DNA of 64,000 nt, from the NCBI GenBank assembly GCA_021654635.1, contig AP025179.1:124001-188000 (forward strand), read 5' to 3'. The position numbers were made by a program, and so were the translations under genes. Source of the DNA: Mycobacterium kiyosense. GTDB taxonomy: Bacteria; Actinomycetota; Actinomycetes; Mycobacteriales; Mycobacteriaceae. Position 1 is the first letter of the stretch. Each line of letters starts with the position of its first letter. The notes beneath the pieces were generated by a model. The model had not been told where the DNA came from. It searched no databases and saw nothing but the letters and a program-made list of their open reading frames with translations. This document shows positions 1 through 64,000 of the stretch, piece after piece.

Positions 1-1
1 C

Positions 2-394
2 ACCGCCACCGAGGAGATCATCCGCTACGCCAGCCCGGTAATGCACTTCCGGCGCACCGCCACCGAGGACACCCGCATCGGTGACACCGAGGTCAAAGCC
101 GGCGAGCACCTGGTGATGTGGTACTGCTCGGCCAACCGTGACGCCGCCCACTTCGACGAGCCCGCCAGGTTCGACATCCTGCGCAGTCCGAACGACCACA
201 TGGGGTTCGGTGCCGGTGGGCCGCACTTCTGCCTGGGCAACGCCCTGGGCCGGCAGATGCTGCGCTCGGTGCTCACCGAAATCTACACGCGCATACCGGA
301 TATCGAGCTGACCGGCGAGCCGGACTACCAGGTCAACAACTTCATCCACGGTGTGCACTCGTTGCCGGTGCGCTGGACTCCGCCCACCCGCTGA
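2..394 (+). CDS. Cytochrome P450, C-terminal part (cut by window start)
   Basis: The reading frame is open from base 2, so the gene begins outside the window. The visible ~130 residues hold the P450 K-helix ExxR motif (EIIR, at the very start) and the heme-binding loop FGAGGPHFCLGN with the cysteine that ligates heme iron. These are cytosolic monooxygenases fed by ferredoxin and ferredoxin reductase. The loop resembles mycobacterial steroid and fatty-acid P450s (CYP124/125/142/188 group), but the N-terminal substrate region is missing and I cannot name the subfamily. It lies 56 bases before an SCP2 carrier gene and then an alcohol dehydrogenase, which suggests hydroxylation of a lipid followed by oxidation of the alcohol. 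Confidence 0.93.
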   Translation, partial: TATEEIIRYASPVMHFRRTATEDTRIGDTEVKAGEHLVMWYCSANRDAAHFDEPARFDILRSPNDHMGFGAGGPHFCLGNALGRQMLRSVLTEIYTRIPDIELTGEPDYQVNNFIHGVHSLPVRWTPPTR

Positions 395-450
395 CGCTCG
401 TCCCCAGAATTCGAAAACCATTGCAGCACTGATCCTTCGAGGAGGAAATT

Positions 451-846
451 ATGTCCTACTACGCCAGCGCCGAGGAGATCTACAAGTATCTAGGGGGCGT
501 CTTTCGTGCCGCCAATGACACCGAAGTCGGCCCGAAGCTCAAAGCCGCCGATATCGACCTGCAGGTCTACTACACTGATCCCGACGCTGCGATGACGGTG
601 CGCCTGCGTGAACCGACGATCGAAGTCACCGACGGTGGAGACAATCCCGAAGCCGACGTGAAGCTGTACATGCCCGCTGACATCGGCAACAAGTTCTGGC
701 GCGGCGAATACAACCTCGGAGTGGGTCTGGCCAAGGGCCAAGTGAAGGCCAAGGGGCCGGTCAACAAGATTCTGAAGTTGGTCCCGTTGACCAAGCCGCT
801 GTTCCCGGTGTACCGCGAGCTAGTAGCCGAGAAGGACGCCGTCTAG
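451..846 (+). CDS. SCP2 sterol-binding domain protein
   Basis: A 131-residue protein made of one SCP2-type sterol carrier fold, with the usual order of an N-terminal helix (YASAEEIYKYLGGVF), a central beta sheet and a C-terminal segment near LGVGLAKGQVKAKG. SCP2 proteins bind lipids or acyl-CoAs in a hydrophobic tunnel and are not enzymes. A strong Shine-Dalgarno sequence (GAGGAGG) ends about 6 bases before the ATG. The gene sits between a P450 and an alcohol dehydrogenase on the same strand with short gaps (56 and 30 bases), so it probably presents a hydrophobic substrate to these enzymes; that role is inference. Confidence 0.85.
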   Translation: MSYYASAEEIYKYLGGVFRAANDTEVGPKLKAADIDLQVYYTDPDAAMTVRLREPTIEVTDGGDNPEADVKLYMPADIGNKFWRGEYNLGVGLAKGQVKAKGPVNKILKLVPLTKPLFPVYRELVAEKDAV

Positions 847-876
847 CGACGCGGCCGTGACGCGAAGGGAAACCCG

Positions 877-2028
877 TTGACTCACACCGCATCGCAGATC
901 CCGACAGTCGACCGGCCCATTGCACCCCACGCCGCGCGCGCAGCTGTGCTACGGGCCGAAGGTGAACCACTCTCGGTCGAAGACGTGCAGCTGGCCGAAT
1001 TGGCCGAAGACGAAATCCTGGTCCGCGTCGCCGGCGTCGGGGTGTGCCACACCGACATTTCCGCCGCCGAAGGGATGGTGCCGCTGCCGCTGCCGGCGGT
1101 CCTGGGTCACGAGGGAGCCGGCGTCGTCGTCGACGTCGGGTCCGCGGTCACCACCGTGACTGTCGGCGACCACGTCGTGCTGAGCTTCGCCTACTGCGAC
1201 GAGTGCGATACGTGTCGGAACAAGACACCGGCCTACTGCGACCTGTTCGCACCGCTGAACTATTTCGGCGAGCGTCTCGACGGCACCGTCACCCTGCATG
1301 CCGTCGACGAGGACATCCACGGCAATTGGTTCGGTCAGTCATCGTTCGCCAGCCTGGCCATCGCCAGTGCCCGCAACGCGGTCAAGGTTCCCGCCGATTT
1401 ACCGCTGCAGCTACTCGGCCCGCTGGGTTGCGGTCTGCAGACCGGCGCAGGAGCCGTGCTGAACGTGTTGCGGCCGGCAGCCGGGGAGAGCCTGGCGGTG
1501 TTCGGGCTCGGCGCGGTCGGCCTGTCGGCGATCATGGCCGGCAAGGCGGTGGGCTGCGATCCGCTGATTGCCATCGACATCAACGACTCTCGGCTACAGA
1601 CCGCGCGCGAGCTGGGCGCCACACACACCTTCAACCCGACCGCCAGCCAGGATTTGGTCTGGGACGTGATGAACATCGTCTCCACCGGGGTGGACTGCTC
1701 GCTTGATGCGGTCGGCTCCAACACCGTCATCCGCCAAGCACTGGAAATCCTGCGCTCCCCGGGTCACTGCGCAACTGTCGGATTCCACGGCCTGCAGCAC
1801 GACATCACCATCGACCAGGGCCACCTGCTGCTCGGAAGACGGCTCTCGGGCGTCATCGAAGGCGACGCGGACCCGCAGAAATTCCTCCCCGAGCTGATCG
1901 AACTCTATCGAGACGGGAAGTTCCCGTTCGACCGGCTGATCACCACGTTCTCTCTCGACCGGATCAACGAAGCCATCGAGGCGTCCAAGCGTGGCGAGGC
2001 GATCAAACCGGTCGTGATCTTCGACTGA
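877..2028 (+). CDS. Zinc-dependent medium-chain alcohol dehydrogenase
   Basis: A 383-residue medium-chain dehydrogenase/reductase. Catalytic-zinc ligands are visible as C57 (GVCHTD) and H78/E79 (LGHEGAG). A structural-zinc cluster follows with spacing C-x2-C-x2-C-x7-C (CDECDTCRNKTPAYC). A Rossmann motif (FGLGAVGLSAI) binds NAD(P). The sequence is of the aryl/benzyl alcohol dehydrogenase type that oxidises alcohols to aldehydes. The start is TTG, with AAGGGAAA just upstream. It follows the P450 and SCP2 genes closely, so it likely oxidises the hydroxylated P450 product. The true substrate is unknown. Confidence 0.88.
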   Translation: MTHTASQIPTVDRPIAPHAARAAVLRAEGEPLSVEDVQLAELAEDEILVRVAGVGVCHTDISAAEGMVPLPLPAVLGHEGAGVVVDVGSAVTTVTVGDHVVLSFAYCDECDTCRNKTPAYCDLFAPLNYFGERLDGTVTLHAVDEDIHGNWFGQSSFASLAIASARNAVKVPADLPLQLLGPLGCGLQTGAGAVLNVLRPAAGESLAVFGLGAVGLSAIMAGKAVGCDPLIAIDINDSRLQTARELGATHTFNPTASQDLVWDVMNIVSTGVDCSLDAVGSNTVIRQALEILRSPGHCATVGFHGLQHDITIDQGHLLLGRRLSGVIEGDADPQKFLPELIELYRDGKFPFDRLITTFSLDRINEAIEASKRGEAIKPVVIFD

Positions 2029-2212
2029 GCAAGTGGCACCGGAATACTCGATCGCGGTGTGCGGTCGATCGCTCCCCAATCTGCGCCCCGACGGCCCGGC
2101 CGGCGCCAGCCTGAGCGCTCCGCATGGGCTGTGACCATCTTCCAGTACCGGCCCCAGAATTTAGAATCCGCTTACATGTTCAAGTGATGGCCGTCTCTTT
2201 AACGTCGATGGT

Positions 2213-3508
2213 GTGACTACCGCGACTGTTCAAACCGACCGGCGGTCCACGGGACCAGCCACGGTCCGCCACCGTCCGACCCGCCTTCCCGATGCCGGCG
2301 AGTGGTCGGTGGTCGGCGATCCGCTCCGCGACTCCGTACTGCGGGAAAGGGTGATGGCGGTGTTGAGCCGGGTGGCCGAGCTGCCGGGCGCCGGCGCCCT
2401 TTCTTCTGTCGGCGACGGCCGCGACTTCGTGCGGGTCCGTTGCGCACTGGACACCGCTTACGACCTGCTGACAAAGCGCAGCACCGTGGGCACCGCGCCG
2501 GCGCCCCGCCCGCAGGACACCCGCTTCGTCGGTCTGCTGGGCGAGATCGGCCAGTTGCGCGTCGACGTGGCCCTGGCCCACGCGGCCCAGCGCAACGCTC
2601 GCTACGCCGCGGTGCGCAACGCGCTGTCGCGGCTTCGCGGCGTGGACTCCGTCGAGCAGATGCTCGACCGGGCACCGGCCGAGTTGTGTCGGTGTGGATT
2701 CGACCGCGCCATCGTCTCCCGGGTCGAGGAGTCGACGTGGTGGGTAGAGGCCGTACACGTCAAGGCCGACCCAGAATGGGCCAGCGATATCGTCCGGGCG
2801 GCGCGCGAGCACCCGATGCAGATCGATCACCCGCTCATCGAGAGCGAGATCATGCGCCGGCGCGCGCCGGTGCTGGTGTCCGACGCTCAGCAGGACCGGC
2901 GGACCAATCCGGCGATCGGGCAAGCCTCGCTGTCGCGGTCCTACGTCGCGGCGCCGATCATGCCGGATGGGCGGATCATCGGCCTACTGCACGCGGACTG
3001 CTATAACAGCCGCCGCCACGTCGACGAAGAAGACATGGCAGTGCTGTGGCTGTTCGCCGAGGGTTTCGGTTACGCCTTCCAGCGCACGGCACTCAGTGAG
3101 CGGCTACGCGCGGCGCGTAATGAGATTCAACGCATGGCGCGTGACATTGCGAACTCTGCCGACGAATTGTGCACCTCGCAAACAGTGCTCGGGCGACGGC
3201 AAGTGCACGATGAGAAGGCGGCGGCTGCGCCGGTGGCGGCGTCTTTGGCCGCCGATTCCGGCATCGAGACACTGCTGTCGCGGCGCGAGATCGAAGTGGT
3301 GTCCTTGATGGCCCAAGGCAAGAGCAACGGTTCGATCGCCACCCATCTGGTGATCTCGGAGGGCACGGTCAAGACGCACGTGAAGCACATCCTGCGCAAG
3401 CTCAAAGCGTCCAATCGCGCCGAGGCGGTGTTTCGCTACATGCGGATGGCCGCGGTGCACGGGGCGCCTCCGGCGATGCATCGCCGGCCGACAAGCATTG
3501 TGCCCTAG
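2213..3508 (+). CDS. GAF-domain LuxR-family transcriptional regulator
   Basis: A 431-residue regulator. Residues ~140-290 look like a GAF sensor domain (signature region SRSYVAAPIMPDGRIIGLLH). The C-terminus (~350-415) is a clear LuxR helix-turn-helix (LSRREIEVVSLMAQGKS then ISEGTVKTHVKHIL). No receiver domain or membrane segment is visible, so it probably senses a small ligand in the cytosol. The start is GTG at 2213; an overlapping GTG at 2211 is followed at once by a stop. It runs tail to tail with the MaoC gene, their stop codons overlapping at 3505-3508. The targets may be the adjacent P450 group or the PHA genes, but nothing in the sequence proves this. Confidence 0.85.
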   Translation: MTTATVQTDRRSTGPATVRHRPTRLPDAGEWSVVGDPLRDSVLRERVMAVLSRVAELPGAGALSSVGDGRDFVRVRCALDTAYDLLTKRSTVGTAPAPRPQDTRFVGLLGEIGQLRVDVALAHAAQRNARYAAVRNALSRLRGVDSVEQMLDRAPAELCRCGFDRAIVSRVEESTWWVEAVHVKADPEWASDIVRAAREHPMQIDHPLIESEIMRRRAPVLVSDAQQDRRTNPAIGQASLSRSYVAAPIMPDGRIIGLLHADCYNSRRHVDEEDMAVLWLFAEGFGYAFQRTALSERLRAARNEIQRMARDIANSADELCTSQTVLGRRQVHDEKAAAAPVAASLAADSGIETLLSRREIEVVSLMAQGKSNGSIATHLVISEGTVKTHVKHILRKLKASNRAEAVFRYMRMAAVHGAPPAMHRRPTSIVP

Positions 3509-4366
3509 CGGATCCCGATAACCGCGTTCGACAACACCGCGGTGCCTCGCTGTTGGCACACCGCGTCGATCAACACCGCGTCGTCGAGTCGCCACATCCG
3601 CACCACAATCGTCTCGCCGGGATACACCACCCCGGCGAAGCGGGCGCGGTAACTGGCGACGCGGCTGACATCGCCGCCCAGGACCTCGTCGACGACCGCC
3701 TTGCACACGATCCCGTAGCTGCACAAGCCGTGCAGAATAGGTCGATCGAAACCGCCCCGGCCGGCAAATTCGGGATCGGCGTGAATCGGGTTCAGATCCC
3801 CGGAAAGCCGGTACAGCAGAGCCTGCTGAGGTAATGTCGCACAAGCTATTTCGGCATCCGGAGCGCCGGCTGGGGTGGCAGCCGGCGGCGGCGCCGGACG
3901 CGACGATGCCCGCCCGAACCCGCCTTCGCCGCGCATGAACGCACTGAACCGGTTGGTGACCAAGGGCTGACCGCTGGCCGCATCGGCGGTGACGGCCTCG
4001 AGCACCACCAGTGCGCCGCTGCCCTTATCAGAGATGTCGCAGATGGTGGCCGAGGTGCACACGTCCGCTTCGGCCGGCAGCGTTTGGTGGATCTCCAAAT
4101 CCTGTTCACCGTGCAGCAATTCAGCCAAGTCGACCTGTATGCCGGGCACAGCGAGCAGGTCGGGCAGCATCGGCACCGCCGGGATCACCCCGTAGGAGGG
4201 CAGGCACGCGGAGCCGTCCCTCGTAGGTGTAGGCCAACTCGGCGGGATCGGTGGGTACCGACCCGGCTCCCAGCCCCAGGTGATAGAGGATGACATCGGT
4301 GGCACTCCACGAGCTGCGCCGCTGCGGCAGCACGGCCCCGAGCGCTTTGTCGACGTCGATCGGCAT
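3505..4366 (-). CDS. MaoC-like (R)-enoyl-CoA hydratase, frameshifted
   Basis: Two overlapping frames together make one MaoC/hydratase-2 protein. The N-terminus MPIDVDKALGAVLPQ starts at 4366 and runs to about EGRLRV. The rest, from LPSYGVIPAVPML to the stop, lies in another frame. Deleting one base within 4198-4204 gives a continuous 286-residue protein reading RLRVLPSYGVIP, as expected for the family. The catalytic hydratase motif is present in the second half (YRLSGDLNPIHADPEFA, ending GLCSYG). Such enzymes hydrate trans-2-enoyl-CoA to (R)-3-hydroxyacyl-CoA. The gene begins 5 bases after the PHA synthase stop, so it may supply monomer as PhaJ does. Real pseudogene or sequencing insertion cannot be told apart here. 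Confidence 0.82.
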
Positions 4367-4371
4367 CGGGG

Positions 4372-6216
4372 TCAGCCTGGTGACTGCGTGAGCACGTACT
4401 TGCCCGGGGCCGGTATTAAGGATCGAAAGTCTCTGTTGCCCAGTTGTTTTGGAGCCTTTACTGTCCGGCCGGCACGCTCCGCAAGCCATGGTGCCCAGTC
4501 TTGCCACCAGGTGCCCTGGTGCATCTCAGCGGAGCGCAGCCATTCCTCCGGCGTGGCACAGGATTCGTCGCCGATGCGGTAGGAGGATTTGGGATTGCCC
4601 GGTGGGTGGATGACCGCGGCGATATGGCCGCTGGTCGACAACGCGAACCGGGTGTCACCGCCCAACATCGCCACGCTGCGATAGCAACTCGGCCACGGCG
4701 TCAGGTGGTCGGTTTCGCCGCCGGCGACGTAGCTGTCGCAGGTTATCTGGGCGAGGTCGATGGGTGTGCCCAACACGTTCAGAGCGCCCGGGGTGACCAG
4801 GGGGTTGGACATGCCGATGTCCATCAGATCGGCGTGCAGCGCCGCAGGCATGTTCATCGAATCCTGGTTCCAGAAAAGAAGATCGAACGCCGGTGGCTTA
4901 TTGCCCAGGTAGTAATTGTTGACGAAGTTGTTCCAGATCATCTCGTTGGGCCGCAACCAGGCGAACGTGCGCGCCAACTCGGTGCCCGCGAGATAACCCT
5001 TGCGCCGCACCTTGGCCTTGGCGGCCTCGGCCACGTCGGGGGATGCCACCGACAGGACCGGCCCGCCGCGGCGCACGTCGAGTACGGTCACCATCAGGCT
5101 CAGCGTTGCGACGTGATCGATCTTGCCGAGCGCGGCCAGATGCGCCACAGCGGTGGTGGTGGCGACCCCGCCGGCGCAGAAGCCCACTACGTGCACGGCG
5201 TCGGCGCCAGTGATCGCGCGAGTGGTCTCTATGGCTTCGACGATGGATTCCAGATAGTCCTCCAAGCTCCAATTCGCGTCCTCGCGAGTCGGATTCGCCC
5301 AAGACAGCGCGAACGGCTGCAGTCGGTGATCGCCGAGAAATTCGACCATGCTCTTGCCCGGTGACAGGTCGACGACGTAGAACTTGCTGATCATCGGTGG
5401 GATCAGCAACACCGGGGTGGCATACACTTCGTCGACGCGGGACCGGTATTGAATCAGCTCGAAGCGTTCTTCGCGGCGCACCACCGCTCCCGGTGAGCAG
5501 GCCAGCGTGTCACCCACCCGAAATGGGGACTTGTCGACGTTGGCCGGCAACTTGAGCGGAGATCGCGCGTCGCGCACCGCCGCGCGCGCACCTTGCACAA
5601 AATTCTCGCCACCGCGGTCGATGGTCGTCTTCCAGACCGTCGGGTTGGTCAGCGGAAAGTTGGTCGGCGCCAGCGCGTCGAGCACATTGTCGACGACCAG
5701 CCGCAGGCGTTCCCGGTCCGCCCAGTCCAGCTCGGGCTCGTCGGCGAGGGTCCGGGCAAAGTCGCTGATGCTGAGATAACTCTGACAGAGTCGGCGGAAC
5801 AACCAACTCTGCGTCCAGGCGGGGTCCCGGAACCGCGAGTCGCCTTTGGCGGGCGTCCGCCCGGATTGGCCGGTGAGGATTCTGGCCAGATCGCCGACCA
5901 TCGTCGCGGTGTGCCCAGCGAGGCGACCCGGTCGTGTCGCGAGGCCACCCAGCGCCTTGACGAACTCCGATCCGGGGATGAAGCGGTTGTCCGCGCTGGC
6001 CGCTTCGGCCATCAACTGGTCGAGGCCGACGTTTTGGACCTGACCGGCCTTGTCCGTGATCTGCGGCCGCTGCGCGCGCGATTGCTTGACGCGGTCTGCC
6101 GGTGGCGATGGGGCCGCCGGCTGTGTCGGGGCCGGCTTGCGCTTCACGGCACCGTTGCCGTTGCGTGACGTGGTCTTCGACGCGGCGGACGTGACGGTAG
6201 AGGTGTCGGCGTTCAT
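4372..6216 (-). CDS. phaC: Poly(3-hydroxyalkanoate) synthase
   Basis: A 614-residue PhaC-type polymerase that joins (R)-3-hydroxyacyl-CoA units into PHA on granules. The alpha/beta-hydrolase core carries the synthase nucleophile box GFCAGG (cysteine in place of the lipase serine). The expected acid sits in GGETDHLTPWPS and the histidine in STSGHIAAVIHP. The N-terminal ~70 residues are Ala/Pro/Lys-rich, low complexity and probably disordered. The length fits single-subunit (class I/II-like) synthases. It is followed 5 bases later by a MaoC hydratase on the same strand, a common arrangement linking beta-oxidation intermediates to PHA. Confidence 0.9.
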   Translation of the reverse strand: MNADTSTVTSAASKTTSRNGNGAVKRKPAPTQPAAPSPPADRVKQSRAQRPQITDKAGQVQNVGLDQLMAEAASADNRFIPGSEFVKALGGLATRPGRLAGHTATMVGDLARILTGQSGRTPAKGDSRFRDPAWTQSWLFRRLCQSYLSISDFARTLADEPELDWADRERLRLVVDNVLDALAPTNFPLTNPTVWKTTIDRGGENFVQGARAAVRDARSPLKLPANVDKSPFRVGDTLACSPGAVVRREERFELIQYRSRVDEVYATPVLLIPPMISKFYVVDLSPGKSMVEFLGDHRLQPFALSWANPTREDANWSLEDYLESIVEAIETTRAITGADAVHVVGFCAGGVATTTAVAHLAALGKIDHVATLSLMVTVLDVRRGGPVLSVASPDVAEAAKAKVRRKGYLAGTELARTFAWLRPNEMIWNNFVNNYYLGNKPPAFDLLFWNQDSMNMPAALHADLMDIGMSNPLVTPGALNVLGTPIDLAQITCDSYVAGGETDHLTPWPSCYRSVAMLGGDTRFALSTSGHIAAVIHPPGNPKSSYRIGDESCATPEEWLRSAEMHQGTWWQDWAPWLAERAGRTVKAPKQLGNRDFRSLIPAPGKYVLTQSPG

Positions 6217-6388
6217 GACATCACGCTATGAGGGCCGCGTGACACCGGGAACCTCCCATTCGCGGTAACTGTGTCTCCCGACCGGGTATCGGCGTCGCCG
6301 CGTGGTCCGCTCCAGTGAAACGGTGGCGAGGTGACGCGCCAGTGACATCGAAATACGTTGCTGTTCTGGCTATTCCGACATACGCAGC

Positions 6389-9300
6389 TCAGCCGGCGGT
6401 TATCGTAGCCGCGAACTGCTGCTCGCCGCGGGCTCCCTTGCGGACATGCCCGCGACAGACATCGAAAGGATCCCAGCCGGGGCCGTGCTCCGGCAGCGAC
6501 GCCCGATCGCTGATAACTTCGCCGGCCCAAAACGCCTTCAGCAGGTCGCGCCCGAGTACGTGTGATGCGGTGCCGACACCGCCGCGCATGGTGAACGCAA
6601 TGCCGTAGAGATACACCGTGGACGCCCCCGCCAGGAAGAGACCGTCGATTTCGGTGCGGACCGACAGCCGCCGCCCCGGTCCGATCTGATCCTTCGCATT
6701 CTCAGGGCCGTAGGGCATCCGGGAGAGCGTAAAACGCTCGTGCGACAAGGGAGTTGCCGATTCCTGCCAGACGATGTGACCCGTCAACTCCGGCAATGTG
6801 TCGAGTACCCGGTCCATGACCGAGGCCTCGATTTCGGCCTTGCGCTGAATGTACGTGGGTGAACCTTTGTAGGACGGCCCCGCCATCGGGTCGCCACCGC
6901 CCCAGAACTCGTATTCCGCGGGCACGGCGGTAAAGGCTTCGATACTGCTGTGGCCCGGAATGCCGAAATGCTTGCGCCCCTGTGTTTTCAGCGTCGGTGA
7001 ACTGATCGCCAGCCAGCCCCGCGGATCCCACTGTCCGTGGTCGAGCATGTCGTAGGTGGTCTGGACGTCGTAGCGGCCGTGCAGGATGTAGTTGGTCGCC
7101 GGGCGCGTCGCGGCGATATCGATGTCGGCGGCGATGTAGGTCGAGAAGATCGAGTGGGGGCGACGGAACGCGCGGATTCGGTCCACGGTGCGGCGGCGTA
7201 GGTGTTCGGGCCCAACCAGATCCAGGAAGGTCCGGTGGGCGTCGGCGTTGCTGATCACGATGTCGGTGCCGATGGCCTCGCCGTCGGTCAAGGTGACCCC
7301 GGTGACGCGACCGGCTTGGATGTCGATCGAACGCACCCGCGCTTTGGTCCGGATCGTGCCGCCATGGCTCAGTATCACCTCGGCCAGATTGGCTGCCAGA
7401 ACCTGGCCGCCCTGGGTCGGGAAGTAGGCGCCGGCCTTGAAGTAGTGCCGCAGCAGGGCCGCGACCAACAACGCCGGAGTCCGAGACGGTGGCGTGTTAT
7501 GCAGATGAATCAGCGACAGCAGGGCGGTACGGGCCTTCGGGCTCAGTCGATGGCGGTCGAACATGCGCCCGATCGGCTGCTCCAGGGCCCGCACGATGAC
7601 GGCCAGCTCCCGGGGGCGCCGAGCCAACGGCAGCACGACACGCACTGAGTGGGGCACATCGTTGATCCGGTCCGCCCCTTCGCCGATGAGGCGTAGTTCC
7701 GCCACGCAGTTACGTAGTCCGGTGGCGTCGGCCGGAAATGTCTGCGCCAGGTTGTCGGCGAACCCGTCCCAGTTGGTCGGCACTCGGAAGGTGTGTTCAG
7801 GCAGTACGACGGTGTCCATGCCGTCGTCGTCGAGCCGGGACCACTCGATGCGGTCCTCGACTCCCAAACCGCGGAGCACGGTGGGGATCAAGCTGTCCGA
7901 ACCGGGCACGCATCCCCCGACGTAGTGGACGCCACAGTCGAACTCCCACTTGCCCTTTCGCCGGAACACCTGCGAGCATCCGCCGAGGATCTCGTGCTGT
8001 TCGAGCACGAGCACGGATTTGCCCGAAGCCGCCAGGCACGCGGCGCTGACCAGCCCGCCCAGCCCCGACCCGATCACGATGATCTCGTACCGCTGCGGGC
8101 CGACTGGGTGACCGGCCCGGGCGGCGCTGACGAGGTCGGGTATCCGCGTGTGCTTACGGCGTGGACGGTTCTCGAGGTGTCCGGCCCGTCGCTCATCGAG
8201 GTCGATTGCACGCCACCCGTGCAGGTCTACCACCGCGCTCGCGCGCTCCCGTACCCGTGCGTCGAGTGTGGCACGGTCGAGTGAGCGCTGCGTGGGCAGC
8301 AGGCCGGCGGCGGCATCGTCCAGGAGCGCGCGCACGGTGTCACGGGCGCACTTCTTGTTGGTCCCGATCACCCCGGTCGGACCGCGCTTGATCCAGCCGG
8401 TTGCGTAGCTGCCTGGGCATCCCCGGATACGGCCGTCAAGGTGCGCTAAGACCCCGCGAACCTCGTCGAAAGGTAACCCCGGAACCGGACTTCCCCGGTA
8501 ACCGATGGACCTGATCACCAGGCCGGCCGGAATCACGTCGGACACGCCGGCCAGATCGAGATTCCGTGTGCCTGAGGCGGTATCGACCAGGCCGGTGCGC
8601 GCCCACCGCAGACCTTGCACCTTCTCGCTGCCCTCGATGGCGATCGGCGTGGTCAGGAAGCGCAGCGCGATCCTTCGGCCCCCGCCGGCACTGGGATTGG
8701 ACGCGTAGCTGACCAGAGCGTCGTGTTTGCGGCGCGCGAGCCCGGGCGGCGATCCAGCCAGGGCCAACTCGGCGGCGTCGACGGCGATCCCGATTCCTTC
8801 CAACTGGCCCAGTTCCTCCAATTCGGCGCAGCCGAACGCTGCATGGAGGTGACTGCGCCGACCCACGACCACGACCTCGCGAATACGGCTGCGTTCCAGG
8901 GCCTTCAGCGCGTGATCGGCAATATCGGTGCGCCGCAGAATTTCTGGGTCGTGAGCGAGGATGCGCGCCACATCGAGTGCGACGTTGCCGTTACCGATGA
9001 CGATCGCGCGCTCGGCGCTGAGATCGACTGCCAGATCGGCATGGTCGGGATGTCCGTTGTACCAGCCGACGAACTGCCGGGCGGACACGCAGCCGGTCAG
9101 ATCCGCGCCCGGAATGTCCAGAACAGGGTCGTCACTGGCGCCGACCGCATAAATGACCGCGTCGTACCAGTCCGACAGCTCGCCGGCACTGACGTCACGG
9201 CCGACCTCGACATTGCCGAAATACCTGAATTCCGGACGGCGAGTGAGTGATTCGAACAACTGTCCCATCAACTTCTTTTCCGGATGGTCAGGAGCGACGC

Positions 9301-9490
9301 CCCCGCGAATCAGTCCGTAAGGAGTCGGCAGCCGTTCGAACATGTCGACCTCGATGGCACGGTCGGTCAGCAGTGCCACCCGACCGTCGGCGTACGTGCC
9401 GTCGCCGGCTCCGAGCAAATGTCTGGCAGCGTAGGTTCCGGCCGGGCCGGCTCCCACCACCGCGACACGCAGTGTAGAAGTCTCAACCAT
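6389..9490 (-). CDS. FprB-type ferredoxin reductase fused to CrtISO/RetSat-like oxidoreductase
   Basis: A single frame of 1033 residues holding two complete flavoproteins. Residues 1 to ~450 match the adrenodoxin-reductase/FprB fold: FAD motif VVGAGPAGTYAARHLL, NADP motif IVIGNGNVALDVARIL and the GWIKRGPTGVIGTN region. From about residue 465 a second Rossmann motif begins (IIVIGSGLGGLVSAACLA), followed by a phytoene desaturase/carotene isomerase/retinol saturase-like protein to the end. No ATG, GTG or TTG lies at the start of the second domain, so this is a true fusion. The start at 9490 overlaps the ferredoxin gene by 8 bases and excludes a 38-residue upstream extension. I infer that NADPH electrons pass from the reductase half or the ferredoxin to a polyene-acting half. 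Confidence 0.88.
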   Translation of the reverse strand: MVETSTLRVAVVGAGPAGTYAARHLLGAGDGTYADGRVALLTDRAIEVDMFERLPTPYGLIRGGVAPDHPEKKLMGQLFESLTRRPEFRYFGNVEVGRDVSAGELSDWYDAVIYAVGASDDPVLDIPGADLTGCVSARQFVGWYNGHPDHADLAVDLSAERAIVIGNGNVALDVARILAHDPEILRRTDIADHALKALERSRIREVVVVGRRSHLHAAFGCAELEELGQLEGIGIAVDAAELALAGSPPGLARRKHDALVSYASNPSAGGGRRIALRFLTTPIAIEGSEKVQGLRWARTGLVDTASGTRNLDLAGVSDVIPAGLVIRSIGYRGSPVPGLPFDEVRGVLAHLDGRIRGCPGSYATGWIKRGPTGVIGTNKKCARDTVRALLDDAAAGLLPTQRSLDRATLDARVRERASAVVDLHGWRAIDLDERRAGHLENRPRRKHTRIPDLVSAARAGHPVGPQRYEIIVIGSGLGGLVSAACLAASGKSVLVLEQHEILGGCSQVFRRKGKWEFDCGVHYVGGCVPGSDSLIPTVLRGLGVEDRIEWSRLDDDGMDTVVLPEHTFRVPTNWDGFADNLAQTFPADATGLRNCVAELRLIGEGADRINDVPHSVRVVLPLARRPRELAVIVRALEQPIGRMFDRHRLSPKARTALLSLIHLHNTPPSRTPALLVAALLRHYFKAGAYFPTQGGQVLAANLAEVILSHGGTIRTKARVRSIDIQAGRVTGVTLTDGEAIGTDIVISNADAHRTFLDLVGPEHLRRRTVDRIRAFRRPHSIFSTYIAADIDIAATRPATNYILHGRYDVQTTYDMLDHGQWDPRGWLAISSPTLKTQGRKHFGIPGHSSIEAFTAVPAEYEFWGGGDPMAGPSYKGSPTYIQRKAEIEASVMDRVLDTLPELTGHIVWQESATPLSHERFTLSRMPYGPENAKDQIGPGRRLSVRTEIDGLFLAGASTVYLYGIAFTMRGGVGTASHVLGRDLLKAFWAGEVISDRASLPEHGPGWDPFDVCRGHVRKGARGEQQFAATITAG

Positions 9491-9749
9491 TTTCGCCCCG
9501 ACCGAAGTAGTCCCGATTGACGCCGACGTAATGCCGCCACCGGTCGGGGATCCGCTCGGCGTCGAACACGGCGTCGACCGGGCATGCTTCAACGCACGCA
9601 GCACAGTCGATGCACGAACGGGAATCGATGTACAGCTGCTCGGCGCGATCGAACTCTGGTTCGTCGGGAGTGGGGCGAATGCATCCCACCGGGCAGGCTT
9701 CCAGGCACGAATAGTCCGCGACGCAGGGTGCCGCTATGACGAACGCCAC
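9483..9749 (-). CDS. Seven-iron or 2[4Fe-4S]-type ferredoxin
   Basis: A small (~88 residue) ferredoxin with two cluster motifs: C-x5-C-x3-CP (PCVADYSCLEACP) and C-x2-C-x2-C-x3-CP (SCIDCAACVEACP). The segment CIRPTPDEPEF between them is typical of the ferredoxin domain that begins mycobacterial FprB, from memory of that family. Here that domain is a separate gene overlapping the reductase start by 8 bases (ATGGTTGA), implying translational coupling and a fixed donor-acceptor pair. I prefer GTG at 9749, preceded by GAGTGAGG. A TTG at 9773 would add eight residues. Confidence 0.85.
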   Translation of the reverse strand: MAFVIAAPCVADYSCLEACPVGCIRPTPDEPEFDRAEQLYIDSRSCIDCAACVEACPVDAVFDAERIPDRWRHYVGVNRDYFGRGENG

Positions 9750-9854
9750 GACCACCTCACTCCGAGTCGGCAAGTCGATACTCAGTTCATCGCGGAGGTT
9801 GCCGTGAAGCTATCTCCCGAAAGGGATGACTAGCTCCCCAGTTCGGCGCTCGTA

Positions 9855-10706
9855 TCAATCAGCCCAGAATTCTTCGAGCAGCTCCGCGACCTGCCGGGGT
9901 TTTCCGCGATTGTCGGCCGCGATGTGACCGATCCCCTTGAGCTCGACGCGCCTGGCCTCGGGCAGCCGCCGCATCAACGCGTCGAGTCCGCGATGGAGCG
10001 CGATGGCGCTCTTCTCCCCGCCCAGCAGCAGCACCTGCGCGCGCAATTCCTCGATTCGGGGGTTCACCAATTCCACCGACTGCAACGTCGCGATTCCATC
10101 CAAGCGCATCGTGGGTATCAGGTCGCGAAGGGAAATATCTGCCGGCCCTGAGGTTCTCGCATCGACGGCGAGCGCAATCCGCAACACGCCGGTGAGCAAC
10201 CAGGTCGGCAGCCGCTGCACCGGTGAACGGTCGCCGGTCCCTTTCAGCACGGCGACTACCGCCGCCGCCGGGCCCGAATCAGTCAAAGCCGCTTCGAATT
10301 TCGGCAGCCAGGCCGCAGGCTCGGCACCATCGATGGTCAATGGCGGCTCGTACAGCGCGAGCTTGTCCACCTCGCCGTACTGAATGGCCGTGTAGAGCGC
10401 GATGATTGCACCCGAACTCAAGCCGAATACCCGGCGGGCTCCGACCGCCCGCAACAACGCTTCCAGATCCTCACCTTCGCGTGCCAGCCCGTAGTCTGCG
10501 CCCGCCGGCACGTCCGGCCTTCGACCGCGCCGGTCCGGCACGTACACGGTGAAGCGGGAGCTCAGCATCTCGGCGAGCCGCTGAAAACTCTGCGCGGCCT
10601 GAATTCCGCCGTGCACCAGAACCACCGGTGGACCGCCGTCACCGACTATGCGGTGTTCGACCATCGTTCCGTCGGCTGATTGCACGGTGCCGTTCCGAAA
10701 GCTCAT
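9855..10706 (-). CDS. Alpha/beta hydrolase
   Basis: A 283-residue alpha/beta-hydrolase. It shows the oxyanion region VVLVHGGIQAAQSF, a nucleophile elbow GLSSGA with serine, and a late histidine in KGIGHIAADN. The acid is probably in the LLGGEKSA strand region. There is no signal peptide, so it is cytosolic. The substrate could be an ester, epoxide or C-C bond; the sequence does not decide. GGAAGGAG precedes the ATG. It lies 15 bases after an amidohydrolase gene on the same strand, so the two are likely one operon acting on the same compound. Confidence 0.85.
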   Translation of the reverse strand: MSFRNGTVQSADGTMVEHRIVGDGGPPVVLVHGGIQAAQSFQRLAEMLSSRFTVYVPDRRGRRPDVPAGADYGLAREGEDLEALLRAVGARRVFGLSSGAIIALYTAIQYGEVDKLALYEPPLTIDGAEPAAWLPKFEAALTDSGPAAAVVAVLKGTGDRSPVQRLPTWLLTGVLRIALAVDARTSGPADISLRDLIPTMRLDGIATLQSVELVNPRIEELRAQVLLLGGEKSAIALHRGLDALMRRLPEARRVELKGIGHIAADNRGKPRQVAELLEEFWAD

Positions 10707-10721
10707 AAGAAACTCCTTCCG

Positions 10722-11721
10722 TCAGAGCCGCAACAACGCTTCGACGTTGCGGTGCGCGATGTCGTGCTGTTGCTGCTCGGAAAGCCGGGACTCCACCAGG
10801 AATTCGGTGACATTGTCACGCTTGACGTAGGGGAAGTCCTCGGAGTAGACGATCCGCTCGGCGCCCAGTGCGGCGACCACATGGTCAAGCTGATGCTGAC
10901 TGAACATTCCCGACGGGGTGACCCAGATCTGCTCTCGGTAGTAATCGCTGACGTTGCGGTCATGGCCCGGGCGCACCAGTGCGAAGGTCTCGTCGAGCCG
11001 CTCGAGCCAAAATGCCATCACCTCCCCCCAGTGGCCACTGAGCAGCTTCAAGCCCGGATGACGGTCTAATGCGCCGGACAGAATGAGTCGCACGACGTGG
11101 ATGCCGGCTTCGGCGTGCCACCCGAACGCGGGCCCGGAGAACATCACCCCGGTGGCGGCGGTCCAGTCGCCGAAGTAGTAGGGCCGCGATACCTGCGGGT
11201 GCGGCAGCCCGGGGTGGACGTAGATCGGCAGGTCCAGTGCCTCGGCCGCCGCGAGGATCGGATCGAAGCGCGCGTCGTCGAGGAAGAGTCCCTCGAATGT
11301 TCCGGCGATCAACGTTCCGACGAACCCGAGGTCGCCGACGCAGCGGCGTAGTTCCTCGGCTGCTGCGGCGGGGTCGTAGAGTGGCAGGGTGGCGAAGCCA
11401 CGGAACCGGTCGGGGTGTTCGGAAATTTGTTGTGCCAGGTCATCGTTCACCTCGCGGCACAGATCAACCGACTCGGGCGCGGCCAAAGTGCTGGGACTGC
11501 CGTTGCCGTGCGAGACGACCTGTACATCGATGCCCACGGCATCCATATGCGCCAACCGATGCCCACCCAGACGGGTAGCGGCGTCGCGGTCGTCGTTGAA
11601 TAGAGAACCGAACGCGGCGAGCTCCTCCAGGGGGAAGACCGCTGGGCGGGCCACCCAGCTCCAGCACCCGGCGGCTCACCTCGGGATGCTCGAAGTGTTC
11701 CTCGACGGTGATGATTCGCAT
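10722..11721 (-). CDS. Amidohydrolase (ACMSD-like decarboxylase/hydrolase family), frameshifted
   Basis: The N-terminus MRIITVEEHFEHPEVSRRV starts at 11721 behind GAAGGAG and carries the family's first metal-binding EEH segment. The rest (HMDAVGIDVQVVSH, DLPIYVHPGLPHP, LLSGHWGE, IVYSEDFPY) lies in another frame. Removing one base from the G runs at 11644-11650 rejoins them as GGPPAVFPLEEL and gives a 332-residue protein, the usual length for amidohydrolase-2 proteins such as ACMSD and resorcylate decarboxylase. Metal ligands H (VHPG), H (GHWGE) and D (SEDFP) are intact. It precedes the alpha/beta hydrolase in a two-gene unit. Confidence 0.8.
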
Positions 11722-11851
11722 TCGTTGAGCTCCTTCGCCGTTCCCGCTGCGATAGGAACCAACGTAGCGCGGGCGTCATGGACGGCAGGGGGCGATCCCG
11801 CGGCGCGACGCCGCGAGGCCACCACCCCCCGATGGGTCTACCCGAACATCT

Positions 11852-11865
11852 CTATCGGGTGATAG
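11852..11865. promoter_or_regulatory. Short inverted repeat before aldehyde dehydrogenase gene
   Basis: CTATC-GGGT-GATAG in the 198-base divergent region between the amidohydrolase (start 11721) and the aldehyde dehydrogenase (start 11920). It could be part of an operator or overlap a promoter (GATAGT as a -10). The arms are only five bases, so chance is possible. Confidence 0.25.
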
Positions 11866-11919
11866 TCAGCACCTGCACCGACACGCTTGACTCGACCTGA
11901 CCGAGTCGAAGGAGTGACC

Positions 11920-13440
11920 GTGGCAGCCGACGTCAGGCACTACGCAATGTTCATCAACGGAAAACACGTCGACTCCGACGATGTCGACGACATCTGCGAC
12001 CCTGCGACCGAGGAAGTCGCCGCGACAATCGCCCGTGGGACTCCCGAGCATGTGGATGCGGCCGTACAAGCGGCACGCGAGGCCTTCGAGTCGGGCTCCT
12101 GGTCGCGTATGTCGCCGACCGACCGCTCGGCCGTGCTGGCGAAGATCGCAGATCGGCTCGGCGAGGAACTCGACGACCTCGTCGCATTGGAAATCCACGC
12201 CAACGGCGCAACCGTACGGCAGGCGACCGGCTTCCACATCGGCTACGCCGCGTCCCACCTGCTGTACTTCGCCGAGCTGGCCGCTAACTATCAGTGGGAA
12301 CGCCAGGTGCCGACCCAGGCCTACCCGACTTTGTCGACGAACGTGATACGCCGCGAACCACTCGGCGTCTGCGCCGCAATCGTGCCGTGGAACTTCCCTC
12401 TGCTGCTCGGTATCTGGAAGATCGGACCCGCGCTTGCCGCCGGCAACTCGGTGGTAGTCAAACCGGATGAGAAGACGCCGCTGACATTGCTGCGCCTTTG
12501 CGAGATCGCACAGGAATGCGGTGTTCCCGACGGCGTACTCAATCTGGTCACAGGTCCCGGGCCGACGGTCGGTGCCCGGCTGGCCGAGCACCCCGATGTC
12601 GACAAGGTGGCGTTCACCGGGTCCACCGCTGTCGGCCGCGAGATCATGCGACTCGCCGCGGGAACGGTCAAGAAAGTCTCCCTCGAACTGGGTGGCAAGG
12701 GCGCCCAAATCTTGTTGGAAGACGCCGATCTGGATGTCGCGATCGACGGTGCATTGTTCGGCTGCATGCTTTATTCCGGCCAGATCTGTGAGTCTGGGAC
12801 GCGGCTGCTGGTACCGGACGACATGTACGACCTCGTGGTGGACCGGCTGGTCGACCGGGCCTCGTCGTTGAAGCTGGGCGACACGACCGACTTCGACACC
12901 GATGTGGGACCGGTCATTTCGGCCAGGCAGCGCGACCGGGTGCTCGGATTCCTCGACAGCGCGCGACGTGACGGTGCGAAAGTTGTTCTAGGAGGCGGTG
13001 TCCCCGACGGGGACCGCTTCCGCAAAGGCTACTGGATCGAACCCACCATCGTCAGCGAAGTGCGCAACGACATGGAGATAGCTCGCGAAGAGATCTTCGG
13101 TCCGGTGCTGTGCGTGTTGCGCTACACCGACGAAGACGACGCGATCCGCCAGGCCAACGACTCCCAGTACGGGTTGAGCGCCGGAGTGTGGAGCACCGAC
13201 TACGAGCGTGCCGTCGAGATCGCCGGACGCCTTCGCGCAGGAACGATCTGGATCAACAACTGGCATCAGATAGATCCCGCACTACCGTTCGGGGGTTACA
13301 AGCAGAGCGGACTGGGTCGCGAACTCGGTGAGCAGTCGCTGGATGAATACACCGAAACCAAGCACGTGCACCTAGATCTCACGCAGAAAGTCGAACGCCA
13401 CATTTTCGACGCATTGCTGTCCGAGCCGCTTCGGAAGTAA
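11920..13440 (+). CDS. NAD(P)-dependent aldehyde dehydrogenase
   Basis: A 506-residue aldehyde dehydrogenase that oxidises an aldehyde to its acid. Visible family elements are the cofactor segment IVPWNFPLL with GNSVVVKP, the nucleotide-binding turn FTGSTAVGREIM, the general base in SLELGGKG and the catalytic cysteine in SGQICESGTR. The C-terminal LPFGGYKQSGLGRELG motif completes the fold. I chose GTG at 11920 because GAAGGAG ends six bases upstream; TTG at 11887 would add 11 unlikely residues. It stands before the mce operon on the same strand and could act after the alcohol dehydrogenase near the window start, which is inference. Confidence 0.9.
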   Translation: MAADVRHYAMFINGKHVDSDDVDDICDPATEEVAATIARGTPEHVDAAVQAAREAFESGSWSRMSPTDRSAVLAKIADRLGEELDDLVALEIHANGATVRQATGFHIGYAASHLLYFAELAANYQWERQVPTQAYPTLSTNVIRREPLGVCAAIVPWNFPLLLGIWKIGPALAAGNSVVVKPDEKTPLTLLRLCEIAQECGVPDGVLNLVTGPGPTVGARLAEHPDVDKVAFTGSTAVGREIMRLAAGTVKKVSLELGGKGAQILLEDADLDVAIDGALFGCMLYSGQICESGTRLLVPDDMYDLVVDRLVDRASSLKLGDTTDFDTDVGPVISARQRDRVLGFLDSARRDGAKVVLGGGVPDGDRFRKGYWIEPTIVSEVRNDMEIAREEIFGPVLCVLRYTDEDDAIRQANDSQYGLSAGVWSTDYERAVEIAGRLRAGTIWINNWHQIDPALPFGGYKQSGLGRELGEQSLDEYTETKHVHLDLTQKVERHIFDALLSEPLRK

Positions 13441-13526
13441 GCAGACCGCAATGACACGTCGCCGTCGGCTATCACTGCCGCGCCACCGTTCACCCGACCG
13501 AGTGACCTGAGACTGAGGGAGCAAAC

Positions 13527-13616
13527 GTGGCATCCGCGCTTTGTCGTTCTGCCATCGGCGAGCTTCACGCCAACGGCGACAACGGGTTCCAGACGGAAGC
13601 CGGGTCATGCTGTTGA
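13527..13616 (+). CDS. Possible 29-residue upstream peptide overlapping yrbEA start
   Basis: A GTG-started ORF beginning MASALCRSAIGEL sits behind a better Shine-Dalgarno (GAGGGAG, six bases away) than yrbEA has itself, and ends with TGA ten bases inside yrbEA. It could couple translation of the mce operon. It does not join yrbEA in frame by a single insertion like those seen elsewhere. No known family is recognised; it may be chance. Confidence 0.3.
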   Translation: MASALCRSAIGELHANGDNGFQTEAGSCC

Positions 13617-14380
13617 GCGTCGCTCCGGTCGCCAAGCCGGTCCGCGCACTGGGCGGATTCTTCGGCATGACGCTGGATGTCTTCGTGGAACTGTTCACCT
13701 CGCCACTGGCGTGGCGAGAATACCTTTTTCAGTCGTGGTTCGTGGCGCGAGTATCGGTGTTGCCGGCCGTCCTGATGATCATTCCCTACGCACTGATCAA
13801 CACCTTCATCTTCAACATCTTGCTGAGCGAGTTCGGTGCCGCCGACTTCTCCGGAGCCGGTGCGGCATTCTTCAACGTGAATCAGATCGGACCGCTGGTA
13901 ACGGTATTGGTGACTGCCGGCGCCAGCGCCACCGCGATGTGTGCCGACCTCGGCGCCCGCACCATCCGGGAAGAACTCGATGCGCAGCGGGTCATGGGTA
14001 TCGACCCCATTCAGTCCCTGGTGATTCCGCGGGTGCTGGCCGCGACGACGGTGTCCGTGGCGCTGATGGGACTTGTGGTGCTCGTCGGAATGGTGGCCTC
14101 GTTCCTGTTCTGCGTGTTCGCGCTACACGTGTCAGCCGGCGTCTTCGTCGCGGGCATGACGGTGGTGACCGGACTCGGCGACGTAGTGGTCTCCGTCGTC
14201 AAGGCATTTCTGTTCGGCCTCGGCTCGGGCCTGATCGCTTGCTACAAGGGAATTTCAGTCGGTGGCGGCCCGGCCGGCGTCGGTAATGCGGTCAACGAAA
14301 CCGTGGTGTTCTCCTTCATGGTGCTGTTCACCATCAACATCATCGTCACTGCGGTCGGCGTCCAATTCACGTTGCGATGA
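13607..14380 (+). CDS. yrbEA: YrbEA / MlaE-type permease of the mce operon
   Basis: A 257-residue integral membrane permease of the MlaE family, with five to six hydrophobic segments. The conserved core TREELDAQRVMGIDPIQSLVIPR reads here as IREELDAQRVMGIDP. YrbE proteins form the inner-membrane channel of Mce lipid importers and are driven by the MceG ATPase encoded elsewhere. I chose ATG at 13607, giving MLLSVAPVAKPVRALGGFFG, because YrbEA proteins usually start shortly before the GGFF segment; 22 residues could be added upstream from 13541. It heads a tight operon with yrbEB 13 bases on. The start resembles Mce3/Mce4-type YrbEA, but I do not assign a number. Confidence 0.92.
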   Translation: MLLSVAPVAKPVRALGGFFGMTLDVFVELFTSPLAWREYLFQSWFVARVSVLPAVLMIIPYALINTFIFNILLSEFGAADFSGAGAAFFNVNQIGPLVTVLVTAGASATAMCADLGARTIREELDAQRVMGIDPIQSLVIPRVLAATTVSVALMGLVVLVGMVASFLFCVFALHVSAGVFVAGMTVVTGLGDVVVSVVKAFLFGLGSGLIACYKGISVGGGPAGVGNAVNETVVFSFMVLFTINIIVTAVGVQFTLR

Positions 14381-14393
14381 GGCAGGACGAGAC

Positions 14394-15260
14394 ATGACAC
14401 ATTCGTCGACCGGACCAAGCCCAGCGGCACGATTTCCGCGCGTGGCGCGGGCGGCGGACAAACTCGTCGGTGAGTGGGACCGCGTCGGTGACCAAACTCG
14501 CTTCTACGTCCTCACACTCGCCCGCATCCCGGACGCGGTTCTGCACTATCGGCCGGAGTTGTTGCGTTTGATTGCCCAAATGGGTTTGGGGTCAGGGGCT
14601 CTCGCGGCAGTCGGTGGGACGGTCGTCATCGTCGGATTCATGACGATGACCACCGGTGCGGTGGTGGCCGCGCAGGGCTACACGCAGTTCCAATCGGTGG
14701 GAGTCGAGGCCTTCACCGGTTTCGCCTCGGCCTTCTTCATCCCCCGGCTGATCGTGCCCGGTACGGCCCAGGTGACGCTGACCGCCACCGTCGGCGCCGG
14801 TGCCACCGCCCAGATGGGTGCCATGAAGATCAACGAGGAAATCGACGCGCTGGAGGTCATCGGAATCCGCAGTGTCACATATCTGGCCGCAACTCGGGTG
14901 GTCGCCGGAACCGTCGTGGTGATCCCGCTGTATGCCGTGGCGCTGATGACGGGCTTCCTGGCCGCGCGGTTCGGCACCACGGCCATCTACGGACAGGCGG
15001 TGGGCGTGTACGACCATTACTTCAACACGTTCCTCAACACCACCGACCTGGTGTGGTCCTTCCTGCAGACCATCCTGATGATCGTCGTCGTGATGCTGGT
15101 GTGCACCTACTACGGCTACACCGCCGGGGGCGGTCCCGCCGGGGTGGGGGAGGCCGTCGGTCGCGCGGTACGTGCCTCGATGGTCGTCGGCGCCATTGTG
15201 TTGGTGGCCGTCACCCTTGCCGTGTACGGGCAGTCTGGCAACTTCCATCTGGCGGGATGA
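14394..15260 (+). CDS. yrbEB: YrbEB / MlaE-type permease of the mce operon
   Basis: The partner permease, 288 residues, with a charged N-terminal ~60 residues followed by MlaE membrane segments. The cytoplasmic coupling segment NEEIDALEVIGIRSVTYLAATR is the part thought to contact the ATPase. The glycine-rich YYGYTAGGGPAGVGEAVG loop near the C-terminus is also typical. ATG at 14394 is the first in-frame start after yrbEA stops. Its TGA lies 4 bases before mceA begins. YrbEA and YrbEB are expected to form a heterodimeric channel. Confidence 0.92.
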   Translation: MTHSSTGPSPAARFPRVARAADKLVGEWDRVGDQTRFYVLTLARIPDAVLHYRPELLRLIAQMGLGSGALAAVGGTVVIVGFMTMTTGAVVAAQGYTQFQSVGVEAFTGFASAFFIPRLIVPGTAQVTLTATVGAGATAQMGAMKINEEIDALEVIGIRSVTYLAATRVVAGTVVVIPLYAVALMTGFLAARFGTTAIYGQAVGVYDHYFNTFLNTTDLVWSFLQTILMIVVVMLVCTYYGYTAGGGPAGVGEAVGRAVRASMVVGAIVLVAVTLAVYGQSGNFHLAG

Positions 15261-15264
15261 CGGC

Positions 15265-16626
15265 ATGAACCCCCTGCACAGAGAGCAACGCATCCCCACC
15301 CGTTGGTGGCCGTTGTTCCTGCTGCTCCTGGTCGCGGTCCTGGCCTTGTCGACTGCGGCAGCATTTCGCGGCACGTTCCGCTCGGTGGTGCCGGTGACCC
15401 TCGCTTCTGACCGCTCGGGATTGGTGCTGGAGACGGGCGCGAAGGTGAAACTGCGTGGCGTCGAGGTTGGCCGGGTCAGCCAGATCAGCGGGGGTGGGCA
15501 GGGTGGTGCTCGGATAAAGCTGGATATCGACTCGGATCAGATCCGTTACATCCCAGCGAATGTCGAGGCCAAGATCGCGGTCACCACCGTATTCGGCGCC
15601 AAATTCGTCGAGCTCGTCTATCCGGAACACCCCAGCGCACAACGGTTGCGGGGCGGCGCTGTGCTGCGGTCCACCAACGTCACGACGGAAGTCAACACCG
15701 TTTTCGAGAACGTCGTCGAACTGCTCAAAATGGTGGACCCGGTCAAGCTCAACGCAGTTCTGACCGCCGTGGCCGACGCGGTGCGCGGCAGAGGTGAACG
15801 GATCGGCCGGGCCACCACGGACCTCACCGAGGTGCTCACCGCGCTCAATGCCCGAAAGGACCTGTTCCGGGCCGACCTCAGGGCCTTGCAGGCCGGCAGC
15901 GACACCTACACCGCTGCGGCGAAGAACATCGTCTCCATCCTCGATGCGGCTGCCACCACCAGCACCACCGTGGTGGACCACAAAGCGGACCTGGACCGGT
16001 TGCTGCTCAACACCATTGGCTTCACGAAGGACGGCACCACCCTGTTGGCCACCAGTAAGGACAACCTGATCGGCGTGATCGACAGCCTCGAGCCGACCAC
16101 GCGACTGCTCGAGATGTACAGCCCCAGCTACGCGTGCACACTGCAGGGCGCGCAATGGGTCATCGACAACGGCAAGGGCATTTTCGGTGGGAACGGGCGA
16201 AGCTTCGTCGTCGACGTCGCTCTGCTGCTGGGCAACGACCCGTACATGTATCCCGACAACTTGCCGACCGTCGCCGCCAAGGGCGGACCCGGCGGAAGGC
16301 CAGGATGCGGATCCCTGCCCGACGCAACCAAGAACTTCCCGGTGCGCCAATTGATCACCAATACCGGGTGGGGCACCGGGCTCGACATCCGCCCGAATCC
16401 GGGCATCGGACGACCCTGCTGGGCCAATTACTTTCCCGTCACCCGGGGCATACCGGAGCCGCCGAGCATCCGTCAGTGTCTCCCAGGACCGGCGCCGGGG
16501 CCCGAACCCTATCCGGGAGCCCCGCCCTACGGGGCTGCGCTGTACGGGCCCGGAGGCGTTCCGTTGTGGCCCGGAGTTCCGCCCGCGGATGCCGCCGCGG
16601 CCCCCGGATCGGGCGGTGCGTCGTGA
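15265..16626 (+). CDS. mceA: Mce family protein MceA
   Basis: A 453-residue Mce protein. One membrane segment (WWPLFLLLLVAVLALSTAAA, residues ~12-32) anchors it, and an MlaD domain follows (LVLETGAKVKLRGVEVGRVS). A long helical region spans roughly 130-290. The C-terminus is Pro/Gly/Ala-rich, as in other MceA proteins. Six Mce proteins are thought to assemble into a tube that carries lipid through the periplasm to the YrbE channel. The start at 15265 follows the yrbEB stop by 4 bases. Confidence 0.9.
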   Translation: MNPLHREQRIPTRWWPLFLLLLVAVLALSTAAAFRGTFRSVVPVTLASDRSGLVLETGAKVKLRGVEVGRVSQISGGGQGGARIKLDIDSDQIRYIPANVEAKIAVTTVFGAKFVELVYPEHPSAQRLRGGAVLRSTNVTTEVNTVFENVVELLKMVDPVKLNAVLTAVADAVRGRGERIGRATTDLTEVLTALNARKDLFRADLRALQAGSDTYTAAAKNIVSILDAAATTSTTVVDHKADLDRLLLNTIGFTKDGTTLLATSKDNLIGVIDSLEPTTRLLEMYSPSYACTLQGAQWVIDNGKGIFGGNGRSFVVDVALLLGNDPYMYPDNLPTVAAKGGPGGRPGCGSLPDATKNFPVRQLITNTGWGTGLDIRPNPGIGRPCWANYFPVTRGIPEPPSIRQCLPGPAPGPEPYPGAPPYGAALYGPGGVPLWPGVPPADAAAAPGSGGAS

Positions 16627-16660
16627 TGCCACACGTCTCGCGCGACACAGGAGGACGCCC

Positions 16661-17692
16661 GTGACCAAGAATCTCACCGGAACCGTCTGGCGCCTGGGGA
16701 TTTTCATGATGGTCTGTGCACTGGCCCTGGCCGCGACGGTGGTGGTGTTCGCGCAGCTCCGGTTCGGCGCACGCGCGCAAACGTACACAGCCCAGTTCAC
16801 CAATGTGTCCGGGCTGCGGGCCGGCGACATGGTCCGGGTGGCCGGCGTCGAGGTCGGCAAGGTCAAGGCGATCGCCGTCAATCGCGACGCCACAGTTCGC
16901 GTCGAGTTCAGTGCCGACCGGGCCGCGACGCTGACGGAGGGCACTCGCGCCGAAGTCCGTTATGACGACCTCATCGGCGGACGCTACCTGGCGCTGGTGC
17001 CAGGCTCAGGCAACCCGAAAGTGCTCCGGCCCGGCCAAACGATCCCCCTGGACCGCACTCAGCCGGCGCTGGACCTCGATTCGGTGACCGGTGGTTTCCG
17101 GCCACTCTTCCGCGCGCTGAGTCCGCAGCAGATCAACGACCTCAGCGGCCAACTGCTGCAGGCCTTTCAAGGCCAGGGCCCCGCTATCGGCTCCTTCCTC
17201 AGTGAAGCCGCCGCGGTCACCAACACCCTGGCCGATCGAGACGTGTTGATCGGCCAGGTGGTCAACAACCTCAACGCGGTCCTTGGTTCGCTGGGCCGGC
17301 AAAGTGGACAACTGGACCGGGCCGTGACCAACCTGGCGGACCTCGTCCATGCCCTCGCGGAACGCAAGTCGGACATCGTCAACGCCGTCGCCTACACCAA
17401 CGCAGCCACCGGATCGGTTGCCGAACTGCTGCACCAGATCCGGCCGCCGACCCGACAGGTGCTACGCGAAACCGACCGCGTCGCAGCTAATGTGCTGCGC
17501 GACCACGAGTATTTCGATCAAATACTCAACACGCTGCCGGACAGCTACCGGATGCTCAACCGCCAAGGTATCTACGGCGACTATTTCAGCTTCTACTTCT
17601 GCGACGTCGTGCTCAAGCTGAACGGCAAAGGCGGCCAACCGGTCTACGTCAAGGTCGCGGGACAGAGCAGCGGGCGGTGCACACCAAGATGA
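16661..17692 (+). CDS. mceB: Mce family protein MceB
   Basis: 343 residues: an N-terminal membrane anchor (LGIFMMVCALALAATVVVF), an MlaD domain (VSGLRAGDMVRVAGVEVGKVKAI) and a helical barrel-forming region, ending with the cysteine-containing YFSFYFCDVVLKLNGKG block usual for MceB. GTG at 16661 is preceded by GGAGG, which decides the start; an in-frame upstream extension to 16589 would lie inside mceA. The stop overlaps the next start as ATGA. Confidence 0.9.
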   Translation: MTKNLTGTVWRLGIFMMVCALALAATVVVFAQLRFGARAQTYTAQFTNVSGLRAGDMVRVAGVEVGKVKAIAVNRDATVRVEFSADRAATLTEGTRAEVRYDDLIGGRYLALVPGSGNPKVLRPGQTIPLDRTQPALDLDSVTGGFRPLFRALSPQQINDLSGQLLQAFQGQGPAIGSFLSEAAAVTNTLADRDVLIGQVVNNLNAVLGSLGRQSGQLDRAVTNLADLVHALAERKSDIVNAVAYTNAATGSVAELLHQIRPPTRQVLRETDRVAANVLRDHEYFDQILNTLPDSYRMLNRQGIYGDYFSFYFCDVVLKLNGKGGQPVYVKVAGQSSGRCTPR

Positions 17693-18993
17693 GGATGAAA
17701 AAGCCTTTCTCGCAACGAAACCCGTTGGTGCTCGGCGCCCTCGGCATGCTAGTGGTCGTTGCGATCACCGCCGCCGCGTTGGGCAACCAGATGCTGCCGG
17801 TAGTCAAGCAGAGCAACGACTACGCGGCGTATTTCGTTGACGCAGGAGGATTGTTCGAAGGCGCGATCGTGCAGATCTCAGGCTTTCCGGTAGGGAAGGT
17901 CTCCTCGATCACGCTGCGGGACAACGGTGTTCTCGTCGGCTTCGATGTACCCAAAGACATCCACATGGGTGACCGAAGCGAGGCTGCGATTCGGACCAAG
18001 GGACTGCTGGGCACCAAGGAACTCGATGTCACACCACGCGGCGACGGCGAGCTCACCGAGCCGATTCCCATGCAAAGGACGACCTCGCCGTACCAGTTGC
18101 CCGAGGCGCTCGGCGACCTCGCCACCACGATCAGCGGCCTGAATACCAACCAGTTGTCCGACTCGCTGGCCACCCTGGCCCAGACGTTCTCCGACACACC
18201 ACCGCAGCTGCGGGAGGCCGTACAGGGTGTCGCGCGGTTCGCCGGAACCCTGAACAACCGCGACAAGCAACTACGCAACCTGCTGGAGAACGCCGCCAAA
18301 GCCACCGGTGTGCTGGCCAGACGAACGGACCGGATTGTCAGCCTTGTCCGCGACACCAATGCGCTGCTCGCCCAGTTGCGTACGCAAAGCGCCGCGCTGG
18401 ATCAGCTGGCCGGCCACATCTCCACGCTGGCAACGCAATTGAAGGCGTTCATCGCCGAGAACCGCCAGCAGTTAAAACCAGCGCTGGACAAGCTCAACGG
18501 TGTCCTGACCATCGTCGACAATCGCAAGGATCGAATCAAGGAAGCGATCAAGGGGCTGAGTACCTACTCCATGTCGCTGGGTGAAACGATCTCCTCGGGG
18601 CCGTTCTTCAAGGCCTACGTCGTGAACTTGCTGCCCGGCCAATTCGTCCAGCCCTTCGTCGACGCCGCATTCTCCGATCTGGGACTGGACCCAGCGACGT
18701 TGGCGCCATCTCGGCAGAGCGATCCACAGACCGGTCAGCCTGCCACACCGCCCCTGCCGGTGCCCTACCCGCGCACCGGCCAGGGAGGTGAGCCGCGCCG
18801 CACCCTGCCCGACGCCATCACCGGCAACCCCGGCGATCAGGGCTGCGGGCCGCCCGGATTGGCATTGCCCGGCCCCACCGGGTGTTACCCCTACGTCGAG
18901 CCGCTGCCGGCGCCGCCGCCGGGCGGGCCGCCTCCGGGGCCGCCCGGCCCGGCCCCGACCCAAGCCGCTGCACCTACCGGAGCCCAACCGTGA
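17689..18993 (+). CDS. mceC: Mce family protein MceC
   Basis: 434 residues: a basic N-terminus, one membrane helix (VLGALGMLVVVAITAAALG), an MlaD domain (DAGGLFEGAIVQISGFPVGKVS) and helical repeats. The last ~90 residues are Pro-rich (PPPGGPPPGPPGPAP), a feature of MceC/MceD proteins. I chose ATG at 17689 because it overlaps the mceB stop as ATGA; GTG at 17677 or ATG at 17695 are alternatives. Confidence 0.88.
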   Translation: MRMKKPFSQRNPLVLGALGMLVVVAITAAALGNQMLPVVKQSNDYAAYFVDAGGLFEGAIVQISGFPVGKVSSITLRDNGVLVGFDVPKDIHMGDRSEAAIRTKGLLGTKELDVTPRGDGELTEPIPMQRTTSPYQLPEALGDLATTISGLNTNQLSDSLATLAQTFSDTPPQLREAVQGVARFAGTLNNRDKQLRNLLENAAKATGVLARRTDRIVSLVRDTNALLAQLRTQSAALDQLAGHISTLATQLKAFIAENRQQLKPALDKLNGVLTIVDNRKDRIKEAIKGLSTYSMSLGETISSGPFFKAYVVNLLPGQFVQPFVDAAFSDLGLDPATLAPSRQSDPQTGQPATPPLPVPYPRTGQGGEPRRTLPDAITGNPGDQGCGPPGLALPGPTGCYPYVEPLPAPPPGGPPPGPPGPAPTQAAAPTGAQP

Positions 18994-20312
18994 CAGAACG
19001 AATCCGCGGCGCGCGGCCCATGTTGGTGACGGTACTGGTCGGTCTGTTGATCGCCGGGGTGGTGCTGGTGATCGACATCGGCGACCACACCGCGAAGACG
19101 ATCGTGGTCGGATACTTCGACAACAGCACCGGCCTGTTCGTCGGTGACGACGTCCGCATTCGAGGGGTCCCGGTCGGGAAGGTGGACAAGATCGAACCAG
19201 AACCACTGCGCACCAAGATCACCTTCTGGTTCGACCGTAAGTACAAGGTCCCGGCCGACGCCCACGCGGTGATCTTGTCTCCGCAGCTGGTGACCGGCCG
19301 CGCCATCCAGCTCACCCCGCCCTACGCAGGCGGGCCGGTGATGCGCAGTACGACGGTCATCCCCCAGGACCGCACCGCGGTACCGGTGGAGTGGGACGCC
19401 ATTCGCTCGCAGTTGGAGCGCTTGACCGACATGCTGCAACCCACCGAGCCCGGGGGAGTCAGCACGCTCGGTGCGTTGATCAACACCGCGGCCGACAACC
19501 TGCGCGGTCAGGGACCCGCCATCCGGGAGACGGTCATCAAGTTGTCGCAGACGGTGTCCGCGCTGGGCGATCACAGCAAGGACATCTTCGGCAGCATCAA
19601 GAATCTCTCGACGCTGGTCACCGCACTTCAGGACAGCGGGCATCTGCTGCGCCAGCTCAATGTCAACCTGGCACAGGTATTGGGCGCGTTGGCCGATGAC
19701 CCGACCGCAGTAGGACAGGCTGTGCATGATCTGGCCGCGGTGGTAGACGATGTACAGAGCTTCGTCGCAGAAAACCGGGAACCGATCGGCGTTGCCACAG
19801 AAAGGCTTACGTCGATCTCCAACGCCGTAACGGCCAGCCTCGAAGATCTCAAGCAGACGCTGCACAGCATCCCCACCGTGATGGCCGATTTCAACAACAT
19901 CTACGAACCTGCCAACGGATCGCTCACCGGTGAACTGATGATCAACAACTTCGCGAATCCGATCCAGTTCCTCTGCGGCGCAATCCAGGCGGCCTCCCGG
20001 CTGGGGGCCGAACAGGCCTCGAAGCTGTGTGTGCAATATCTGGCGCCCATCGTGAAGAACCGGCAGTACAACTTCCCGCCCCTGGGTGAGGACCTACTGG
20101 TCGGAGCGCAGGCGCGGCCTAACGAGGTGACCTACAGCGAGGACTGGATGCGACCGGATTTCGTTTCACCAGAACCGATTTCGCCTCCGTCGAATTCGCA
20201 CGCGCCCGCAACCGCCGGCTTGCCGGCCGAGGCGCCCCCCGCCCCGCCGACCTTCACCGATCCTGCCGCCGGCCTGGCCGGTTTGATGGCTCCCCCACGA
20301 GGAGGCTCATGA
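18990..20312 (+). CDS. mceD: Mce family protein MceD
   Basis: 440 residues with a membrane helix at ~11-29 (MLVTVLVGLLIAGVVLVIDI), the MlaD domain (STGLFVGDDVRIRGVPVGKV), helical barrel segments and a Pro-rich tail. GTG at 18990 overlaps the mceC stop as GTGA. An in-frame extension reaching 18882 would duplicate mceC coding sequence and is rejected. Confidence 0.88.
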   Translation: MTERIRGARPMLVTVLVGLLIAGVVLVIDIGDHTAKTIVVGYFDNSTGLFVGDDVRIRGVPVGKVDKIEPEPLRTKITFWFDRKYKVPADAHAVILSPQLVTGRAIQLTPPYAGGPVMRSTTVIPQDRTAVPVEWDAIRSQLERLTDMLQPTEPGGVSTLGALINTAADNLRGQGPAIRETVIKLSQTVSALGDHSKDIFGSIKNLSTLVTALQDSGHLLRQLNVNLAQVLGALADDPTAVGQAVHDLAAVVDDVQSFVAENREPIGVATERLTSISNAVTASLEDLKQTLHSIPTVMADFNNIYEPANGSLTGELMINNFANPIQFLCGAIQAASRLGAEQASKLCVQYLAPIVKNRQYNFPPLGEDLLVGAQARPNEVTYSEDWMRPDFVSPEPISPPSNSHAPATAGLPAEAPPAPPTFTDPAAGLAGLMAPPRGGS

Positions 20313-21466
20313 AAATGCCTCCGTGGCAACGTATCGCGGCCGGGATCCTGAGCGTCGCGGCGATCGCCATGACATCGGGCTGTGGCTGGCGCGGCGTGAA
20401 CTCGTTGCCGCTGCCCGGCACCGAGGGCAACGGCCCCGGGGCCTACGACGTGCAAGCGCAAATGCCCGATGTGAGTAACGTCCAACCGAATTCGCGAGTC
20501 CGGGTGGGCGACGTGACGGTGGGTCACGTTTCGAGGATCGAACTACAGGGCGAACACGCGCTGGTCACCATGCGGCTCAACGGTGACGTAGTGCTACCGG
20601 CCAACGCGACGGTGAAGATCGGCATGACCACCATCTTCGGTTCCCTGCACCTCGAACTGGCCCCACCCACCGACCAGCCGTCCCAAGGACGGCTGCACGC
20701 GGGCTCGGTGATCCCGTTGTCGCGTGCCGGCGCCTACCCGACTCCCGAACAGACGCTCGCCGCGCTGTCACTGGTGTTGAATGGCGGCGGGGTGGGCCAG
20801 GTGGGCGACATCACCGAAGCGCTCAGCACGGCCTTTCGCGGGCGTCAGGGTGATCTACGCAACCTTGTGCAGCAATCGAACACCTTCGCCACGAACCTCA
20901 ACCAGCAGAGCGCCGACATCATTGCGGCCACCGACAGTCTCAACAATCTGGTCGGAACCTTCGCCGAACAGCAACCGGTGCTCGACCGAGCGGTCGCCAC
21001 CATTCCCGACGCGTTGGCCGTACTCAACGACCAACGCGGCAACTTGGTCGAAGCCGCCGGCCAACTCGGCAAGTTCAGCGCCCTGACCACCCTGACCGTC
21101 AATGAGAGCAAGCAGAATCTCGTCGCAGAACTGCAGCAACTCGGTCCGGTACTGGAGGCATTGGCCAATGCGGGACCGAGTTTGACCAAATCGCTTGGCC
21201 TGATTCCCACTTACCCGTTTCCCAACGCCGACATCGCAAAGTGGCAGCGCGGCGACTACGCGAACCTGACCGCGGTGATCGACCTGACCCTCAGCCGCCT
21301 CGACGCCGGCCTGTTCACCGGTACGCGGTGGGAGTGCCACCTGACCTGGCTGGAGTTGCAGTGGGGCCGCACCATCGGGCAGTTCCCCAGTCCGTGCATG
21401 GCAGGCGGTCCGGGCAACGTCAGCAATCCGCTCACCGCGCCCTATCACGTGGACCAGGGGCGATGA
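20309..21466 (+). CDS. mceE: Mce family lipoprotein MceE (LprK/LprM type)
   Basis: 385 residues. The N-terminus is a lipoprotein signal: a basic start, a hydrophobic stretch and lipobox TSGC at about residues 22-25. MceE proteins are normally the lipidated member of the hexamer. An MlaD domain follows (NVQPNSRVRVGDVTVGHVSR), then the helical part with NLNQQSADIIAATDSLNNLV. It overlaps mceD as ATGA at 20309. Confidence 0.9.
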   Translation: MKMPPWQRIAAGILSVAAIAMTSGCGWRGVNSLPLPGTEGNGPGAYDVQAQMPDVSNVQPNSRVRVGDVTVGHVSRIELQGEHALVTMRLNGDVVLPANATVKIGMTTIFGSLHLELAPPTDQPSQGRLHAGSVIPLSRAGAYPTPEQTLAALSLVLNGGGVGQVGDITEALSTAFRGRQGDLRNLVQQSNTFATNLNQQSADIIAATDSLNNLVGTFAEQQPVLDRAVATIPDALAVLNDQRGNLVEAAGQLGKFSALTTLTVNESKQNLVAELQQLGPVLEALANAGPSLTKSLGLIPTYPFPNADIAKWQRGDYANLTAVIDLTLSRLDAGLFTGTRWECHLTWLELQWGRTIGQFPSPCMAGGPGNVSNPLTAPYHVDQGR

Positions 21467-21467
21467 C

Positions 21468-22898
21468 GTGCACTTGAATCGACAAGCACGGATTCAGCTG
21501 GCCATCTTCACAGTGGTAGCGCTCGTCGCGCTGGCGCTGATGACCGTGCATTACATGAAGCTACCGGCCAAACTGTTCGGCATCGGGCACTACAAGATCA
21601 CCATGCAACTACCGGTCACCGGGGGGCTGTACGCCAGTAGCAACGTCACCTACCGGGGAATGGAAGTGGGGCGGGTGGAGTCAGTGCACCTCACCGATTC
21701 CGGGGTGGTCGCGTCGCTGTCGTTGCGGTCCGGAATCGACATACCCAGTGACTTGCGGGCCGAAGTGCACAGCCAGTCGGCGATTGGCGAACAGTACGTG
21801 GAGTTGTTGCCGCGCAGCAGTTCTGCGCGACCACTGCGGGACGGCGACGTGATCGCACTGCAGGACACCTCGGTGCCGCGCGATATCAACACTCTGCTCG
21901 ACAGCCTCAAGACCGGACTGCAAGCAGTGCCTCGGGCCAACTTGCGCACCGTCGTCGACGAGTCCTACGCCGCCGTCGGAGGACTCGGGCCCGAGCTGAC
22001 CAAGATCGTCCAAGGTGGCACCGACCTGTCCATCGAGGCCCGCGAGAATCTGGATCCTCTTCTCGCGCTGCTCGACAACGCCAAACCCGTGCTGGACTCG
22101 CAGACCCAAAGCTCGGGAGCAATCCAGGACTGGGCCGCGCACCTGGCCACCGTGACGCGCGAGCTGCAGACCCATGACAGCGATGTAGCCGTCGTAATCG
22201 ACCGGACCGCACCGGCATTGGCCGAGGCGCGCCAGCTAGTCGACCGGCTCCAGCCCACCATCCCGATCCTGATGGCCAACCTGCTCAGCGTCGGCAAAGT
22301 TGGACTGGCCTACCACAACGATCTCGAGCAGATCCTGGTGCTGCTGCCGCAACTGGTGTCCATCGAGCAGGGCTCGCTGGCCGCGAATGTCAACACCAAA
22401 CAGGCGTACCAGGGTGCTTACCTGAGTTTCAACCTCAACCTCAATTTGCCGCCTCCGTGCACCACCGGATACCTGCCGGCGCAGCAGCGCCGGAGCGCGG
22501 CCCTCACCGACTACCCGGATCGCGTCCCCGGAGATCTGTATTGCCGTGTGCCGCAGGACTCCCCGTTGGGCGTGCGCGGTGCCCGCAACACCCCGTGCGA
22601 GACGGTGCCGGGCAAGCGCGCGGCGACGGTCAGAGAATGCGAAAGTGACCGGCAATACGTGCCGCTCAACGACGGATTCAACTGGAAGGGCGATCCGAAC
22701 GCCACCTACAGCGGGCAGGGCGTGCCCGAGCTGCGGCCGGGCCAGCCGACACCGCCGCCCATCGCCGTCGCCTACTACGACCCCGCAACCGGCGCCTATG
22801 TCGGTCCCGACGGAAATCTGTATCAACAATCCGACCTCGCCCAAACCGCGCCGAAGGACAAGACATGGCAAACGATGCTGCTTCCGCCGGGATCATGA
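21468..22898 (+). CDS. mceF: Mce family protein MceF
   Basis: 476 residues: membrane helix AIFTVVALVALALMTVHYM, MlaD domain (TGGLYASSNVTYRGMEVGRV) and a helical region, ending in a Pro/Tyr-rich segment (PPIAVAYYDPATGAYVGPDG) that is characteristic of MceF. GTG at 21468 starts one base after the mceE stop. It is the last core gene of the operon and overlaps the first Mce-associated gene as ATGA. Confidence 0.9.
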   Translation: MHLNRQARIQLAIFTVVALVALALMTVHYMKLPAKLFGIGHYKITMQLPVTGGLYASSNVTYRGMEVGRVESVHLTDSGVVASLSLRSGIDIPSDLRAEVHSQSAIGEQYVELLPRSSSARPLRDGDVIALQDTSVPRDINTLLDSLKTGLQAVPRANLRTVVDESYAAVGGLGPELTKIVQGGTDLSIEARENLDPLLALLDNAKPVLDSQTQSSGAIQDWAAHLATVTRELQTHDSDVAVVIDRTAPALAEARQLVDRLQPTIPILMANLLSVGKVGLAYHNDLEQILVLLPQLVSIEQGSLAANVNTKQAYQGAYLSFNLNLNLPPPCTTGYLPAQQRRSAALTDYPDRVPGDLYCRVPQDSPLGVRGARNTPCETVPGKRAATVRECESDRQYVPLNDGFNWKGDPNATYSGQGVPELRPGQPTPPPIAVAYYDPATGAYVGPDGNLYQQSDLAQTAPKDKTWQTMLLPPGS

Positions 22899-23476
22899 CG
22901 CTGACCGCGGACGCCGAGGACAGTGCACTCGACGACTACGTCGCCGAGGAAGACACGAATGACGTTGAGCCACCGGCGTTCAGCGGTAGACCGTTTCGAC
23001 GACGACGGCACCCGGTGGCTTTCGGAGTGGTCGCCGTTGTGGCCTTGTCCTTGCTGGTCGGCTGGCTGGGATGGCAGAACTGGCAGGCTCGGCACGCGCA
23101 GCAGGCACGCGCCCGGTATCTACAGACCGCCCGGCAGGCGGCACTGAATCTCACCACCATCGACTGGCAACACGTCGACGCCGACGTGCGCCGCATCATG
23201 GACAACTCGACCGGGGAGTTCCAGGACGAGTTCGCACAACGGTCGGCGCCGTTCATCGAAGTGGTGAAGCAGGCCAAGTCGTCGTCGGTGGGCACGGTGA
23301 CCGAAGCCGCGATGGAGTCCCAGACGGCGGAGGCGGCCAAAGTGATCGTCGCCGCGTCGGTCAAGACGTCCGATGCCAACGGGACTGAACCGGTTCCCCG
23401 TGCGTGGCGGATGCGCATCTCGATCCAGCGGATCGGCGACCAGTTCAAAATCTCGAGGGTGGAGTTTGTGCCATGA
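22895..23476 (+). CDS. Mce-associated membrane protein (first copy)
   Basis: 193 residues with an acidic N-terminus, one membrane helix (VAFGVVAVVALSLLVGWLGW) and a small alpha/beta domain (TIDWQHVDADVRRIMDNSTGEFQDEF). This is the pattern of Mce-associated proteins, which stabilise Mce transporters. ATG at 22895 overlaps the mceF stop as ATGA and is preferred; an earlier ATG at 22865 would add ten residues inside mceF. Confidence 0.83.
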   Translation: MTLTADAEDSALDDYVAEEDTNDVEPPAFSGRPFRRRRHPVAFGVVAVVALSLLVGWLGWQNWQARHAQQARARYLQTARQAALNLTTIDWQHVDADVRRIMDNSTGEFQDEFAQRSAPFIEVVKQAKSSSVGTVTEAAMESQTAEAAKVIVAASVKTSDANGTEPVPRAWRMRISIQRIGDQFKISRVEFVP

Positions 23477-24058
23477 CACTGGTGAAATCTGTTGAGCCCG
23501 AGGCCGACGACGAAACCGTCGATGTCGAAACGGCCCAGCCTGAAGATCGGGCGCGGCGGCGAAGGCGGCGCCGGCCTGGGTGGAAGACGACGGTGACCTA
23601 CGCGGTACTACCCGCGCTGACGATGCTGCTGGCTGTCGGCGCGGGATACCTGAAATGGCAGACCGGCGTTACGGTGCAAGACCAAGCCGCCCAATCCGAA
23701 GCGGTCCGTGCGGCCACCGACGGGACGGTCGCGATCCTGTCGTATCGCCCAGAGACGGTGCAAAAAGGACCTCGACGCCGCCCGCAGCCGGTTGACGGGC
23801 CAGTTCCTCGATGCGTACACCTCGCTGACCCGTGCGGTGGTCATCCCCGGCGCTCAGCAGAAGCAGATCGCTGCCACGGCGACTGTTCCCGCCGCCGCTC
23901 CGGTGTCGGCCACGGCAACGCACGCCGTCGTGCTGGTATTCGTCAACCAGACCGTCACCGTGGGTGACAACACGCCCGCCACCTCGGCCTCCCGTGTCCG
24001 GGTAATCCTCGACAAGGACGACAACCATTGGCTCATATCGCATTTCGACCCGCTGTGA
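23473..24058 (+). CDS. Mce-associated membrane protein (second copy), frameshifted
   Basis: It starts with ATGA overlap at 23473 and has the same plan as its neighbour: charged N-terminus, membrane helix (YAVLPALTMLLAVGAGYLKW) and a small extracytoplasmic domain. The frame breaks after AILSYRPETVQK and resumes in another frame as DLDAARSRLTGQFLDAYTSL to ISHFDPL. Removing one A from the A5 run at 23762-23766 restores a 194-residue protein. The family expects exactly this D-x5-LTG-x-F segment, so the frame is real and the break is either a sequencing insertion or recent decay. Confidence 0.8.
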
Positions 24059-24093
24059 CGCTGACAGCCCCTCGAAGGATACGAAGGATCAGG

Positions 24094-24594
24094 ATGTCGA
24101 GCCGGACACTGGCGACCGTGGCAACCGTCTGCATCCTCGCCTCTGTAGCGCCATGCGCGCGCGCCGACGACGACAACAACACATTGGTACCGAACAACAA
24201 GCGCCTCAACGACGGTGTCGTCGCCAACGTCTTCACCGTGCAGCACCAAGCCGGCTGCACCAACGACGTAAAGATCGATAAACGGCTGCAACTTGCTGCG
24301 CAGTGGCACACTGACGACGTACTGCACAACCGCGATCTGGACGGCGACATCGGTTCGGACGGGTCCACCGCGCAGTCGCGGGCCAATGCCGCCGGGTACC
24401 GCGGTGCGGTGGCGCAAACGGTCGCGATCGTTCCCGCCTTGGCCATCAACGGAGTTCAGGTCATCGACCAGTGGTACTACGACCCGATCGACTACGCAGT
24501 GATGTCCGACTGCGCCTACACGCAGATAGGCGTCTGGTCGGCGAACAGTCTGGACCGCAGCGTGCTGGTGGCCGTCTATGGAGCGCCCCGGTGA
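24094..24594 (+). CDS. Secreted CAP/SCP-like domain protein
   Basis: A 166-residue protein. Its N-terminal signal peptide (LATVATVCILASVAPCARA) ends near residue 25. The mature part resembles a small CAP (PR-1/SCP) domain: LNDGVVANVFTVQHQAGC, AAQWHTDDVLHNRDLDGDIG and GSDGSTAQSRANAAGYRG, with conserved cysteine pairs. I chose ATG at 24094 (GAAGGATCAGG just before it) over an upstream extension inside the previous gene. Its position at the end of an mce operon recalls the small secreted proteins after mce3 in M. tuberculosis (from memory). Function unknown. Confidence 0.7.
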   Translation: MSSRTLATVATVCILASVAPCARADDDNNTLVPNNKRLNDGVVANVFTVQHQAGCTNDVKIDKRLQLAAQWHTDDVLHNRDLDGDIGSDGSTAQSRANAAGYRGAVAQTVAIVPALAINGVQVIDQWYYDPIDYAVMSDCAYTQIGVWSANSLDRSVLVAVYGAPR

Positions 24595-24698
24595 GCTGAC
24601 GCCTTTGCCCGGCACGGGGGAAGGCCGCGGAATGGGGACGGGCGCGAACGACTGCGTGTTACGGTCGCCTGGTTGGGGCGCCCGACTGGGAGGCGTAA

Positions 24699-25988
24699 TT
24701 GGTCCAAGACCTCGCGCGTATGGCAGCGCAGGAGGCGGCCGCGGTAGCGGCGGCCGTCGATGTTGCGGATCTGGCCGAGCGCATCGGTTTGCGCGCGGTC
24801 GAGGTGATCGCCGAATTGCATGTCCCCGGGGATAAGCCCCTGGTGCAGCTGACCATCGAAGCCGCGCTGAGCAACGTGCATGCGGTACTGCGCGGCTTCT
24901 CCGCCGCGGAGTTGGCGGCGGCCGCCCAGCCCCCCGAACCCACCCTGCGTTGGGTGTCGACACTGGCCCAGCGCGGCATCTCGGTAGCCGCGATCCCACG
25001 CTGCTACGTGATCGGACTCGGGCTGTGCGATGCGGCGCTCCGCGAAGCAGTACGCCGCTCGGATGCTCCCGAGAAGGTCAAGTGGCAGCTGGCAACCTCA
25101 GCCTCGCAGTACCTGTTCGGTTTTTGCGAGAAAGTGTCGGGTGACCTCGTCGACTACTACGAGCGCGAACGGGAGTTGTGGGTGCGTGGCGCGGACTCGG
25201 TGCGCGCCGAACTGGTGATGGCGATCGTGTCCGGCCGTCCCGTCGACCTGCACGCGACCAGCGCGGCGCTCGGGTACAACCTCGACCGGGCCCACGTCGC
25301 CGTGGTGGTGTGGAGCGACCCACTCAGCCAGGACAAGCCGCCACTGCAGGCGCTCAAACGCGCCGCGGCCGAGATTGCGCACCACCTCAACGGCATGGAG
25401 TTGCTTGCTGTCCCCGGCGGCGCATCCGTTGTGTGGGCGTGGATCAGCGGCCCGAATGTCACTGATCGCTCGCCCGTGGAGTTGTCGGTGGATGCCCCGT
25501 TGATGGCCGCGGTCGGCGGAGTCGCCCACGGGCTGGACGGCTTCGTCCGGTCCCACCGGCAGGCGTGCGACGGTCTACGCATGGGTGCGGTGTTGTCTCG
25601 CCCCGCAGGCTCGGTCACTGTATACCGAGACGTCGCGCTCGACGCGCTGCTGACACAGGATCTGGCTGCGGCGGGGTTGTTCGTCCGGGACGAGCTCGGA
25701 GAACTCGGCTCGGACTCCGAGCGCAGTCGCCGGCTCCGCACGACGCTGACCGCGTTCTTCGAGGAAGGCCAGAGCTGGGGGCGAACCGCTGAGCGTCTGG
25801 GTGTGCATCAGAACACGGTGATGTACCGGGTGGCGCAGGCCAAAGACCTGCTCGGACGTCAGCTGACCGAACGCCGATTGGAGTTGGAGGTGGCGCTGCG
25901 CCTGGCCGAGGCCGAGGCCAATCTGAGCCCGGGCGCGCTGGCCAGTGCGGGGTTACCCGAGCCGCAGCGGTCGGTGAACGGCCTGTGA
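24699..25988 (+). CDS. PucR/CdaR-type transcriptional regulator
   Basis: A 429-residue regulator without membrane segments. The C-terminus holds the PucR helix-turn-helix (TLTAFFEEGQSWGRTAERL then HQNTVMYRVAQAKDLL). The N-terminal half resembles the helical sensor region of this family (WVSTLAQRGISVAAIPRCY). The start is TTG at 24699 with GGGAGG five bases upstream. It lies about 100 bases after the last mce-linked gene on the same strand and may control it, but no operator is visible. Confidence 0.8.
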   Translation: MVQDLARMAAQEAAAVAAAVDVADLAERIGLRAVEVIAELHVPGDKPLVQLTIEAALSNVHAVLRGFSAAELAAAAQPPEPTLRWVSTLAQRGISVAAIPRCYVIGLGLCDAALREAVRRSDAPEKVKWQLATSASQYLFGFCEKVSGDLVDYYERERELWVRGADSVRAELVMAIVSGRPVDLHATSAALGYNLDRAHVAVVVWSDPLSQDKPPLQALKRAAAEIAHHLNGMELLAVPGGASVVWAWISGPNVTDRSPVELSVDAPLMAAVGGVAHGLDGFVRSHRQACDGLRMGAVLSRPAGSVTVYRDVALDALLTQDLAAAGLFVRDELGELGSDSERSRRLRTTLTAFFEEGQSWGRTAERLGVHQNTVMYRVAQAKDLLGRQLTERRLELEVALRLAEAEANLSPGALASAGLPEPQRSVNGL

Positions 25989-26076
25989 TCTGACTCCGGG
26001 GGGGCTGGATCTCATTCCGCCGTAATGGAATTCGCGGTCCAGATCGACGGCGTACAGGGCGCGGCTGCCCGACCGC

Positions 26077-27105
26077 TCAGCGAAAGCGGACGTTCATCGT
26101 CGCCAGGCCGAAGATCTTTCTGCCGCCGGACTTCGCGCCGAGGATGATGACCCCTTCGCGCGTGGCCGGATCCAATGCCTTGACGCGCCCGCTGAATTCG
26201 ATGTCGCAGCCCTCGGCGGCCGACACTATCGCGGGCTGCGACAACCGCACCGCGTAGCGGGTGACCGCGCCCGGGTCGCCCGACCACGCGGAGTGAAAGC
26301 CGGCGCCCAAACCCATCGTGAGCATCCCGTGGGCGATGACGTCGGGCAGCCCAGCCAGTTTGGCGAGTTGTTCGTCCCAGTGAATCGGGTTGGCGTCGCC
26401 GGCGACGCCGGCGTAATTCACCAGGTCGCCACGCGACAGCCGGGTGTGGTGCGCCGGCAGCTCGTCGCCGACTGCGAGATCGTCGAAATTGCGGCTGCCG
26501 GGTCTGCGGGCGCTGTCCTCGGCGATGCGTACCTCGCCCTGCGGGCGCACCGTCTTCACGTAGGCGGCGTTGGTTTCACCGATGTCGAGAATGTTGAAGT
26601 CGTGCATCATCGCGTTCTGCACGGCCTCCTTGGTGGTCGCACCGATGTCCTCGGCGGTGACCCCGACCACGGTGGTGTGCAGGGTGTGCACGCGCTCGCC
26701 GGCGGCGTCGGTGAAGGTGTTGGTCACGGTGATCAGGTCCCTGCCGGCGACCCTGCGTACCGAGGTCAGTTCGACGTCGACCACCAGTTCGTCGCCCTCG
26801 ACGATCGGACGGTGTTGCTCGAAGACCTCTTCGGTCTGCACATAGGTGTCGTAACCGATGACCACCGATTCGAACATGCGGCGATTGCAGGCCATGCCCG
26901 GCGCCGAGGTGAACGTTATCGGCGCCACCAACCCCGAATAGCCCAGCTCCGCGGCGGCGCCGGCGTCCCAGTGCGCGGGGTGGTAGTCCTGTACCGCACG
27001 GGCGTACTCACGTACCTTTTCCCGGCCTACCAAGTACGTGCCGTCCATCTGGTAGTGGTGGCCGACCCGTTCTTCGAGGACGGACGCTTCTGCTGCTGCG
27101 GTCAT
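26077..27105 (-). CDS. Fused FAS1-like / MaoC dehydratase
   Basis: 342 residues with two hot-dog-fold halves. Residues ~1-150 look like the N-terminal MaoC/FAS1-type dehydratase (GREKVREYARAVQDYHPAHWD). Residues ~190-342 hold the catalytic MaoC motif (YAGVAGDANPIHWDEQLAK with HGMLTMGLG). This is the layout of fused HadA/HadB-like proteins that dehydrate or hydrate 3-hydroxyacyl thioesters. ATG at 27105 is chosen because the family starts near this point; an open frame continues 80 codons further upstream without resemblance to anything. It diverges from an SDR gene. Confidence 0.83.
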   Translation of the reverse strand: MTAAAEASVLEERVGHHYQMDGTYLVGREKVREYARAVQDYHPAHWDAGAAAELGYSGLVAPITFTSAPGMACNRRMFESVVIGYDTYVQTEEVFEQHRPIVEGDELVVDVELTSVRRVAGRDLITVTNTFTDAAGERVHTLHTTVVGVTAEDIGATTKEAVQNAMMHDFNILDIGETNAAYVKTVRPQGEVRIAEDSARRPGSRNFDDLAVGDELPAHHTRLSRGDLVNYAGVAGDANPIHWDEQLAKLAGLPDVIAHGMLTMGLGAGFHSAWSGDPGAVTRYAVRLSQPAIVSAAEGCDIEFSGRVKALDPATREGVIILGAKSGGRKIFGLATMNVRFR

Positions 27106-27416
27106 GGATTGTCCAACTTTTCTATCGGCCTGTTCACTGTGCACGGCTGGGGCCGACCACAGCACAGTAACGCGCGGGACCGTTGGTGCTGCTTTCCGCC
27201 GCGGATGACGCAGCCGTGAGATGGAAATCGGGCGCCGTCGCGAACAGTTCGATGTGGACCAGGGCCAGGCCGTTCGCCCGGCTTCGGTTGCGTTCGTGTG
27301 GGGAGTCGGACCGCTTCGCGCCGGCAAACTCATCGCCGACGGCATAGCCCGGCAGATGAACGGGTAGAACGGTAAACGCCGTCACATCAACGCAGATGCC
27401 ACGAGGGAGCGCCACC
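27106..27416. other. Divergent intergenic region, no gene seen
   Basis: These 311 bases separate two divergent genes (fused MaoC and SDR) and should contain both promoters. I see no RNA gene, no convincing small ORF and no clear operator. The composition is as GC-rich as coding sequence, and GAGGGAG near its right end is the SDR ribosome binding site. Confidence 0.5.
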
Positions 27417-28232
27417 ATGCAGTCAGTCAGCGGACTCAATGTCCTGGTCACCGGCGCCGCCATGGGCCTTGGCAAGTTGTTCGCCACCTACGCCGTCAAG
27501 GAAGGCGCAGCGTCGGTAGTGCTGTGGGACGCCAACGAGGCCGCGCTGAAGGACACCGCGGCAGAGCTGGAAGCGGCCGGCGGCACGATCCATTACGAGA
27601 TCGTGGACGTGACGTCGCAGGAACGGGTCGCCGAGGCCGCAGAGCAGGCGCGTAGGACCGTCGGCACGGTGCAGGTGCTGTTCAACAATGCCGGCATCGT
27701 GCGCGGCAACGGGTACTTCTGGGAGAACGAGCCGCGCGACTTCATGCCCACGATGGAGGTCAACTCCATCGGCCCGATGCTGGTCGCCCGGGAGTTCCTG
27801 CCGGCGATGATCGAGTCCGGTACCGACTGTCGCCTGGTCAACATCGCGTCCTCGGCCGGCCTCAACGCCATCCCCCGCATGGCGGCCTACGCCGCGTCCA
27901 AGTGGGCGGCGATCGGCTTCTCCGACTCTGTGCGCCTCGAGCTCGAACAAGCGGGCCACGACCGGGTCAAGGTCACCACCGTCTGCCCCACCTACATCAA
28001 CACTGGCATGTTCGACGGCGCCAAGGGAATCCTGTTCACGCCGATGCTCGAGCAGGAGGACGTCGTCGACCAGACGTGGGCGGCGATGCTGAAGGGCGAT
28101 CCGTTCGTCGTCATCCCGTGGACCTCGAAGTTGAACAAGGTGCTCAGCGCGGTGCTGCCGATCCGGGCGCGGGACGCCTACCTGCGGCGGGTTGGCGTCT
28201 ACAACTCCATGGACGAGTTCACCGGGCACTGA
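27417..28232 (+). CDS. Short-chain dehydrogenase/reductase
   Basis: A 271-residue classical SDR. It shows the cofactor motif TGAAMGLG, then LFNNAGI, the catalytic serine region NIASSAGL and the YAASK active site. An acidic residue after the second strand (LWDANEAA) suggests NAD rather than NADP. The type resembles 17-beta-HSD11/RDH10-like enzymes that oxidise lipid alcohols or steroids. The start at 27417 has GAGGGAG upstream; an in-frame ATG seven codons earlier is less well placed. Confidence 0.88.
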   Translation: MQSVSGLNVLVTGAAMGLGKLFATYAVKEGAASVVLWDANEAALKDTAAELEAAGGTIHYEIVDVTSQERVAEAAEQARRTVGTVQVLFNNAGIVRGNGYFWENEPRDFMPTMEVNSIGPMLVAREFLPAMIESGTDCRLVNIASSAGLNAIPRMAAYAASKWAAIGFSDSVRLELEQAGHDRVKVTTVCPTYINTGMFDGAKGILFTPMLEQEDVVDQTWAAMLKGDPFVVIPWTSKLNKVLSAVLPIRARDAYLRRVGVYNSMDEFTGH

Positions 28233-28298
28233 AGTTTGCCGGGCGAATCGCCGGGCTAATCAGCGATTCCACGTACACCCCGGTGCCCAGGAGGTCCG

Positions 28299-28529
28299 AT
28301 GCTTCACCAACTCGTATTGGCTGCCCAGGACAATCCCCAGGCGGCGGGTTTCATCCTCAAAGGCATCAAGGGCATCTTCGTGGCCATCGGCAGCGTGATC
28401 GCCGCGATTGTCGTCGCCCTGATCGCCGGCATGAAGGGGCGCAATCCGCTCGGCTGGGGGCTCCTGGGGCTGTTCTTCAGCATCCTGACGTTGATCGTGA
28501 TCATCGTCATTCCCAGCAAGAAGAGTTAG
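28299..28529 (+). CDS. Small two-helix membrane protein
   Basis: 76 residues with two hydrophobic helices (IFVAIGSVIAAIVVALIAG and WGLLGLFFSILTLIVIIVI) joined by a basic, glycine-containing loop (MKGRNPLGWG), and ending in lysines. AGGAGG lies five to six bases before the ATG. I do not recognise a function; such proteins are common in mycobacteria and are sometimes partners of larger membrane complexes. Confidence 0.7.
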   Translation: MLHQLVLAAQDNPQAAGFILKGIKGIFVAIGSVIAAIVVALIAGMKGRNPLGWGLLGLFFSILTLIVIIVIPSKKS

Positions 28530-28610
28530 CGCCGGCCCCGCCGGTAACCGCTGAGCAGCGATTACGCCGTTCCGTTACCAATTCTTGACGTTCGGCACTA
28601 TTTTGCTTTC

Positions 28611-29606
28611 GTGATGTTCTCAGCTGCCGGGGCTCTCGCCCGTACCTTCGTTCCGTTGCTGGCCGTTGCGGCCCTTGTCGTAGGCATCGAGTCGGTGCAC
28701 AGCGCGCCGGCGATGCGGTTGGTCGATTCCGGGAACCCGTTGGCCGGTCAGCCCTTCTATGTCGACCCCGCCTCGGCGGCCATGTCGGCGCACAACGCCA
28801 ATCCGGGTAGCGCACAGCTGGCCGCGATAGCCGGGACGCCCCAGGCTTACTGGCTTGACCAGGCGTTCCCGGCCGGTTCGGTCGGTGGCAGGGTCGCCAG
28901 CTACGCCGGGGCGGCGCAGGCCGCCGGCAGCATGCCGATCTTCGCCCTCTACGCCCTGCCGCACCGCGACTGCGGAAGTTACGCGGCTGGCGGGTTCTCG
29001 TCGGGCGCGGACTACCGCGCCTGGATCGACAGCATCTCCTCGGGCCTGGGTGGCTCACCCGCGGCGGTCATCATCGAACCCGACGCCCTGGACATGGCCG
29101 ACTGCCTCTCGGCCGACCAGCGCCAGGAGCGCTTCGATCTGATCCGCTACGCGGTCGACACGCTGACCCGCGACCCGGCCGCCGCCGTGTACGTCGACGG
29201 TGGCCACTCGCGCTGGCTGAGCGCCGAGGAGATCGCCAACCGGCTCAACCAGGTCGACGTGGGCCGCGCGCGCGGCTTCAGCCTCAACGTCTCGAACTTC
29301 TTCACCACCGATGAGGAAATCGGCTACGGCGAGGCGATCTCGGGCATGACGAACGGCGCGCACTACGTCATCGACACCGGGCGCAACGGAGCCGGCGCCG
29401 CCGGTGATTCCGCCGCCAACTGGTGCAACCCCAGCGGCCGGGCGCTGGGCACCCCGCCCACCACGGCGACCGCGGGCGCCCACGCCGACGCCTACCTGTG
29501 GATCAAGCGTCCCGGTGAGTCCGACGGATCCTGCAACGGCGGCCCCTCGGCGGGCCACTTCGTCAGCCAGTACGCCATCGAGCTGGGCCAGAACGCCGGG
29601 CAGTAG
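28611..29606 (+). CDS. Secreted glycoside hydrolase family 6 (endoglucanase-like)
   Basis: 331 residues with a signal peptide (FVPLLAVAALVVGIESVHSAPA) and a complete GH6 catalytic domain. Family landmarks are YALPHRDCGSYAAGG (catalytic aspartate region), IIEPDALDMADC, GHSRWL, FSLNVSNFF and the C-terminal WIKRPGESDG. GH6 enzymes cleave beta-1,4-glucan by inversion. No carbohydrate-binding module is present. It starts at GTG 28611, or at the next-but-one codon ATG 28614. The stop is 7 bases before the CYP142-like gene. Confidence 0.87.
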   Translation: MMFSAAGALARTFVPLLAVAALVVGIESVHSAPAMRLVDSGNPLAGQPFYVDPASAAMSAHNANPGSAQLAAIAGTPQAYWLDQAFPAGSVGGRVASYAGAAQAAGSMPIFALYALPHRDCGSYAAGGFSSGADYRAWIDSISSGLGGSPAAVIIEPDALDMADCLSADQRQERFDLIRYAVDTLTRDPAAAVYVDGGHSRWLSAEEIANRLNQVDVGRARGFSLNVSNFFTTDEEIGYGEAISGMTNGAHYVIDTGRNGAGAAGDSAANWCNPSGRALGTPPTTATAGAHADAYLWIKRPGESDGSCNGGPSAGHFVSQYAIELGQNAGQ

Positions 29607-29613
29607 GTACCCG

Positions 29614-30804
29614 CTGACGTCCCCGCAGCCGGACATCGATCTCACCGACGGACGTTTCTACGCCGACGGCGGGGCGCGTCGCGCGTATCGCTGGATGCGC
29701 CAGAACCGACCGGTATTCCGGGACCGCAACGGGCTGGCCGCGGCGGCAACCTACCGGGCGGTGATCGAGGCCGAACGGGACCCGGGGCTGTTCTCCAATG
29801 CCGGCGGTATCCGGCCGCACACTCCACCGCTGCTGCACATGATCGATATGGACGATCCCGCTCATCTACTGCGCCGCAAGCTCGTCAATCACGGATTCAC
29901 CCGGAAACGTGTTGCCGCACAAGTTGATTCGATTCAAGCAATGTGTGATGCGCTGGTCGACGCGGTCTGCGAGCGCGGCACGTGCGACTTCGTGGCAGAC
30001 ATCGCCGCACCGCTGCCGATGGCGGTGATCGGCGACATGCTCGGCGTGGCGCCCGCGGAGCGCGACATGTTCCTGGCCTGGTCCGACGACATGGTGGTGG
30101 CGTTGAGTTCGACGGCGTCACCGGAACTGCTGGCCCGTTCGGTGGCCTCGCTGACCGCCTACAACGAGCACATGCACGCACTGATCGGTCAGCGCCGCAG
30201 CAATCCCGGCGACGACCTGGTCAGCGTTCTGGTGGCGGCCGAGGTCGACGGGCGCCGGCTGTCCGACGACGAGATCGCCGCCGAAACCCTGCTGATCCTC
30301 ATCGGCGGGGACGAGACCACCCGGCACACATTGTCCGGCGGGGTTGCCGCGCTGCTGCAGCGGCCCGAGCAGTGGGAAGCGCTGCGCGCCGACCCCAAGC
30401 TGCTCGGCGGCGCGATCGAAGAGATGCTGCGCTGGACGTCGCCGGTGAAGAACATGTGCCGAATCCTGACCGCGGACACCGACTTTCACGGCACCCGGTT
30501 GCACGCCGGGGAGAAGATCATGCTGCTGTTCGAGTCGGCAAACTTCGACGAAGCGGTTTTCGTGGCGCCCGACGATTTCGATATCCACCGAAACCCGAAC
30601 AACCACTTGGCATTCGGCTTCGGCACCCATTTCTGCCTGGGCAATCAGCTTGCTCGAATGGAGCTGACCACCATGGTCGGCACCATCCTGCGCCGCCTGC
30701 CGGATTTGTCCCTGCCGGACGGTGCGCAGCTCCCGCTGCGCCCGGCGAACTTCGTGAGCGGGCTCGAGTCGATGCCGGTCACCTTCTCACCTGTGTTCGC
30801 CTGA
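29614..30804 (+). CDS. cyp142: CYP142-type steroid 26-monooxygenase with CTG start
   Basis: 396 residues resembling mycobacterial CYP142, which hydroxylates the cholesterol side-chain terminus. Shared stretches (from memory of Rv3518c) include FSNAGGIRP, MIDMDDPAHLLRRKLVN, GGDETTRHTLSGG (I-helix oxygen site), EEMLRWTSPVKNMCR (ExxR) and FGFGTHFCLGNQLAR (heme cysteine). The family begins M-T-E-A-P-D-V-D-L; here the matching frame reads CTG-ACG-TCC then PQPDIDL. No ATG, GTG or TTG occurs nearby in frame, so CTG at 29614 appears to be the start. It follows GH6 by seven bases. Confidence 0.9.
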   Translation: MTSPQPDIDLTDGRFYADGGARRAYRWMRQNRPVFRDRNGLAAAATYRAVIEAERDPGLFSNAGGIRPHTPPLLHMIDMDDPAHLLRRKLVNHGFTRKRVAAQVDSIQAMCDALVDAVCERGTCDFVADIAAPLPMAVIGDMLGVAPAERDMFLAWSDDMVVALSSTASPELLARSVASLTAYNEHMHALIGQRRSNPGDDLVSVLVAAEVDGRRLSDDEIAAETLLILIGGDETTRHTLSGGVAALLQRPEQWEALRADPKLLGGAIEEMLRWTSPVKNMCRILTADTDFHGTRLHAGEKIMLLFESANFDEAVFVAPDDFDIHRNPNNHLAFGFGTHFCLGNQLARMELTTMVGTILRRLPDLSLPDGAQLPLRPANFVSGLESMPVTFSPVFA

Positions 30805-30843
30805 GCAACCTCGCCGCGGGCATGTGGTAAGGCTTAACCCACC

Positions 30844-32460
30844 ATGGCCGGCAGAAGCGCACGTCGTACCAACGCACAGCGGCTCGGTGGTGTGCTCGAG
30901 AAGGTCACCAGGCAAAGTGGGCACCTCGCGCCCACACCGGACTACGGATCCTGGGTGCTGGGTCGCGTCTCCGACAGCCCGCGCCGTCGCCGGATCCGCA
31001 TCCAGGTGGTGCTCACCACGTTCGTGTTGATCGCCAACCTGATCGGGATCGGGGTCGCGCTGCTCGTCGTGACGGTGATCTTCCCGTCGCCCAGCGTTTT
31101 CGACCACCGGGTCTGGTGGATCACGTTCGTGGTCGCGCCGGCCTACATCGCCACCGCGCTGCTGGTCGGCGTGATCTGGGCTACTAATCGAGTGATGAAC
31201 AACGTCCGTTGGTCGATCGAGCAGCGCGAGCCCACCGTGGAAGACCAGCGCAACACGTTTTTCGCGCCCTGGCATTTGACGCGGGTGCTGCTGATCTTGT
31301 GGAGCGTGGGGGCGGCGCTGCTCACCTTGCTGCACGGTCTGGTGGATGCCGAGTACGTTCCGAAGGTCCTGATCGGGGTCAGCTTCAGCGGGATCGTGGT
31401 GTCCGGCAGCTGCTATCTGTTCACCGAGTTCGCCCTCCGTCCGGTGGCCGCCCAGGCGCTCGAGGTCGGGCCGCCGCCGCGCCGGCTTGCCCCCGGAATC
31501 ATGGGACGCACGCTGCTGGTGTGGGCGGTCGGTTCGGGCGTCCCGGTACTCGGCATTCTGCTCGCCGGGGTGCTGACGCTGACGCTGCGCAACCTCACGC
31601 CCACGCAGTTCGCCGTTGCAGTGGTGGTGTTGGCGATCTTCGCGCTGGTATTCGGGTTCATCCTGATATGGCTGCTGTCCTGGTTCACCGCGACCCCGGT
31701 GCGGGTGGTCCGGGAGGCGTTGCAGCGGGTGGAGCGCGGCGATCTCGACACCGACCTGGTGGTCTTCGATGGCACCGAATTGGGCCAGCTGCAGCGCGGC
31801 TTCAACCGGATGGTGCACGGCTTGCGCGAGCGCGAACGGGTGCGGGACCTGTTCGGGCGGCACGTGGGTCGCGAGGTCGCAGCGCTGGCCGAACAGGAAC
31901 AGCCCGAGCTCGGCGGCGAGGAGCGGCATGCGGCGGTCGTCTTCGTCGACATCATCGGTTCCACGAAGATGGCCAATTCTCGGCCGCCGAAAGAGATCGT
32001 CGCGATCCTCAACCGCTTCTTCGACGTCGTGGTCGACGAGGTCGAGAAACACCACGGAATGGTCAACAAGTTCGAGGGCGACGCGGCGCTGGCCATCTTC
32101 GGTGCCCCCCTCTCACTGGAAAACCCTGACGCGGAAGCGCTTTCGGCGGCCCGCGCGATGTCCGCGCGGCTTCGCGACGAAGTGACCGAGTGCGAAGCGG
32201 GCATCGGAGTGTCCTCCGGTGTGGTGGTGGCCGGCAACGTCGGCGCCAAGGAGCGCTTCGAGTACACGGTCATCGGCGGGCCGGTGAACGCCGCGGCCCG
32301 GCTGTGCGAGCTGGCCAAGGAGGTGCCCGGCCGGCTAGTGGCCACGGCGAGCACGGTCGAACGGGCCGGCGAACCGGAAAGCGGCCGTTGGGAATTGGGG
32401 GACTCCACCACTCTTCGCGGCTTCGACGGGCCCACCCAGCTCGCCGTACCGGCTGATTAG
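30844..32460 (+). CDS. Membrane-bound class III adenylate cyclase with HAMP domain
   Basis: 538 residues. About six transmembrane helices span ~50-290, followed by a HAMP linker (TATPVRVVREALQRVERGDLDT) and a class III nucleotide cyclase domain from ~360. Metal-binding aspartates D369 (FVDIIGST) and D413 (FEGDAAL) have the usual spacing, and the ribose/adenine segment VIGGPVNAAARL is present. Architecture matches the mycobacterial Rv1318c-1320c/Rv3645 group. It makes cAMP at the membrane. A Crp paralogue is encoded about 22 kb away in this window. It converges on the YchJ gene with a 4-base overlap. Confidence 0.88.
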   Translation: MAGRSARRTNAQRLGGVLEKVTRQSGHLAPTPDYGSWVLGRVSDSPRRRRIRIQVVLTTFVLIANLIGIGVALLVVTVIFPSPSVFDHRVWWITFVVAPAYIATALLVGVIWATNRVMNNVRWSIEQREPTVEDQRNTFFAPWHLTRVLLILWSVGAALLTLLHGLVDAEYVPKVLIGVSFSGIVVSGSCYLFTEFALRPVAAQALEVGPPPRRLAPGIMGRTLLVWAVGSGVPVLGILLAGVLTLTLRNLTPTQFAVAVVVLAIFALVFGFILIWLLSWFTATPVRVVREALQRVERGDLDTDLVVFDGTELGQLQRGFNRMVHGLRERERVRDLFGRHVGREVAALAEQEQPELGGEERHAAVVFVDIIGSTKMANSRPPKEIVAILNRFFDVVVDEVEKHHGMVNKFEGDAALAIFGAPLSLENPDAEALSAARAMSARLRDEVTECEAGIGVSSGVVVAGNVGAKERFEYTVIGGPVNAAARLCELAKEVPGRLVATASTVERAGEPESGRWELGDSTTLRGFDGPTQLAVPAD

Positions 32461-32867
32461 ACCCAGTCAGACCGGACGTCGCCGTCGACGTAGAGCCAAC
32501 GACCCTTTTCCCGGGTGAACCTGCTGCGCTCGCGCATGATGTGCCGTTTGCCGCGGTGAACGTACTGAGCACGAAACTCGACAACGCCGTTGGTGTCGTC
32601 GCGGGTACCGGCCTCGGTGTCGACGATCTGCAGCCGCCGCCAGGCGACGTCGCTGTCCAGCTCGACCCGTCGCGGCCGCGTGCTCGGATGCCAGGTCGCC
32701 AGCAGGTAGCTTTCGTCGCCGACCGCGAACGCGGTGAAGCGCGAACGCATCAGAGCCAGGGCGGTTTCGGCGGCACGTTCGCCGCGGTGCAGTGGCCGGC
32801 AGCATTCGAAGTAGCCGGCACCCGAGCCACAGGGACAAGGTCCGTCGTCGGGCGCCCCCTGGTCCAT
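32457..32867 (-). CDS. YchJ family SEC-C metal-binding protein
   Basis: 136 residues. The N-terminal SEC-C motif CPCGSG...YFECC should bind zinc. The rest is the NTF2-like YchJ domain (ALALMRSRFTAFAVGDESYLLATWH and ending DGDVRSDWV). Function is unknown across the family. Its stop overlaps the stop of the cyclase gene. Confidence 0.85.
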   Translation of the reverse strand: MDQGAPDDGPCPCGSGAGYFECCRPLHRGERAAETALALMRSRFTAFAVGDESYLLATWHPSTRPRRVELDSDVAWRRLQIVDTEAGTRDDTNGVVEFRAQYVHRGKRHIMRERSRFTREKGRWLYVDGDVRSDWV

Positions 32868-32947
32868 CGGGCAATTCTCTCAGCCCCGACGATCCCGTTC
32901 CGCCGCGAGTGCCACGGCGCCGCCTATCGGCCGAGGCCGCAGCTGCG

Positions 32948-33559
32948 CTAAGCGCTGCAGTCGGTGAGTACCGGCGGGGAGAACGTCACCGAACCCACAC
33001 CGCCGAGCGTCATACCGTTGTCCGCCAGAGTCATCGTGGTGGTGTACGGGCACGTCTGAATTCCCGTCAGCCCGGTCAGGAATTGGACTTCGTAGGCGTA
33101 GAGGAATGAACGCACCAGCTGATTCGGGTCCCACGGCACGTCCAGCGCGAACCCGAGGGATGACGCCGATCTCGCCCCGAGTATCCGCGGGCCTACCTCG
33201 CCGATGCCCGGTGTCAGTAAGAAGGGGCTGCCGTCGAGCTTGGTTCCCGACACGCTGGTGCTACGAATCCGGTATCCGGTCGCACCCGAGGGAACCAGCG
33301 GGCCACGCGAGATCCTGGTGCTGAACAGGATCGAGTAGTTGGTACCGCCCGCGATCGCGGTCGTGCTGAAGCTGGTCGACGTGAATTGCTGGGGCAGTTG
33401 CGCCGCGCAATTACCGACCATGCCGGACGGATCGCTGCACTCGGCGGGCTCCGCTGTTGCGACCGGCGCGACGATCGCGGCGCCCAGAACGGGTACCGAC
33501 AGCACGGCCCCGCGCACGAATGCGCGACGGGAAACGGCGCGCCCGGAAATCCTTATCAA
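32948..33559 (-). CDS. Tat-exported protein of unknown function
   Basis: 203 residues. The N-terminus is a twin-arginine signal (SRRAFVRG followed by AVLSVPVLGAAIVAPVATAEP), so it is probably exported folded. The mature part is beta-rich with two to three cysteines (AECSDPSGMVGNC, QTCPYTTT, LTDCSA), suggesting disulfides. I do not recognise a family. TTG at 33559 is chosen because GGGAGG lies five bases upstream and the Tat signal follows; the frame stays open for another 71 codons without meaning. Confidence 0.72.
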   Translation of the reverse strand: MIRISGRAVSRRAFVRGAVLSVPVLGAAIVAPVATAEPAECSDPSGMVGNCAAQLPQQFTSTSFSTTAIAGGTNYSILFSTRISRGPLVPSGATGYRIRSTSVSGTKLDGSPFLLTPGIGEVGPRILGARSASSLGFALDVPWDPNQLVRSFLYAYEVQFLTGLTGIQTCPYTTTMTLADNGMTLGGVGSVTFSPPVLTDCSA

Positions 33560-33753
33560 GGCAGCCTCCCATGGGTTCGGGCGGATCGGCGCCCACCGAC
33601 GCGACGTGCCGCCATACCGAGAACCTACGCGCACCGGGCGCATCGCTCGACCGCACTGCGGGCAGGGACAAGAAGGGCACCGGCCGAGGCCCGAAAGACC
33701 GTGGGCTACGCTTCGCCGATAATCCGCCGCTACGACGCCTAGGCCGGTAACCC

Positions 33754-34986
33754 ATGGATCTGCAGTGGTCAACGGACGAGCTGGACTTCCAGGCCGAGGT
33801 CCGGGCCTTCCTCGCCGAAAAGCTGACCCCCGAACTCCGCCGCGCGGGGCGACTGATGACCAGCGTCTACGCCGACCACGAGGCGAGCATGGCGTGGCAG
33901 GCGATCCTGCACGAGCGCGGCTGGGCGGCCCCGGCGTGGCCCGTCGAGTTCGGGGGCTGCGACTGGACCCTGACGCAGCACTACATCTTCAGCAGGGAGT
34001 CGACGCTGGCGGGTGCGCCGTCGCTGTCCCCGATGGGCATCCGGATGGTCGCGCACGCGATCATCCGGTTCGGCACCGATGCGCAGAAAGAGTATTTCCT
34101 GCCGCGGATCCTGACCGGCGAGGTCTTCTTCTGCCAGGGCTACTCCGAACCGGAGGCCGGCTCGGACCTGGCCGCCCTGTCGATGGCCGCCGTCTCCGAC
34201 GGCGACGACCTGGTGTGCACCGGCGGCAAGATCTGGACAACCCATGCCAGGGAAGCGAATTGGATGTTCGCGCTGGTGCGTACCTCCCGGACGGGCAAGA
34301 AACAGCAGGGCATCACCTTCGTGCTCATCGACATGACCTCGCCCGGGATCGAGATTCGCCCGCTGGTGATGACCTCGGGCGAAGAGGTGCAGAACCAGGT
34401 GTTCTTCGACGAGGTCCGGGTGCCCAAGGCCAACGTCCTCGGGGAGATCGACGACGGCTGGACGGTCGCCAAGTACCTGTTGGAATTCGAGCGCGGCGGT
34501 GGCGCGGTGTCGCCCGCTCTGCAAGTGCTGGCCGAGGAGATCGGCACGGTGGCGGCGAGCCAGCCCGGACCCGGCGGCGGGCGGCTGGCCGACGATCCGG
34601 CGTTCGCGCACAAGTTGGCCGATGCGCGGATCCGCGCGGAAGTATTGGAGATCCTCGAATACCGGGTGCTGGCCGCGGTGGCGCAGGGGGGCAACCCGGG
34701 AGCGTCGTCGTCGATGCTCAAGGTGCTCGGTACCGAACTGAGCCAGGCGCTCACCGAACTGGCACTGGAGGCGGCCGGCCCGTGGGGTCGCGCCTATCAG
34801 CCGCACGTCACCGTGCCCGGCGGCCCCGTCACCGAATTCGAGCCGCCCGCCGACGGTTACGCCTGCGGCGAGCCGTGGCAGGCGGTGGCGCCGCTGCGGT
34901 ACTTCAACGACCGTGCCGGGTCAATCTATGCCGGCAGCAACGAAATTCAGCGAAATATTCTCGCCAAAGCGGCACTGGGGCTGTAA
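33754..34986 (+). CDS. Acyl-CoA dehydrogenase, subunit 1 (FadE-type)
   Basis: A 410-residue flavin acyl-CoA dehydrogenase with the FAD/substrate segment CQGYSEPEAGSDLA and IWTTHAREANWMFALVRT, and the C-terminal YAGSNEIQRNILAKAALGL that contacts FAD at the dimer interface. It abuts a second, shorter acyl-CoA dehydrogenase (start one base after this stop). In mycobacteria such adjacent pairs form alpha2beta2 enzymes acting on steroid or branched acyl-CoAs, which is known for ChsE-type pairs and inferred here. Confidence 0.9.
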   Translation: MDLQWSTDELDFQAEVRAFLAEKLTPELRRAGRLMTSVYADHEASMAWQAILHERGWAAPAWPVEFGGCDWTLTQHYIFSRESTLAGAPSLSPMGIRMVAHAIIRFGTDAQKEYFLPRILTGEVFFCQGYSEPEAGSDLAALSMAAVSDGDDLVCTGGKIWTTHAREANWMFALVRTSRTGKKQQGITFVLIDMTSPGIEIRPLVMTSGEEVQNQVFFDEVRVPKANVLGEIDDGWTVAKYLLEFERGGGAVSPALQVLAEEIGTVAASQPGPGGGRLADDPAFAHKLADARIRAEVLEILEYRVLAAVAQGGNPGASSSMLKVLGTELSQALTELALEAAGPWGRAYQPHVTVPGGPVTEFEPPADGYACGEPWQAVAPLRYFNDRAGSIYAGSNEIQRNILAKAALGL

Positions 34987-36111
34987 ATGGACTTCAATCT
35001 GAGCGAAGAGCAGGACCTGCTGCGCGATGGGCTGGGAAAGTTTCTCGCCGTGCGTTACGACCTGGAGAAGAGTCGCGCCGCGGCGAAGACCGGCGTCGGG
35101 TGGCAGCCCGAGATCTGGCGCGGTCTGGCCACCGAACTGGGCATCCTGGGGGCCACCCTTCCCGAGGATGTCGGCGGAATCGGTGGCGGCCCAATCGAAC
35201 TCATGATCATCGCCGAGTCGCTGGGACACGCGTTGGTGATCGAACCGTACGTCGACACCGTCGTGGTCTGCGGTGGGTTGCTGCACCGCGCCGGCGGGGC
35301 GGCGGCGACTGAACTGCTGGGCAGGATCATCGACGGTACCGCGATCGTCGCACTGGCGGCCGCGGAGCCGGAGTCGGGCGACCGCTGGCAGGACGTGTCG
35401 ACCCAGGCGGCACCCGACGGCGATGGTTGGCTGGTGAACGGCCGTAAGCTGATGGTCATGGCCGCTCCACTGGCCACCCACCTGCTGGTCACCGCGCGCA
35501 ACCCGGACGACAATTCAATCTCGTTGTTCCGCACCGAAATCAATGCCCCGGGCATCGAAATCCATCCGTACCGCACCATCGACGACCGGCGTGCCGCCGA
35601 CATCACGTTCAACGACGTGCGACTGTCGGGCGCGGCGCTGCTGGGCGATGCGGGCCAGGCGTGGCCCTCGCTGAGCCGGGCGCGTGACGAGGGCGCCGCG
35701 GCGGTCTGCGCCGAAGCGGTGGGATGTATGCGAAAAGTGCTGGCGGACACCGTCGAATATTGCAAGCAGCGCCAGCAGTTCGGGCAGCCGATCGGCAGCT
35801 TCCAGGTGCTGCAGCATCGCATGGTGGACATGTACATGGAACTCGAGCAGGCCGTCGCCGCGGTTTATCTCGCGGTACTCAAACTCGACGCCGACGAGGC
35901 GACCCGCGCCCGCGCGGTGTCGGCCGCCAAAGCGACCGTCGGCCGGGCCGCGCGGTTCATCGGCCAGCAGGCGGTGCAGCTGCACGGCGGCATGGGGATG
36001 ACCGAGGAGTTGGCCATCGGCCACTACTTCAAGCGGCTCACCGCGATGCAGTACGAATTCGGCAGCACCGCCCAGCACATCGCGCGATACGCCGAGCTGA
36101 CCCGAGCCTAG
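34987..36111 (+). CDS. Acyl-CoA dehydrogenase, subunit 2 (FadE-type)
   Basis: A 374-residue acyl-CoA dehydrogenase beginning directly after its partner, with no gap. It has the ACAD helical core (EYCKQRQQFGQPIGSFQVLQHRMVDMYME) and the C-terminal VQLHGGMGMTEELAIGHYFKRL. The middle flavin-binding segment is less conserved than in subunit 1, as in heteromeric mycobacterial FadE pairs, where only one subunit type contributes the full set of catalytic residues. I cannot assign the base with certainty. Confidence 0.88.
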   Translation: MDFNLSEEQDLLRDGLGKFLAVRYDLEKSRAAAKTGVGWQPEIWRGLATELGILGATLPEDVGGIGGGPIELMIIAESLGHALVIEPYVDTVVVCGGLLHRAGGAAATELLGRIIDGTAIVALAAAEPESGDRWQDVSTQAAPDGDGWLVNGRKLMVMAAPLATHLLVTARNPDDNSISLFRTEINAPGIEIHPYRTIDDRRAADITFNDVRLSGAALLGDAGQAWPSLSRARDEGAAAVCAEAVGCMRKVLADTVEYCKQRQQFGQPIGSFQVLQHRMVDMYMELEQAVAAVYLAVLKLDADEATRARAVSAAKATVGRAARFIGQQAVQLHGGMGMTEELAIGHYFKRLTAMQYEFGSTAQHIARYAELTRA

Positions 36112-36127
36112 GACCTGGGCGTCCGAA

Positions 36128-37105
36128 ATGCCGGAACCAGCTCGCCCGCAGCGGGTTTCGCTGCTGGGCAGGCAACTGACGGTGCTTGTCTCGACGTTCT
36201 ACCGGCTGCTGCCGGGCCGGTTGTCGGACGCGGCGGCAGCCGTCACGGCTCGCTTTCTGTATTGGAAGGGGCACGCCCTGCATTCGCAGGTGCTGCAGGA
36301 CTTCCGCGACAACGTCGACCCCACCGCGCAGCTCTCGTCGCGCAAATGGCACCCGGTCCGGGCCATGTATCGCGCCGTGGTCCGCAATGCCGCCGACGGC
36401 ATCTGGTTCGTCACCGCATCGCACACGGCGGTGCTGCGCCGCTTCCGGCTCACCGACATCGGCCCCATCGCCAACGCCCTGGAGGTGGGGCGGCAGTCCG
36501 GCGTCGGCGTGATCGTCGCCTTCCCGCATCTGGGTTCCTACGCGGCGCTGCCGGTGGTGCTGGCTATCAACGGCGTGCCGACGACCGTGGTGGCGAACCG
36601 GCAGCCCGGGTTGATGCAGTGGGTGATCGACCGCGGGGCGCACAAGGCGGGTTTGGAGTTGGTTGCCGTCGACCGCGAGAAGGGCGCCAGTATCACCGCC
36701 GAACTGGAGGCCGCGATCCGGCGGGGTCGCGTCGTGGTGATCGCCGGTGACTACTTTCGCTCCCGCGACGAGGCCAGCAAAGGTGTCGAGGTGAACCTGG
36801 CCGGCACCCGCCGAACCGTCGGCGCCGGACCGGCGCTGCTGGCGCTGCGGACCGGTGCGCCGATCGTGCCCGGCACGGTGCTGCAGGACGGTTCGCGTCG
36901 CGAACCGGTACTGGGGCAGCCGATCTTCGCCGGCGGCCCGATCGGCCGCGACGACCCGCGGCTGGGCGACCTGGTGCAGGTGACGTCGCAGCGCATCGCC
37001 GACGCGATGGCGCAGTTCATCAAGCGCGCTCCGGATCAGTGGGTGATGCCCGGTGGGCTGGTGTCGAACTCGATGGGCCGCCGGCCGCACCGCCCCGCTG
37101 CGTGA
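36128..37105 (+). CDS. LpxL/HtrB-family lipid acyltransferase
   Basis: 325 residues of the LpxL/HtrB acyltransferase family (mycobacterial relative: PatA of PIM synthesis). The catalytic-type motif HLGSYA appears in VIVAFPHLGSYAALP, where the family uses H-x4-D/E, so the acid position is not obvious. Later blocks IAGDYFRSRDEASKGVEV and GPALLALRTGAPIVPGTVL also fit. It would move acyl groups from acyl-CoA to a membrane lipid. It starts 16 bases after the dehydrogenase pair, an unusual pairing of acyl breakdown and acyl transfer genes. Confidence 0.75.
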   Translation: MPEPARPQRVSLLGRQLTVLVSTFYRLLPGRLSDAAAAVTARFLYWKGHALHSQVLQDFRDNVDPTAQLSSRKWHPVRAMYRAVVRNAADGIWFVTASHTAVLRRFRLTDIGPIANALEVGRQSGVGVIVAFPHLGSYAALPVVLAINGVPTTVVANRQPGLMQWVIDRGAHKAGLELVAVDREKGASITAELEAAIRRGRVVVIAGDYFRSRDEASKGVEVNLAGTRRTVGAGPALLALRTGAPIVPGTVLQDGSRREPVLGQPIFAGGPIGRDDPRLGDLVQVTSQRIADAMAQFIKRAPDQWVMPGGLVSNSMGRRPHRPAA

Positions 37106-37199
37106 GAAGGCCAACCCCTGCTGCGTCGAGCGGCCCCATATTGCCGGTCGAGGGGGGGTTCGAGCGCACATTTGAGGACGCTCGGCCGAACCCCACGGC

Positions 37200-37367
37200 T
37201 CAGCGCGTGCTTTCGTCCGCGATCTCGTCGTGCGATTGCTGGGAACCCGGCGCGGCCGGGTCGTCACCCTGGTGCTCCAGCAATTCCTCCTGCTCCCGCT
37301 GCTCGGGGGTTGCCTCCCGGGCGTCCTTGGGCACCGGCGCCGGGCTGCCGTCTGACTGCTTATCCAT
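37200..37367 (-). CDS. Small acidic hydrophilic protein
   Basis: 55 residues, beginning MDKQSDGSPAPVPKDAREAT and rich in Glu, Gln, Asp and Ser, with no hydrophobic segment; probably disordered. A strong ribosome site (GAGGAGG, six bases before ATG at 37367) and opposite orientation to both neighbours support a real gene. No function recognised. Confidence 0.6.
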   Translation of the reverse strand: MDKQSDGSPAPVPKDAREATPEQREQEELLEHQGDDPAAPGSQQSHDEIADESTR

Positions 37368-37466
37368 GCGAGACCTCCTCGGGGCACTGGAAACGCTCCG
37401 GAACCAAATGCCCGAATAACAGCATGCGAAACGGGCTCGCGATCGCGGCGGCATTACGGTCGGAGG

Positions 37467-38936
37467 ATGGACTTCGACGAGTATCGCGGCTACGACGCCA
37501 CCGGACTGGCCGAACTCGTCGCCGACAAGCAGGTGACCGCGGCCGAACTGCTCACCCTGGCCAAAGAGCGCGCCGAAGCGGTGAACCCCCGGATCAACGC
37601 GATCGTGCGCGACATCGAGGCCGATCCCGCCGATCCGCGCACCGGTCCGTTCGCCGGCGTGCCCTTCCTGATCAAGGACCTCGCCCAGGACTATGCCGGG
37701 TTGCCCACGTCGCAGGGATCGCGCGCGCTGCAGTCGACGCCGGTGGCGCAACACGCGACCGTCGTCCGCCGCTGGATCGACGCCGGGCTGGTCATCTTCG
37801 GCAAGACCAACCTGCCGGAATTCGGCGCGAAGGCGATCACCGAACCCGTGGCGTGGGGGCCGGCGCGCAACCCGTGGAACCTCAACCGCACCCCGGGCGG
37901 CTCGTCGGGCGGGTCGGCCGCCGCGGTCGCCGCCGGCATCGTGCCGTGCGCGGGCGCCAACGACGGCGGCGGGTCGATCCGCATTCCGGCGGCCTGCTGC
38001 GGGCTGGTGGGTCTCAAACCGGGCCGGGGCCTGACCCCGTTGGGTCCGGCGAGCGGCGAGATGATGCACGGCGCCGCCGTGCAGGGCGTGGTATCCCGGA
38101 CCGTGCGCGACACCGCGTCGATGCTCGATGTCATCTGCGGCGGCGAGCCGTCTGGTCCGTACCAGCCGGCCGCGCCCGCCGCGCCGTTCGCGTCGTGTGT
38201 GGGCGAGGATCCGGGCAGGCTGCGCATCGGGGTTCGGGTACCGTCGGCGATCAATGCCAAACCGCATCCGGAAGCGTTCGCGGCTGTCGAGGCGGCGGTG
38301 GGTGCGCTGTCCGAACTCGGCCACCACGTCGACGAACTACCGCAGGCGCCCTTCGACGACGCCGCCCTGGCCCGCGACTTCCTGCTCACCTGGTTCGTCT
38401 ACCTGGCTTGGGACGTCGATCAGGCCAAGCGGCTGACCGGCGCCGGCGACGAGGCGTTCGAGCGCGACACGCTGATCATGGCGGCGCTGGGCCGCGCCAC
38501 CAGCAGCGTCGATTATGTGGACGCGGTCGAGCGCCGCCACGAGCACACCCGCCGGCTCACCGACTTCTTCGAGTCCTACGACCTGCTGTTGACACCCACG
38601 TTGGCGACGCCACCGCCCGCGATCGGTGAATTCGATCTGCCGATCGCCCTGCAGCGGGCCTCGGACGTACTGATCAAGACCAGAACCGCCAGGCTGCTGC
38701 GCTACACCAAGATCATCGACGACATGGTCGAGCAGAATCTCGGCTGGGTCCCGTACACGCAGCTGGCGAATCTCACTGGGCGTCCGGCGGTCTCGCTCCC
38801 GCTGCACTGGACCACCGACTCGCTGCCACTGGGTGTGCAGTTCGTGGCCCCGTTGGGTGGCGAGTCGCTGCTGATCCGGCTGGCGGCTCAACTCGAGCAG
38901 GCCGTCCCGTGGGCTGAGCGGTCTGCGCCGATCTGA
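37467..38936 (+). CDS. Amidase (amidase-signature family)
   Basis: 489 residues with the full Ser-cisSer-Lys triad of the amidase signature family: lysine in PFLIKDLAQ, the signature GGSSGGSAAAVAAG and the bridging serine in GGGSIRIPAACCG. Such enzymes hydrolyse amides to acids and ammonia. No signal peptide is present. The substrate is unknown; nearby genes do not specify it. Confidence 0.9.
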   Translation: MDFDEYRGYDATGLAELVADKQVTAAELLTLAKERAEAVNPRINAIVRDIEADPADPRTGPFAGVPFLIKDLAQDYAGLPTSQGSRALQSTPVAQHATVVRRWIDAGLVIFGKTNLPEFGAKAITEPVAWGPARNPWNLNRTPGGSSGGSAAAVAAGIVPCAGANDGGGSIRIPAACCGLVGLKPGRGLTPLGPASGEMMHGAAVQGVVSRTVRDTASMLDVICGGEPSGPYQPAAPAAPFASCVGEDPGRLRIGVRVPSAINAKPHPEAFAAVEAAVGALSELGHHVDELPQAPFDDAALARDFLLTWFVYLAWDVDQAKRLTGAGDEAFERDTLIMAALGRATSSVDYVDAVERRHEHTRRLTDFFESYDLLLTPTLATPPPAIGEFDLPIALQRASDVLIKTRTARLLRYTKIIDDMVEQNLGWVPYTQLANLTGRPAVSLPLHWTTDSLPLGVQFVAPLGGESLLIRLAAQLEQAVPWAERSAPI

Positions 38937-38952
38937 GAACGGTTACGCCTCC

Positions 38953-39465
38953 GTGGCCGATGCGATATCGGCGTTAAGTTCAGGTTCGCCGTCGACGGGG
39001 TATGTCTCCGAAATGCGTTCGCTGGGGGCAGTCATGGGCGAAGTCCGCGAGATGAATTGTGTCGGCGCCGCCGACGCCACCACCGCGGGCAAGTTGCGCC
39101 GGGACCTGCAGCGGTGGCTATCGGACGTGATCGACGAATCGGCCGAAGTCACCGACATTGTGCTGAGCGTCAACGAAGCGTTGGCCAACTGTGTCGAGCA
39201 TGCCTACCGCACCCACGACCGGGTGGGCCAGATCAGGATGCAAGCCAGCTACGACCCCTCGGTGCGGCAGCTGCGTATCTGCGTCAGCGACCGCGGGACT
39301 TGGCGCCCCCCGGTATCGCGGCCCCGCACTGACGCCATGGCGTCGCGCGGCATCACGCTGATGCACGCCCTCGCCGAGCGGTGCACCATCAACGTGTGCC
39401 CGGAGGGAACGACGGTGTGCATGGATTACGCCCCGCGCGCTGGAACGGACACCTCGGACGGCTAG
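38953..39465 (+). CDS. RsbW-like anti-sigma factor / serine kinase (HATPase)
   Basis: 170 residues with a GHKL ATPase fold of the RsbW type: N-box SVNEALANCVEHAY, G1-like SDRGTWRPP and G2-like ASRGITLM. These proteins bind sigma-B/F-type sigma factors or phosphorylate anti-anti-sigma factors. The start is GTG at 38953; ATG at 39013 or 39034 would trim a poorly conserved N-terminus. No sigma factor or antagonist gene is adjacent, so its partner is encoded elsewhere. A diguanylate cyclase follows 169 bases later. Confidence 0.78.
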   Translation: MADAISALSSGSPSTGYVSEMRSLGAVMGEVREMNCVGAADATTAGKLRRDLQRWLSDVIDESAEVTDIVLSVNEALANCVEHAYRTHDRVGQIRMQASYDPSVRQLRICVSDRGTWRPPVSRPRTDAMASRGITLMHALAERCTINVCPEGTTVCMDYAPRAGTDTSDG

Positions 39466-39554
39466 CCGGCCCGGCGCGAGCGGTAGCCGGGAAGCTCGCG
39501 TGTCGGGTCGGTGATTCAGTGTTTGAACTAAACCTGGTTGTGACCGATTAGTCT

Positions 39555-39599
39555 GCTACCGATGGCGTCGGTAGCGGCGCCATGCGAAGCGACGCTTCG
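39555..39599 (+). other. Two tandem hairpins in leader of diguanylate cyclase gene
   Basis: Stem 1 is GCTACCGA-TGGCG-TCGGTAGC (39555-39575). Stem 2 is CGAAGC-GAC-GCTTCG (39585-39599). Neither is followed by a U-run, so they do not look like simple terminators. They lie 36 bases before the GTG of the GGDEF gene, in an otherwise gene-free 169-base gap that also contains GTTTGAACTAAAC. They could be a structured 5' leader or protein-binding sites. Confidence 0.45.
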
Positions 39600-39634
39600 T
39601 CCTCGACCTCGGTGGTAGCGATTAAGAGTCAGCA

Positions 39635-40708
39635 GTGACTACGGTTTTCAGCCGGTGGCGGCGGGGTGATCAGTTCGACTGGCTGTCCGGCTACCTGGCC
39701 ACGCGCGGGATCAGCGGCGCCACCCGGGCCGTGATGGCGTTCATCGCGGCCTCGATGGTGTTGTGCCTGGTCGCGCTGCTGGTCGGTTCGGACGGTCCGC
39801 GGGGGCAAGTGCCGGTCACGATGACATGGATCGCCGTCGCCGCCGGGGTAGGAGGGGCGCTGCTGTGGGTCTGGCGCTGGCCGAACCGCGCGCAGTCGAT
39901 CATCTTCGCGGTCGCCTGTAACAGCGCGGTCGCGTTGGCCTGCCTGGCCCACCCGAATCCGCTGGCCGCGCTGATCGGGTGCATCGCCTTTGCGACCTTC
40001 GGCGCCTATATAGCGTTCTTCCACACCACGGCGTTCGTGCTGTACAACTTCGCGGTGGCCGCCGGCGTCGGGGTCTACGAGGCGAGTCGGCTGGCCCGGT
40101 CGGGGCACTTGGCGCTGGCCGGGGTCGACCTGTGGCTGGTGCTCGAGGTCAACATCGCCCTGCCCTTGGCGATCGGCATCCTGGTCCGCGCCTTGGCGGG
40201 CGACCTGCTGCGCGCGGACCGCGATCCACTGACCGGCCTGCTGAACCGGCGGGCGTTTCAGCACCACGCCCTGGGCATGATGCTGGCGCATCGCGGCCTC
40301 GACGGCCACCTGGTGGTGCTGGTGATCGACCTGGACAACTTCAAGGGGCTCAACGACCGGCGCGGCCACGCTGCCGGCGACAACGCCCTGGTCCAGGTAG
40401 CTCAGGCCCTGCTGGCCGCCGCCGACGGGCAGGCGGTGGTGGCGCGCAGCGGCGGCGAGGAGTTCCTGGTGGCCGGCACGTCGGTGGTATGCAACGCCGA
40501 GTACCTGGCGGAGCGCATGTGCAAAGCCATCGAAGCCTCGGCCGCAGGGGTGACGGCCAGCATCGGCACCGCCTGCACGCAGCTCGACCACACCCCGGCC
40601 GGTGACCAGCAGACACTGCTGGACGCATTGGTCAGTGCCTCCGACGCCGCCATGTACCAGGCGAAGCGTCGCGGCGGCAATCAGGTGCACCACCATCAAG
40701 TGTGTTGA
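39635..40708 (+). CDS. Membrane diguanylate cyclase (GGDEF)
   Basis: 357 residues. About five to six transmembrane helices fill residues ~30-190. A GGDEF domain follows (RDPLTGLLNRRAF, DLDNFKGLNDRRGHAAGD) with active-site motif SGGEEF, a functional variant of GGDEF. It should make cyclic di-GMP from two GTP. No EAL domain is present and no inhibitory-site RxxD is obvious. Start GTG at 39635. Confidence 0.88.
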   Translation: MTTVFSRWRRGDQFDWLSGYLATRGISGATRAVMAFIAASMVLCLVALLVGSDGPRGQVPVTMTWIAVAAGVGGALLWVWRWPNRAQSIIFAVACNSAVALACLAHPNPLAALIGCIAFATFGAYIAFFHTTAFVLYNFAVAAGVGVYEASRLARSGHLALAGVDLWLVLEVNIALPLAIGILVRALAGDLLRADRDPLTGLLNRRAFQHHALGMMLAHRGLDGHLVVLVIDLDNFKGLNDRRGHAAGDNALVQVAQALLAAADGQAVVARSGGEEFLVAGTSVVCNAEYLAERMCKAIEASAAGVTASIGTACTQLDHTPAGDQQTLLDALVSASDAAMYQAKRRGGNQVHHHQVC

Positions 40709-40781
40709 ACACCGGCGCCCCGTGCCCGCGGCCGGATGGTTGTGCGCTGCGGTGCCGCGGGCATGTGCGACGATCGCATGC

Positions 40782-41234
40782 GTGGCTGACACTGTCGTCG
40801 AGATGATGAACGCGGGTTTGGAATCGACCATTCCGATCGCCGCCCGAATGGGCTTGCGGGTGGTCGAGGCCCGGCGCGGTTTCGCCGCGGCCAGTGTTCC
40901 GGCGGAGGGCAACGGTAACCACTTCGGGGTGATATACGCCGGTGTCCAGTTCACCGTCGCCGAAATCCTCGGCGGCATCATCGCTTTGACGAGTTTCGAC
41001 GCGAGCAAGTACTACCCGCTGGTGAAGAACGTCGACATCAAGTTCGTCGGCATGGCCACCAGCGAATTGCGCGCTGAAGCGACGATCGACGACGAGACGA
41101 TCGCGCGGGTGGAGGCCGAGGCCGCCGATCGGGGCAAGGCCGATTACACCCTCGATGCGGTGGTCACCGACGCCGCGGGCAACGTCGTCGCCACCACCCA
41201 CGGTCTGTATCAGCTTCGCGCACAACGTAATTGA
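40782..41234 (+). CDS. Hot-dog-fold thioesterase-like protein (YiiD/DUF4442 type)
   Basis: 150 residues with a hot-dog thioesterase-like fold: GNGNHFGVIYAGVQFTVAEILGG and VKNVDIKFVGMATSELRAEAT. It may hydrolyse acyl-CoA or bind acyl chains; the family is largely uncharacterised. GTG at 40782 is the first plausible start; ATG 40803 or 40806 are alternatives. It converges with the LysR gene. Confidence 0.68.
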   Translation: MADTVVEMMNAGLESTIPIAARMGLRVVEARRGFAAASVPAEGNGNHFGVIYAGVQFTVAEILGGIIALTSFDASKYYPLVKNVDIKFVGMATSELRAEATIDDETIARVEAEAADRGKADYTLDAVVTDAAGNVVATTHGLYQLRAQRN

Positions 41235-41244
41235 CGTCGGTTGG

Positions 41245-42150
41245 CTAGCGGGACGCGGTGCTGCCCAGGTGATCGTCCACGCACCGGATGAAGGCCTGGC
41301 AGGCGACCGAGCGGAGCTGAAGTTGCGGGGCCACCAGATGTACCTGGCGGTGCATGTCGGCGCCCGCCACCGGCCGCAGTGCCAATGCCGGATCGGCGCC
41401 CGCCCGACTGCGGGCCACCGATTCGGGTAGCAGGGCCACCCCCAGGCCGTTGCGGACGAATTGAATCACCTCGTCCACGCGGGTGACCTCGAAGGCCACT
41501 CGGCGGGGAACGCCGGCGAAGCCGCGATCCGTCTCGTGGCGAAGTCCGTACCCGGGCGGAAAATCGATGAACGGTAACCCGGCCAGATCGACCACAGCTA
41601 CCGACGGATGGTTGGTCAGCGGGTGACGAGCGGGAAGCACCGCGACCAGAGATTCGCTGAACAGGTGAGTGAAGGTCAGCCGGTCGTGGGCCCGGGAAAC
41701 GTTGGCGCCCACGATCGCCACGTCGAGTGTGCGCTCCCTGACCGCCTTCACCAGTACGTCGCTGCCCCCGCTGCGCAGCGTCACGCTCACGTCGGGGAAG
41801 CGGGCGTGAAAGTTCGCCATCAGCGCCGCCACATCGAGGCCCTCCGACGGAACCTCCATCATCCCGACGGTGAGTCGGCCGACAACTGTGCCGCGCAGCG
41901 CTTGCGCGTCGAACGTGATCTGGTCGATGCCGGCCACGACTCGATGCAGCAGCGGCAGCAGCGACTCGCCGGCGAGCGTGAGTGACACCGTCCGTGTCGT
42001 CCGCTCGAACAACTGCACGCCGAGTTCTTGCTCGAGGCGGCGCACCTGCTGACTGAGCGCGGACTGGACGACGAACATCTTCTCGGCCGCCTTGGTGAAG
42101 CTCTTGGCCTCCGCGAGAGCGACGGCGTACCGCAACTGTTGCAGATTCAC
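41245..42150 (-). CDS. LysR-family transcriptional regulator
   Basis: 301 residues. The N-terminal winged helix is clear (MNLQQLRYAVALAEAKSFTKA then VVQSALSQQVRRLEQELG). The C-terminal periplasmic-binding-like sensor domain follows. It is divergent from the PHP hydrolase and the ABC importer locus with only 78 bases between, a classic LysR arrangement that makes this locus its likely target. A dyad at 42166-42182 is a candidate operator. Confidence 0.9.
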   Translation of the reverse strand: MNLQQLRYAVALAEAKSFTKAAEKMFVVQSALSQQVRRLEQELGVQLFERTTRTVSLTLAGESLLPLLHRVVAGIDQITFDAQALRGTVVGRLTVGMMEVPSEGLDVAALMANFHARFPDVSVTLRSGGSDVLVKAVRERTLDVAIVGANVSRAHDRLTFTHLFSESLVAVLPARHPLTNHPSVAVVDLAGLPFIDFPPGYGLRHETDRGFAGVPRRVAFEVTRVDEVIQFVRNGLGVALLPESVARSRAGADPALALRPVAGADMHRQVHLVAPQLQLRSVACQAFIRCVDDHLGSTASR

Positions 42151-42165
42151 AACTCATCACCACAC

Positions 42166-42182
42166 ATGATGAATCAGATCAT
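42166..42182. promoter_or_regulatory. Candidate LysR operator dyad
   Basis: ATGAT-GAATCAG-ATCAT, a perfect 5-base-arm dyad in the 78-base gap between the divergent LysR and PHP-hydrolase genes, embedded in an AT-rich patch that stands out in this genome. LysR sites are often T-N11-A with dyad symmetry; this one fits only loosely. Confidence 0.45.
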
Positions 42183-42228
42183 ATCTATTCGTTGGACTCC
42201 TAGGTGGCCGGTCGAGCAGGATGGGTCC

Positions 42229-44559
42229 ATGTCAGGGCACGGCCGGGAAGTGGAGTTACGCGCGCAACACCCGTTGGCTGCCCACGATTGCTCCGTGGCA
42301 GCCGTGCGCGACGCAATCACGGCGGAGTTCGACACGTTGCCGTTTCTCGGCGAGCTGGAGTGTTCACATCAGCGGGTCGTCGCCGGTTCGGTCGCCGAGA
42401 TCGTCTTCACCTACACCGTCGGACGTTCCGGAATCGCGGACAGCGGCTGGCTCAAGTTGTGTTTCCGCTACTACTCCGACTGGGATCTACAGACGTCCGA
42501 GCCCGACGGCCGCGATTACGCGTCGGCCCGGCTGGTGCACCGGTCACTGATCGGCGGGGCCTCGGCGGACGGAGCGGCCACCGTCCAGCAGTTGCAGACC
42601 CGCTACGACGTGAAGGGCGGGGAACGGCCGTTCCAGAAGTCGTTGCTGATTCATGCGGTCGACGGCTACCTGCGGCCGGGCGATGTAGTCGAAATCCGTT
42701 GGGGAGATCGCCGTTTCGGCGGCCCGGGCACCCGCGTGCAGACGTTCGTCGAAGACGCGTTCGAGGTGCAGCTCTTCGTCGATCCGCTGGGCACCTCACG
42801 CATGGCCCGCGCGGCGGTCAACCGGATCGCCGTCGTACCCGGCGAGCCCCATCACCTCGTCGTGCACGGTCCACGGTTGGTGCGCCGCGGCACGACGTCG
42901 GTCCAGCTGCACGCCCACCTGGAAGACCGGTGGGGCAATGCGTGCAACGGGATCGCCGCCACTGTGCGTGCCAGTCGGGACGGCACTCTGCTTGCCGACG
43001 GACCCACTGCGGCGACCGGCTGGGCCCGTGCTCGCCTTGAGATCCCCGCTGTCCCCGGCGTCGTCGAGGTCGTCGCCGAAACCGGGGACGCGGTGCTCAG
43101 CGAATCGACGAGGATCGACGTCGTCGACGACTTTCCCGGTTCGCGCGCGTACTTCTGCGACCTGCACGTGCATTCCAACGACACCGTCGGCACCCAGGAC
43201 ACCGACTGGAACCTCAGGTACGGACGCGATATCGGGGCGCTCGACGTGCTGGGCTATACCGCCAACGACTTCCAGATCACCGACGAGTCGTGGTTCGACG
43301 TGGTGGCCGCGTGCAGATCGGCTTCCCAGGACGGCACTTTCGTGTGCTTTCCCGGCGTCGAGTGGTGTGGAACCGCCGGCGCCGGTGGTGATCACAACGT
43401 TGTCTTCCTCGGCGAGGACACCACCTTGGCGCGCTCGCTGGAATGGCATCAAGGGATGACGGGCAACGCCCCCACTCCGCAAACCTGGCCGGTGACCGAG
43501 TTGTTCGCCGCCTACGAAAAGGACCCCGAGTCGTATCTGTTGATCCCGCACGTCGGCGGTCGTCGCGCCATCCTCGATTGGCATCACCCTGATTTGGAAC
43601 GCCTCATCGAGGTCCATTCGACGTGGGGCAGCAGCCCCTGGTTCCTCCAGGACGCCCTGGCGCGAGGTCTTCGGCTCGGTGCCAGCGCGGCCAGTGACGA
43701 GCACCGCGGCAGGCCCGGTGGCGGTGCACCAGGAGCCAACATATTCGGCGGCTTCGGCGGCCTGACCGGCGTGCTGGCTCCCACGCTGACGGCGGGTGAC
43801 GTCGGTCGTGGGCTGCGGGCGCGACGCACCTGGGCTACCACCGGTGTTCGGGCGGTCGGGCTGCTGCGCAGCGGGGGACACTGGATGGGCGACGAAATCC
43901 ATTGTGACACTGATGAATTGACCGCCGGTTATGCGCTGTACGGCACCACGGGGTGGGACGAGCTGACACTGTACGACAGCACCGGAGCGGTGTGGCGCCG
44001 CGATTTCCACACCGAGGCAGGTTTGTCGGAAAACCTGGTCAGAATCCGCTGGGGGGGTGCTCGGCACCGCGACCGGTACCGGTGGGCGAGCTGGCACGGC
44101 GGCATCTCGATCGCGGGAACCGCCGTGCACGATATAACGCCTTGGGCCGCAACGCATCCCGAGCAGACCATCGAGGTTGCCGGGAATACCGCCGAATGGC
44201 GGACCATGACCTATGGTTCCGACATCGGCATCGTGGTCCGACTCGACGACCTGCGCCGCGCGCGTTTGCAACTGGAAACGACGGTAGTGGAGGACAACCT
44301 GACCGCAGGCGTCGAACTCAGTGGCGCCGACCTGATCGCCGAGGGATCTCGCGACCTGACGGTGGGCGGACTCAACCTGCGGATCCGTTTCGAACGTGTC
44401 GCCGAACCCACTTCGCTACCGGACACTGTCGTCGGCGAGCTGAAGCTGCAGCTTCCACTGGGCAACAGCGCCGTGTATGCGCACGCACGTCAATTCGACG
44501 GACATCAAGTGTGGACCAGTCCGTTGTTCGTGACCCGTGCCGGTGAGAAGGCGCGTTGA
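42229..44559 (+). CDS. PHP-type metal-dependent hydrolase with large N-terminal domain
   Basis: 776 residues. Residues ~1-300 are beta-rich and unrecognised; part looks Ig-like (VQLHAHLEDRWGNACNGIAATV). From ~310 a PHP-fold hydrolase begins: DLHVHS (H313, H315), PGVEW, DHNVVFLGE, LIPHVGG, EVHSTWG and SDEH (D490, H492). These are the metal ligands expected for a trinuclear PHP or DUF3604-like site. No signal peptide. Likely a phosphoester, ester or C-N hydrolase acting on the imported compound; the reaction is unknown. ATG at 42229 follows the divergent control region; the frame is open further upstream into the LysR gene. Confidence 0.72.
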   Translation: MSGHGREVELRAQHPLAAHDCSVAAVRDAITAEFDTLPFLGELECSHQRVVAGSVAEIVFTYTVGRSGIADSGWLKLCFRYYSDWDLQTSEPDGRDYASARLVHRSLIGGASADGAATVQQLQTRYDVKGGERPFQKSLLIHAVDGYLRPGDVVEIRWGDRRFGGPGTRVQTFVEDAFEVQLFVDPLGTSRMARAAVNRIAVVPGEPHHLVVHGPRLVRRGTTSVQLHAHLEDRWGNACNGIAATVRASRDGTLLADGPTAATGWARARLEIPAVPGVVEVVAETGDAVLSESTRIDVVDDFPGSRAYFCDLHVHSNDTVGTQDTDWNLRYGRDIGALDVLGYTANDFQITDESWFDVVAACRSASQDGTFVCFPGVEWCGTAGAGGDHNVVFLGEDTTLARSLEWHQGMTGNAPTPQTWPVTELFAAYEKDPESYLLIPHVGGRRAILDWHHPDLERLIEVHSTWGSSPWFLQDALARGLRLGASAASDEHRGRPGGGAPGANIFGGFGGLTGVLAPTLTAGDVGRGLRARRTWATTGVRAVGLLRSGGHWMGDEIHCDTDELTAGYALYGTTGWDELTLYDSTGAVWRRDFHTEAGLSENLVRIRWGGARHRDRYRWASWHGGISIAGTAVHDITPWAATHPEQTIEVAGNTAEWRTMTYGSDIGIVVRLDDLRRARLQLETTVVEDNLTAGVELSGADLIAEGSRDLTVGGLNLRIRFERVAEPTSLPDTVVGELKLQLPLGNSAVYAHARQFDGHQVWTSPLFVTRAGEKAR

Positions 44560-44645
44560 TCCGGCGCACTCTGACCCGTCGGCTGCATATCGACCTGCAG
44601 CGTGTGACGTGCGCGGCCTGTACCGCGCCGACGCCGCGCAGCTGA
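44556..44645 (+). CDS. Cysteine-containing leader peptide (putative attenuator uORF)
   Basis: A 29-codon ORF missed by length filters. It starts TTG at 44556, overlapping the hydrolase stop (TTGA), with GAGAAGG a few bases upstream. Its core TRRLHIDLQRVTCAAC matches the R-R-x-H-x-D-L-x-R-V...C pattern of actinobacterial leader peptides found before sulfonate, sulfate and cysteine genes (from memory). Related polycysteine uORFs in mycobacteria act as cysteine-responsive attenuators. Here two Cys codons (19 and 22) lie shortly before the stop, 76 bases ahead of an SsuA-like gene. Slow decoding of Cys would change downstream RNA folding; that mechanism is inferred. Confidence 0.75.
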   Translation: MIRRTLTRRLHIDLQRVTCAACTAPTPRS

Positions 44646-44679
44646 CCACTTTCCCCTCAGATCGCTTCGACCTGCCGAG

Positions 44680-44696
44680 CGGCGGCGCCACCGCCG
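44680..44696 (+). promoter_or_regulatory. GC hairpin between leader peptide and ABC transporter gene
   Basis: CGGCGG-CGCCA-CCGCCG, a six-pair stem 34 bases after the leader-peptide stop. An alternative outer stem AGATCG (44659-44664) with CGATCT (44695-44700) overlaps it by two bases and would compete. This is the layout expected of an attenuator, but no terminator U-run follows, so control of translation or Rho access is more likely. Confidence 0.4.
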
Positions 44697-44721
44697 ATCT
44701 CCGCATCCCATTAGGAACCCC

Positions 44722-45747
44722 ATGGCACACCATCGATTCATCATCAAGGCGCTGGCCGCCGCGGTCCTGCTGACCACGATCGGCCTCTCGGACGGATGCT
44801 CCCGCGCATCCAACTCCTCGTCCTCGGGCTTGCCGTTACGCCTGGGATATCTGACGCGGATCACGCACGCGTCCGCGCTGGTCGGCATCACCGACGGACT
44901 GTTCGCCACCGAACTCGGGCCCAAAGTCAAGCTCTCCACCCAGCCGTTCAGCCAGGGCACCGAGGAGGTGACTGCACTGCTGTCCGGACAGCTCGACGCG
45001 GCGTACATCGGGCCCAATCCCGTGTTCAACGCCTGGCAGCGATCCGGCGGCACGGCGATCAAGATCGTGTCCGGCGCGGCCAGCGGCGGCACGTCGATGG
45101 TCGTCAAGCCCGGCATCAACTCCGCTCAGGACCTGCGCGGCAGGACGGTCGCCGACCCCGCGCTCGGCGGAACCCAGGACGTCAGCCTGCGGGACTGGCT
45201 GGCAAGAAACGGTTTGAACGTCAATACCCAAGGCGGAGGGGATGTTTCGATCAAGCCGACCAGCCCCGAATCGGCCATAGTGCAGCAGTTCGTCTCCAAC
45301 CAGATCGCCGGCGCCATCGACTCGGCACCGTTCGACGTGCAGCTGATCAAGGCCGGCGGGGTGCGACTGTGGTCGGATCCCAACACCATCACGGTGCTGG
45401 TGGTACGCCAAGACTTTCTGGCTGCGCACCCGGACGCCGTTGCCGCGCTACTGCGTGCGCAGGTGCAGGCCAACGACAGGATCGCGCGTGATCCGGCGGC
45501 GGCCGCGCGGTCGGCCAACACCGCGTTGACCCAATCGCTGGGCAAGGGGCTGGAGCCCGACGTGTTGACCGCGTCGTTCCAGGAGACGACGTTCACCAAC
45601 GACCCGGGCATGGCCTCGCTGCGCGACCAGGTCAACAAAGCGGTGGCGATCGGCTTACTCAAGCCGCTGGACATCAACGGCTTGTTCGACCAGGGGCCAC
45701 TCAACGCGGTGCTCGCCGCATCCGGCCGGCCCCAGGTCGCCACATGA
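44722..45747 (+). CDS. ABC transporter substrate-binding lipoprotein (SsuA/TauA type)
   Basis: 341 residues. A lipoprotein signal ends in lipobox LSDGC near residue 26, followed by a Ser-rich linker and an NMT1/SsuA-like binding fold (LGYLTRITHASALVGITDGLF, LLSGQLDAAYIGPNPVF, GGTSMVVKPGINSAQDLRG). This type binds sulfonates, taurine, nitrate or similar small ions. The cysteine-type leader peptide upstream favours a sulfur compound. AGGAA precedes the ATG. Its stop overlaps the ATPase start as ATGA. Confidence 0.88.
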   Translation: MAHHRFIIKALAAAVLLTTIGLSDGCSRASNSSSSGLPLRLGYLTRITHASALVGITDGLFATELGPKVKLSTQPFSQGTEEVTALLSGQLDAAYIGPNPVFNAWQRSGGTAIKIVSGAASGGTSMVVKPGINSAQDLRGRTVADPALGGTQDVSLRDWLARNGLNVNTQGGGDVSIKPTSPESAIVQQFVSNQIAGAIDSAPFDVQLIKAGGVRLWSDPNTITVLVVRQDFLAAHPDAVAALLRAQVQANDRIARDPAAAARSANTALTQSLGKGLEPDVLTASFQETTFTNDPGMASLRDQVNKAVAIGLLKPLDINGLFDQGPLNAVLAASGRPQVAT

Positions 45748-46538
45748 ACCGGCTCTCTCACCGCACCGGTCTGGCCGTGGTCGAGTCCGCATCCCCGCCC
45801 GCCGTGCAGTTGCTCGACGTCACCAAGGGATACCGAACGGGTTCATCGGCGACGCTGGCCCTCGATCGGATCTCACTGTTGGTGCGCAGCGGCGAATTCC
45901 TCTGTGTCGTCGGGGCATCCGGCTGCGGCAAGAGCACCCTGCTTTCGCTGATCGCTGGTCTGGACCAGCCGTCGGGCGGGCAGATCGCCACCCGGGGGCG
46001 CCGGGTGGCGCTGATGTTTCAGGAACCGGCGCTGTTTCCCTGGCTGACCGCGGCCGGCAATGTCGAGCTGGTGTTGCGCGCGCGCAATCAGCCACGCGCA
46101 CAACGTAAACAACGAGTGGCGCAACTGCTGGCGACGGTGGGGCTCAGCGACTTCGCCAGGAGCCGACCGCATCAACTGTCCGGCGGGATGCGGCAGCGCG
46201 TTGCCCTGGCCCGCGCGCTGGCCCAGGACGCGGATGTGCTCTTGATGGACGAGCCGTTCGGAGCGTTGGATGCGCTGACCCGCGACCGGCTGCACGCGGA
46301 ACTCGAACACATTGTCGCAGCAAGGGGTCTGACTGTTGTCTTCGTCACGCACAACGTTCGGGAGGCGGTGCGGCTGGCCGATCGGGTGGTGGTGCTCAGT
46401 GCAAGACCGGGGCGCATTGTGGCGGAGTTCGAGGTCCCGGTGACACGACCGCGCGAGATCAACACCGCAGCGGTCGCCGAACTCGCTGCACGAATCACCG
46501 CACGGCTTCGCGAGGAAGGAGAAAGCTCCGATGGTTGA
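45744..46538 (+). CDS. ABC transporter ATPase (SsuB type)
   Basis: 264 residues with all ABC motifs: Walker A GASGCGKST, signature LSGGMRQR, Walker B VLLMDEPFGALDA and the switch histidine in VVFVTHNVREA. Sequence type is that of nitrate/sulfonate/taurine importers. It overlaps the binding protein by four bases and the permease by eight, so the three subunits are translated together. Confidence 0.92.
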   Translation: MNRLSHRTGLAVVESASPPAVQLLDVTKGYRTGSSATLALDRISLLVRSGEFLCVVGASGCGKSTLLSLIAGLDQPSGGQIATRGRRVALMFQEPALFPWLTAAGNVELVLRARNQPRAQRKQRVAQLLATVGLSDFARSRPHQLSGGMRQRVALARALAQDADVLLMDEPFGALDALTRDRLHAELEHIVAARGLTVVFVTHNVREAVRLADRVVVLSARPGRIVAEFEVPVTRPREINTAAVAELAARITARLREEGESSDG

Positions 46539-47376
46539 CGCGATGACGCGTGGACATGCCGCAGCGGTGTACGCGTTGCAGGGCAATTGGTTTCGCGGAA
46601 TGATGTCGTCGCTGCGCGCTAAATTGCTTGCCGTCGCGCTGATTTTGGTGACGTGGCAGATCCTTTACCTCAGCGGCTGGAAATCGCCGGTCGTACTTCC
46701 CGGCCCGGCGGCGGTGGTGGCGAACCTGTGCCAGCAGGTGCAGGAACCCCTGCTGTGGCAGGCTGTCTGGACGACGCTGAACCGGGCGCTGCTCGGATTC
46801 GGCCTGGCCCTGCTGATCGGAGCAATTGCCGGAGCTCTGGTTGCACGAAATGGTCTGCTGCGGGCCGCGCTCGGCCCGATCATCACCGGCTTGCAGACCA
46901 TGCCCGCGATCGCGTGGTTCCCCTTCGCCATCATCTTCTTCGGGCTGAACACGTCGGCGATCCTGTTCGTGATCGTCATCGGCGCGGCCCCCTCGGTCGC
47001 CATCGGCGTGATGGCCGGCGCCGATCACATCCCGCCGTTGCTGCTGCGTGCCGCCAAGACGATGGAACTGACCGGCGTCGCGCTGTACCGGCACGTGATC
47101 GTGCCCGCCTCACTGCCCATGTTCGTCAGCGGACTTCGACAAGGGTGGGCATTCGCGTGGCGCAGCCTGATGGCCGGTGAGCTGGTGGTGCTGGTGAGCA
47201 ACACCGCCTCGATCGGCGTGCTGCTGGAGAATGCCCAGAACATGGCCGACATGCCGGCGGCGATCGCAATCATGATCGTCATCCTGCTGATCGGCATCGT
47301 GATGGATTCCGCCTTCGGCGCCGCCGACCGGCTGATCCGTCGCCGCTGGGGACTGCTGGTGACCGAGCATGGCTGA
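46531..47376 (+). CDS. ABC transporter permease (SsuC type)
   Basis: 281 residues with about six membrane helices. The EAA-type coupling loop reads LRAAKTMELTGVALYRHVIVPASLPMF, but the usual glutamate-alanine-alanine start is altered. It forms the channel with the neighbouring ATPase and binding protein. The 3' end overlaps the phosphoesterase start by eight bases, tying transport and processing genes together. ATG at 46543 is an alternative start. Confidence 0.9.
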   Translation: MVDAMTRGHAAAVYALQGNWFRGMMSSLRAKLLAVALILVTWQILYLSGWKSPVVLPGPAAVVANLCQQVQEPLLWQAVWTTLNRALLGFGLALLIGAIAGALVARNGLLRAALGPIITGLQTMPAIAWFPFAIIFFGLNTSAILFVIVIGAAPSVAIGVMAGADHIPPLLLRAAKTMELTGVALYRHVIVPASLPMFVSGLRQGWAFAWRSLMAGELVVLVSNTASIGVLLENAQNMADMPAAIAIMIVILLIGIVMDSAFGAADRLIRRRWGLLVTEHG

Positions 47377-48475
47377 CCCATTCCGGATCTGGGCGTTCGG
47401 CGATGCCCATGTGGGAACGGACAAGGCCCACGGCAGAGCGAGCTTGGCCGAGGCGATCTCGCAGTCCGAGTACGGCGGCAACGAAGGTGGGCCGCCGTTC
47501 GACTGGGACATCGCGATCGACGTCGGTGACATGTCGGGGGCGCATCATCAGCTACCCGACGATGCCGAAGGTCGGGAGTTGCGCAGGCAGTTCGCGGTCC
47601 TGCGGCGCCACCGCCGCGAGGACATCTACAGTGTGTGCGGCAACCACGACCGCAGCGGACTCGACGAACCCGAAGCCTGGTGGTGGCGCAAATGGGTGGA
47701 TCCATTGGGCGAGCACACCGAATTTTCCGGGGTCGACCCGCGGGCGCGACGCTACCCCGTCCAGGGTGCCTGGCAGCACTACTCGTTTCGCGTCGGCAAT
47801 CTGCTGTTTCTGATGCTCAGCGACCGCAACGAACCCACCCAGACCGTTGGACGCGGAACTCTGGGCGGCAATCCCGGCGGCGTGGTCAGCGGCGAGACGT
47901 TCCGTTGGTGGAAGCGCATGGTGCTGACCAATCCCGACGCGATCGTCGTCACCGTGCACCACTACGTCCTGAAGGACACCACGGTCGCGTCCGGCGAATG
48001 GGAAGGAGTGCGCAAGGGACCCGAGGGACGGTGGCGCGAGCACTACCACCGCCCTTTCGAGCAGGGCACCCCACAGGGGGCCTCGTATCTGTATTGGGTT
48101 GACAGCCGGCCGGATTCCGGGGTGTTCGAGCGTTTTCTCGCCGAACACCCAGGCCGGGTGGCGTTATGGATCGCCGGACACACCCATACCAATCCCGACG
48201 ACGACTTCGGTGGCAAGACCCACATCGAACGGCGTTGGGGGACCTGGTTTGTCAACGCGGCTTCGCTGAGCCGCCACCACATGCCGATCACCACGCTGCC
48301 GTTGAGCAGACGGTTGACCTTTGTCCCCGGAAGTCGTGAGGTGCGCATCCAGTGCTATCTGCACACCAGCCAGTACGCTCCGCAGGGGTGGTATCCGAAG
48401 GCGGAGAAGACCGTCACGCTCAGCACCGAATTCGCCGGACCCGTCGCCGAACCCGTCGCAGGTGCACTGCGCTGA
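47369..48475 (+). CDS. Calcineurin-like metallophosphoesterase
   Basis: 368 residues with the complete dimetal site in order: GDAH (FGDAHVG), GDM (VGDMSG), GNHD (CGNHDRS), H (VTVHHYV) and GHTH (AGHTHTN). No signal peptide, so cytosolic. The start overlaps the permease gene by eight bases. Together with the PHP hydrolase it suggests that the imported compound, or an intermediate, contains an ester bond that is cleaved inside the cell. The substrate cannot be read from sequence. Confidence 0.85.
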   Translation: MADPFRIWAFGDAHVGTDKAHGRASLAEAISQSEYGGNEGGPPFDWDIAIDVGDMSGAHHQLPDDAEGRELRRQFAVLRRHRREDIYSVCGNHDRSGLDEPEAWWWRKWVDPLGEHTEFSGVDPRARRYPVQGAWQHYSFRVGNLLFLMLSDRNEPTQTVGRGTLGGNPGGVVSGETFRWWKRMVLTNPDAIVVTVHHYVLKDTTVASGEWEGVRKGPEGRWREHYHRPFEQGTPQGASYLYWVDSRPDSGVFERFLAEHPGRVALWIAGHTHTNPDDDFGGKTHIERRWGTWFVNAASLSRHHMPITTLPLSRRLTFVPGSREVRIQCYLHTSQYAPQGWYPKAEKTVTLSTEFAGPVAEPVAGALR

Positions 48476-48489
48476 GTCATGATTGACCC

Positions 48490-49455
48490 GTGCCGGTACG
48501 GAAGCTGCGTGACGTCCTGGGTGTCGGTGACTTCGAGCGAACCTTCGAAACGGAGTTGGCCGCACGGTATGAAATCGTGAGGCTGCCCGGCGGAGAACAC
48601 CGGGCCGCGTATCTGGCCGAGCATGGCCCCGGCGTTCGCGTCGCGCTGACTTCCGGTCCCCCGGGCCTGGATGCCGACACCATGGCCGCGCTGCCCGATC
48701 TCGAGGTGATCGTCAACAACGGCGCCGGGGTGGATGCCATCGATCTGGAGGCGGCTCGCCGCCTCGGCATCGGCGTGAGCAACACCCCAGACGTGCTGTC
48801 CGACACCGTCGCCGATACCGCGCTGGGCCTGATCCTGATGGCGCTGCGCCGGTTCGGTGCCGCCGACCGGTACGTGCGGGCGGGCCGTTGGGCCGCCGAG
48901 GGCCCCTTCCCGTACGCGCGGGACGTCAGCGGGGTCCGAATCGGAATCCTCGGCCTGGGCCGTATCGGCTCGGCCATCGCGACCAGGCTGGCCGGATTCG
49001 GTTGCGCCATCGGGTATCACAATCGCCATCGGATCGACGGGTCGGCGTACCGGTATGCCGATTCCCCGGCGCAGTTGGCGCAGTGGGCCGACGTGCTGGT
49101 GGTTGCCACCACCGGCGGTCACGGCAACCGCAACCTGGTGGACCGCGCCGTCCTGGACGCGTTGGGCCCCGAGGGCTACCTGGTCAACATCGCCCGCGGC
49201 AGCGTCGTCGACGAGGACGCGTTGGTGGAACGGCTGACCAGCGGCCGACTGGCCGGCGCCGGACTCGACGTCTTCGCCGACGAACCCAACGTGCCGCCCG
49301 AATTGCTCGACTTGGACAACGTGGTGCTGTTTCCGCACATCGGTAGCGCCACCGCAGAGACCCGGAAAGCGATGGCACTGCTGGCAATCCGCAACCTGGA
49401 CAGCTACCTGGAAACCGGTGAGCTGGTGACGCCGGTGCTACCGCCACGTCGGTGA
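48490..49455 (+). CDS. D-isomer-specific 2-hydroxyacid dehydrogenase
   Basis: 321 residues. The NAD(P) motif is GLGRIGSAIATRL with the following NRHR favouring NADP. The catalytic Arg, Glu and His are in NIARGSVVDE, DVFADEPNVP and LFPHIGSAT. The type is glyoxylate/hydroxypyruvate reductase-like. It would interconvert a 2-keto acid and a hydroxy acid formed from the imported compound. GTG start 14 bases after the phosphoesterase. Confidence 0.88.
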   Translation: MPVRKLRDVLGVGDFERTFETELAARYEIVRLPGGEHRAAYLAEHGPGVRVALTSGPPGLDADTMAALPDLEVIVNNGAGVDAIDLEAARRLGIGVSNTPDVLSDTVADTALGLILMALRRFGAADRYVRAGRWAAEGPFPYARDVSGVRIGILGLGRIGSAIATRLAGFGCAIGYHNRHRIDGSAYRYADSPAQLAQWADVLVVATTGGHGNRNLVDRAVLDALGPEGYLVNIARGSVVDEDALVERLTSGRLAGAGLDVFADEPNVPPELLDLDNVVLFPHIGSATAETRKAMALLAIRNLDSYLETGELVTPVLPPRR

Positions 49456-49519
49456 GCACGCTTGCCCGAGCCCATCTATGGGTACCCGCCGGGCGAGAAC
49501 GGATTCGCGGAGGGACGAG

Positions 49520-50509
49520 ATGTCGATATCGGCGGACTGTCCGAAGCGAATGACATTCGGACCCTGCGGCGGCGTGCGACCCGACGGCCAATGCGAAATG
49601 CGGGCTGGCGACTGCGCATTCGAGGACGTGGTGCCGTGGACGGGCCCGGTGCCGCGCGCCCGACGCCGTGCGGACGCGGTGCGTGCCCCGTTGATTCTCA
49701 CCGATTTCAGTTGCACCCCGTTCGATCGCGACGACATCGCCGCGACCGCCGCGCTGCTGGCGCCCGCGTGCGACGCGGTGCTGGTCGGGGAGCATCAGAA
49801 CAAACCGGATTTTCCGCCGACCCTGATGGGCTCTTTGCTGCTCGACGCCGGCGTGTCTCCGTGGATCACTTTGTCCTGCCGCGATCGCAACCGAGTGGTC
49901 CTCGAGCAGGAGCTGAAAGGGTTGCGCAGCATCGGGGTTGACACGGTGCTGTGCGTGACCGGCGACGGACGCGGCTACGACGTACGACCGGACGTCACCC
50001 AGACATTCGATCTCGACGGGCCGCGGTTGGTTGCGCTGGCCGCCTCGGTCGGCATGATCGCCGCGGTGCCCGAGACGCCGACGGCTCCGCCCGTTCCGCA
50101 GCGACCGGCCCGGCTGGTGCACAAGCAGCGGGCCGGAGCCGACGTGGCGGTGCTCAACCATGTTCCGTACCCGGACATGATCGCCGAGTTCATGAAGTCG
50201 GCCCGCTCGGCGGGGCTGTCGATTCCAGTGATCGCGGCCGTGGCGGTGTTCACCGACAGCGTTTCAGCGGCCGTGTTGGAAGGCCTGCCCGGCCTGCGGC
50301 TCGACCAATCGGTGACCAGGCAGGTGCTCAACGCCGCCGATCCGGTGGCCGCGGGAATCGCCGCCGCGGTCGAGGAGGCGCGGGCACTGTTGGCCATCGA
50401 GGGTGTCGAGGGCGTCAACGTTTCCGGGTTGGCGTCGTCGTCGGGTGCCCGGGTGGGCGCCGAGATCAAGGCGGAGGTCGGCAGGCGAATCAGGGAGGAG
50501 GTGGCGTGA
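49520..50509 (+). CDS. Methylenetetrahydrofolate reductase-like protein with N-terminal Cys motif
   Basis: 329 residues. The N-terminus CPKRMTFGPCGGVRPDGQCE is the zinc/Cys motif of the MTHFR C-terminal-type domain, here placed first. A TIM-barrel MTHFR-like domain follows (LTDFSCTPFD, VLVGEHQNKPDFPPTL, GVDTVLCVTGDGRGYDVRPD). Such noncanonical MTHFRs occur in mycobacteria (from memory, Rv2172c-like). In this locus it might oxidise methyl-THF from a demethylation, or serve methionine synthesis. GGAGGGA precedes ATG 49520. Overlaps the methyltransferase as GTGA. Confidence 0.78.
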   Translation: MSISADCPKRMTFGPCGGVRPDGQCEMRAGDCAFEDVVPWTGPVPRARRRADAVRAPLILTDFSCTPFDRDDIAATAALLAPACDAVLVGEHQNKPDFPPTLMGSLLLDAGVSPWITLSCRDRNRVVLEQELKGLRSIGVDTVLCVTGDGRGYDVRPDVTQTFDLDGPRLVALAASVGMIAAVPETPTAPPVPQRPARLVHKQRAGADVAVLNHVPYPDMIAEFMKSARSAGLSIPVIAAVAVFTDSVSAAVLEGLPGLRLDQSVTRQVLNAADPVAAGIAAAVEEARALLAIEGVEGVNVSGLASSSGARVGAEIKAEVGRRIREEVA

Positions 50510-51261
50510 CCGAGGCGATGGCGGCCGAGTTCGACACGGTCGCGGAATGGACAGCGCAGGTGGCGGTGGATCTCGGACCCGACCACTACGTGCCCGCGGG
50601 TTGCCGGGGAAGCGGGAGTCCCGCCGCACTAAATTGGCTGCTCGAGCACATGCGGCTGCCTGCGGACGGGATGCTGCTGGACTCCGGCGCGGGGGTGGGA
50701 GGACCCGCGGCCTACGCCGCGCGTGCCCGCTCGCTGCGCCCCGTGCTCGTCGAACCGGAAGCCGGAGCCTGCCGCGCGGCCAAGCGGCTGTTCGGCTACC
50801 CGGTGGTGCGCGCCTCCGGATCGGCGCTGCCGATGGCCGACTCGAGCGTGGATGCCGCCTGGTCGCTGGGGGTGCTGTGTACGACGGCCGATCAACTCGA
50901 TTTCCTCGTCGAGTTGCGCCGCGTGGTCCGGCCGGCCGGGCCGATTGGATTGCTCACCTTCGTCGCCCGCCGGGAATTGCCGGATGGGCAACTCGACGGC
51001 AACTACTTTCCGACCGCAGACCGGCTGCGCGAACTCGCCGACAACGCTTCGCTGCGCATCGAGCAATGGCTGACCACGGCGGACCTGCCCGCCATTCCCG
51101 ACGGCTGGAACGACCGCGTCGACACCGTCACCAGTGTGCTCGGCGAGCGGTACGGGCATACCGAAGCGTGGCAGCTCGCCGAGCGGCAGAGCTCGGCGAT
51201 CGGCGGGCTGCTCGAAGACGGGTCCCTGACCGGCGAACTGCTGGTGCTGCGTCGCCGGTGA
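50506..51261 (+). CDS. Class I SAM-dependent methyltransferase
   Basis: 251 residues with a Rossmann methyltransferase fold: motif I LLDSGAGVGGPAAYAA, acidic motif II VLVEPEAGACRAA, and SALPMADSSVDAAWSLGVL. Start GTG overlaps the MTHFR-like stop (GTGA), so the two are coupled. It may use or make the methyl group handled by its neighbour. The acceptor is unknown. It ends three bases before the convergent SHOCT gene. Confidence 0.82.
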   Translation: MTEAMAAEFDTVAEWTAQVAVDLGPDHYVPAGCRGSGSPAALNWLLEHMRLPADGMLLDSGAGVGGPAAYAARARSLRPVLVEPEAGACRAAKRLFGYPVVRASGSALPMADSSVDAAWSLGVLCTTADQLDFLVELRRVVRPAGPIGLLTFVARRELPDGQLDGNYFPTADRLRELADNASLRIEQWLTTADLPAIPDGWNDRVDTVTSVLGERYGHTEAWQLAERQSSAIGGLLEDGSLTGELLVLRRR

Positions 51262-51264
51262 GTG

Positions 51265-52087
51265 TCACAGCCGACCGAGCAGTTCGGCTTTCTTCGCGGC
51301 GAACTCCTCGTCGGACAGGATTCCCCGTTGGTGCAGCCCGGCGAGGGATTCGATCGCCGCGACGATGGCGCCGGGATCGGTGCCCGACGCGGTCGCGGGG
51401 ACTGCTGCGGTGGCGCGGTTTGGGGCGCCGGGGCGGGGGGGCGTGCCGGGGAGCCGCCGGGGCGGCATGGGCCGCCTGGGCGGCGGGGGCAGCGGGGGCA
51501 GCCGTCGGCGTCTCGGCCACCTGCTGCGCACCGAGTTCACGCAGACTCGACACGTCGAAGGTGCCGAATTGGCTGGTGAACTGCACCGTGCCGGTGCCAC
51601 GCCCCTGCTGTTGTTGCACACCGGTGATCTGGTGGTCACCAGTGTCGAAAACCCTTACCGCGCCGTTGATTTGGATGGCCAGACGCCTGGTGTTCGGGAA
51701 CACCGCGTACCTGGTGTCGTTCTGCCCGCCGGCCGAACTGGGCACGCCCAGGTCCGCCGGCCACCAGTTCGACGAGGTGAACCCGGCCTGGGCGCCCGTG
51801 GCTGAGCCACGAAACACGGTGGTGGTGGCGATCAGCTGGGACAGCTCGTTGCACAGCGCGTCGACGCGCGCTTTGAGCGCGTTGTCGAACATGTTGCCCA
51901 CCATCGTCATCCCGCCCCGCATCCACTGCCCGGTCCCGCCGAGCTCGGGGATGGAGAACTGTGCCATGGTGCCGCCGCCGGTGTGGATGGCGAACAGCAT
52001 GGCCAGCACCGCTTCGCGGGACAGTCCGTGGCGCTGGGCGATCTCGGTGATGGCGCTTTCGGCTTCCGGGGTGACCGTTGCCTGCAT
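51265..52087 (-). CDS. SHOCT-domain protein, frameshifted
   Basis: The N-terminal part starts MQATVTPEAESAITEIAQRHG at 52087 and contains a ~190-residue domain I do not recognise (SNWWPADLGVPSSAGGQNDTR). An Ala/Pro-rich linker follows. The C-terminal SHOCT motif (AAIESLAGLHQRGILSDEEFAAKKAELL) lies in another frame. Deleting one base in the G7 run at 51435-51441 joins them into 273 residues. SHOCT motifs are short oligomerisation or targeting tails. Its break in a seven-base homopolymer makes sequencing error likely. Confidence 0.75.
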
Positions 52088-52174
52088 AATCGTGAATCTT
52101 TCGTCTTCGTGCGTGGTCGGGGATTCGCTGTGAAGCCTAGATACCCATTTCGCTGACCGCACACGCCACCGAAC

Positions 52175-53389
52175 TCAGACGGCTGATTTCTCCAGCACAT
52201 GGACGCCGCAGGCCGAGCCGAGGCCGATCACGTGGGCCAGTCCGACCTTGGCGTTCTCGATCTGGCGGTCGCCGGCCTCACCACGCAGGTGGTGACAAAC
52301 CTCCCAGATGTTGGCGATACCGGTAGCCGCGATCGGGTGACCTTTGGACTGCAGACCACCGGAGACGTTCACCGGCGTCGAGCCGTCGCGCCAGGTGGCG
52401 CCGGACTCGAAAAACGCTGCGGCGCCACCCTCTTCGCACAACATCAGGTTGTCGTAGTGCACCAGCTCGGCGGTGGCGAAGCAGTCGTGCAACTCCACCA
52501 GGTCCAAGTCCTCGGGGCCGATACCGGCCTGTTCGTAGGCGGTTTTGGCGGCGTTGCGGGTCAGCGTGTTGACGTTGGGCAGCACCTGGCAGCCCGGTTC
52601 GTAGGGGTCGGTGGTCAGCACCGACGCGGACACCTTCACCGCGCGGCGGCGCTGTTCGAGCGACAGCGACTTCAGCGTCTCCCCGTTGCACACGATCGCG
52701 GCCGCGGCGCCGTCGCAGTTGGCCGAGCACATCGCCCGGGTGTTCGGATAGGCGATCATCACGTCGTTCATGATCTGCTCGAGGGTGAACCGTTTCTGGT
52801 ATGCCGCAAGCGGATTCAGCGTCGAGTGGGCGTGGTTCTTCTCGCTGATCCTGGCGAACAGTTCGAAACTGGTGCCGCCGTACTTGTGGCCGTACTCGGT
52901 GCCGATCTGGGCGAACACCCCGGGCATCGCCTCGGTGCCGATCCGCCCGTCCACGGGTGCGACCGCGCCATAACGGCCCTTGGGCGCCCAAACGTCGGAG
53001 TCTGCCTTTTTCGCCCCGCCCGCGCCGAGCAGGCCGGCGCCGGAGAGCTTCTCCACGCCGACGGCCATGCCGTAGGTGACCTCGCCGGCTTTGACGGCCA
53101 TGATGGCGGTCCGCAGCGCGGTCGCCCCCGTCGCGCACGCGTTGGCCACGTTGTACACCGGGATGCCGGTCTGGCCTATCTGTTTCTGCAGCTGTTGACC
53201 GATCCCGGCGTTGGCCGCCATCAGGTTGCCGGCCGCCAGCACGCCGATGTCGGCCATGGTCAGGCCGGCATCGGCGAGCGCCCCGGTGGCGGCCTGTGCC
53301 GCAAGGTCGACGGTGTCCAGATCCGGGTGCTTTCCGAACTTGGTCATCGTGATTCCGAGGATCCAGATTTCGTCGCTGGCGCCCATCAT
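52175..53389 (-). CDS. SCP-x-type thiolase / lipid-transfer protein
   Basis: A 404-residue thiolase of the SCP-x family lacking the SCP2 tail. Active-site segments: VANACATGATAL (nucleophilic Cys), VELHDCFATAELVHYD and GGLQSKGHPIAATG (His). Mycobacterial members act with a DUF35/OB partner, in thiolysis or as aldolases on steroid side chains (Ltp2-type). The partner gene lies 24 bases upstream on the same strand, so the two likely form a complex. Confidence 0.88.
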   Translation of the reverse strand: MMGASDEIWILGITMTKFGKHPDLDTVDLAAQAATGALADAGLTMADIGVLAAGNLMAANAGIGQQLQKQIGQTGIPVYNVANACATGATALRTAIMAVKAGEVTYGMAVGVEKLSGAGLLGAGGAKKADSDVWAPKGRYGAVAPVDGRIGTEAMPGVFAQIGTEYGHKYGGTSFELFARISEKNHAHSTLNPLAAYQKRFTLEQIMNDVMIAYPNTRAMCSANCDGAAAAIVCNGETLKSLSLEQRRRAVKVSASVLTTDPYEPGCQVLPNVNTLTRNAAKTAYEQAGIGPEDLDLVELHDCFATAELVHYDNLMLCEEGGAAAFFESGATWRDGSTPVNVSGGLQSKGHPIAATGIANIWEVCHHLRGEAGDRQIENAKVGLAHVIGLGSACGVHVLEKSAV

Positions 53390-53413
53390 CGCTCCTTCGT
53401 CAGATGTCGAGAT

Positions 53414-53809
53414 CTATGCGGGCTCGAACCCGAAGCCGATCGCCTCGGTGCCCGCGGAATCGGTGCCGACCGGATAGGTGGTCAGGCGCACCTTCATCCC
53501 GTCGCGGACATGCTGGGGATCGGGTTCGACGTTCACCAGGTTGGCGCGGACCTGCGTCCCGTCGCAGTCCACGACGGACGCGACGAAGGGCGTGGGGATC
53601 CCCGGGGCGGCGAAGGTGACGATGGTGAAAGTCCGTACCGTGCCCTCGGTTGCGACCGGGACGGTCTTGAACTCGTTCTTGAAGCAGCCGGCGCAGGCAT
53701 TGCGGCGGTCGAAGTACCGGGCGCCACAGCCGGCGCATTCCTGTGCGACGAGATGAGGCTCGCCCTCGTCGAGCACCAGATAGTCGACCAGCGGGATTTG
53801 TGTAGCCAT
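53414..53809 (-). CDS. OB-fold / zinc-ribbon (DUF35) partner of the thiolase
   Basis: 131 residues: a rubredoxin-like zinc ribbon (C-x2-C-x10-C-x2-C in ECAGCGARYFDRRNACAGC) followed by an OB fold (FTIVTFAAPGIPTPFVASVVD). DUF35 proteins pair with SCP-x thiolases or aldolases. GGAGG sits six bases before ATG 53809; the open frame beyond it is ignored. It is transcribed just before the thiolase gene. Confidence 0.88.
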   Translation of the reverse strand: MATQIPLVDYLVLDEGEPHLVAQECAGCGARYFDRRNACAGCFKNEFKTVPVATEGTVRTFTIVTFAAPGIPTPFVASVVDCDGTQVRANLVNVEPDPQHVRDGMKVRLTTYPVGTDSAGTEAIGFGFEPA

Positions 53810-53929
53810 GAAAACCTCCGTCAACGTCCCGGGTCGACCGTGCCGGTCATTCGCCCGAATGCAGCGTACAAATCGTTGCGACCAGCGATACCGGCGCCCC
53901 GGGACGCCACTCCGACGCGACTGGACGAA

Positions 53930-53960
53930 TTGCATAAAGCGTCTAGTCATGCTGTATAAT
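53930..53960 (+). promoter_or_regulatory. Candidate sigma-A-type promoter of crp paralogue
   Basis: TTGCAT (53930-53935) and a perfect TATAAT (53955-53960), 19 bases apart, in an AT-rich island within the divergent region 53810-54042. The -10 is 82 bases before the chosen crp start. The spacer is two bases longer than ideal; mycobacterial promoters depend mostly on the -10. Confidence 0.5.
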
Positions 53961-54042
53961 CAGCGGGAATCGCGTGTGTGGCGCGGACCAGTCGCGACGA
54001 TCCGTGGGATCCGAACGCTTACCGGAACGCGAGAGGCTGGGG

Positions 54043-54744
54043 ATGGATGACAACGTGGCACGGGCCGGCGTCTTCCACGGGATCGACCGTGATGTCCTGG
54101 CTGAACTCGACAAATCGCTGCCGTGGGTGACGTTCGCCCGGCGACAGACGATCTTCGTGGAAGGTCAGGCGGGCGACTGCCTGTACATCATCGCCGAGGG
54201 CAAGGTGAAGATCGGCTGCAAGGGCCGCGACGGCCGTCAGACCCTCATCACCCTGCTGGGCCCGTCGGACATGCTCGGTGAACTGTCGATCTTCGACCCG
54301 GCGCCGCGATCCTCCACCGCCGTAGCCCTGACCCGGGTGCGCGCCGTCGTCATGGCGGGCGACACGCTACGGGCGTGGGTCGGGGAGCGTCCGGAGATCG
54401 CCGACCAACTGCTGCGACTGCTGGCCCGCCGGATACGGCGAACCAACGATATCGTCTCGGATCTGGTCTTCAACGACGTACCGGGGCGGGTGGCGCAGCA
54501 ATTGCTGTTGCTGACAAAGCGATTCGGTGTCCGCGCCGGAACTTCCTGGCGGGTCGACCACGGGCTGTCCCAGGAGGAGATCGCCCAGCTGGCCGGCACA
54601 TCACGCGAGACGGCGAACAAGGCCCTGACGGATTTCGTCGAGTCGGGTTGGATCACGATCGAGAGCAAGTCCGTCCTGATCCACGATTTCGAGCAACTGG
54701 CCGCCCGGGCGAGCAGCACCGTCTCGCCGGTGCGCGGTGCTTGA
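54043..54744 (+). CDS. Crp/Fnr-family regulator (mycobacterial Crp paralogue)
   Basis: 233 residues. A cyclic-nucleotide-binding fold (FVEGQAGDCLYIIAEGKVKIG, GPSDMLGELSIFDPAPRSS) leads through a dimer helix to a winged HTH (LSQEEIAQLAGTSRETANKAL). The cAMP phosphate-contact region GELSIFDPAPRSST is intact. It closely resembles mycobacterial Crp but with differences throughout, so I treat it as a paralogue. Some mycobacteria carry two Crp proteins. ATG 54043 matches the usual Crp start. The adenylate cyclase in this window offers a cAMP source. Confidence 0.87.
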   Translation: MDDNVARAGVFHGIDRDVLAELDKSLPWVTFARRQTIFVEGQAGDCLYIIAEGKVKIGCKGRDGRQTLITLLGPSDMLGELSIFDPAPRSSTAVALTRVRAVVMAGDTLRAWVGERPEIADQLLRLLARRIRRTNDIVSDLVFNDVPGRVAQQLLLLTKRFGVRAGTSWRVDHGLSQEEIAQLAGTSRETANKALTDFVESGWITIESKSVLIHDFEQLAARASSTVSPVRGA

Positions 54745-54764
54745 GGCGAACCGGGCGAGCGCCG

Positions 54765-55664
54765 TTAAGTCTTGACCGCCGTCAGGTAGCCCGAAGCCTC
54801 GCCGAATGACGCAAGATCGTCGTCGGGAACCGTGAAACCCTCTGCGGCATAAGCCTGTTCGGTGGTTTTGACAGTCACCCGCCAGCCGTGCCCGGTGAGG
54901 TAGTCGGCGGCCGTGTTGCGGTCACCGGTGTAGAACAGCGAGGCCAGATCGATGTTCGAGCCGATCCGCCGCGAGCGCTCGGTGAGCTTATCGGCCCAGT
55001 TCGGCGCGATCCGGCTGAAGTCCATGTGCTCGGTTGCCAGCCGGCTGCCGGGCGCCGACAACGCGGAAACGTTGTCGAACAAGCGATCCTGCGCCTCGGC
55101 GGGCAGATAGACCAGCAGGCCCTCGGCGATCCAAGCCGTCGGCCGGCCGGTGTCGAATCCCGCTTCCCGCAAGGCCGACGGCCAGTCTTCGCGCAGATCG
55201 ATCGCCACCGTGGTGCGCAGCGCGGCGGGTTCCGCACCGAGGTCGGCCAGCGTGCGGGTCTTGAATTCGACGACCTCGGGCTGGTCGATCTCGTACACGG
55301 CGGTGCCGGCCGGCCACGGCAGTCGATAGGCTCGCGTATCCAGGCCGGAGGCCAGGATCACCACCTGCCGGACTCCGGCCTGGGTCGCCTCGATGAAGAA
55401 GTCGTCGAAAAACCGGGTGCGGACGGTGATCTGTTCGGTTATCGCCGTCCGATTCAGCAGCGGATCGTCGGCGCCGTCGATCTCTCCGTCGACAAGCTTG
55501 ACGAACGTGTCGACGCCTACCGCGCGCACCAGCGGGGCAGCCCACGGGTCGTTCAGCAGTGGCTGTGGGCCCTGCGATGCGATGGCACGCGATGCGGCGA
55601 CCGCCGTCGCGGTGGCGCCCACGCTCGATGCCAGATCCCAGGTGTCGTTGTCAGTTCGGGCCAT
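54765..55664 (-). CDS. Mycobacterial SAM-dependent methyltransferase (PPM1/TIGR00027 type)
   Basis: 299 residues of the large mycobacterial paralogous family related to leucine carboxyl methyltransferase. Landmarks: [22 protein letters not shown] at the start, [26 protein letters not shown] (SAM motif), [12 protein letters not shown] and [11 protein letters not shown]. The methyl acceptor is unknown for nearly all members. It converges with the crp paralogue. Confidence 0.87.
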
Positions 55665-55799
55665 GATCCCACCCCTCTCGCGGACAGTACCGCTTAGTTA
55701 GCTCATTTAACTTCTCTTTCCACCCTACGCCGGTGTGCGCCGGCGCGTGGTCTGGTGCCAAGGTGGTCAGGTAGACAAGGCACACAGGGAAGGCTTGCA

Positions 55800-57596
55800 G
55801 TGACGTCCAATCTGTTGTCCCGGCGCGATCTCGAGTTCCTGCTCTTCGAATGGCTGGCAGTGGAGAACCTGACCACCCGGGACCGCTTCACCGAGCATTC
55901 CCCGCAGACGTTCGACGCGCTGCTCGACCTCTGCGAAGACCTGGCGACCCGCTACTTCGCGCCGCACAACAAGAAGAACGACGCCAACGAGCCCACGTTC
56001 GACGGCGAACGGGTCACCGTCATACCCGAGGTGCAGCAGGCGCTGGAGGCCTTCGCCAAGGCCGACCTGCTGGCCATGAGCATGGATCATGCGCTGGACG
56101 GATGGCAGCTGCCGACGGTCGTCGCCGGGGCCGGGCTGGCGTTCTTTCACGCGGCGAACGTGGCGACGGCCGGGTACGTGCTGCTCAGCCTGGCCAACGC
56201 GAACCTGTTGGCGCACTACGGCACCGCGGACCAGATCGAGCGGTTCGTCAAGCCGACGCTGACCGGCCGCTTCACCGGAACCATGTGTCTGTCCGAGCCG
56301 CAGGCGGGTTCGTCGCTGGCCGACATCACCACCCGCGCCGAACCGCAGGACGACGGCAGCTATCGCCTGTTCGGCGCCAAGATGTGGATCTCCGGTGGAG
56401 ATCACGAACTCTCGGAGAACATCGTGCATCTGGTGTTGGCCAAGATTGCCGGTGCACCACCCGGGACCCGAGGAATCTCGTTGTTCATCGTTCCGAAATT
56501 CCTTGTCGGCGAAGATGGTTCGGTCGGTGAGCGCAACGACGTCGTACTCGCCGGACTGAACCACAAGATGGGCTTTCGCGGCATCACCAACACCGCGCTG
56601 AACTTCGGCGAGGGCCGTCATCAACCCGGCGGTCGACCGGGAGCAGTGGGTTACCTTGTCGGGCAAGAACATCGCGGCTTGACCTACATGTTCCACATGA
56701 TGAACGAGGCACGGCTCGGCGTCGGGCTGGGTGCGATCGCCCTGGGTTACACCGGGTATCTGAAGGCGCTGCGGTACGCGCGGGAGCGTCCACAGGGCCG
56801 GCCGGTGACCGCGAAGGACCCGGCACTGCCGCAGGTGCCGATCATCGATCATCCCGATGTCAAACGAATGTTGTTGGCGCAGAAGTCTTATGTGGAAGGG
56901 GCGCTCGCGCTGGCACTCTACTGTGCCCGCCTGGTAGACGTGCAGGCCAGCCCGGAATCGGGGGCCGAGTCCGAAGCTGCGGGGCTGCTGCTGGACATCC
57001 TGACCCCGGTGGCCAAGAGTTGGCCCTCACAGTGGTGCCTGGAAGCCAACAACCTGGCGATCCAGGTACACGGCGGGTACGGATACACCCGCGAGTACGA
57101 CGTAGAGCAGCACTACCGGGACAACCGCCTCAACCCGATCCACGAAGGCACCCACGGCATTCAGAGCCTGGACCTACTGGGCCGCAAGGTAACTCAGCAC
57201 GGCGGCGCCAGTCTGGTGGAGCTGACGAAGGTCGTTTCCGCGACGGTGGCCAGCGCGGCCGCGCTGGCCGGCGAGGCGGCCGACCTGGCGACGCAACTCG
57301 ACCGGGCCTGGCAGCGCCTGGTGGACGTCACCGCGTCGATGTTCGCAGCGGGCGATGTGGAAGCGGCCCTGGCCAACAGTGCGGTCTACCTCGAAGCCTT
57401 CGGGCATCTCGTCATCGCCTGGACCTGGCTCGAACAGCTGGTTGCCGCGCACGGTCGTGACGGCGACTTCTACGAAGGCAAGCGGCAGGCGGCCCGCTAC
57501 TTCTTCCGCTACGAATTGCCCAGAACCGGGCCGCAACTGGACCTGCTGGCCAGTCTGGATCGCACCACGCTGGAGATGCGGGACGCCTGGTTCTGA
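55800..57596 (+). CDS. Large acyl-CoA dehydrogenase (~600 residues)
   Basis: A 598-residue acyl-CoA dehydrogenase of the longer class that includes FadE5-like and DmdC-like enzymes. Flavin segment GTMCLSEPQAGSSLADITT and KMWISGGDHELSENI; late core VHGGYGYTREYDVEQHYRDNRLNPIHEGTHGIQ, with a C-terminal extra helical domain. The glutamate in NPIHEGT is the likely catalytic base of this subgroup. GTG 55800 is chosen since GGGAAGG precedes it; 15 upstream codons are ignored. The next gene begins eight bases after it. Confidence 0.88.
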   Translation: MTSNLLSRRDLEFLLFEWLAVENLTTRDRFTEHSPQTFDALLDLCEDLATRYFAPHNKKNDANEPTFDGERVTVIPEVQQALEAFAKADLLAMSMDHALDGWQLPTVVAGAGLAFFHAANVATAGYVLLSLANANLLAHYGTADQIERFVKPTLTGRFTGTMCLSEPQAGSSLADITTRAEPQDDGSYRLFGAKMWISGGDHELSENIVHLVLAKIAGAPPGTRGISLFIVPKFLVGEDGSVGERNDVVLAGLNHKMGFRGITNTALNFGEGRHQPGGRPGAVGYLVGQEHRGLTYMFHMMNEARLGVGLGAIALGYTGYLKALRYARERPQGRPVTAKDPALPQVPIIDHPDVKRMLLAQKSYVEGALALALYCARLVDVQASPESGAESEAAGLLLDILTPVAKSWPSQWCLEANNLAIQVHGGYGYTREYDVEQHYRDNRLNPIHEGTHGIQSLDLLGRKVTQHGGASLVELTKVVSATVASAAALAGEAADLATQLDRAWQRLVDVTASMFAAGDVEAALANSAVYLEAFGHLVIAWTWLEQLVAAHGRDGDFYEGKRQAARYFFRYELPRTGPQLDLLASLDRTTLEMRDAWF

Positions 57597-57603
57597 GGTC
57601 AGG

Positions 57604-58866
57604 ATGAGCAGCATGTCGAACGGATTCGACGTACGCGGCCGCGAGCTGCGCGCCGGCGAACTCGCCGCTTGGCTGTCCGAACACAGTCTGGGTAATCGAT
57701 TCGGCCTGGATGTGCTGGGCAGCACGCCGAACCACGACTCTGAAGCCGTCGCGCTGGCGATCGTCGCCGCCGACGGCGAGGGCCGCTACATCGAGGTCAG
57801 CACGCTGACCCCCGATGACGAGGCAGCGCTGTCGTCGTGGCTGGCCGATCTGGGGCCACCGAAGGCCGTGCACGACGTCAAGGCGGCGATGCACGCGCTG
57901 GCCGGCCGCGGGTGGACGCTGCGCGGTGTCACCTCGGACACCATGCTGGCGGCGCACCTGCTCCATCCGGAGCGCCGTGGCCCGGCGCTCAACGACCTGC
58001 TGATGCGCCACATGCGCTGCGCCTTGCCCGCCGCGGCGGCCGAACCGGACCGTTCGGATGCCGGCCCGCCCGAGGCGTTGATCCTGCGGACCTGCGCCGT
58101 GCTCGACCTCGCCGACGTGCTGGACGAGGAGTTGGCGCGTATCGACTCGTCCGCACTGCTGGGCCGGGTCGCACTGCCGGTACAGCGGGTACTGGCCGGT
58201 ATGGAGCGCACCGGCATCGCGGTGGATCACGCCTCGCTGGCCCGCGGCGCAGCGGCCATGCCGCCGAATTCGGTTGCCCCCGATGGTCGTATCCATGCCA
58301 CGTTCGATCAGACCGGCACGGTCACCGGCGCCGTCACGTCGACCGACCCCGACCTGCGCGCCGTCACCCGCGAGGCGTTGGTACCCGGACCCGGGTATGC
58401 CGAACTGATGAGCGCCGGCTACCGCGAACTCGAGAGCCGCATCATCGGCCAGCTGAGCGGGGGTGCGGACGATCAGGCCGACCAGGCGCGCGAGGCGGGT
58501 TACGCCGCCACGCTACTGGGCCGCAGGCGCTACCTGCCCGACCTAAACAGCCGCGACCCCGCGGCACGGCAGGCCGCCGAACGCGACGCGCTGGCGATGG
58601 TCGTCCAGGGCAGCGCGGCCGACATCGTCAACACCGCGATGGTCGACATCGACGAGGCGCTCACCGCCATGGGCCTGAGTTCCCGCCTGCTGCTGCAGGT
58701 GGACCAAACACTGGTCTTCGAGGTCGCCGACGGCGAGCGTGACGCACTGACCGAGCATGTCCGCGAATGTCTGGCCGGGTCGTACTCTTTCGATGCGCCG
58801 CTTGATGTTTCGATCGGATGCGGATTGACCTGGGCCGCCGCTGATTCCGGCAGGTTGGCGAGGTAA
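57604..58866 (+). CDS. Shortened DNA polymerase I paralogue, catalytic residues lost
   Basis: 420 residues aligned by eye to the Klenow part of mycobacterial PolA. The inactive 3'-5' exonuclease-like region is present (VHDVKAAMHALAGRGWTLRG, SDTMLAAHLLHPE), then VLAGMERTGIAVDHASL, RIHATFDQTGTVTGAVTSTDPDL and LGRRRYLPDLNSRD. Motif A DYSQIE reads GYRELE (Asp replaced by Gly at 272). Motif C VHDE reads VDQT at 366-369. The fingers with the O-helix are missing: only 95 residues separate motifs A and C. The reading frame is intact, so the shortened protein is probably made. It cannot be an ordinary polymerase; a DNA-binding or regulatory role is possible. Two Met starts, 57604 or 57613. Confidence 0.8.
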   Translation: MSSMSNGFDVRGRELRAGELAAWLSEHSLGNRFGLDVLGSTPNHDSEAVALAIVAADGEGRYIEVSTLTPDDEAALSSWLADLGPPKAVHDVKAAMHALAGRGWTLRGVTSDTMLAAHLLHPERRGPALNDLLMRHMRCALPAAAAEPDRSDAGPPEALILRTCAVLDLADVLDEELARIDSSALLGRVALPVQRVLAGMERTGIAVDHASLARGAAAMPPNSVAPDGRIHATFDQTGTVTGAVTSTDPDLRAVTREALVPGPGYAELMSAGYRELESRIIGQLSGGADDQADQAREAGYAATLLGRRRYLPDLNSRDPAARQAAERDALAMVVQGSAADIVNTAMVDIDEALTAMGLSSRLLLQVDQTLVFEVADGERDALTEHVRECLAGSYSFDAPLDVSIGCGLTWAAADSGRLAR

Positions 58867-58975
58867 TCCCCCGCACTTTCAACCTATACCGCAGGTGGGG
58901 GCTTGCGGCAAGACCCGGTTGATAATGCAAACTCGCTGGCCGAGAGCAGAACTGAAGCAACCGGGGGGTTGAAGA

Positions 58976-60462
58976 ATGCGAGTTTGGCAGCACCGGGGTC
59001 GAGCGTGCGACCACGCGGTGATCATTGTCGGAGCGGGTCCGACCGGGCTGATGCTGGCCGGTGAACTGGCATTGGCCGGTGTGGATGTCGCCGTTGTCGA
59101 ACGACGTGCAAACCAGGAGTTGGTTGAATCGCGGGCGGGCGGCTTGCATTCGCGCAGCTTGGAGATCCTGGATCAGCGCGGCATCGTCGACCGGTTTCTC
59201 AGCGTCGGCCAGGTATCCCAACTGGCTGGGTACGCGCAGATTCGCCTGGAAATCGGCGATTTACCAACTCCGCATCCGTATGGGCTTGCATTGTGGCAGC
59301 GGGAGATCGAGCGCATCCTCGCCGAATGGGTGGATGAGCTCGCGGTACCGATCCGGCGTGGCAGCGACGTGACCGGTGTCGCCCAGCACGGCACCGGGGT
59401 CGACGTTCGACTATGCGATGGAACCATGCTGCGTGCGCAGTACGTCGTAGGGTGCGATGGCGGTCGCAGTGCGATTCGCCGCGCCGCCGGAATCGAGTTT
59501 CCGGGTTGGGACCCGACGACGAGCTACCTGATCGCCGAGGCCGAGCTGGCCCCTGGTGCCCAACCGCCGTGGGGTATCCACCGCGACGCGCTGGGCATCC
59601 ACGCGTTGAGCCGCACCGGCGACGCGGGACCCGCGCGGATCATGGTGACGGAGCCCAGGATCGGTGCTTCCTCCGGGCCGACCCTTGCTGACCTGCGCGA
59701 GGGCCTGGTGGCGGTGTTCGGCTCAGATTACGGAATCCACAGCATCCGTTGGATTTCCAGATTCAGCGACCTGGCCCGGCAGGCTGCGGCATACCGCGAC
59801 GAGCGAATTCTGTTGGCCGGAGACGCCGCGCACGTGCACCATCCGATCGGCGGGCAGGGCCTCAACACTGGTCTGCAGGACGCCGTGAACCTGGGCTGGA
59901 AGCTGGCCCAGGTGGTCAACGGGGGTGGCCTCCGATACGCTGCTGGATACCTATCACAGCGAACGGCATCCGGTAGCGGCGCGGGTGCTGCGCAACGCGG
60001 TGGCGCAGATGGCATTGCTACGCCAAGACGACCGCACCCGCGCCGTGTACGACACCGTGTCCGACCTGCTCTCAATCGACCAGGCCCGCAAACAATTCGG
60101 CGCGATGATGTCAGGACTCGACATACGCTACGACCTCGGCGAGGGGGCACCCGCTGCTGGGCCGGCGCATGCCCGACCTCGAATTGCGCACCGGCGGCGG
60201 CCGAACGCGGCTCTTCACGCTGCTACACGACGCGCGGCCGGTCCTGCTCAACCTGGGCGACCCGGGCGAGGTCGGCCAAGCGTCGCATCGCGTGCGGCTG
60301 GTACACGCGAAAAGCGATGTAAATTGCGAACTTCCGGTGCTCGGCAGGGTCGAGTCACCCACCGCCGTACTGATCCGTCCCGACGGACACGTCGCCTGGG
60401 TGGGTATGGGCTCCGATCGCGGTCTGGTGGCCGCAGTCAGCCGTTGGTTCGGGACGGGCTAA
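58976..60462 (+). CDS. FAD monooxygenase, rifampicin-monooxygenase-like, two frameshifts
   Basis: A class A flavin monooxygenase in three frames. Frame 1 has the FAD motif VGAGPTGLMLAGE, VVGCDGGRSAIRR and LLAGDAAHVHHPIGGQG. Removing one G from 59921-59925 leads into NGVASDTLLDTYHSERHPVA; removing one from 60143-60147 leads into GEGHPLLGRRMPDLEL to the end at DGHVAWVGM. The restored protein has 494 residues. These segments match rifampicin monooxygenases (Rox) as I remember them, but related aromatic hydroxylases are also close. GGGGGGTTGAAG precedes ATG 58976. Confidence 0.78.
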
Positions 60463-62654
60463 CCGGCGCCCATCTGATCGAGCACCGCGACCTCGACGGG
60501 CACCCCGGTCAGCCAGGACATGCCGGCCAGTGCCTCGAGGTCCGCGGGGTTGCTGGACGTCAGTTGGTTGACGTTGGCACCGCCGGCCCGGTTGGCCAAT
60601 TGCCAGCTGCCGGTGCCCTTGTGGCCCCAGCCGTGGGGCACGGCGACGGTGCCGGGGACGAGGTCGGTGGTCACGGTGACCGCGATGGCGATCTGCCCGA
60701 AAGGCGAACGCACCGTCACGGTGTCGCCCTCGCCGATCCCCCGCCGCGCCGCGTCGTCGGCGTGCATGAGCGCCCGCTGAGACCGGTTGCCGCGCATCAG
60801 CAGTGGCGAGTTGTGCAGCCACGAATTCTCCGAGCGGGATTCGCGCATCCCGATGAGCCGCAGCGGGTAGTCCGGCGACCAGGTACGCCGCGACATCGCG
60901 ACCAGCTCGGATTCGACGTCGTTGTGGTGCAGACGTATTCGGCCGTTACCGTATGCCACCACCTCGTTGAGCACGCCGGTGCGCAGGTGCGGTGCCACGA
61001 CCACCCCGTGGGGATGCCGCTCGGCGAGGCGCCGGAAAGTCAGGCCACTGCGGCGAAGGCCGAACCTGTTCCCGCCTTCGGACATCCGAATCATCATGTC
61101 GACAACCGGTCGTGGCTGCATCTGCCTGCCCACGGCGGCCAGCGTGCGCCGCAGCGTGGACAGTGCGGCGAAGGCGGGGGTGCGGGCCGGTATCCGGCTG
61201 ATCAGGTCGGTGATGATGTCCCATTCGGTACGGGCCTGACCCACCGGTTCGACTACCGCCTCGGTGACTTGGCGAAACGGTGTGGCCTGGAACGTCTGGA
61301 AGGTGAGGGCGAAGTCGTCGCGCTCGTACATGGTGGTGACGGGCAGAACGTAGTCACAGTGTGCGGTCGTCTCGTTGACGTACAAATCGAGGCCGACCAT
61401 CAAATCCAGCTCGTCGACCGCGCGCTCCAGTTCGTCGCCGTTGGGCACCGACAACACCGGGTTACCCGCTCCGACGAACAGCGCGCGGATCTGCCGCGTG
61501 CCGGGAGTAGTAATTTCCTTGGCCATCAGCGCAGCCGGTTCCGCCCCGATTGCAGTGCCGAACCCGCCGACACGGGTGCGGTTGCGCTGGTAGGAACGCC
61601 GCAGCGACCAGCCCATCAGCTTCAGGCCCCACTTTTGTCCCGGCATGCCCAGGGTGCCGAAGACGCTGCCGCCGGGACGGTCGAGGTTGCCGGCGATCAG
61701 GTTGACCGCATCGATGAGGTAGGTAGTGAGCGTGCCCTGCCGGCCCACGCAGGTGCCCAGGCGCCCGTACAACGCAGCCCGCGGTGTGTTCGCCAGTGTC
61801 CTGGCCAGGTTTCGCACCGTCGCGGGAGGGATTCCGGTGCGGGACTCAGTTTGTTCGGGGGTGAACGGCGCAGCTTGCGCCCGCAACCAGTCGACGCCGT
61901 CGGCCCGAGTGGCGACGTCGTCGGCCAGTCCTTCGGTGAACATCACCTGCAGCAGGGACAGCAACAGGTACGCGTCGGAATCCGGAACGATCCCCAACCA
62001 TTCGAACTGCGCCGCGGTCTCCGAGCGGCGAGGGTCGACCACGATCACCCGACCACCGCGCTTGACGATGTCGTGCAAGCGGTCATTGATGCGCGGCGCG
62101 GTCAGGAAACTACCATGCGACACAATGGGATTCGCGCCCATCAGGACCAGCAGATCGGTGCGCGTCAAGTCGGGGATCGGCACCGACATCGGCGATCCGT
62201 AGAGCAACTGGCTGGCGATGAGCCGGCTGCTGGTGTCCTGCGACGACGAGGTGAAGAAGTGGCTGTGCCGGCCGATGCCCTTGATGAACGACATCGCCCC
62301 GAACAGATGCGAGTAGCTGAACGCGGCCGGATTGCCCAGGTACCACCCGAACGCCCCGGAACCATGCCGGCGGTGGATCGCTGCCACCCGGGCGGCGATG
62401 TCGTCCAGCGCGGTCTCCCATGTCACCGGCTCGAAGCCGGAAGCGGTGCGGCGTAACGGGGTCTGCACGCGGTCGGGGTCGTTGACGACTTCGGTAAAGG
62501 CGATGCCCTTCTGGCAGGCGAAGCCGGCGGACAACGGATGCTGTTTGTCGGGTCGCAGCGACACCAGCTTGCCGTCCTCGACCGTGGCCACCATGCCGCA
62601 CAAGGGTTCGCAGATGCGGCAGAACGTGGGTTTGTGGACGCCCTGGCCAGCCAT
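60459..62654 (-). CDS. Molybdopterin-dependent oxidoreductase (FdhF/NarB/BisC-like)
   Basis: 730 residues. The N-terminus holds a [4Fe-4S] site: C12, C15, C19 and C47 (FCRICEPLCG, GFACQKG). The molybdopterin domains follow (TLLVLMGANPIVSHG reads here LLVLMGANP; VDPRRSETA; AGNLDRPGGSVFG) and the C-terminal dinucleotide-binding domain (SPFGQIAIAV). No Tat signal, so cytosolic. The substrate could be formate, nitrate or an S/N-oxide. ATG 62654 excludes 34 upstream codons that overlap the marR gene. A MarR regulator lies upstream on the same strand. Confidence 0.87.
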   Translation of the reverse strand: MAGQGVHKPTFCRICEPLCGMVATVEDGKLVSLRPDKQHPLSAGFACQKGIAFTEVVNDPDRVQTPLRRTASGFEPVTWETALDDIAARVAAIHRRHGSGAFGWYLGNPAAFSYSHLFGAMSFIKGIGRHSHFFTSSSQDTSSRLIASQLLYGSPMSVPIPDLTRTDLLVLMGANPIVSHGSFLTAPRINDRLHDIVKRGGRVIVVDPRRSETAAQFEWLGIVPDSDAYLLLSLLQVMFTEGLADDVATRADGVDWLRAQAAPFTPEQTESRTGIPPATVRNLARTLANTPRAALYGRLGTCVGRQGTLTTYLIDAVNLIAGNLDRPGGSVFGTLGMPGQKWGLKLMGWSLRRSYQRNRTRVGGFGTAIGAEPAALMAKEITTPGTRQIRALFVGAGNPVLSVPNGDELERAVDELDLMVGLDLYVNETTAHCDYVLPVTTMYERDDFALTFQTFQATPFRQVTEAVVEPVGQARTEWDIITDLISRIPARTPAFAALSTLRRTLAAVGRQMQPRPVVDMMIRMSEGGNRFGLRRSGLTFRRLAERHPHGVVVAPHLRTGVLNEVVAYGNGRIRLHHNDVESELVAMSRRTWSPDYPLRLIGMRESRSENSWLHNSPLLMRGNRSQRALMHADDAARRGIGEGDTVTVRSPFGQIAIAVTVTTDLVPGTVAVPHGWGHKGTGSWQLANRAGGANVNQLTSSNPADLEALAGMSWLTGVPVEVAVLDQMGAG

Positions 62655-62665
62655 CCTCGGAATCG

Positions 62666-62684
62666 TACTGTATGTATTACAGTA
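62666..62684. promoter_or_regulatory. Perfect palindrome upstream of molybdoenzyme gene
   Basis: TACTGTA-TGTAT-TACAGTA, seven-base perfect arms, 12 bases before the molybdoenzyme ATG and overlapping the marR stop codon. It is a strong candidate operator, most simply for the adjacent MarR protein. AT-rich within a GC-rich genome. Confidence 0.6.
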
Positions 62685-63177
62685 TTTCCGCTGGTCCCGC
62701 CGGGTCCAGCGCCCCGGCGGCCAGCGCGGCCGCGTTGATCTCGACGAGAACCTCACGCAGGTGGTCGAGTTCGGTGAGTTCGACGCCGAGGCGTTCGACG
62801 ACGGCCGCCGGAACGTGCAGCGCCTGCCGGCGCAGCTCGCGGCCCTGACGGGTCAGCTCCACCTGGGTGGCCCGTTCGTCGGTAGCGCTGCGGGTGCGAG
62901 TGATCAGGCCTTGGGCCTGCAGTCGTTTGAGCATCGGCGACAAGGTGGCCGAGTCCATCTGCAGCAGCGCCGCGATGTCTTTGACGGACAGCGGGTTTCC
63001 GTCGGACTTGGCGTTGTCCCACAGCGTGAGCATCACCAGGTACTGCGGATGCGTCAGGCCGAGCGGCTCGAGCAGCGGTCGGTACACCGCCAGGACGGCG
63101 CGGTTGGTGACCGCCAGCGCAAAGCAGACCTGACGTTCCAGCGACAGCGGGTCGATGTCGGCGACTTTCGCAGCCAT
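62677..63177 (-). CDS. MarR/OhrR-type regulator with N-terminal cysteine
   Basis: 166 residues with a winged-helix MarR fold (VKDIAALLQMDSATLSPMLKRLQAQGLITRTRSATDER). C18 in ERQVCFALA matches the reactive cysteine of OhrR peroxide sensors, and HPQYLVMLTLWD fits the same subgroup. It would repress in the reduced state and release DNA on oxidation. ATG 63177 is the family start; 59 upstream codons are ignored. The next gene downstream is the molybdoenzyme, with a palindrome between. Confidence 0.85.
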   Translation of the reverse strand: MAAKVADIDPLSLERQVCFALAVTNRAVLAVYRPLLEPLGLTHPQYLVMLTLWDNAKSDGNPLSVKDIAALLQMDSATLSPMLKRLQAQGLITRTRSATDERATQVELTRQGRELRRQALHVPAAVVERLGVELTELDHLREVLVEINAAALAAGALDPAGPAEIL

Positions 63178-63197
63178 GTGGGTGGCCCTTCTCACTG

Positions 63198-63614
63198 TCA
63201 GAACGGGCTGCTGTTCGCCTGCCACTCGGCCGACTCCGGTCGGGGTCCGTAGCGTCGCACGTAGTCCTCGTGAATACGAGCGTCCTTCTCGCGCTTGAGC
63301 ACATCGACCAGGTTGGGGTCGAGTCCGTGCTGGAGCAACCGGTGCCGCCGCCACACCTTGTTCAACGCGAATGCGATCAGCAGGGCCCAGATGTAGATCG
63401 GGACCGTCATCTCCGTGTGTACGTACAGCGACGCCGGCAGGAGCCAGAACGGGGCGAGCACGAAGAGCGGCGGAATCGCCATCCGGATCATGTGACGGCG
63501 AACGGCACCCTTGCCGGACAGGTCATTTGCCACCCAATCCCCCATGGAGTCGGGCAGCACCCGCCCGTATGAATACCCGAGGTATTGCCAGAAATTGGGG
63601 CGGGCGGAGGCCAT
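63198..63614 (-). CDS. DUF5313-like membrane protein
   Basis: 138 residues. The start ASARPNFWQYLGYSYGRVLP is typical of an actinobacterial family of unknown function (DUF5313, from memory). Two adjacent membrane helices (IPPLFVLAPFWLLPASLYV and VPIYIWALLIAFALNKVW) precede a charged tail. GCAGGAG lies before ATG 63614. It runs into marR with 20 bases between, so they are probably co-transcribed. Confidence 0.72.
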   Translation of the reverse strand: MASARPNFWQYLGYSYGRVLPDSMGDWVANDLSGKGAVRRHMIRMAIPPLFVLAPFWLLPASLYVHTEMTVPIYIWALLIAFALNKVWRRHRLLQHGLDPNLVDVLKREKDARIHEDYVRRYGPRPESAEWQANSSPF

Positions 63615-63663
63615 GATCGCTCCTGCGGCTCGGTGACGGTGGATACCACTCATTGTATGCCAT

Positions 63664-63681
63664 TAGTTAGGGCACTAACTA
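63664..63681. promoter_or_regulatory. Inverted repeat upstream of DUF5313-marR unit
   Basis: TAGTTA-GGGCAC-TAACTA, six-base perfect arms, in the 86-base gap between the flavoprotein gene end and the DUF5313 start (50 bases upstream of that ATG). Its form suits a dimeric winged-helix repressor and may be the MarR autoregulatory site. Its sequence differs from the palindrome at 62666. Confidence 0.5.
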
Positions 63682-63700
63682 TATTGCTCGCGTCACATGC

Positions 63701-64000
63701 CTAGTAGACGTCGCGCAGGTAGCGGTGATCCTTGATCAATTGGTTGACATACGCATGGGCCGCGTCGGTGTCGAGATTGCCGCACCGAGCCACGATGCCG
63801 TGCAGCGCCGCGTCGACGTCCTTGGCCATCCGCTCGGCATCGCCGCACACGTAAACATGTGCGCCGTCTTGCAACCAATCGAAGAGTTCAATGGCGTTCT
63901 CCCACATACGTTGCTGCACATACATTTTCGGGCAGCCGGCACGGCCCTCGCGGGAGAACGCCAGGTCCAGGCGGGTCAGCGTGCCCGAGTCGCGGAACCC
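63701..64000 (-). CDS. Flavoprotein reductase, C-terminal part (CysJ/P450-reductase type), cut by window end
   Basis: The frame is open to the window edge; the gene starts outside. The ~99 visible residues are the NADPH-binding end of the ferredoxin-reductase module in sulfite reductase flavoproteins and related diflavin reductases: TLTRLDLAFSRE, MYVQQRMWENAIELFDWL, HVYVCGDAERMAKDVDAAL and terminal LRDVY. It may be free-standing or part of a nitrate/sulfite reductase fusion; its position beside a molybdoenzyme locus makes it a possible electron source. Confidence 0.85.
   Translation of the reverse strand, partial: GFRDSGTLTRLDLAFSREGRAGCPKMYVQQRMWENAIELFDWLQDGAHVYVCGDAERMAKDVDAALHGIVARCGNLDTDAAHAYVNQLIKDHRYLRDVY

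Follow-up and report, generated by a model that had tools for sequence, protein, structure and literature searches.

A conserved leader peptide with a terminal UGU codon, probably cysteine-responsive and coupled to the upstream gene, inside an importer operon of Mycobacterium kiyosense

Results

The window, a 64,000-nucleotide stretch of Mycobacterium kiyosense DNA, contains a leader peptide open reading frame (ORF) of the cis_reg_atten type directly ahead of the genes for a sulfonate/taurine-like ABC importer. This leader lies inside the operon, not at its 5' end, and is probably a cysteine-responsive element coupled to the preceding DUF3604-like gene (Table 1). In the mechanism that we propose, ribosomes completing the DUF3604-like gene would re-initiate at the overlapping leader start, or initiate there with the help of that gene, and would then translate the leader LTRRLHIDLQRVTCAAC. 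A shortage of charged tRNA-Cys would stall them at the terminal UGU, at which point the exit tunnel would hold the conserved residues of the peptide. The stall would raise expression of the importer genes across the 76-nt spacer; the DUF3604 gene would lie outside the leader's control. By analogy with published leaders of the cis_reg_atten kind, we infer cysteine as the signal and an activating effect of the stall, and induction by cysteine shortage may fairly be expected from published mycobacterial Cys leaders. The output of the leader could be either translational or Rho-dependent.

Table 1. Features of the importer operon and its leader (positions in the window)
Feature	Position	Strand	Basis or remark
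LysR-family regulator, divergent from operon	41245-42150	-	Pfam PF00126, PF03466
Upstream structural gene, DUF3604-like, 776 aa	42229-44559	+	Open frame from ATG 42229; PF12228
SD-like GAGAAGG	44545-44551	+	Sequence; before leader start
Leader peptide ORF	44556-44645	+	29 codons, TTG start, TGA stop; NF042934 match
First Cys codon of leader, TGC	44610-44612	+	Cys in only 11/26 distinct family leaders; unconserved
Terminal Cys codon of leader, TGT, next base A	44619-44621	+	Proposed stall codon
Spacer, 76 nt, C-rich/G-poor (C 0.46, G 0.21)	44646-44721	+	Holds hairpin and AGGA
Hairpin core within spacer	44680-44696	+	Sequence
AGGA of SBP gene within spacer	44713-44716	+	Sequence
ABC importer SBP, SsuA/TauA-like, 341 aa	44722-45747	+	TIGR01728 118 bits, PF13379 89.6 bits
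ABC ATPase, overlapping SBP stop	45744-46538	+	PF00005
ABC permease	46531-47376	+	PF00528
Calcineurin-like metallophosphoesterase	47369-48475	+	PF00149 23.7 bits, gathering 21.5

A conserved leader ahead of a sulfonate/taurine-like importer

The leader ORF, whose translation is MIRRTLTRRLHIDLQRVTCAACTAPTPRS, passes the curated cut-off of the NF042934 (cis_reg_atten) profile narrowly, with 28.6 bits against 27 in hmmscan and 27 bits in the genome search. Three of six typed full-length orthologs fall below the same cut-off (18.4, 23.9 and 26.8 bits). The remaining traits of the family are present: the ORF is short, Cys stands at the end of the profile, and an SsuA/TauA-like SBP gene follows 76 nt downstream. 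The profiles of the Cys-rich Ms4527A and Ms5788A leaders (NF042936 and NF042933; cut-off 45) do not reach their cut-off on this ORF, NF042936 giving 19.2 bits.

Among 396 genomes of the genus, 34 carry the transporter SBP, and in 25 of these 34 the leader stands ahead of the same transporter. This search of relatives for the same peptide was a check set beforehand, and together with the profile match it bears out the first-pass annotation, which had called the ORF a 29-codon leader with a TTG start. Across 18 aligned columns of 26 distinct family leaders, 17 third, six second and 11 first codon positions vary, and such third-position drift is the pattern expected of a conserved peptide. The 26 leaders retain the start-stop overlap, an LTRR..D..R..A.C core and the TGT codon. 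The annotation had also stressed two Cys codons near the end of the ORF; both are present, but in the alignment only the second is conserved (26/26 distinct leaders), so the emphasis on a pair is unsupported.

The leader is absent from nine of the 34 SBP genomes, with at least four label changes on the tree (five in the best tree), and is therefore dispensable. This absence and the narrow profile score would suit a peptide with a non-regulatory role, or a decaying relic of an ancestral leader; we consider either very improbable, given that the overlap, the core and the TGT codon persist in 26 leaders while third positions drift. Upstream of more distant homologs of the SBP (L017-L034), a leader is recovered by motif search in two of 18 cases (L021 and L024). 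The source genome holds two more leader-like sites, one preceding a rhodanese-like gene and the other a reading frame that we take to be sulfite reductase.

The importer had been described as SsuA-type. Its sulfonate/taurine-like character stands, as the SBP matches a single PDB entry at E<=0.001, the taurine-binding protein 6ssy, whereas membership of the SsuA family proper does not, the TIGR01728 score of the SBP lying below the cut-off of 163.5 bits. In 13 mycobacterial loci of 5-13 kb (L041-L053), a LysR homolog occupies the same place in 12, the exception being a 4.9 kb contig (L047), and the metallophosphoesterase is found in 10. Genes further downstream (dehydrogenase, MTHFR-like and methyltransferase-like) have no tblastn match in these loci within the available flanks and are thus left outside the conserved unit. 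The DUF3604 assignment is marginal, at 20.5 bits against a PF12228 gathering score of 20.4 for the frame translated from 42151, and neither this protein nor the metallophosphoesterase has a PDB match at E<=0.1.

The leader start overlaps the stop of the upstream gene

The leader TTG (44556-44558) shares its TG with the TGA stop of the DUF3604-like gene (44557-44559). This overlap had been noted at first pass, along with the unusual position of a leader over the end of a structural gene, and the arrangement is both genuine and conserved. Of the 25 genomes with the leader, 24 have its start overlapping the DUF3604 stop, through six different overlap sequences, and one has the start 2 nt behind that stop, so that all 25 have the spacing of a translationally coupled pair, with the start at or within a few nucleotides of the stop. 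The leader-SBP spacer is the only non-overlapping junction between the DUF3604 gene and the metallophosphoesterase gene. Two loci without the leader (L199 and L052) show an ATG of the frame that leads into the SBP match fused to the DUF3604 stop as TAATG, an arrangement that co-transcribed neighbours would be expected to have.

None of the 26 distinct family leaders has a TANNNT box at 4-10 nt ahead of any in-frame start, and a leaderless start was rejected for the window family. Such a -10 box precedes 75 of 112 other leaders; its chance rate per start is 43/4400. Judged from these sequence features, the window leader looks like an intra-operon leader supplied by ribosomes from the upstream gene. 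The alternative is an independently initiated leader, served by an internal promoter or its own SD, with the overlap a mere matter of compaction. The SD reported before the leader start is indeed there, and an SD-like 4-mer precedes 13 of the 26 distinct leaders; a share of about half makes independent initiation possible, and a share of only half is what would be expected if coupling contributes. Leaders of the cysA2 type likewise follow an upstream gene at short distance, but have a leaderless start of their own. We nevertheless regard independent initiation as unlikely, because the overlap is maintained through six different sequences and because the family lacks the TANNNT box altogether. 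In 11 of the 112 other leaders some in-frame start overlaps an upstream stop, but each of the 11 also has TANNNT 7 nt ahead of a different start, usually an inner one, so the overlap is probably unused there.

A terminal UGU codon in nearly all leaders surveyed

Of 221 distinct leaders from the whole class, 217 use UGU for the terminal Cys, against a background of 19%, and the following base is G in none of the 221, compared with 37.4% of 380 TGT codons in control genes. The 221 leaders are 109, 86 and 26 distinct sequences after duplicates were merged. They derive respectively from a survey set, the best 110 sites (L065-L174) of a longer list, in which G009:C1:984464 was skipped as identical to family leader L015; from a class set of 86 sites outside the earlier sets, taken best-scoring first and spread over genomes, from a longer list; and from the window family. 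By set, the terminal codon is TGT in 109/113 survey sites, 86/86 class sites and 26/26 family leaders. Relatedness among the surveyed leaders makes nominal P values overstate the bias; after thinning to 57 leaders less than 75% alike, TGT is found in 54/57 and a following G in 0/57. A Cys seven codons before the terminal one is encoded by TGC in 107 of 111 leaders. TGT is itself somewhat more frequent near gene ends (19/51 in the last 10 codons versus 367/2130 elsewhere), and this enrichment accounts for only part of the UGU bias.

The near-uniform UGU and the lack of a following G point to one codon as the stall site, and the terminal UGU of the window leader is accordingly placed as the likely candidate. 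A broader reading, which we hold tentatively and at somewhat below an even chance, is that leaders of Actinomycetia sense cysteine at one fixed UGU with a non-G base next, and that in this operon the sensor has moved to mid-operon and is loaded from upstream. UGU, read by tRNA-Cys through G-U wobble, would be the most slowly decoded of the Cys codons and would stand in a weak context; its fixed distance from the conserved nascent peptide would let the peptide prolong the pause, and the remaining leader Cys codons would stay UGC, preventing an early ribosome stop. With such a mid-operon sensor loaded from the upstream gene, importer synthesis would require both an active operon and a shortage of cysteine. 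The open-licence literature searched, as far as its accessible excerpts go, makes no mention of a UGU rule for these leaders.

The spacer and the output of the leader

A GC hairpin with a competing stem had been proposed between the leader and the transporter gene. The hairpin core exists; the competing-stem mechanism is unsupported, as RNA folding from leader to gene is no better than that of shuffles (z -0.77) and the fold is unconserved. Spacer folds of 26 relatives average z -0.38, with two below -2, in a comparison in which some rows may include the start of the SBP gene, and a conserved spacer hairpin was rejected on these values. When the leader region and 13 relatives were folded with a ribosome placed on the Cys codon or on the stop codon, the competing-stem/SD-unmasking model gave no difference; the SBP start site has a predicted accessibility of 0.50 in both states (13 leaders), and simple SD unmasking is thus not seen. 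A terminator-type (trp-like) attenuator was likewise rejected, the sequence having no U-tract 3' of the spacer hairpin, in addition to the weak and unconserved fold. A scan of the window against Rfam yields nothing at gathering scores.

Rho-dependent attenuation offers a different output, in which Rho would load on the C-rich, G-poor spacer and end transcription before the importer unless blocked by a stalled ribosome. Over the first 60 nt downstream of the leader stop, C outnumbers G in 103/109, 80/86 and 25/26 leaders of the three sets, against 37/109, 28/86 and 16/26 in an upstream stretch and 52% of coding windows, and Rho was proposed for mycobacterial cys leaders by Seliverstov et al. 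2005 (PMC1262725). Base composition is no test of Rho, however, and in the window family the UGU mostly lies 5-8 codons before the leader stop, so that the spacer is not obviously covered by a stalled ribosome. The possible inclusion of the SBP start in some spacer rows also weighs against this reading, and another report classes M. smegmatis Cys leaders as translation attenuation (PMC13236596). We therefore treat Rho as a possible but rather doubtful route by which the coupled leader would act.

Implications and comparison with known systems

If the coupled, cysteine-responsive reading is true, a known leader family acts within an operon through translational coupling and subjects part of that operon to a second, cysteine-dependent gate. 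The UGU rule would supply a precise candidate sensor for the family: a UGU to UGC change should blunt the response with the peptide unchanged, and it would separate codon-level sensing from peptide-sequence sensing, as amino-acid changes cannot.

Polycysteine leaders of M. smegmatis were reportedly described by Canestrari et al. in 2020. These and the NF042934 leaders share with the window leader a peptide core and a terminal Cys ahead of sulfur-type genes. Other surveyed NF042934-type leaders mostly have the leaderless -10 box, whereas the window family has none and overlaps an upstream stop. The leaderless mycobacterial Cys leader carries a run of Cys codons and a -10 box about 7 nt before its start; the window family has one or two Cys codons without a run and lacks that box, the window leader itself having two separated Cys, one of them conserved. 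The mgtQ ORF of Salmonella mgtCBRU (PMC8092293) is similarly a short ORF between operon genes that controls a downstream transporter, but it begins 51 nt downstream of mgtC, has a strong SD of its own and relies on Asp/Glu codons, in contrast to the overlapping start and the candidate Cys signal here. The cysS uORF motif uORFC-8-2 of Rhodobacterales (PMC8632094) is a short uORF with Cys codons credited to attenuation; it occupies a 5' end and is accompanied by a terminator, unlike the intra-operon window leader, and its dominant codon is UGC, the opposite of the UGU rule in window-type leaders.

Leader family and operon context

The leader is a putative regulatory peptide of a known kind. It falls narrowly within NCBIfam NF042934 (cis_reg_atten, 'putative leader peptide'), scoring 28.6 bits against a cut-off of 27; for the Ms4527A family it scores 19.2, short of the required 45. 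With NF042934, typed orthologs range from 18.4 to 33.7 bits, and three of the six full-length ones pass. The 6.35 Mb mycobacterium-like genome containing the window has three places at E ≤ 0.05: the leader itself, a second preceding a reading frame that we take to be sulfite reductase-like, and a third preceding a rhodanese-like gene. Matches at this threshold occur in 98/100 relatives (above the cut-off in 88/100) and in 0/14 control genomes, and 110 of 148 genomes of the class have a match at E ≤ 0.001. At a loose E ≤ 10, matches appear in 10/14 control genomes, none above the cut-off.

Features of the operon and its divergent neighbor
Feature	Position in window	Strand	Remark
LysR-type gene	41245-42150		divergent from operon
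DUF3604-like gene	42229-44559	+	
Leader ORF	44556-44645	+	29 codons
Spacer	44646-44721	+	76 nt, between leader ORF and SBP gene
SsuA/TauA-like substrate-binding protein (SBP) gene	44722-45747	+	
ATPase gene	45744-46538	+	
Permease gene	46531-47376	+	
Metallophosphoesterase gene	47369-48475	+	

Judged by these coordinates, the genes that begin with DUF3604 and end with the metallophosphoesterase overlap at every junction, with the sole exception of the one behind the leader. The LysR, DUF3604-like, (leader), SBP, ATPase and permease genes form a compact unit recurring in mycobacteria (loci L041-L053 and window 41245-48475), usually together with the metallophosphoesterase gene; its distribution is patchy. 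An AT-rich near-palindrome, ATGATGAATCAGATCATAT, spotted by eye only at 42160-42190 in the interval separating the LysR gene from the operon, is a plausible candidate LysR site.

Conservation of the leader at the locus

SBP is present in 34 of the 396 genus genomes searched (E ≤ 1e-50). Inspection of the interval separating DUF3604 from SBP in all 34 shows a leader in 25 and none in nine. In 24 of the 25, the leader start overlaps the stop codon of the DUF3604 gene (as ATGA in 10, GTGA in five, TGATG in five, TTGA in two, TAATG and TAGTG in one each); in the remaining locus, L200, it lies 2 nt past the stop. The place of the leader in the operon is a conserved variant of the known kind.

The nine leader-less loci comprise a single clade of six (L176-L180, L182) plus L184, L199 and L201. 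Adding the SBPs of L041 and L047 to those of the 34 genomes gives a tree of 36, on which the missing-leader label needs five changes, four of them forced by well-supported branches. In L199 and the same-sequence locus L052, an SBP-frame ATG directly overlaps the upstream stop. The clade of six has a short gap after the DUF3604 stop, CTCACC(C/T)GCTCGA-CGACATCAAGG or a near variant, and this sequence resembles an eroded LTR..ID.

The 26 distinct leaders of this locus share the core LT(R/K)Rx(H/Y)(I/V)D(L/F)xR(V/I/M)xxA(A/S/T)C. Although the core peptide is kept, 17 of the 18 aligned columns vary at the third codon position; the sole invariant third position is that of the last Cys codon, TGT in 26/26. 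At the position of the window peptide's first Cys, 11/26 have Cys.

Initiation of the leader

Canestrari et al. reportedly found, in 2020, that mycobacterial Cys leaders are leaderless. Shell et al. (2015, PMC4633059) likewise describe them as leaderless. Among other leaders surveyed from the best-scoring matches, 75/112 have TANNNT 4-10 nt ahead of an in-frame start, usually at a distance of exactly 7 nt (chance level, 43/4400 start codons). The box is found in this position in 0/26 distinct leaders of the DUF3604/SBP locus, and SD-like 4-mers are found in 13/26. Of the other leaders, 11/112 have some in-frame start overlapping the stop codon of an upstream ORF that looks coding, and all 11 also have TANNNT 7 nt ahead of a start; L207, from the class set, likewise combines overlap and box. 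The simplest reading is that the upstream gene assists initiation of leaders at the DUF3604/SBP locus, which for other leaders is mostly not the case. In seven survey leaders with a Cys run (TKRRAVDLCR...; L067, L070, L087, L104, L112, L119, L148), an in-frame TTG overlaps the upstream stop at -51/-54, and the TANNNT box indicates an inner GTG instead. mgtQ (PMC8092293) offers a precedent for an intergenic regulatory ORF within an operon, although it lacks the fusion to the preceding stop codon that the window leader has.

Possible modes of attenuation

In the published model for such leaders, a shortage of charged tRNA-Cys would stall the ribosome at the Cys codon. The first-pass annotation had proposed a cysteine leader peptide ahead of an SsuA-type importer, with a GC hairpin and a competing stem. 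The leader stands, given its family match and conservation at the locus; the competing stem does not, as a conserved fold was sought and not found in the window region (z -0.77) or across the 26 spacers (mean z -0.38). A ribosome placed at the Cys codon is predicted to leave the SBP start just as accessible as one placed at the stop. Translation attenuation is described for cysteine genes of M. smegmatis in PMC13236596, and Rho is proposed by Seliverstov et al. (PMC1262725). Past the leader stop, C is abundant and G scarce, C exceeding G in 103/109 survey, 80/86 class-set and 25/26 locus leaders, compared with 37/109, 28/86 and 16/26 in an upstream control stretch. Such a stretch would suit Rho, although composition is no proof. 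Across the 60 nt behind the stops of all 221 leaders, the C-over-G excess is strong in nearly all sets, with none upstream.

A terminal UGU codon

TGT serves as the terminal Cys codon in 109/113 survey sites (from best-scoring matches), in 86/86 additional sites representing other families within the class (taken best-scoring first and spread over genomes, among the matches listed), and in 217 of 221 pooled distinct leaders among the matches listed. The profile search is made on protein, and therefore codon choice is not selected by it. TGT makes up 125/659 Cys codons in the same loci, 54/210 in the window and 73/340 in L041-L053. Seven codons ahead of the terminal Cys, Cys is TGC in 107/111 of the same leaders; non-terminal Cys codons of the class set are TGC in 101 cases and TGT in 10, and Cys-run leaders are also enriched in TGT at some neighboring Cys codons. 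The base 3' of the terminal UGU, in leaders among the matches listed, is C in 143, T in 72, A in six (the window leader has A) and G in none, compared with G after TGT in 37.4% of control-gene cases (n=380). UGU would be the slower of the Cys codons, owing to wobble, and a 3' pyrimidine would be a weak context.

A thinned set of 57 leaders (<75% alike) retains the pattern (TGT 54, TGC 3, next base G 0). Caution is warranted in that TGT is more frequent towards gene ends generally (19/51 in the last ten codons vs 367/2130 elsewhere). Other leader codons are biased too (Ser at -3, AGC in 80/103; Ala at -11, GCA in 53/99), partly due to kinship, and UGU is more constant than any of them. Searches of open-licence papers brought up no description of a UGU rule. 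The nearest remark they gave, in PMC8632094, concerns cysS uORFs of Rhodobacterales, where UGC, rather than UGU, dominates.
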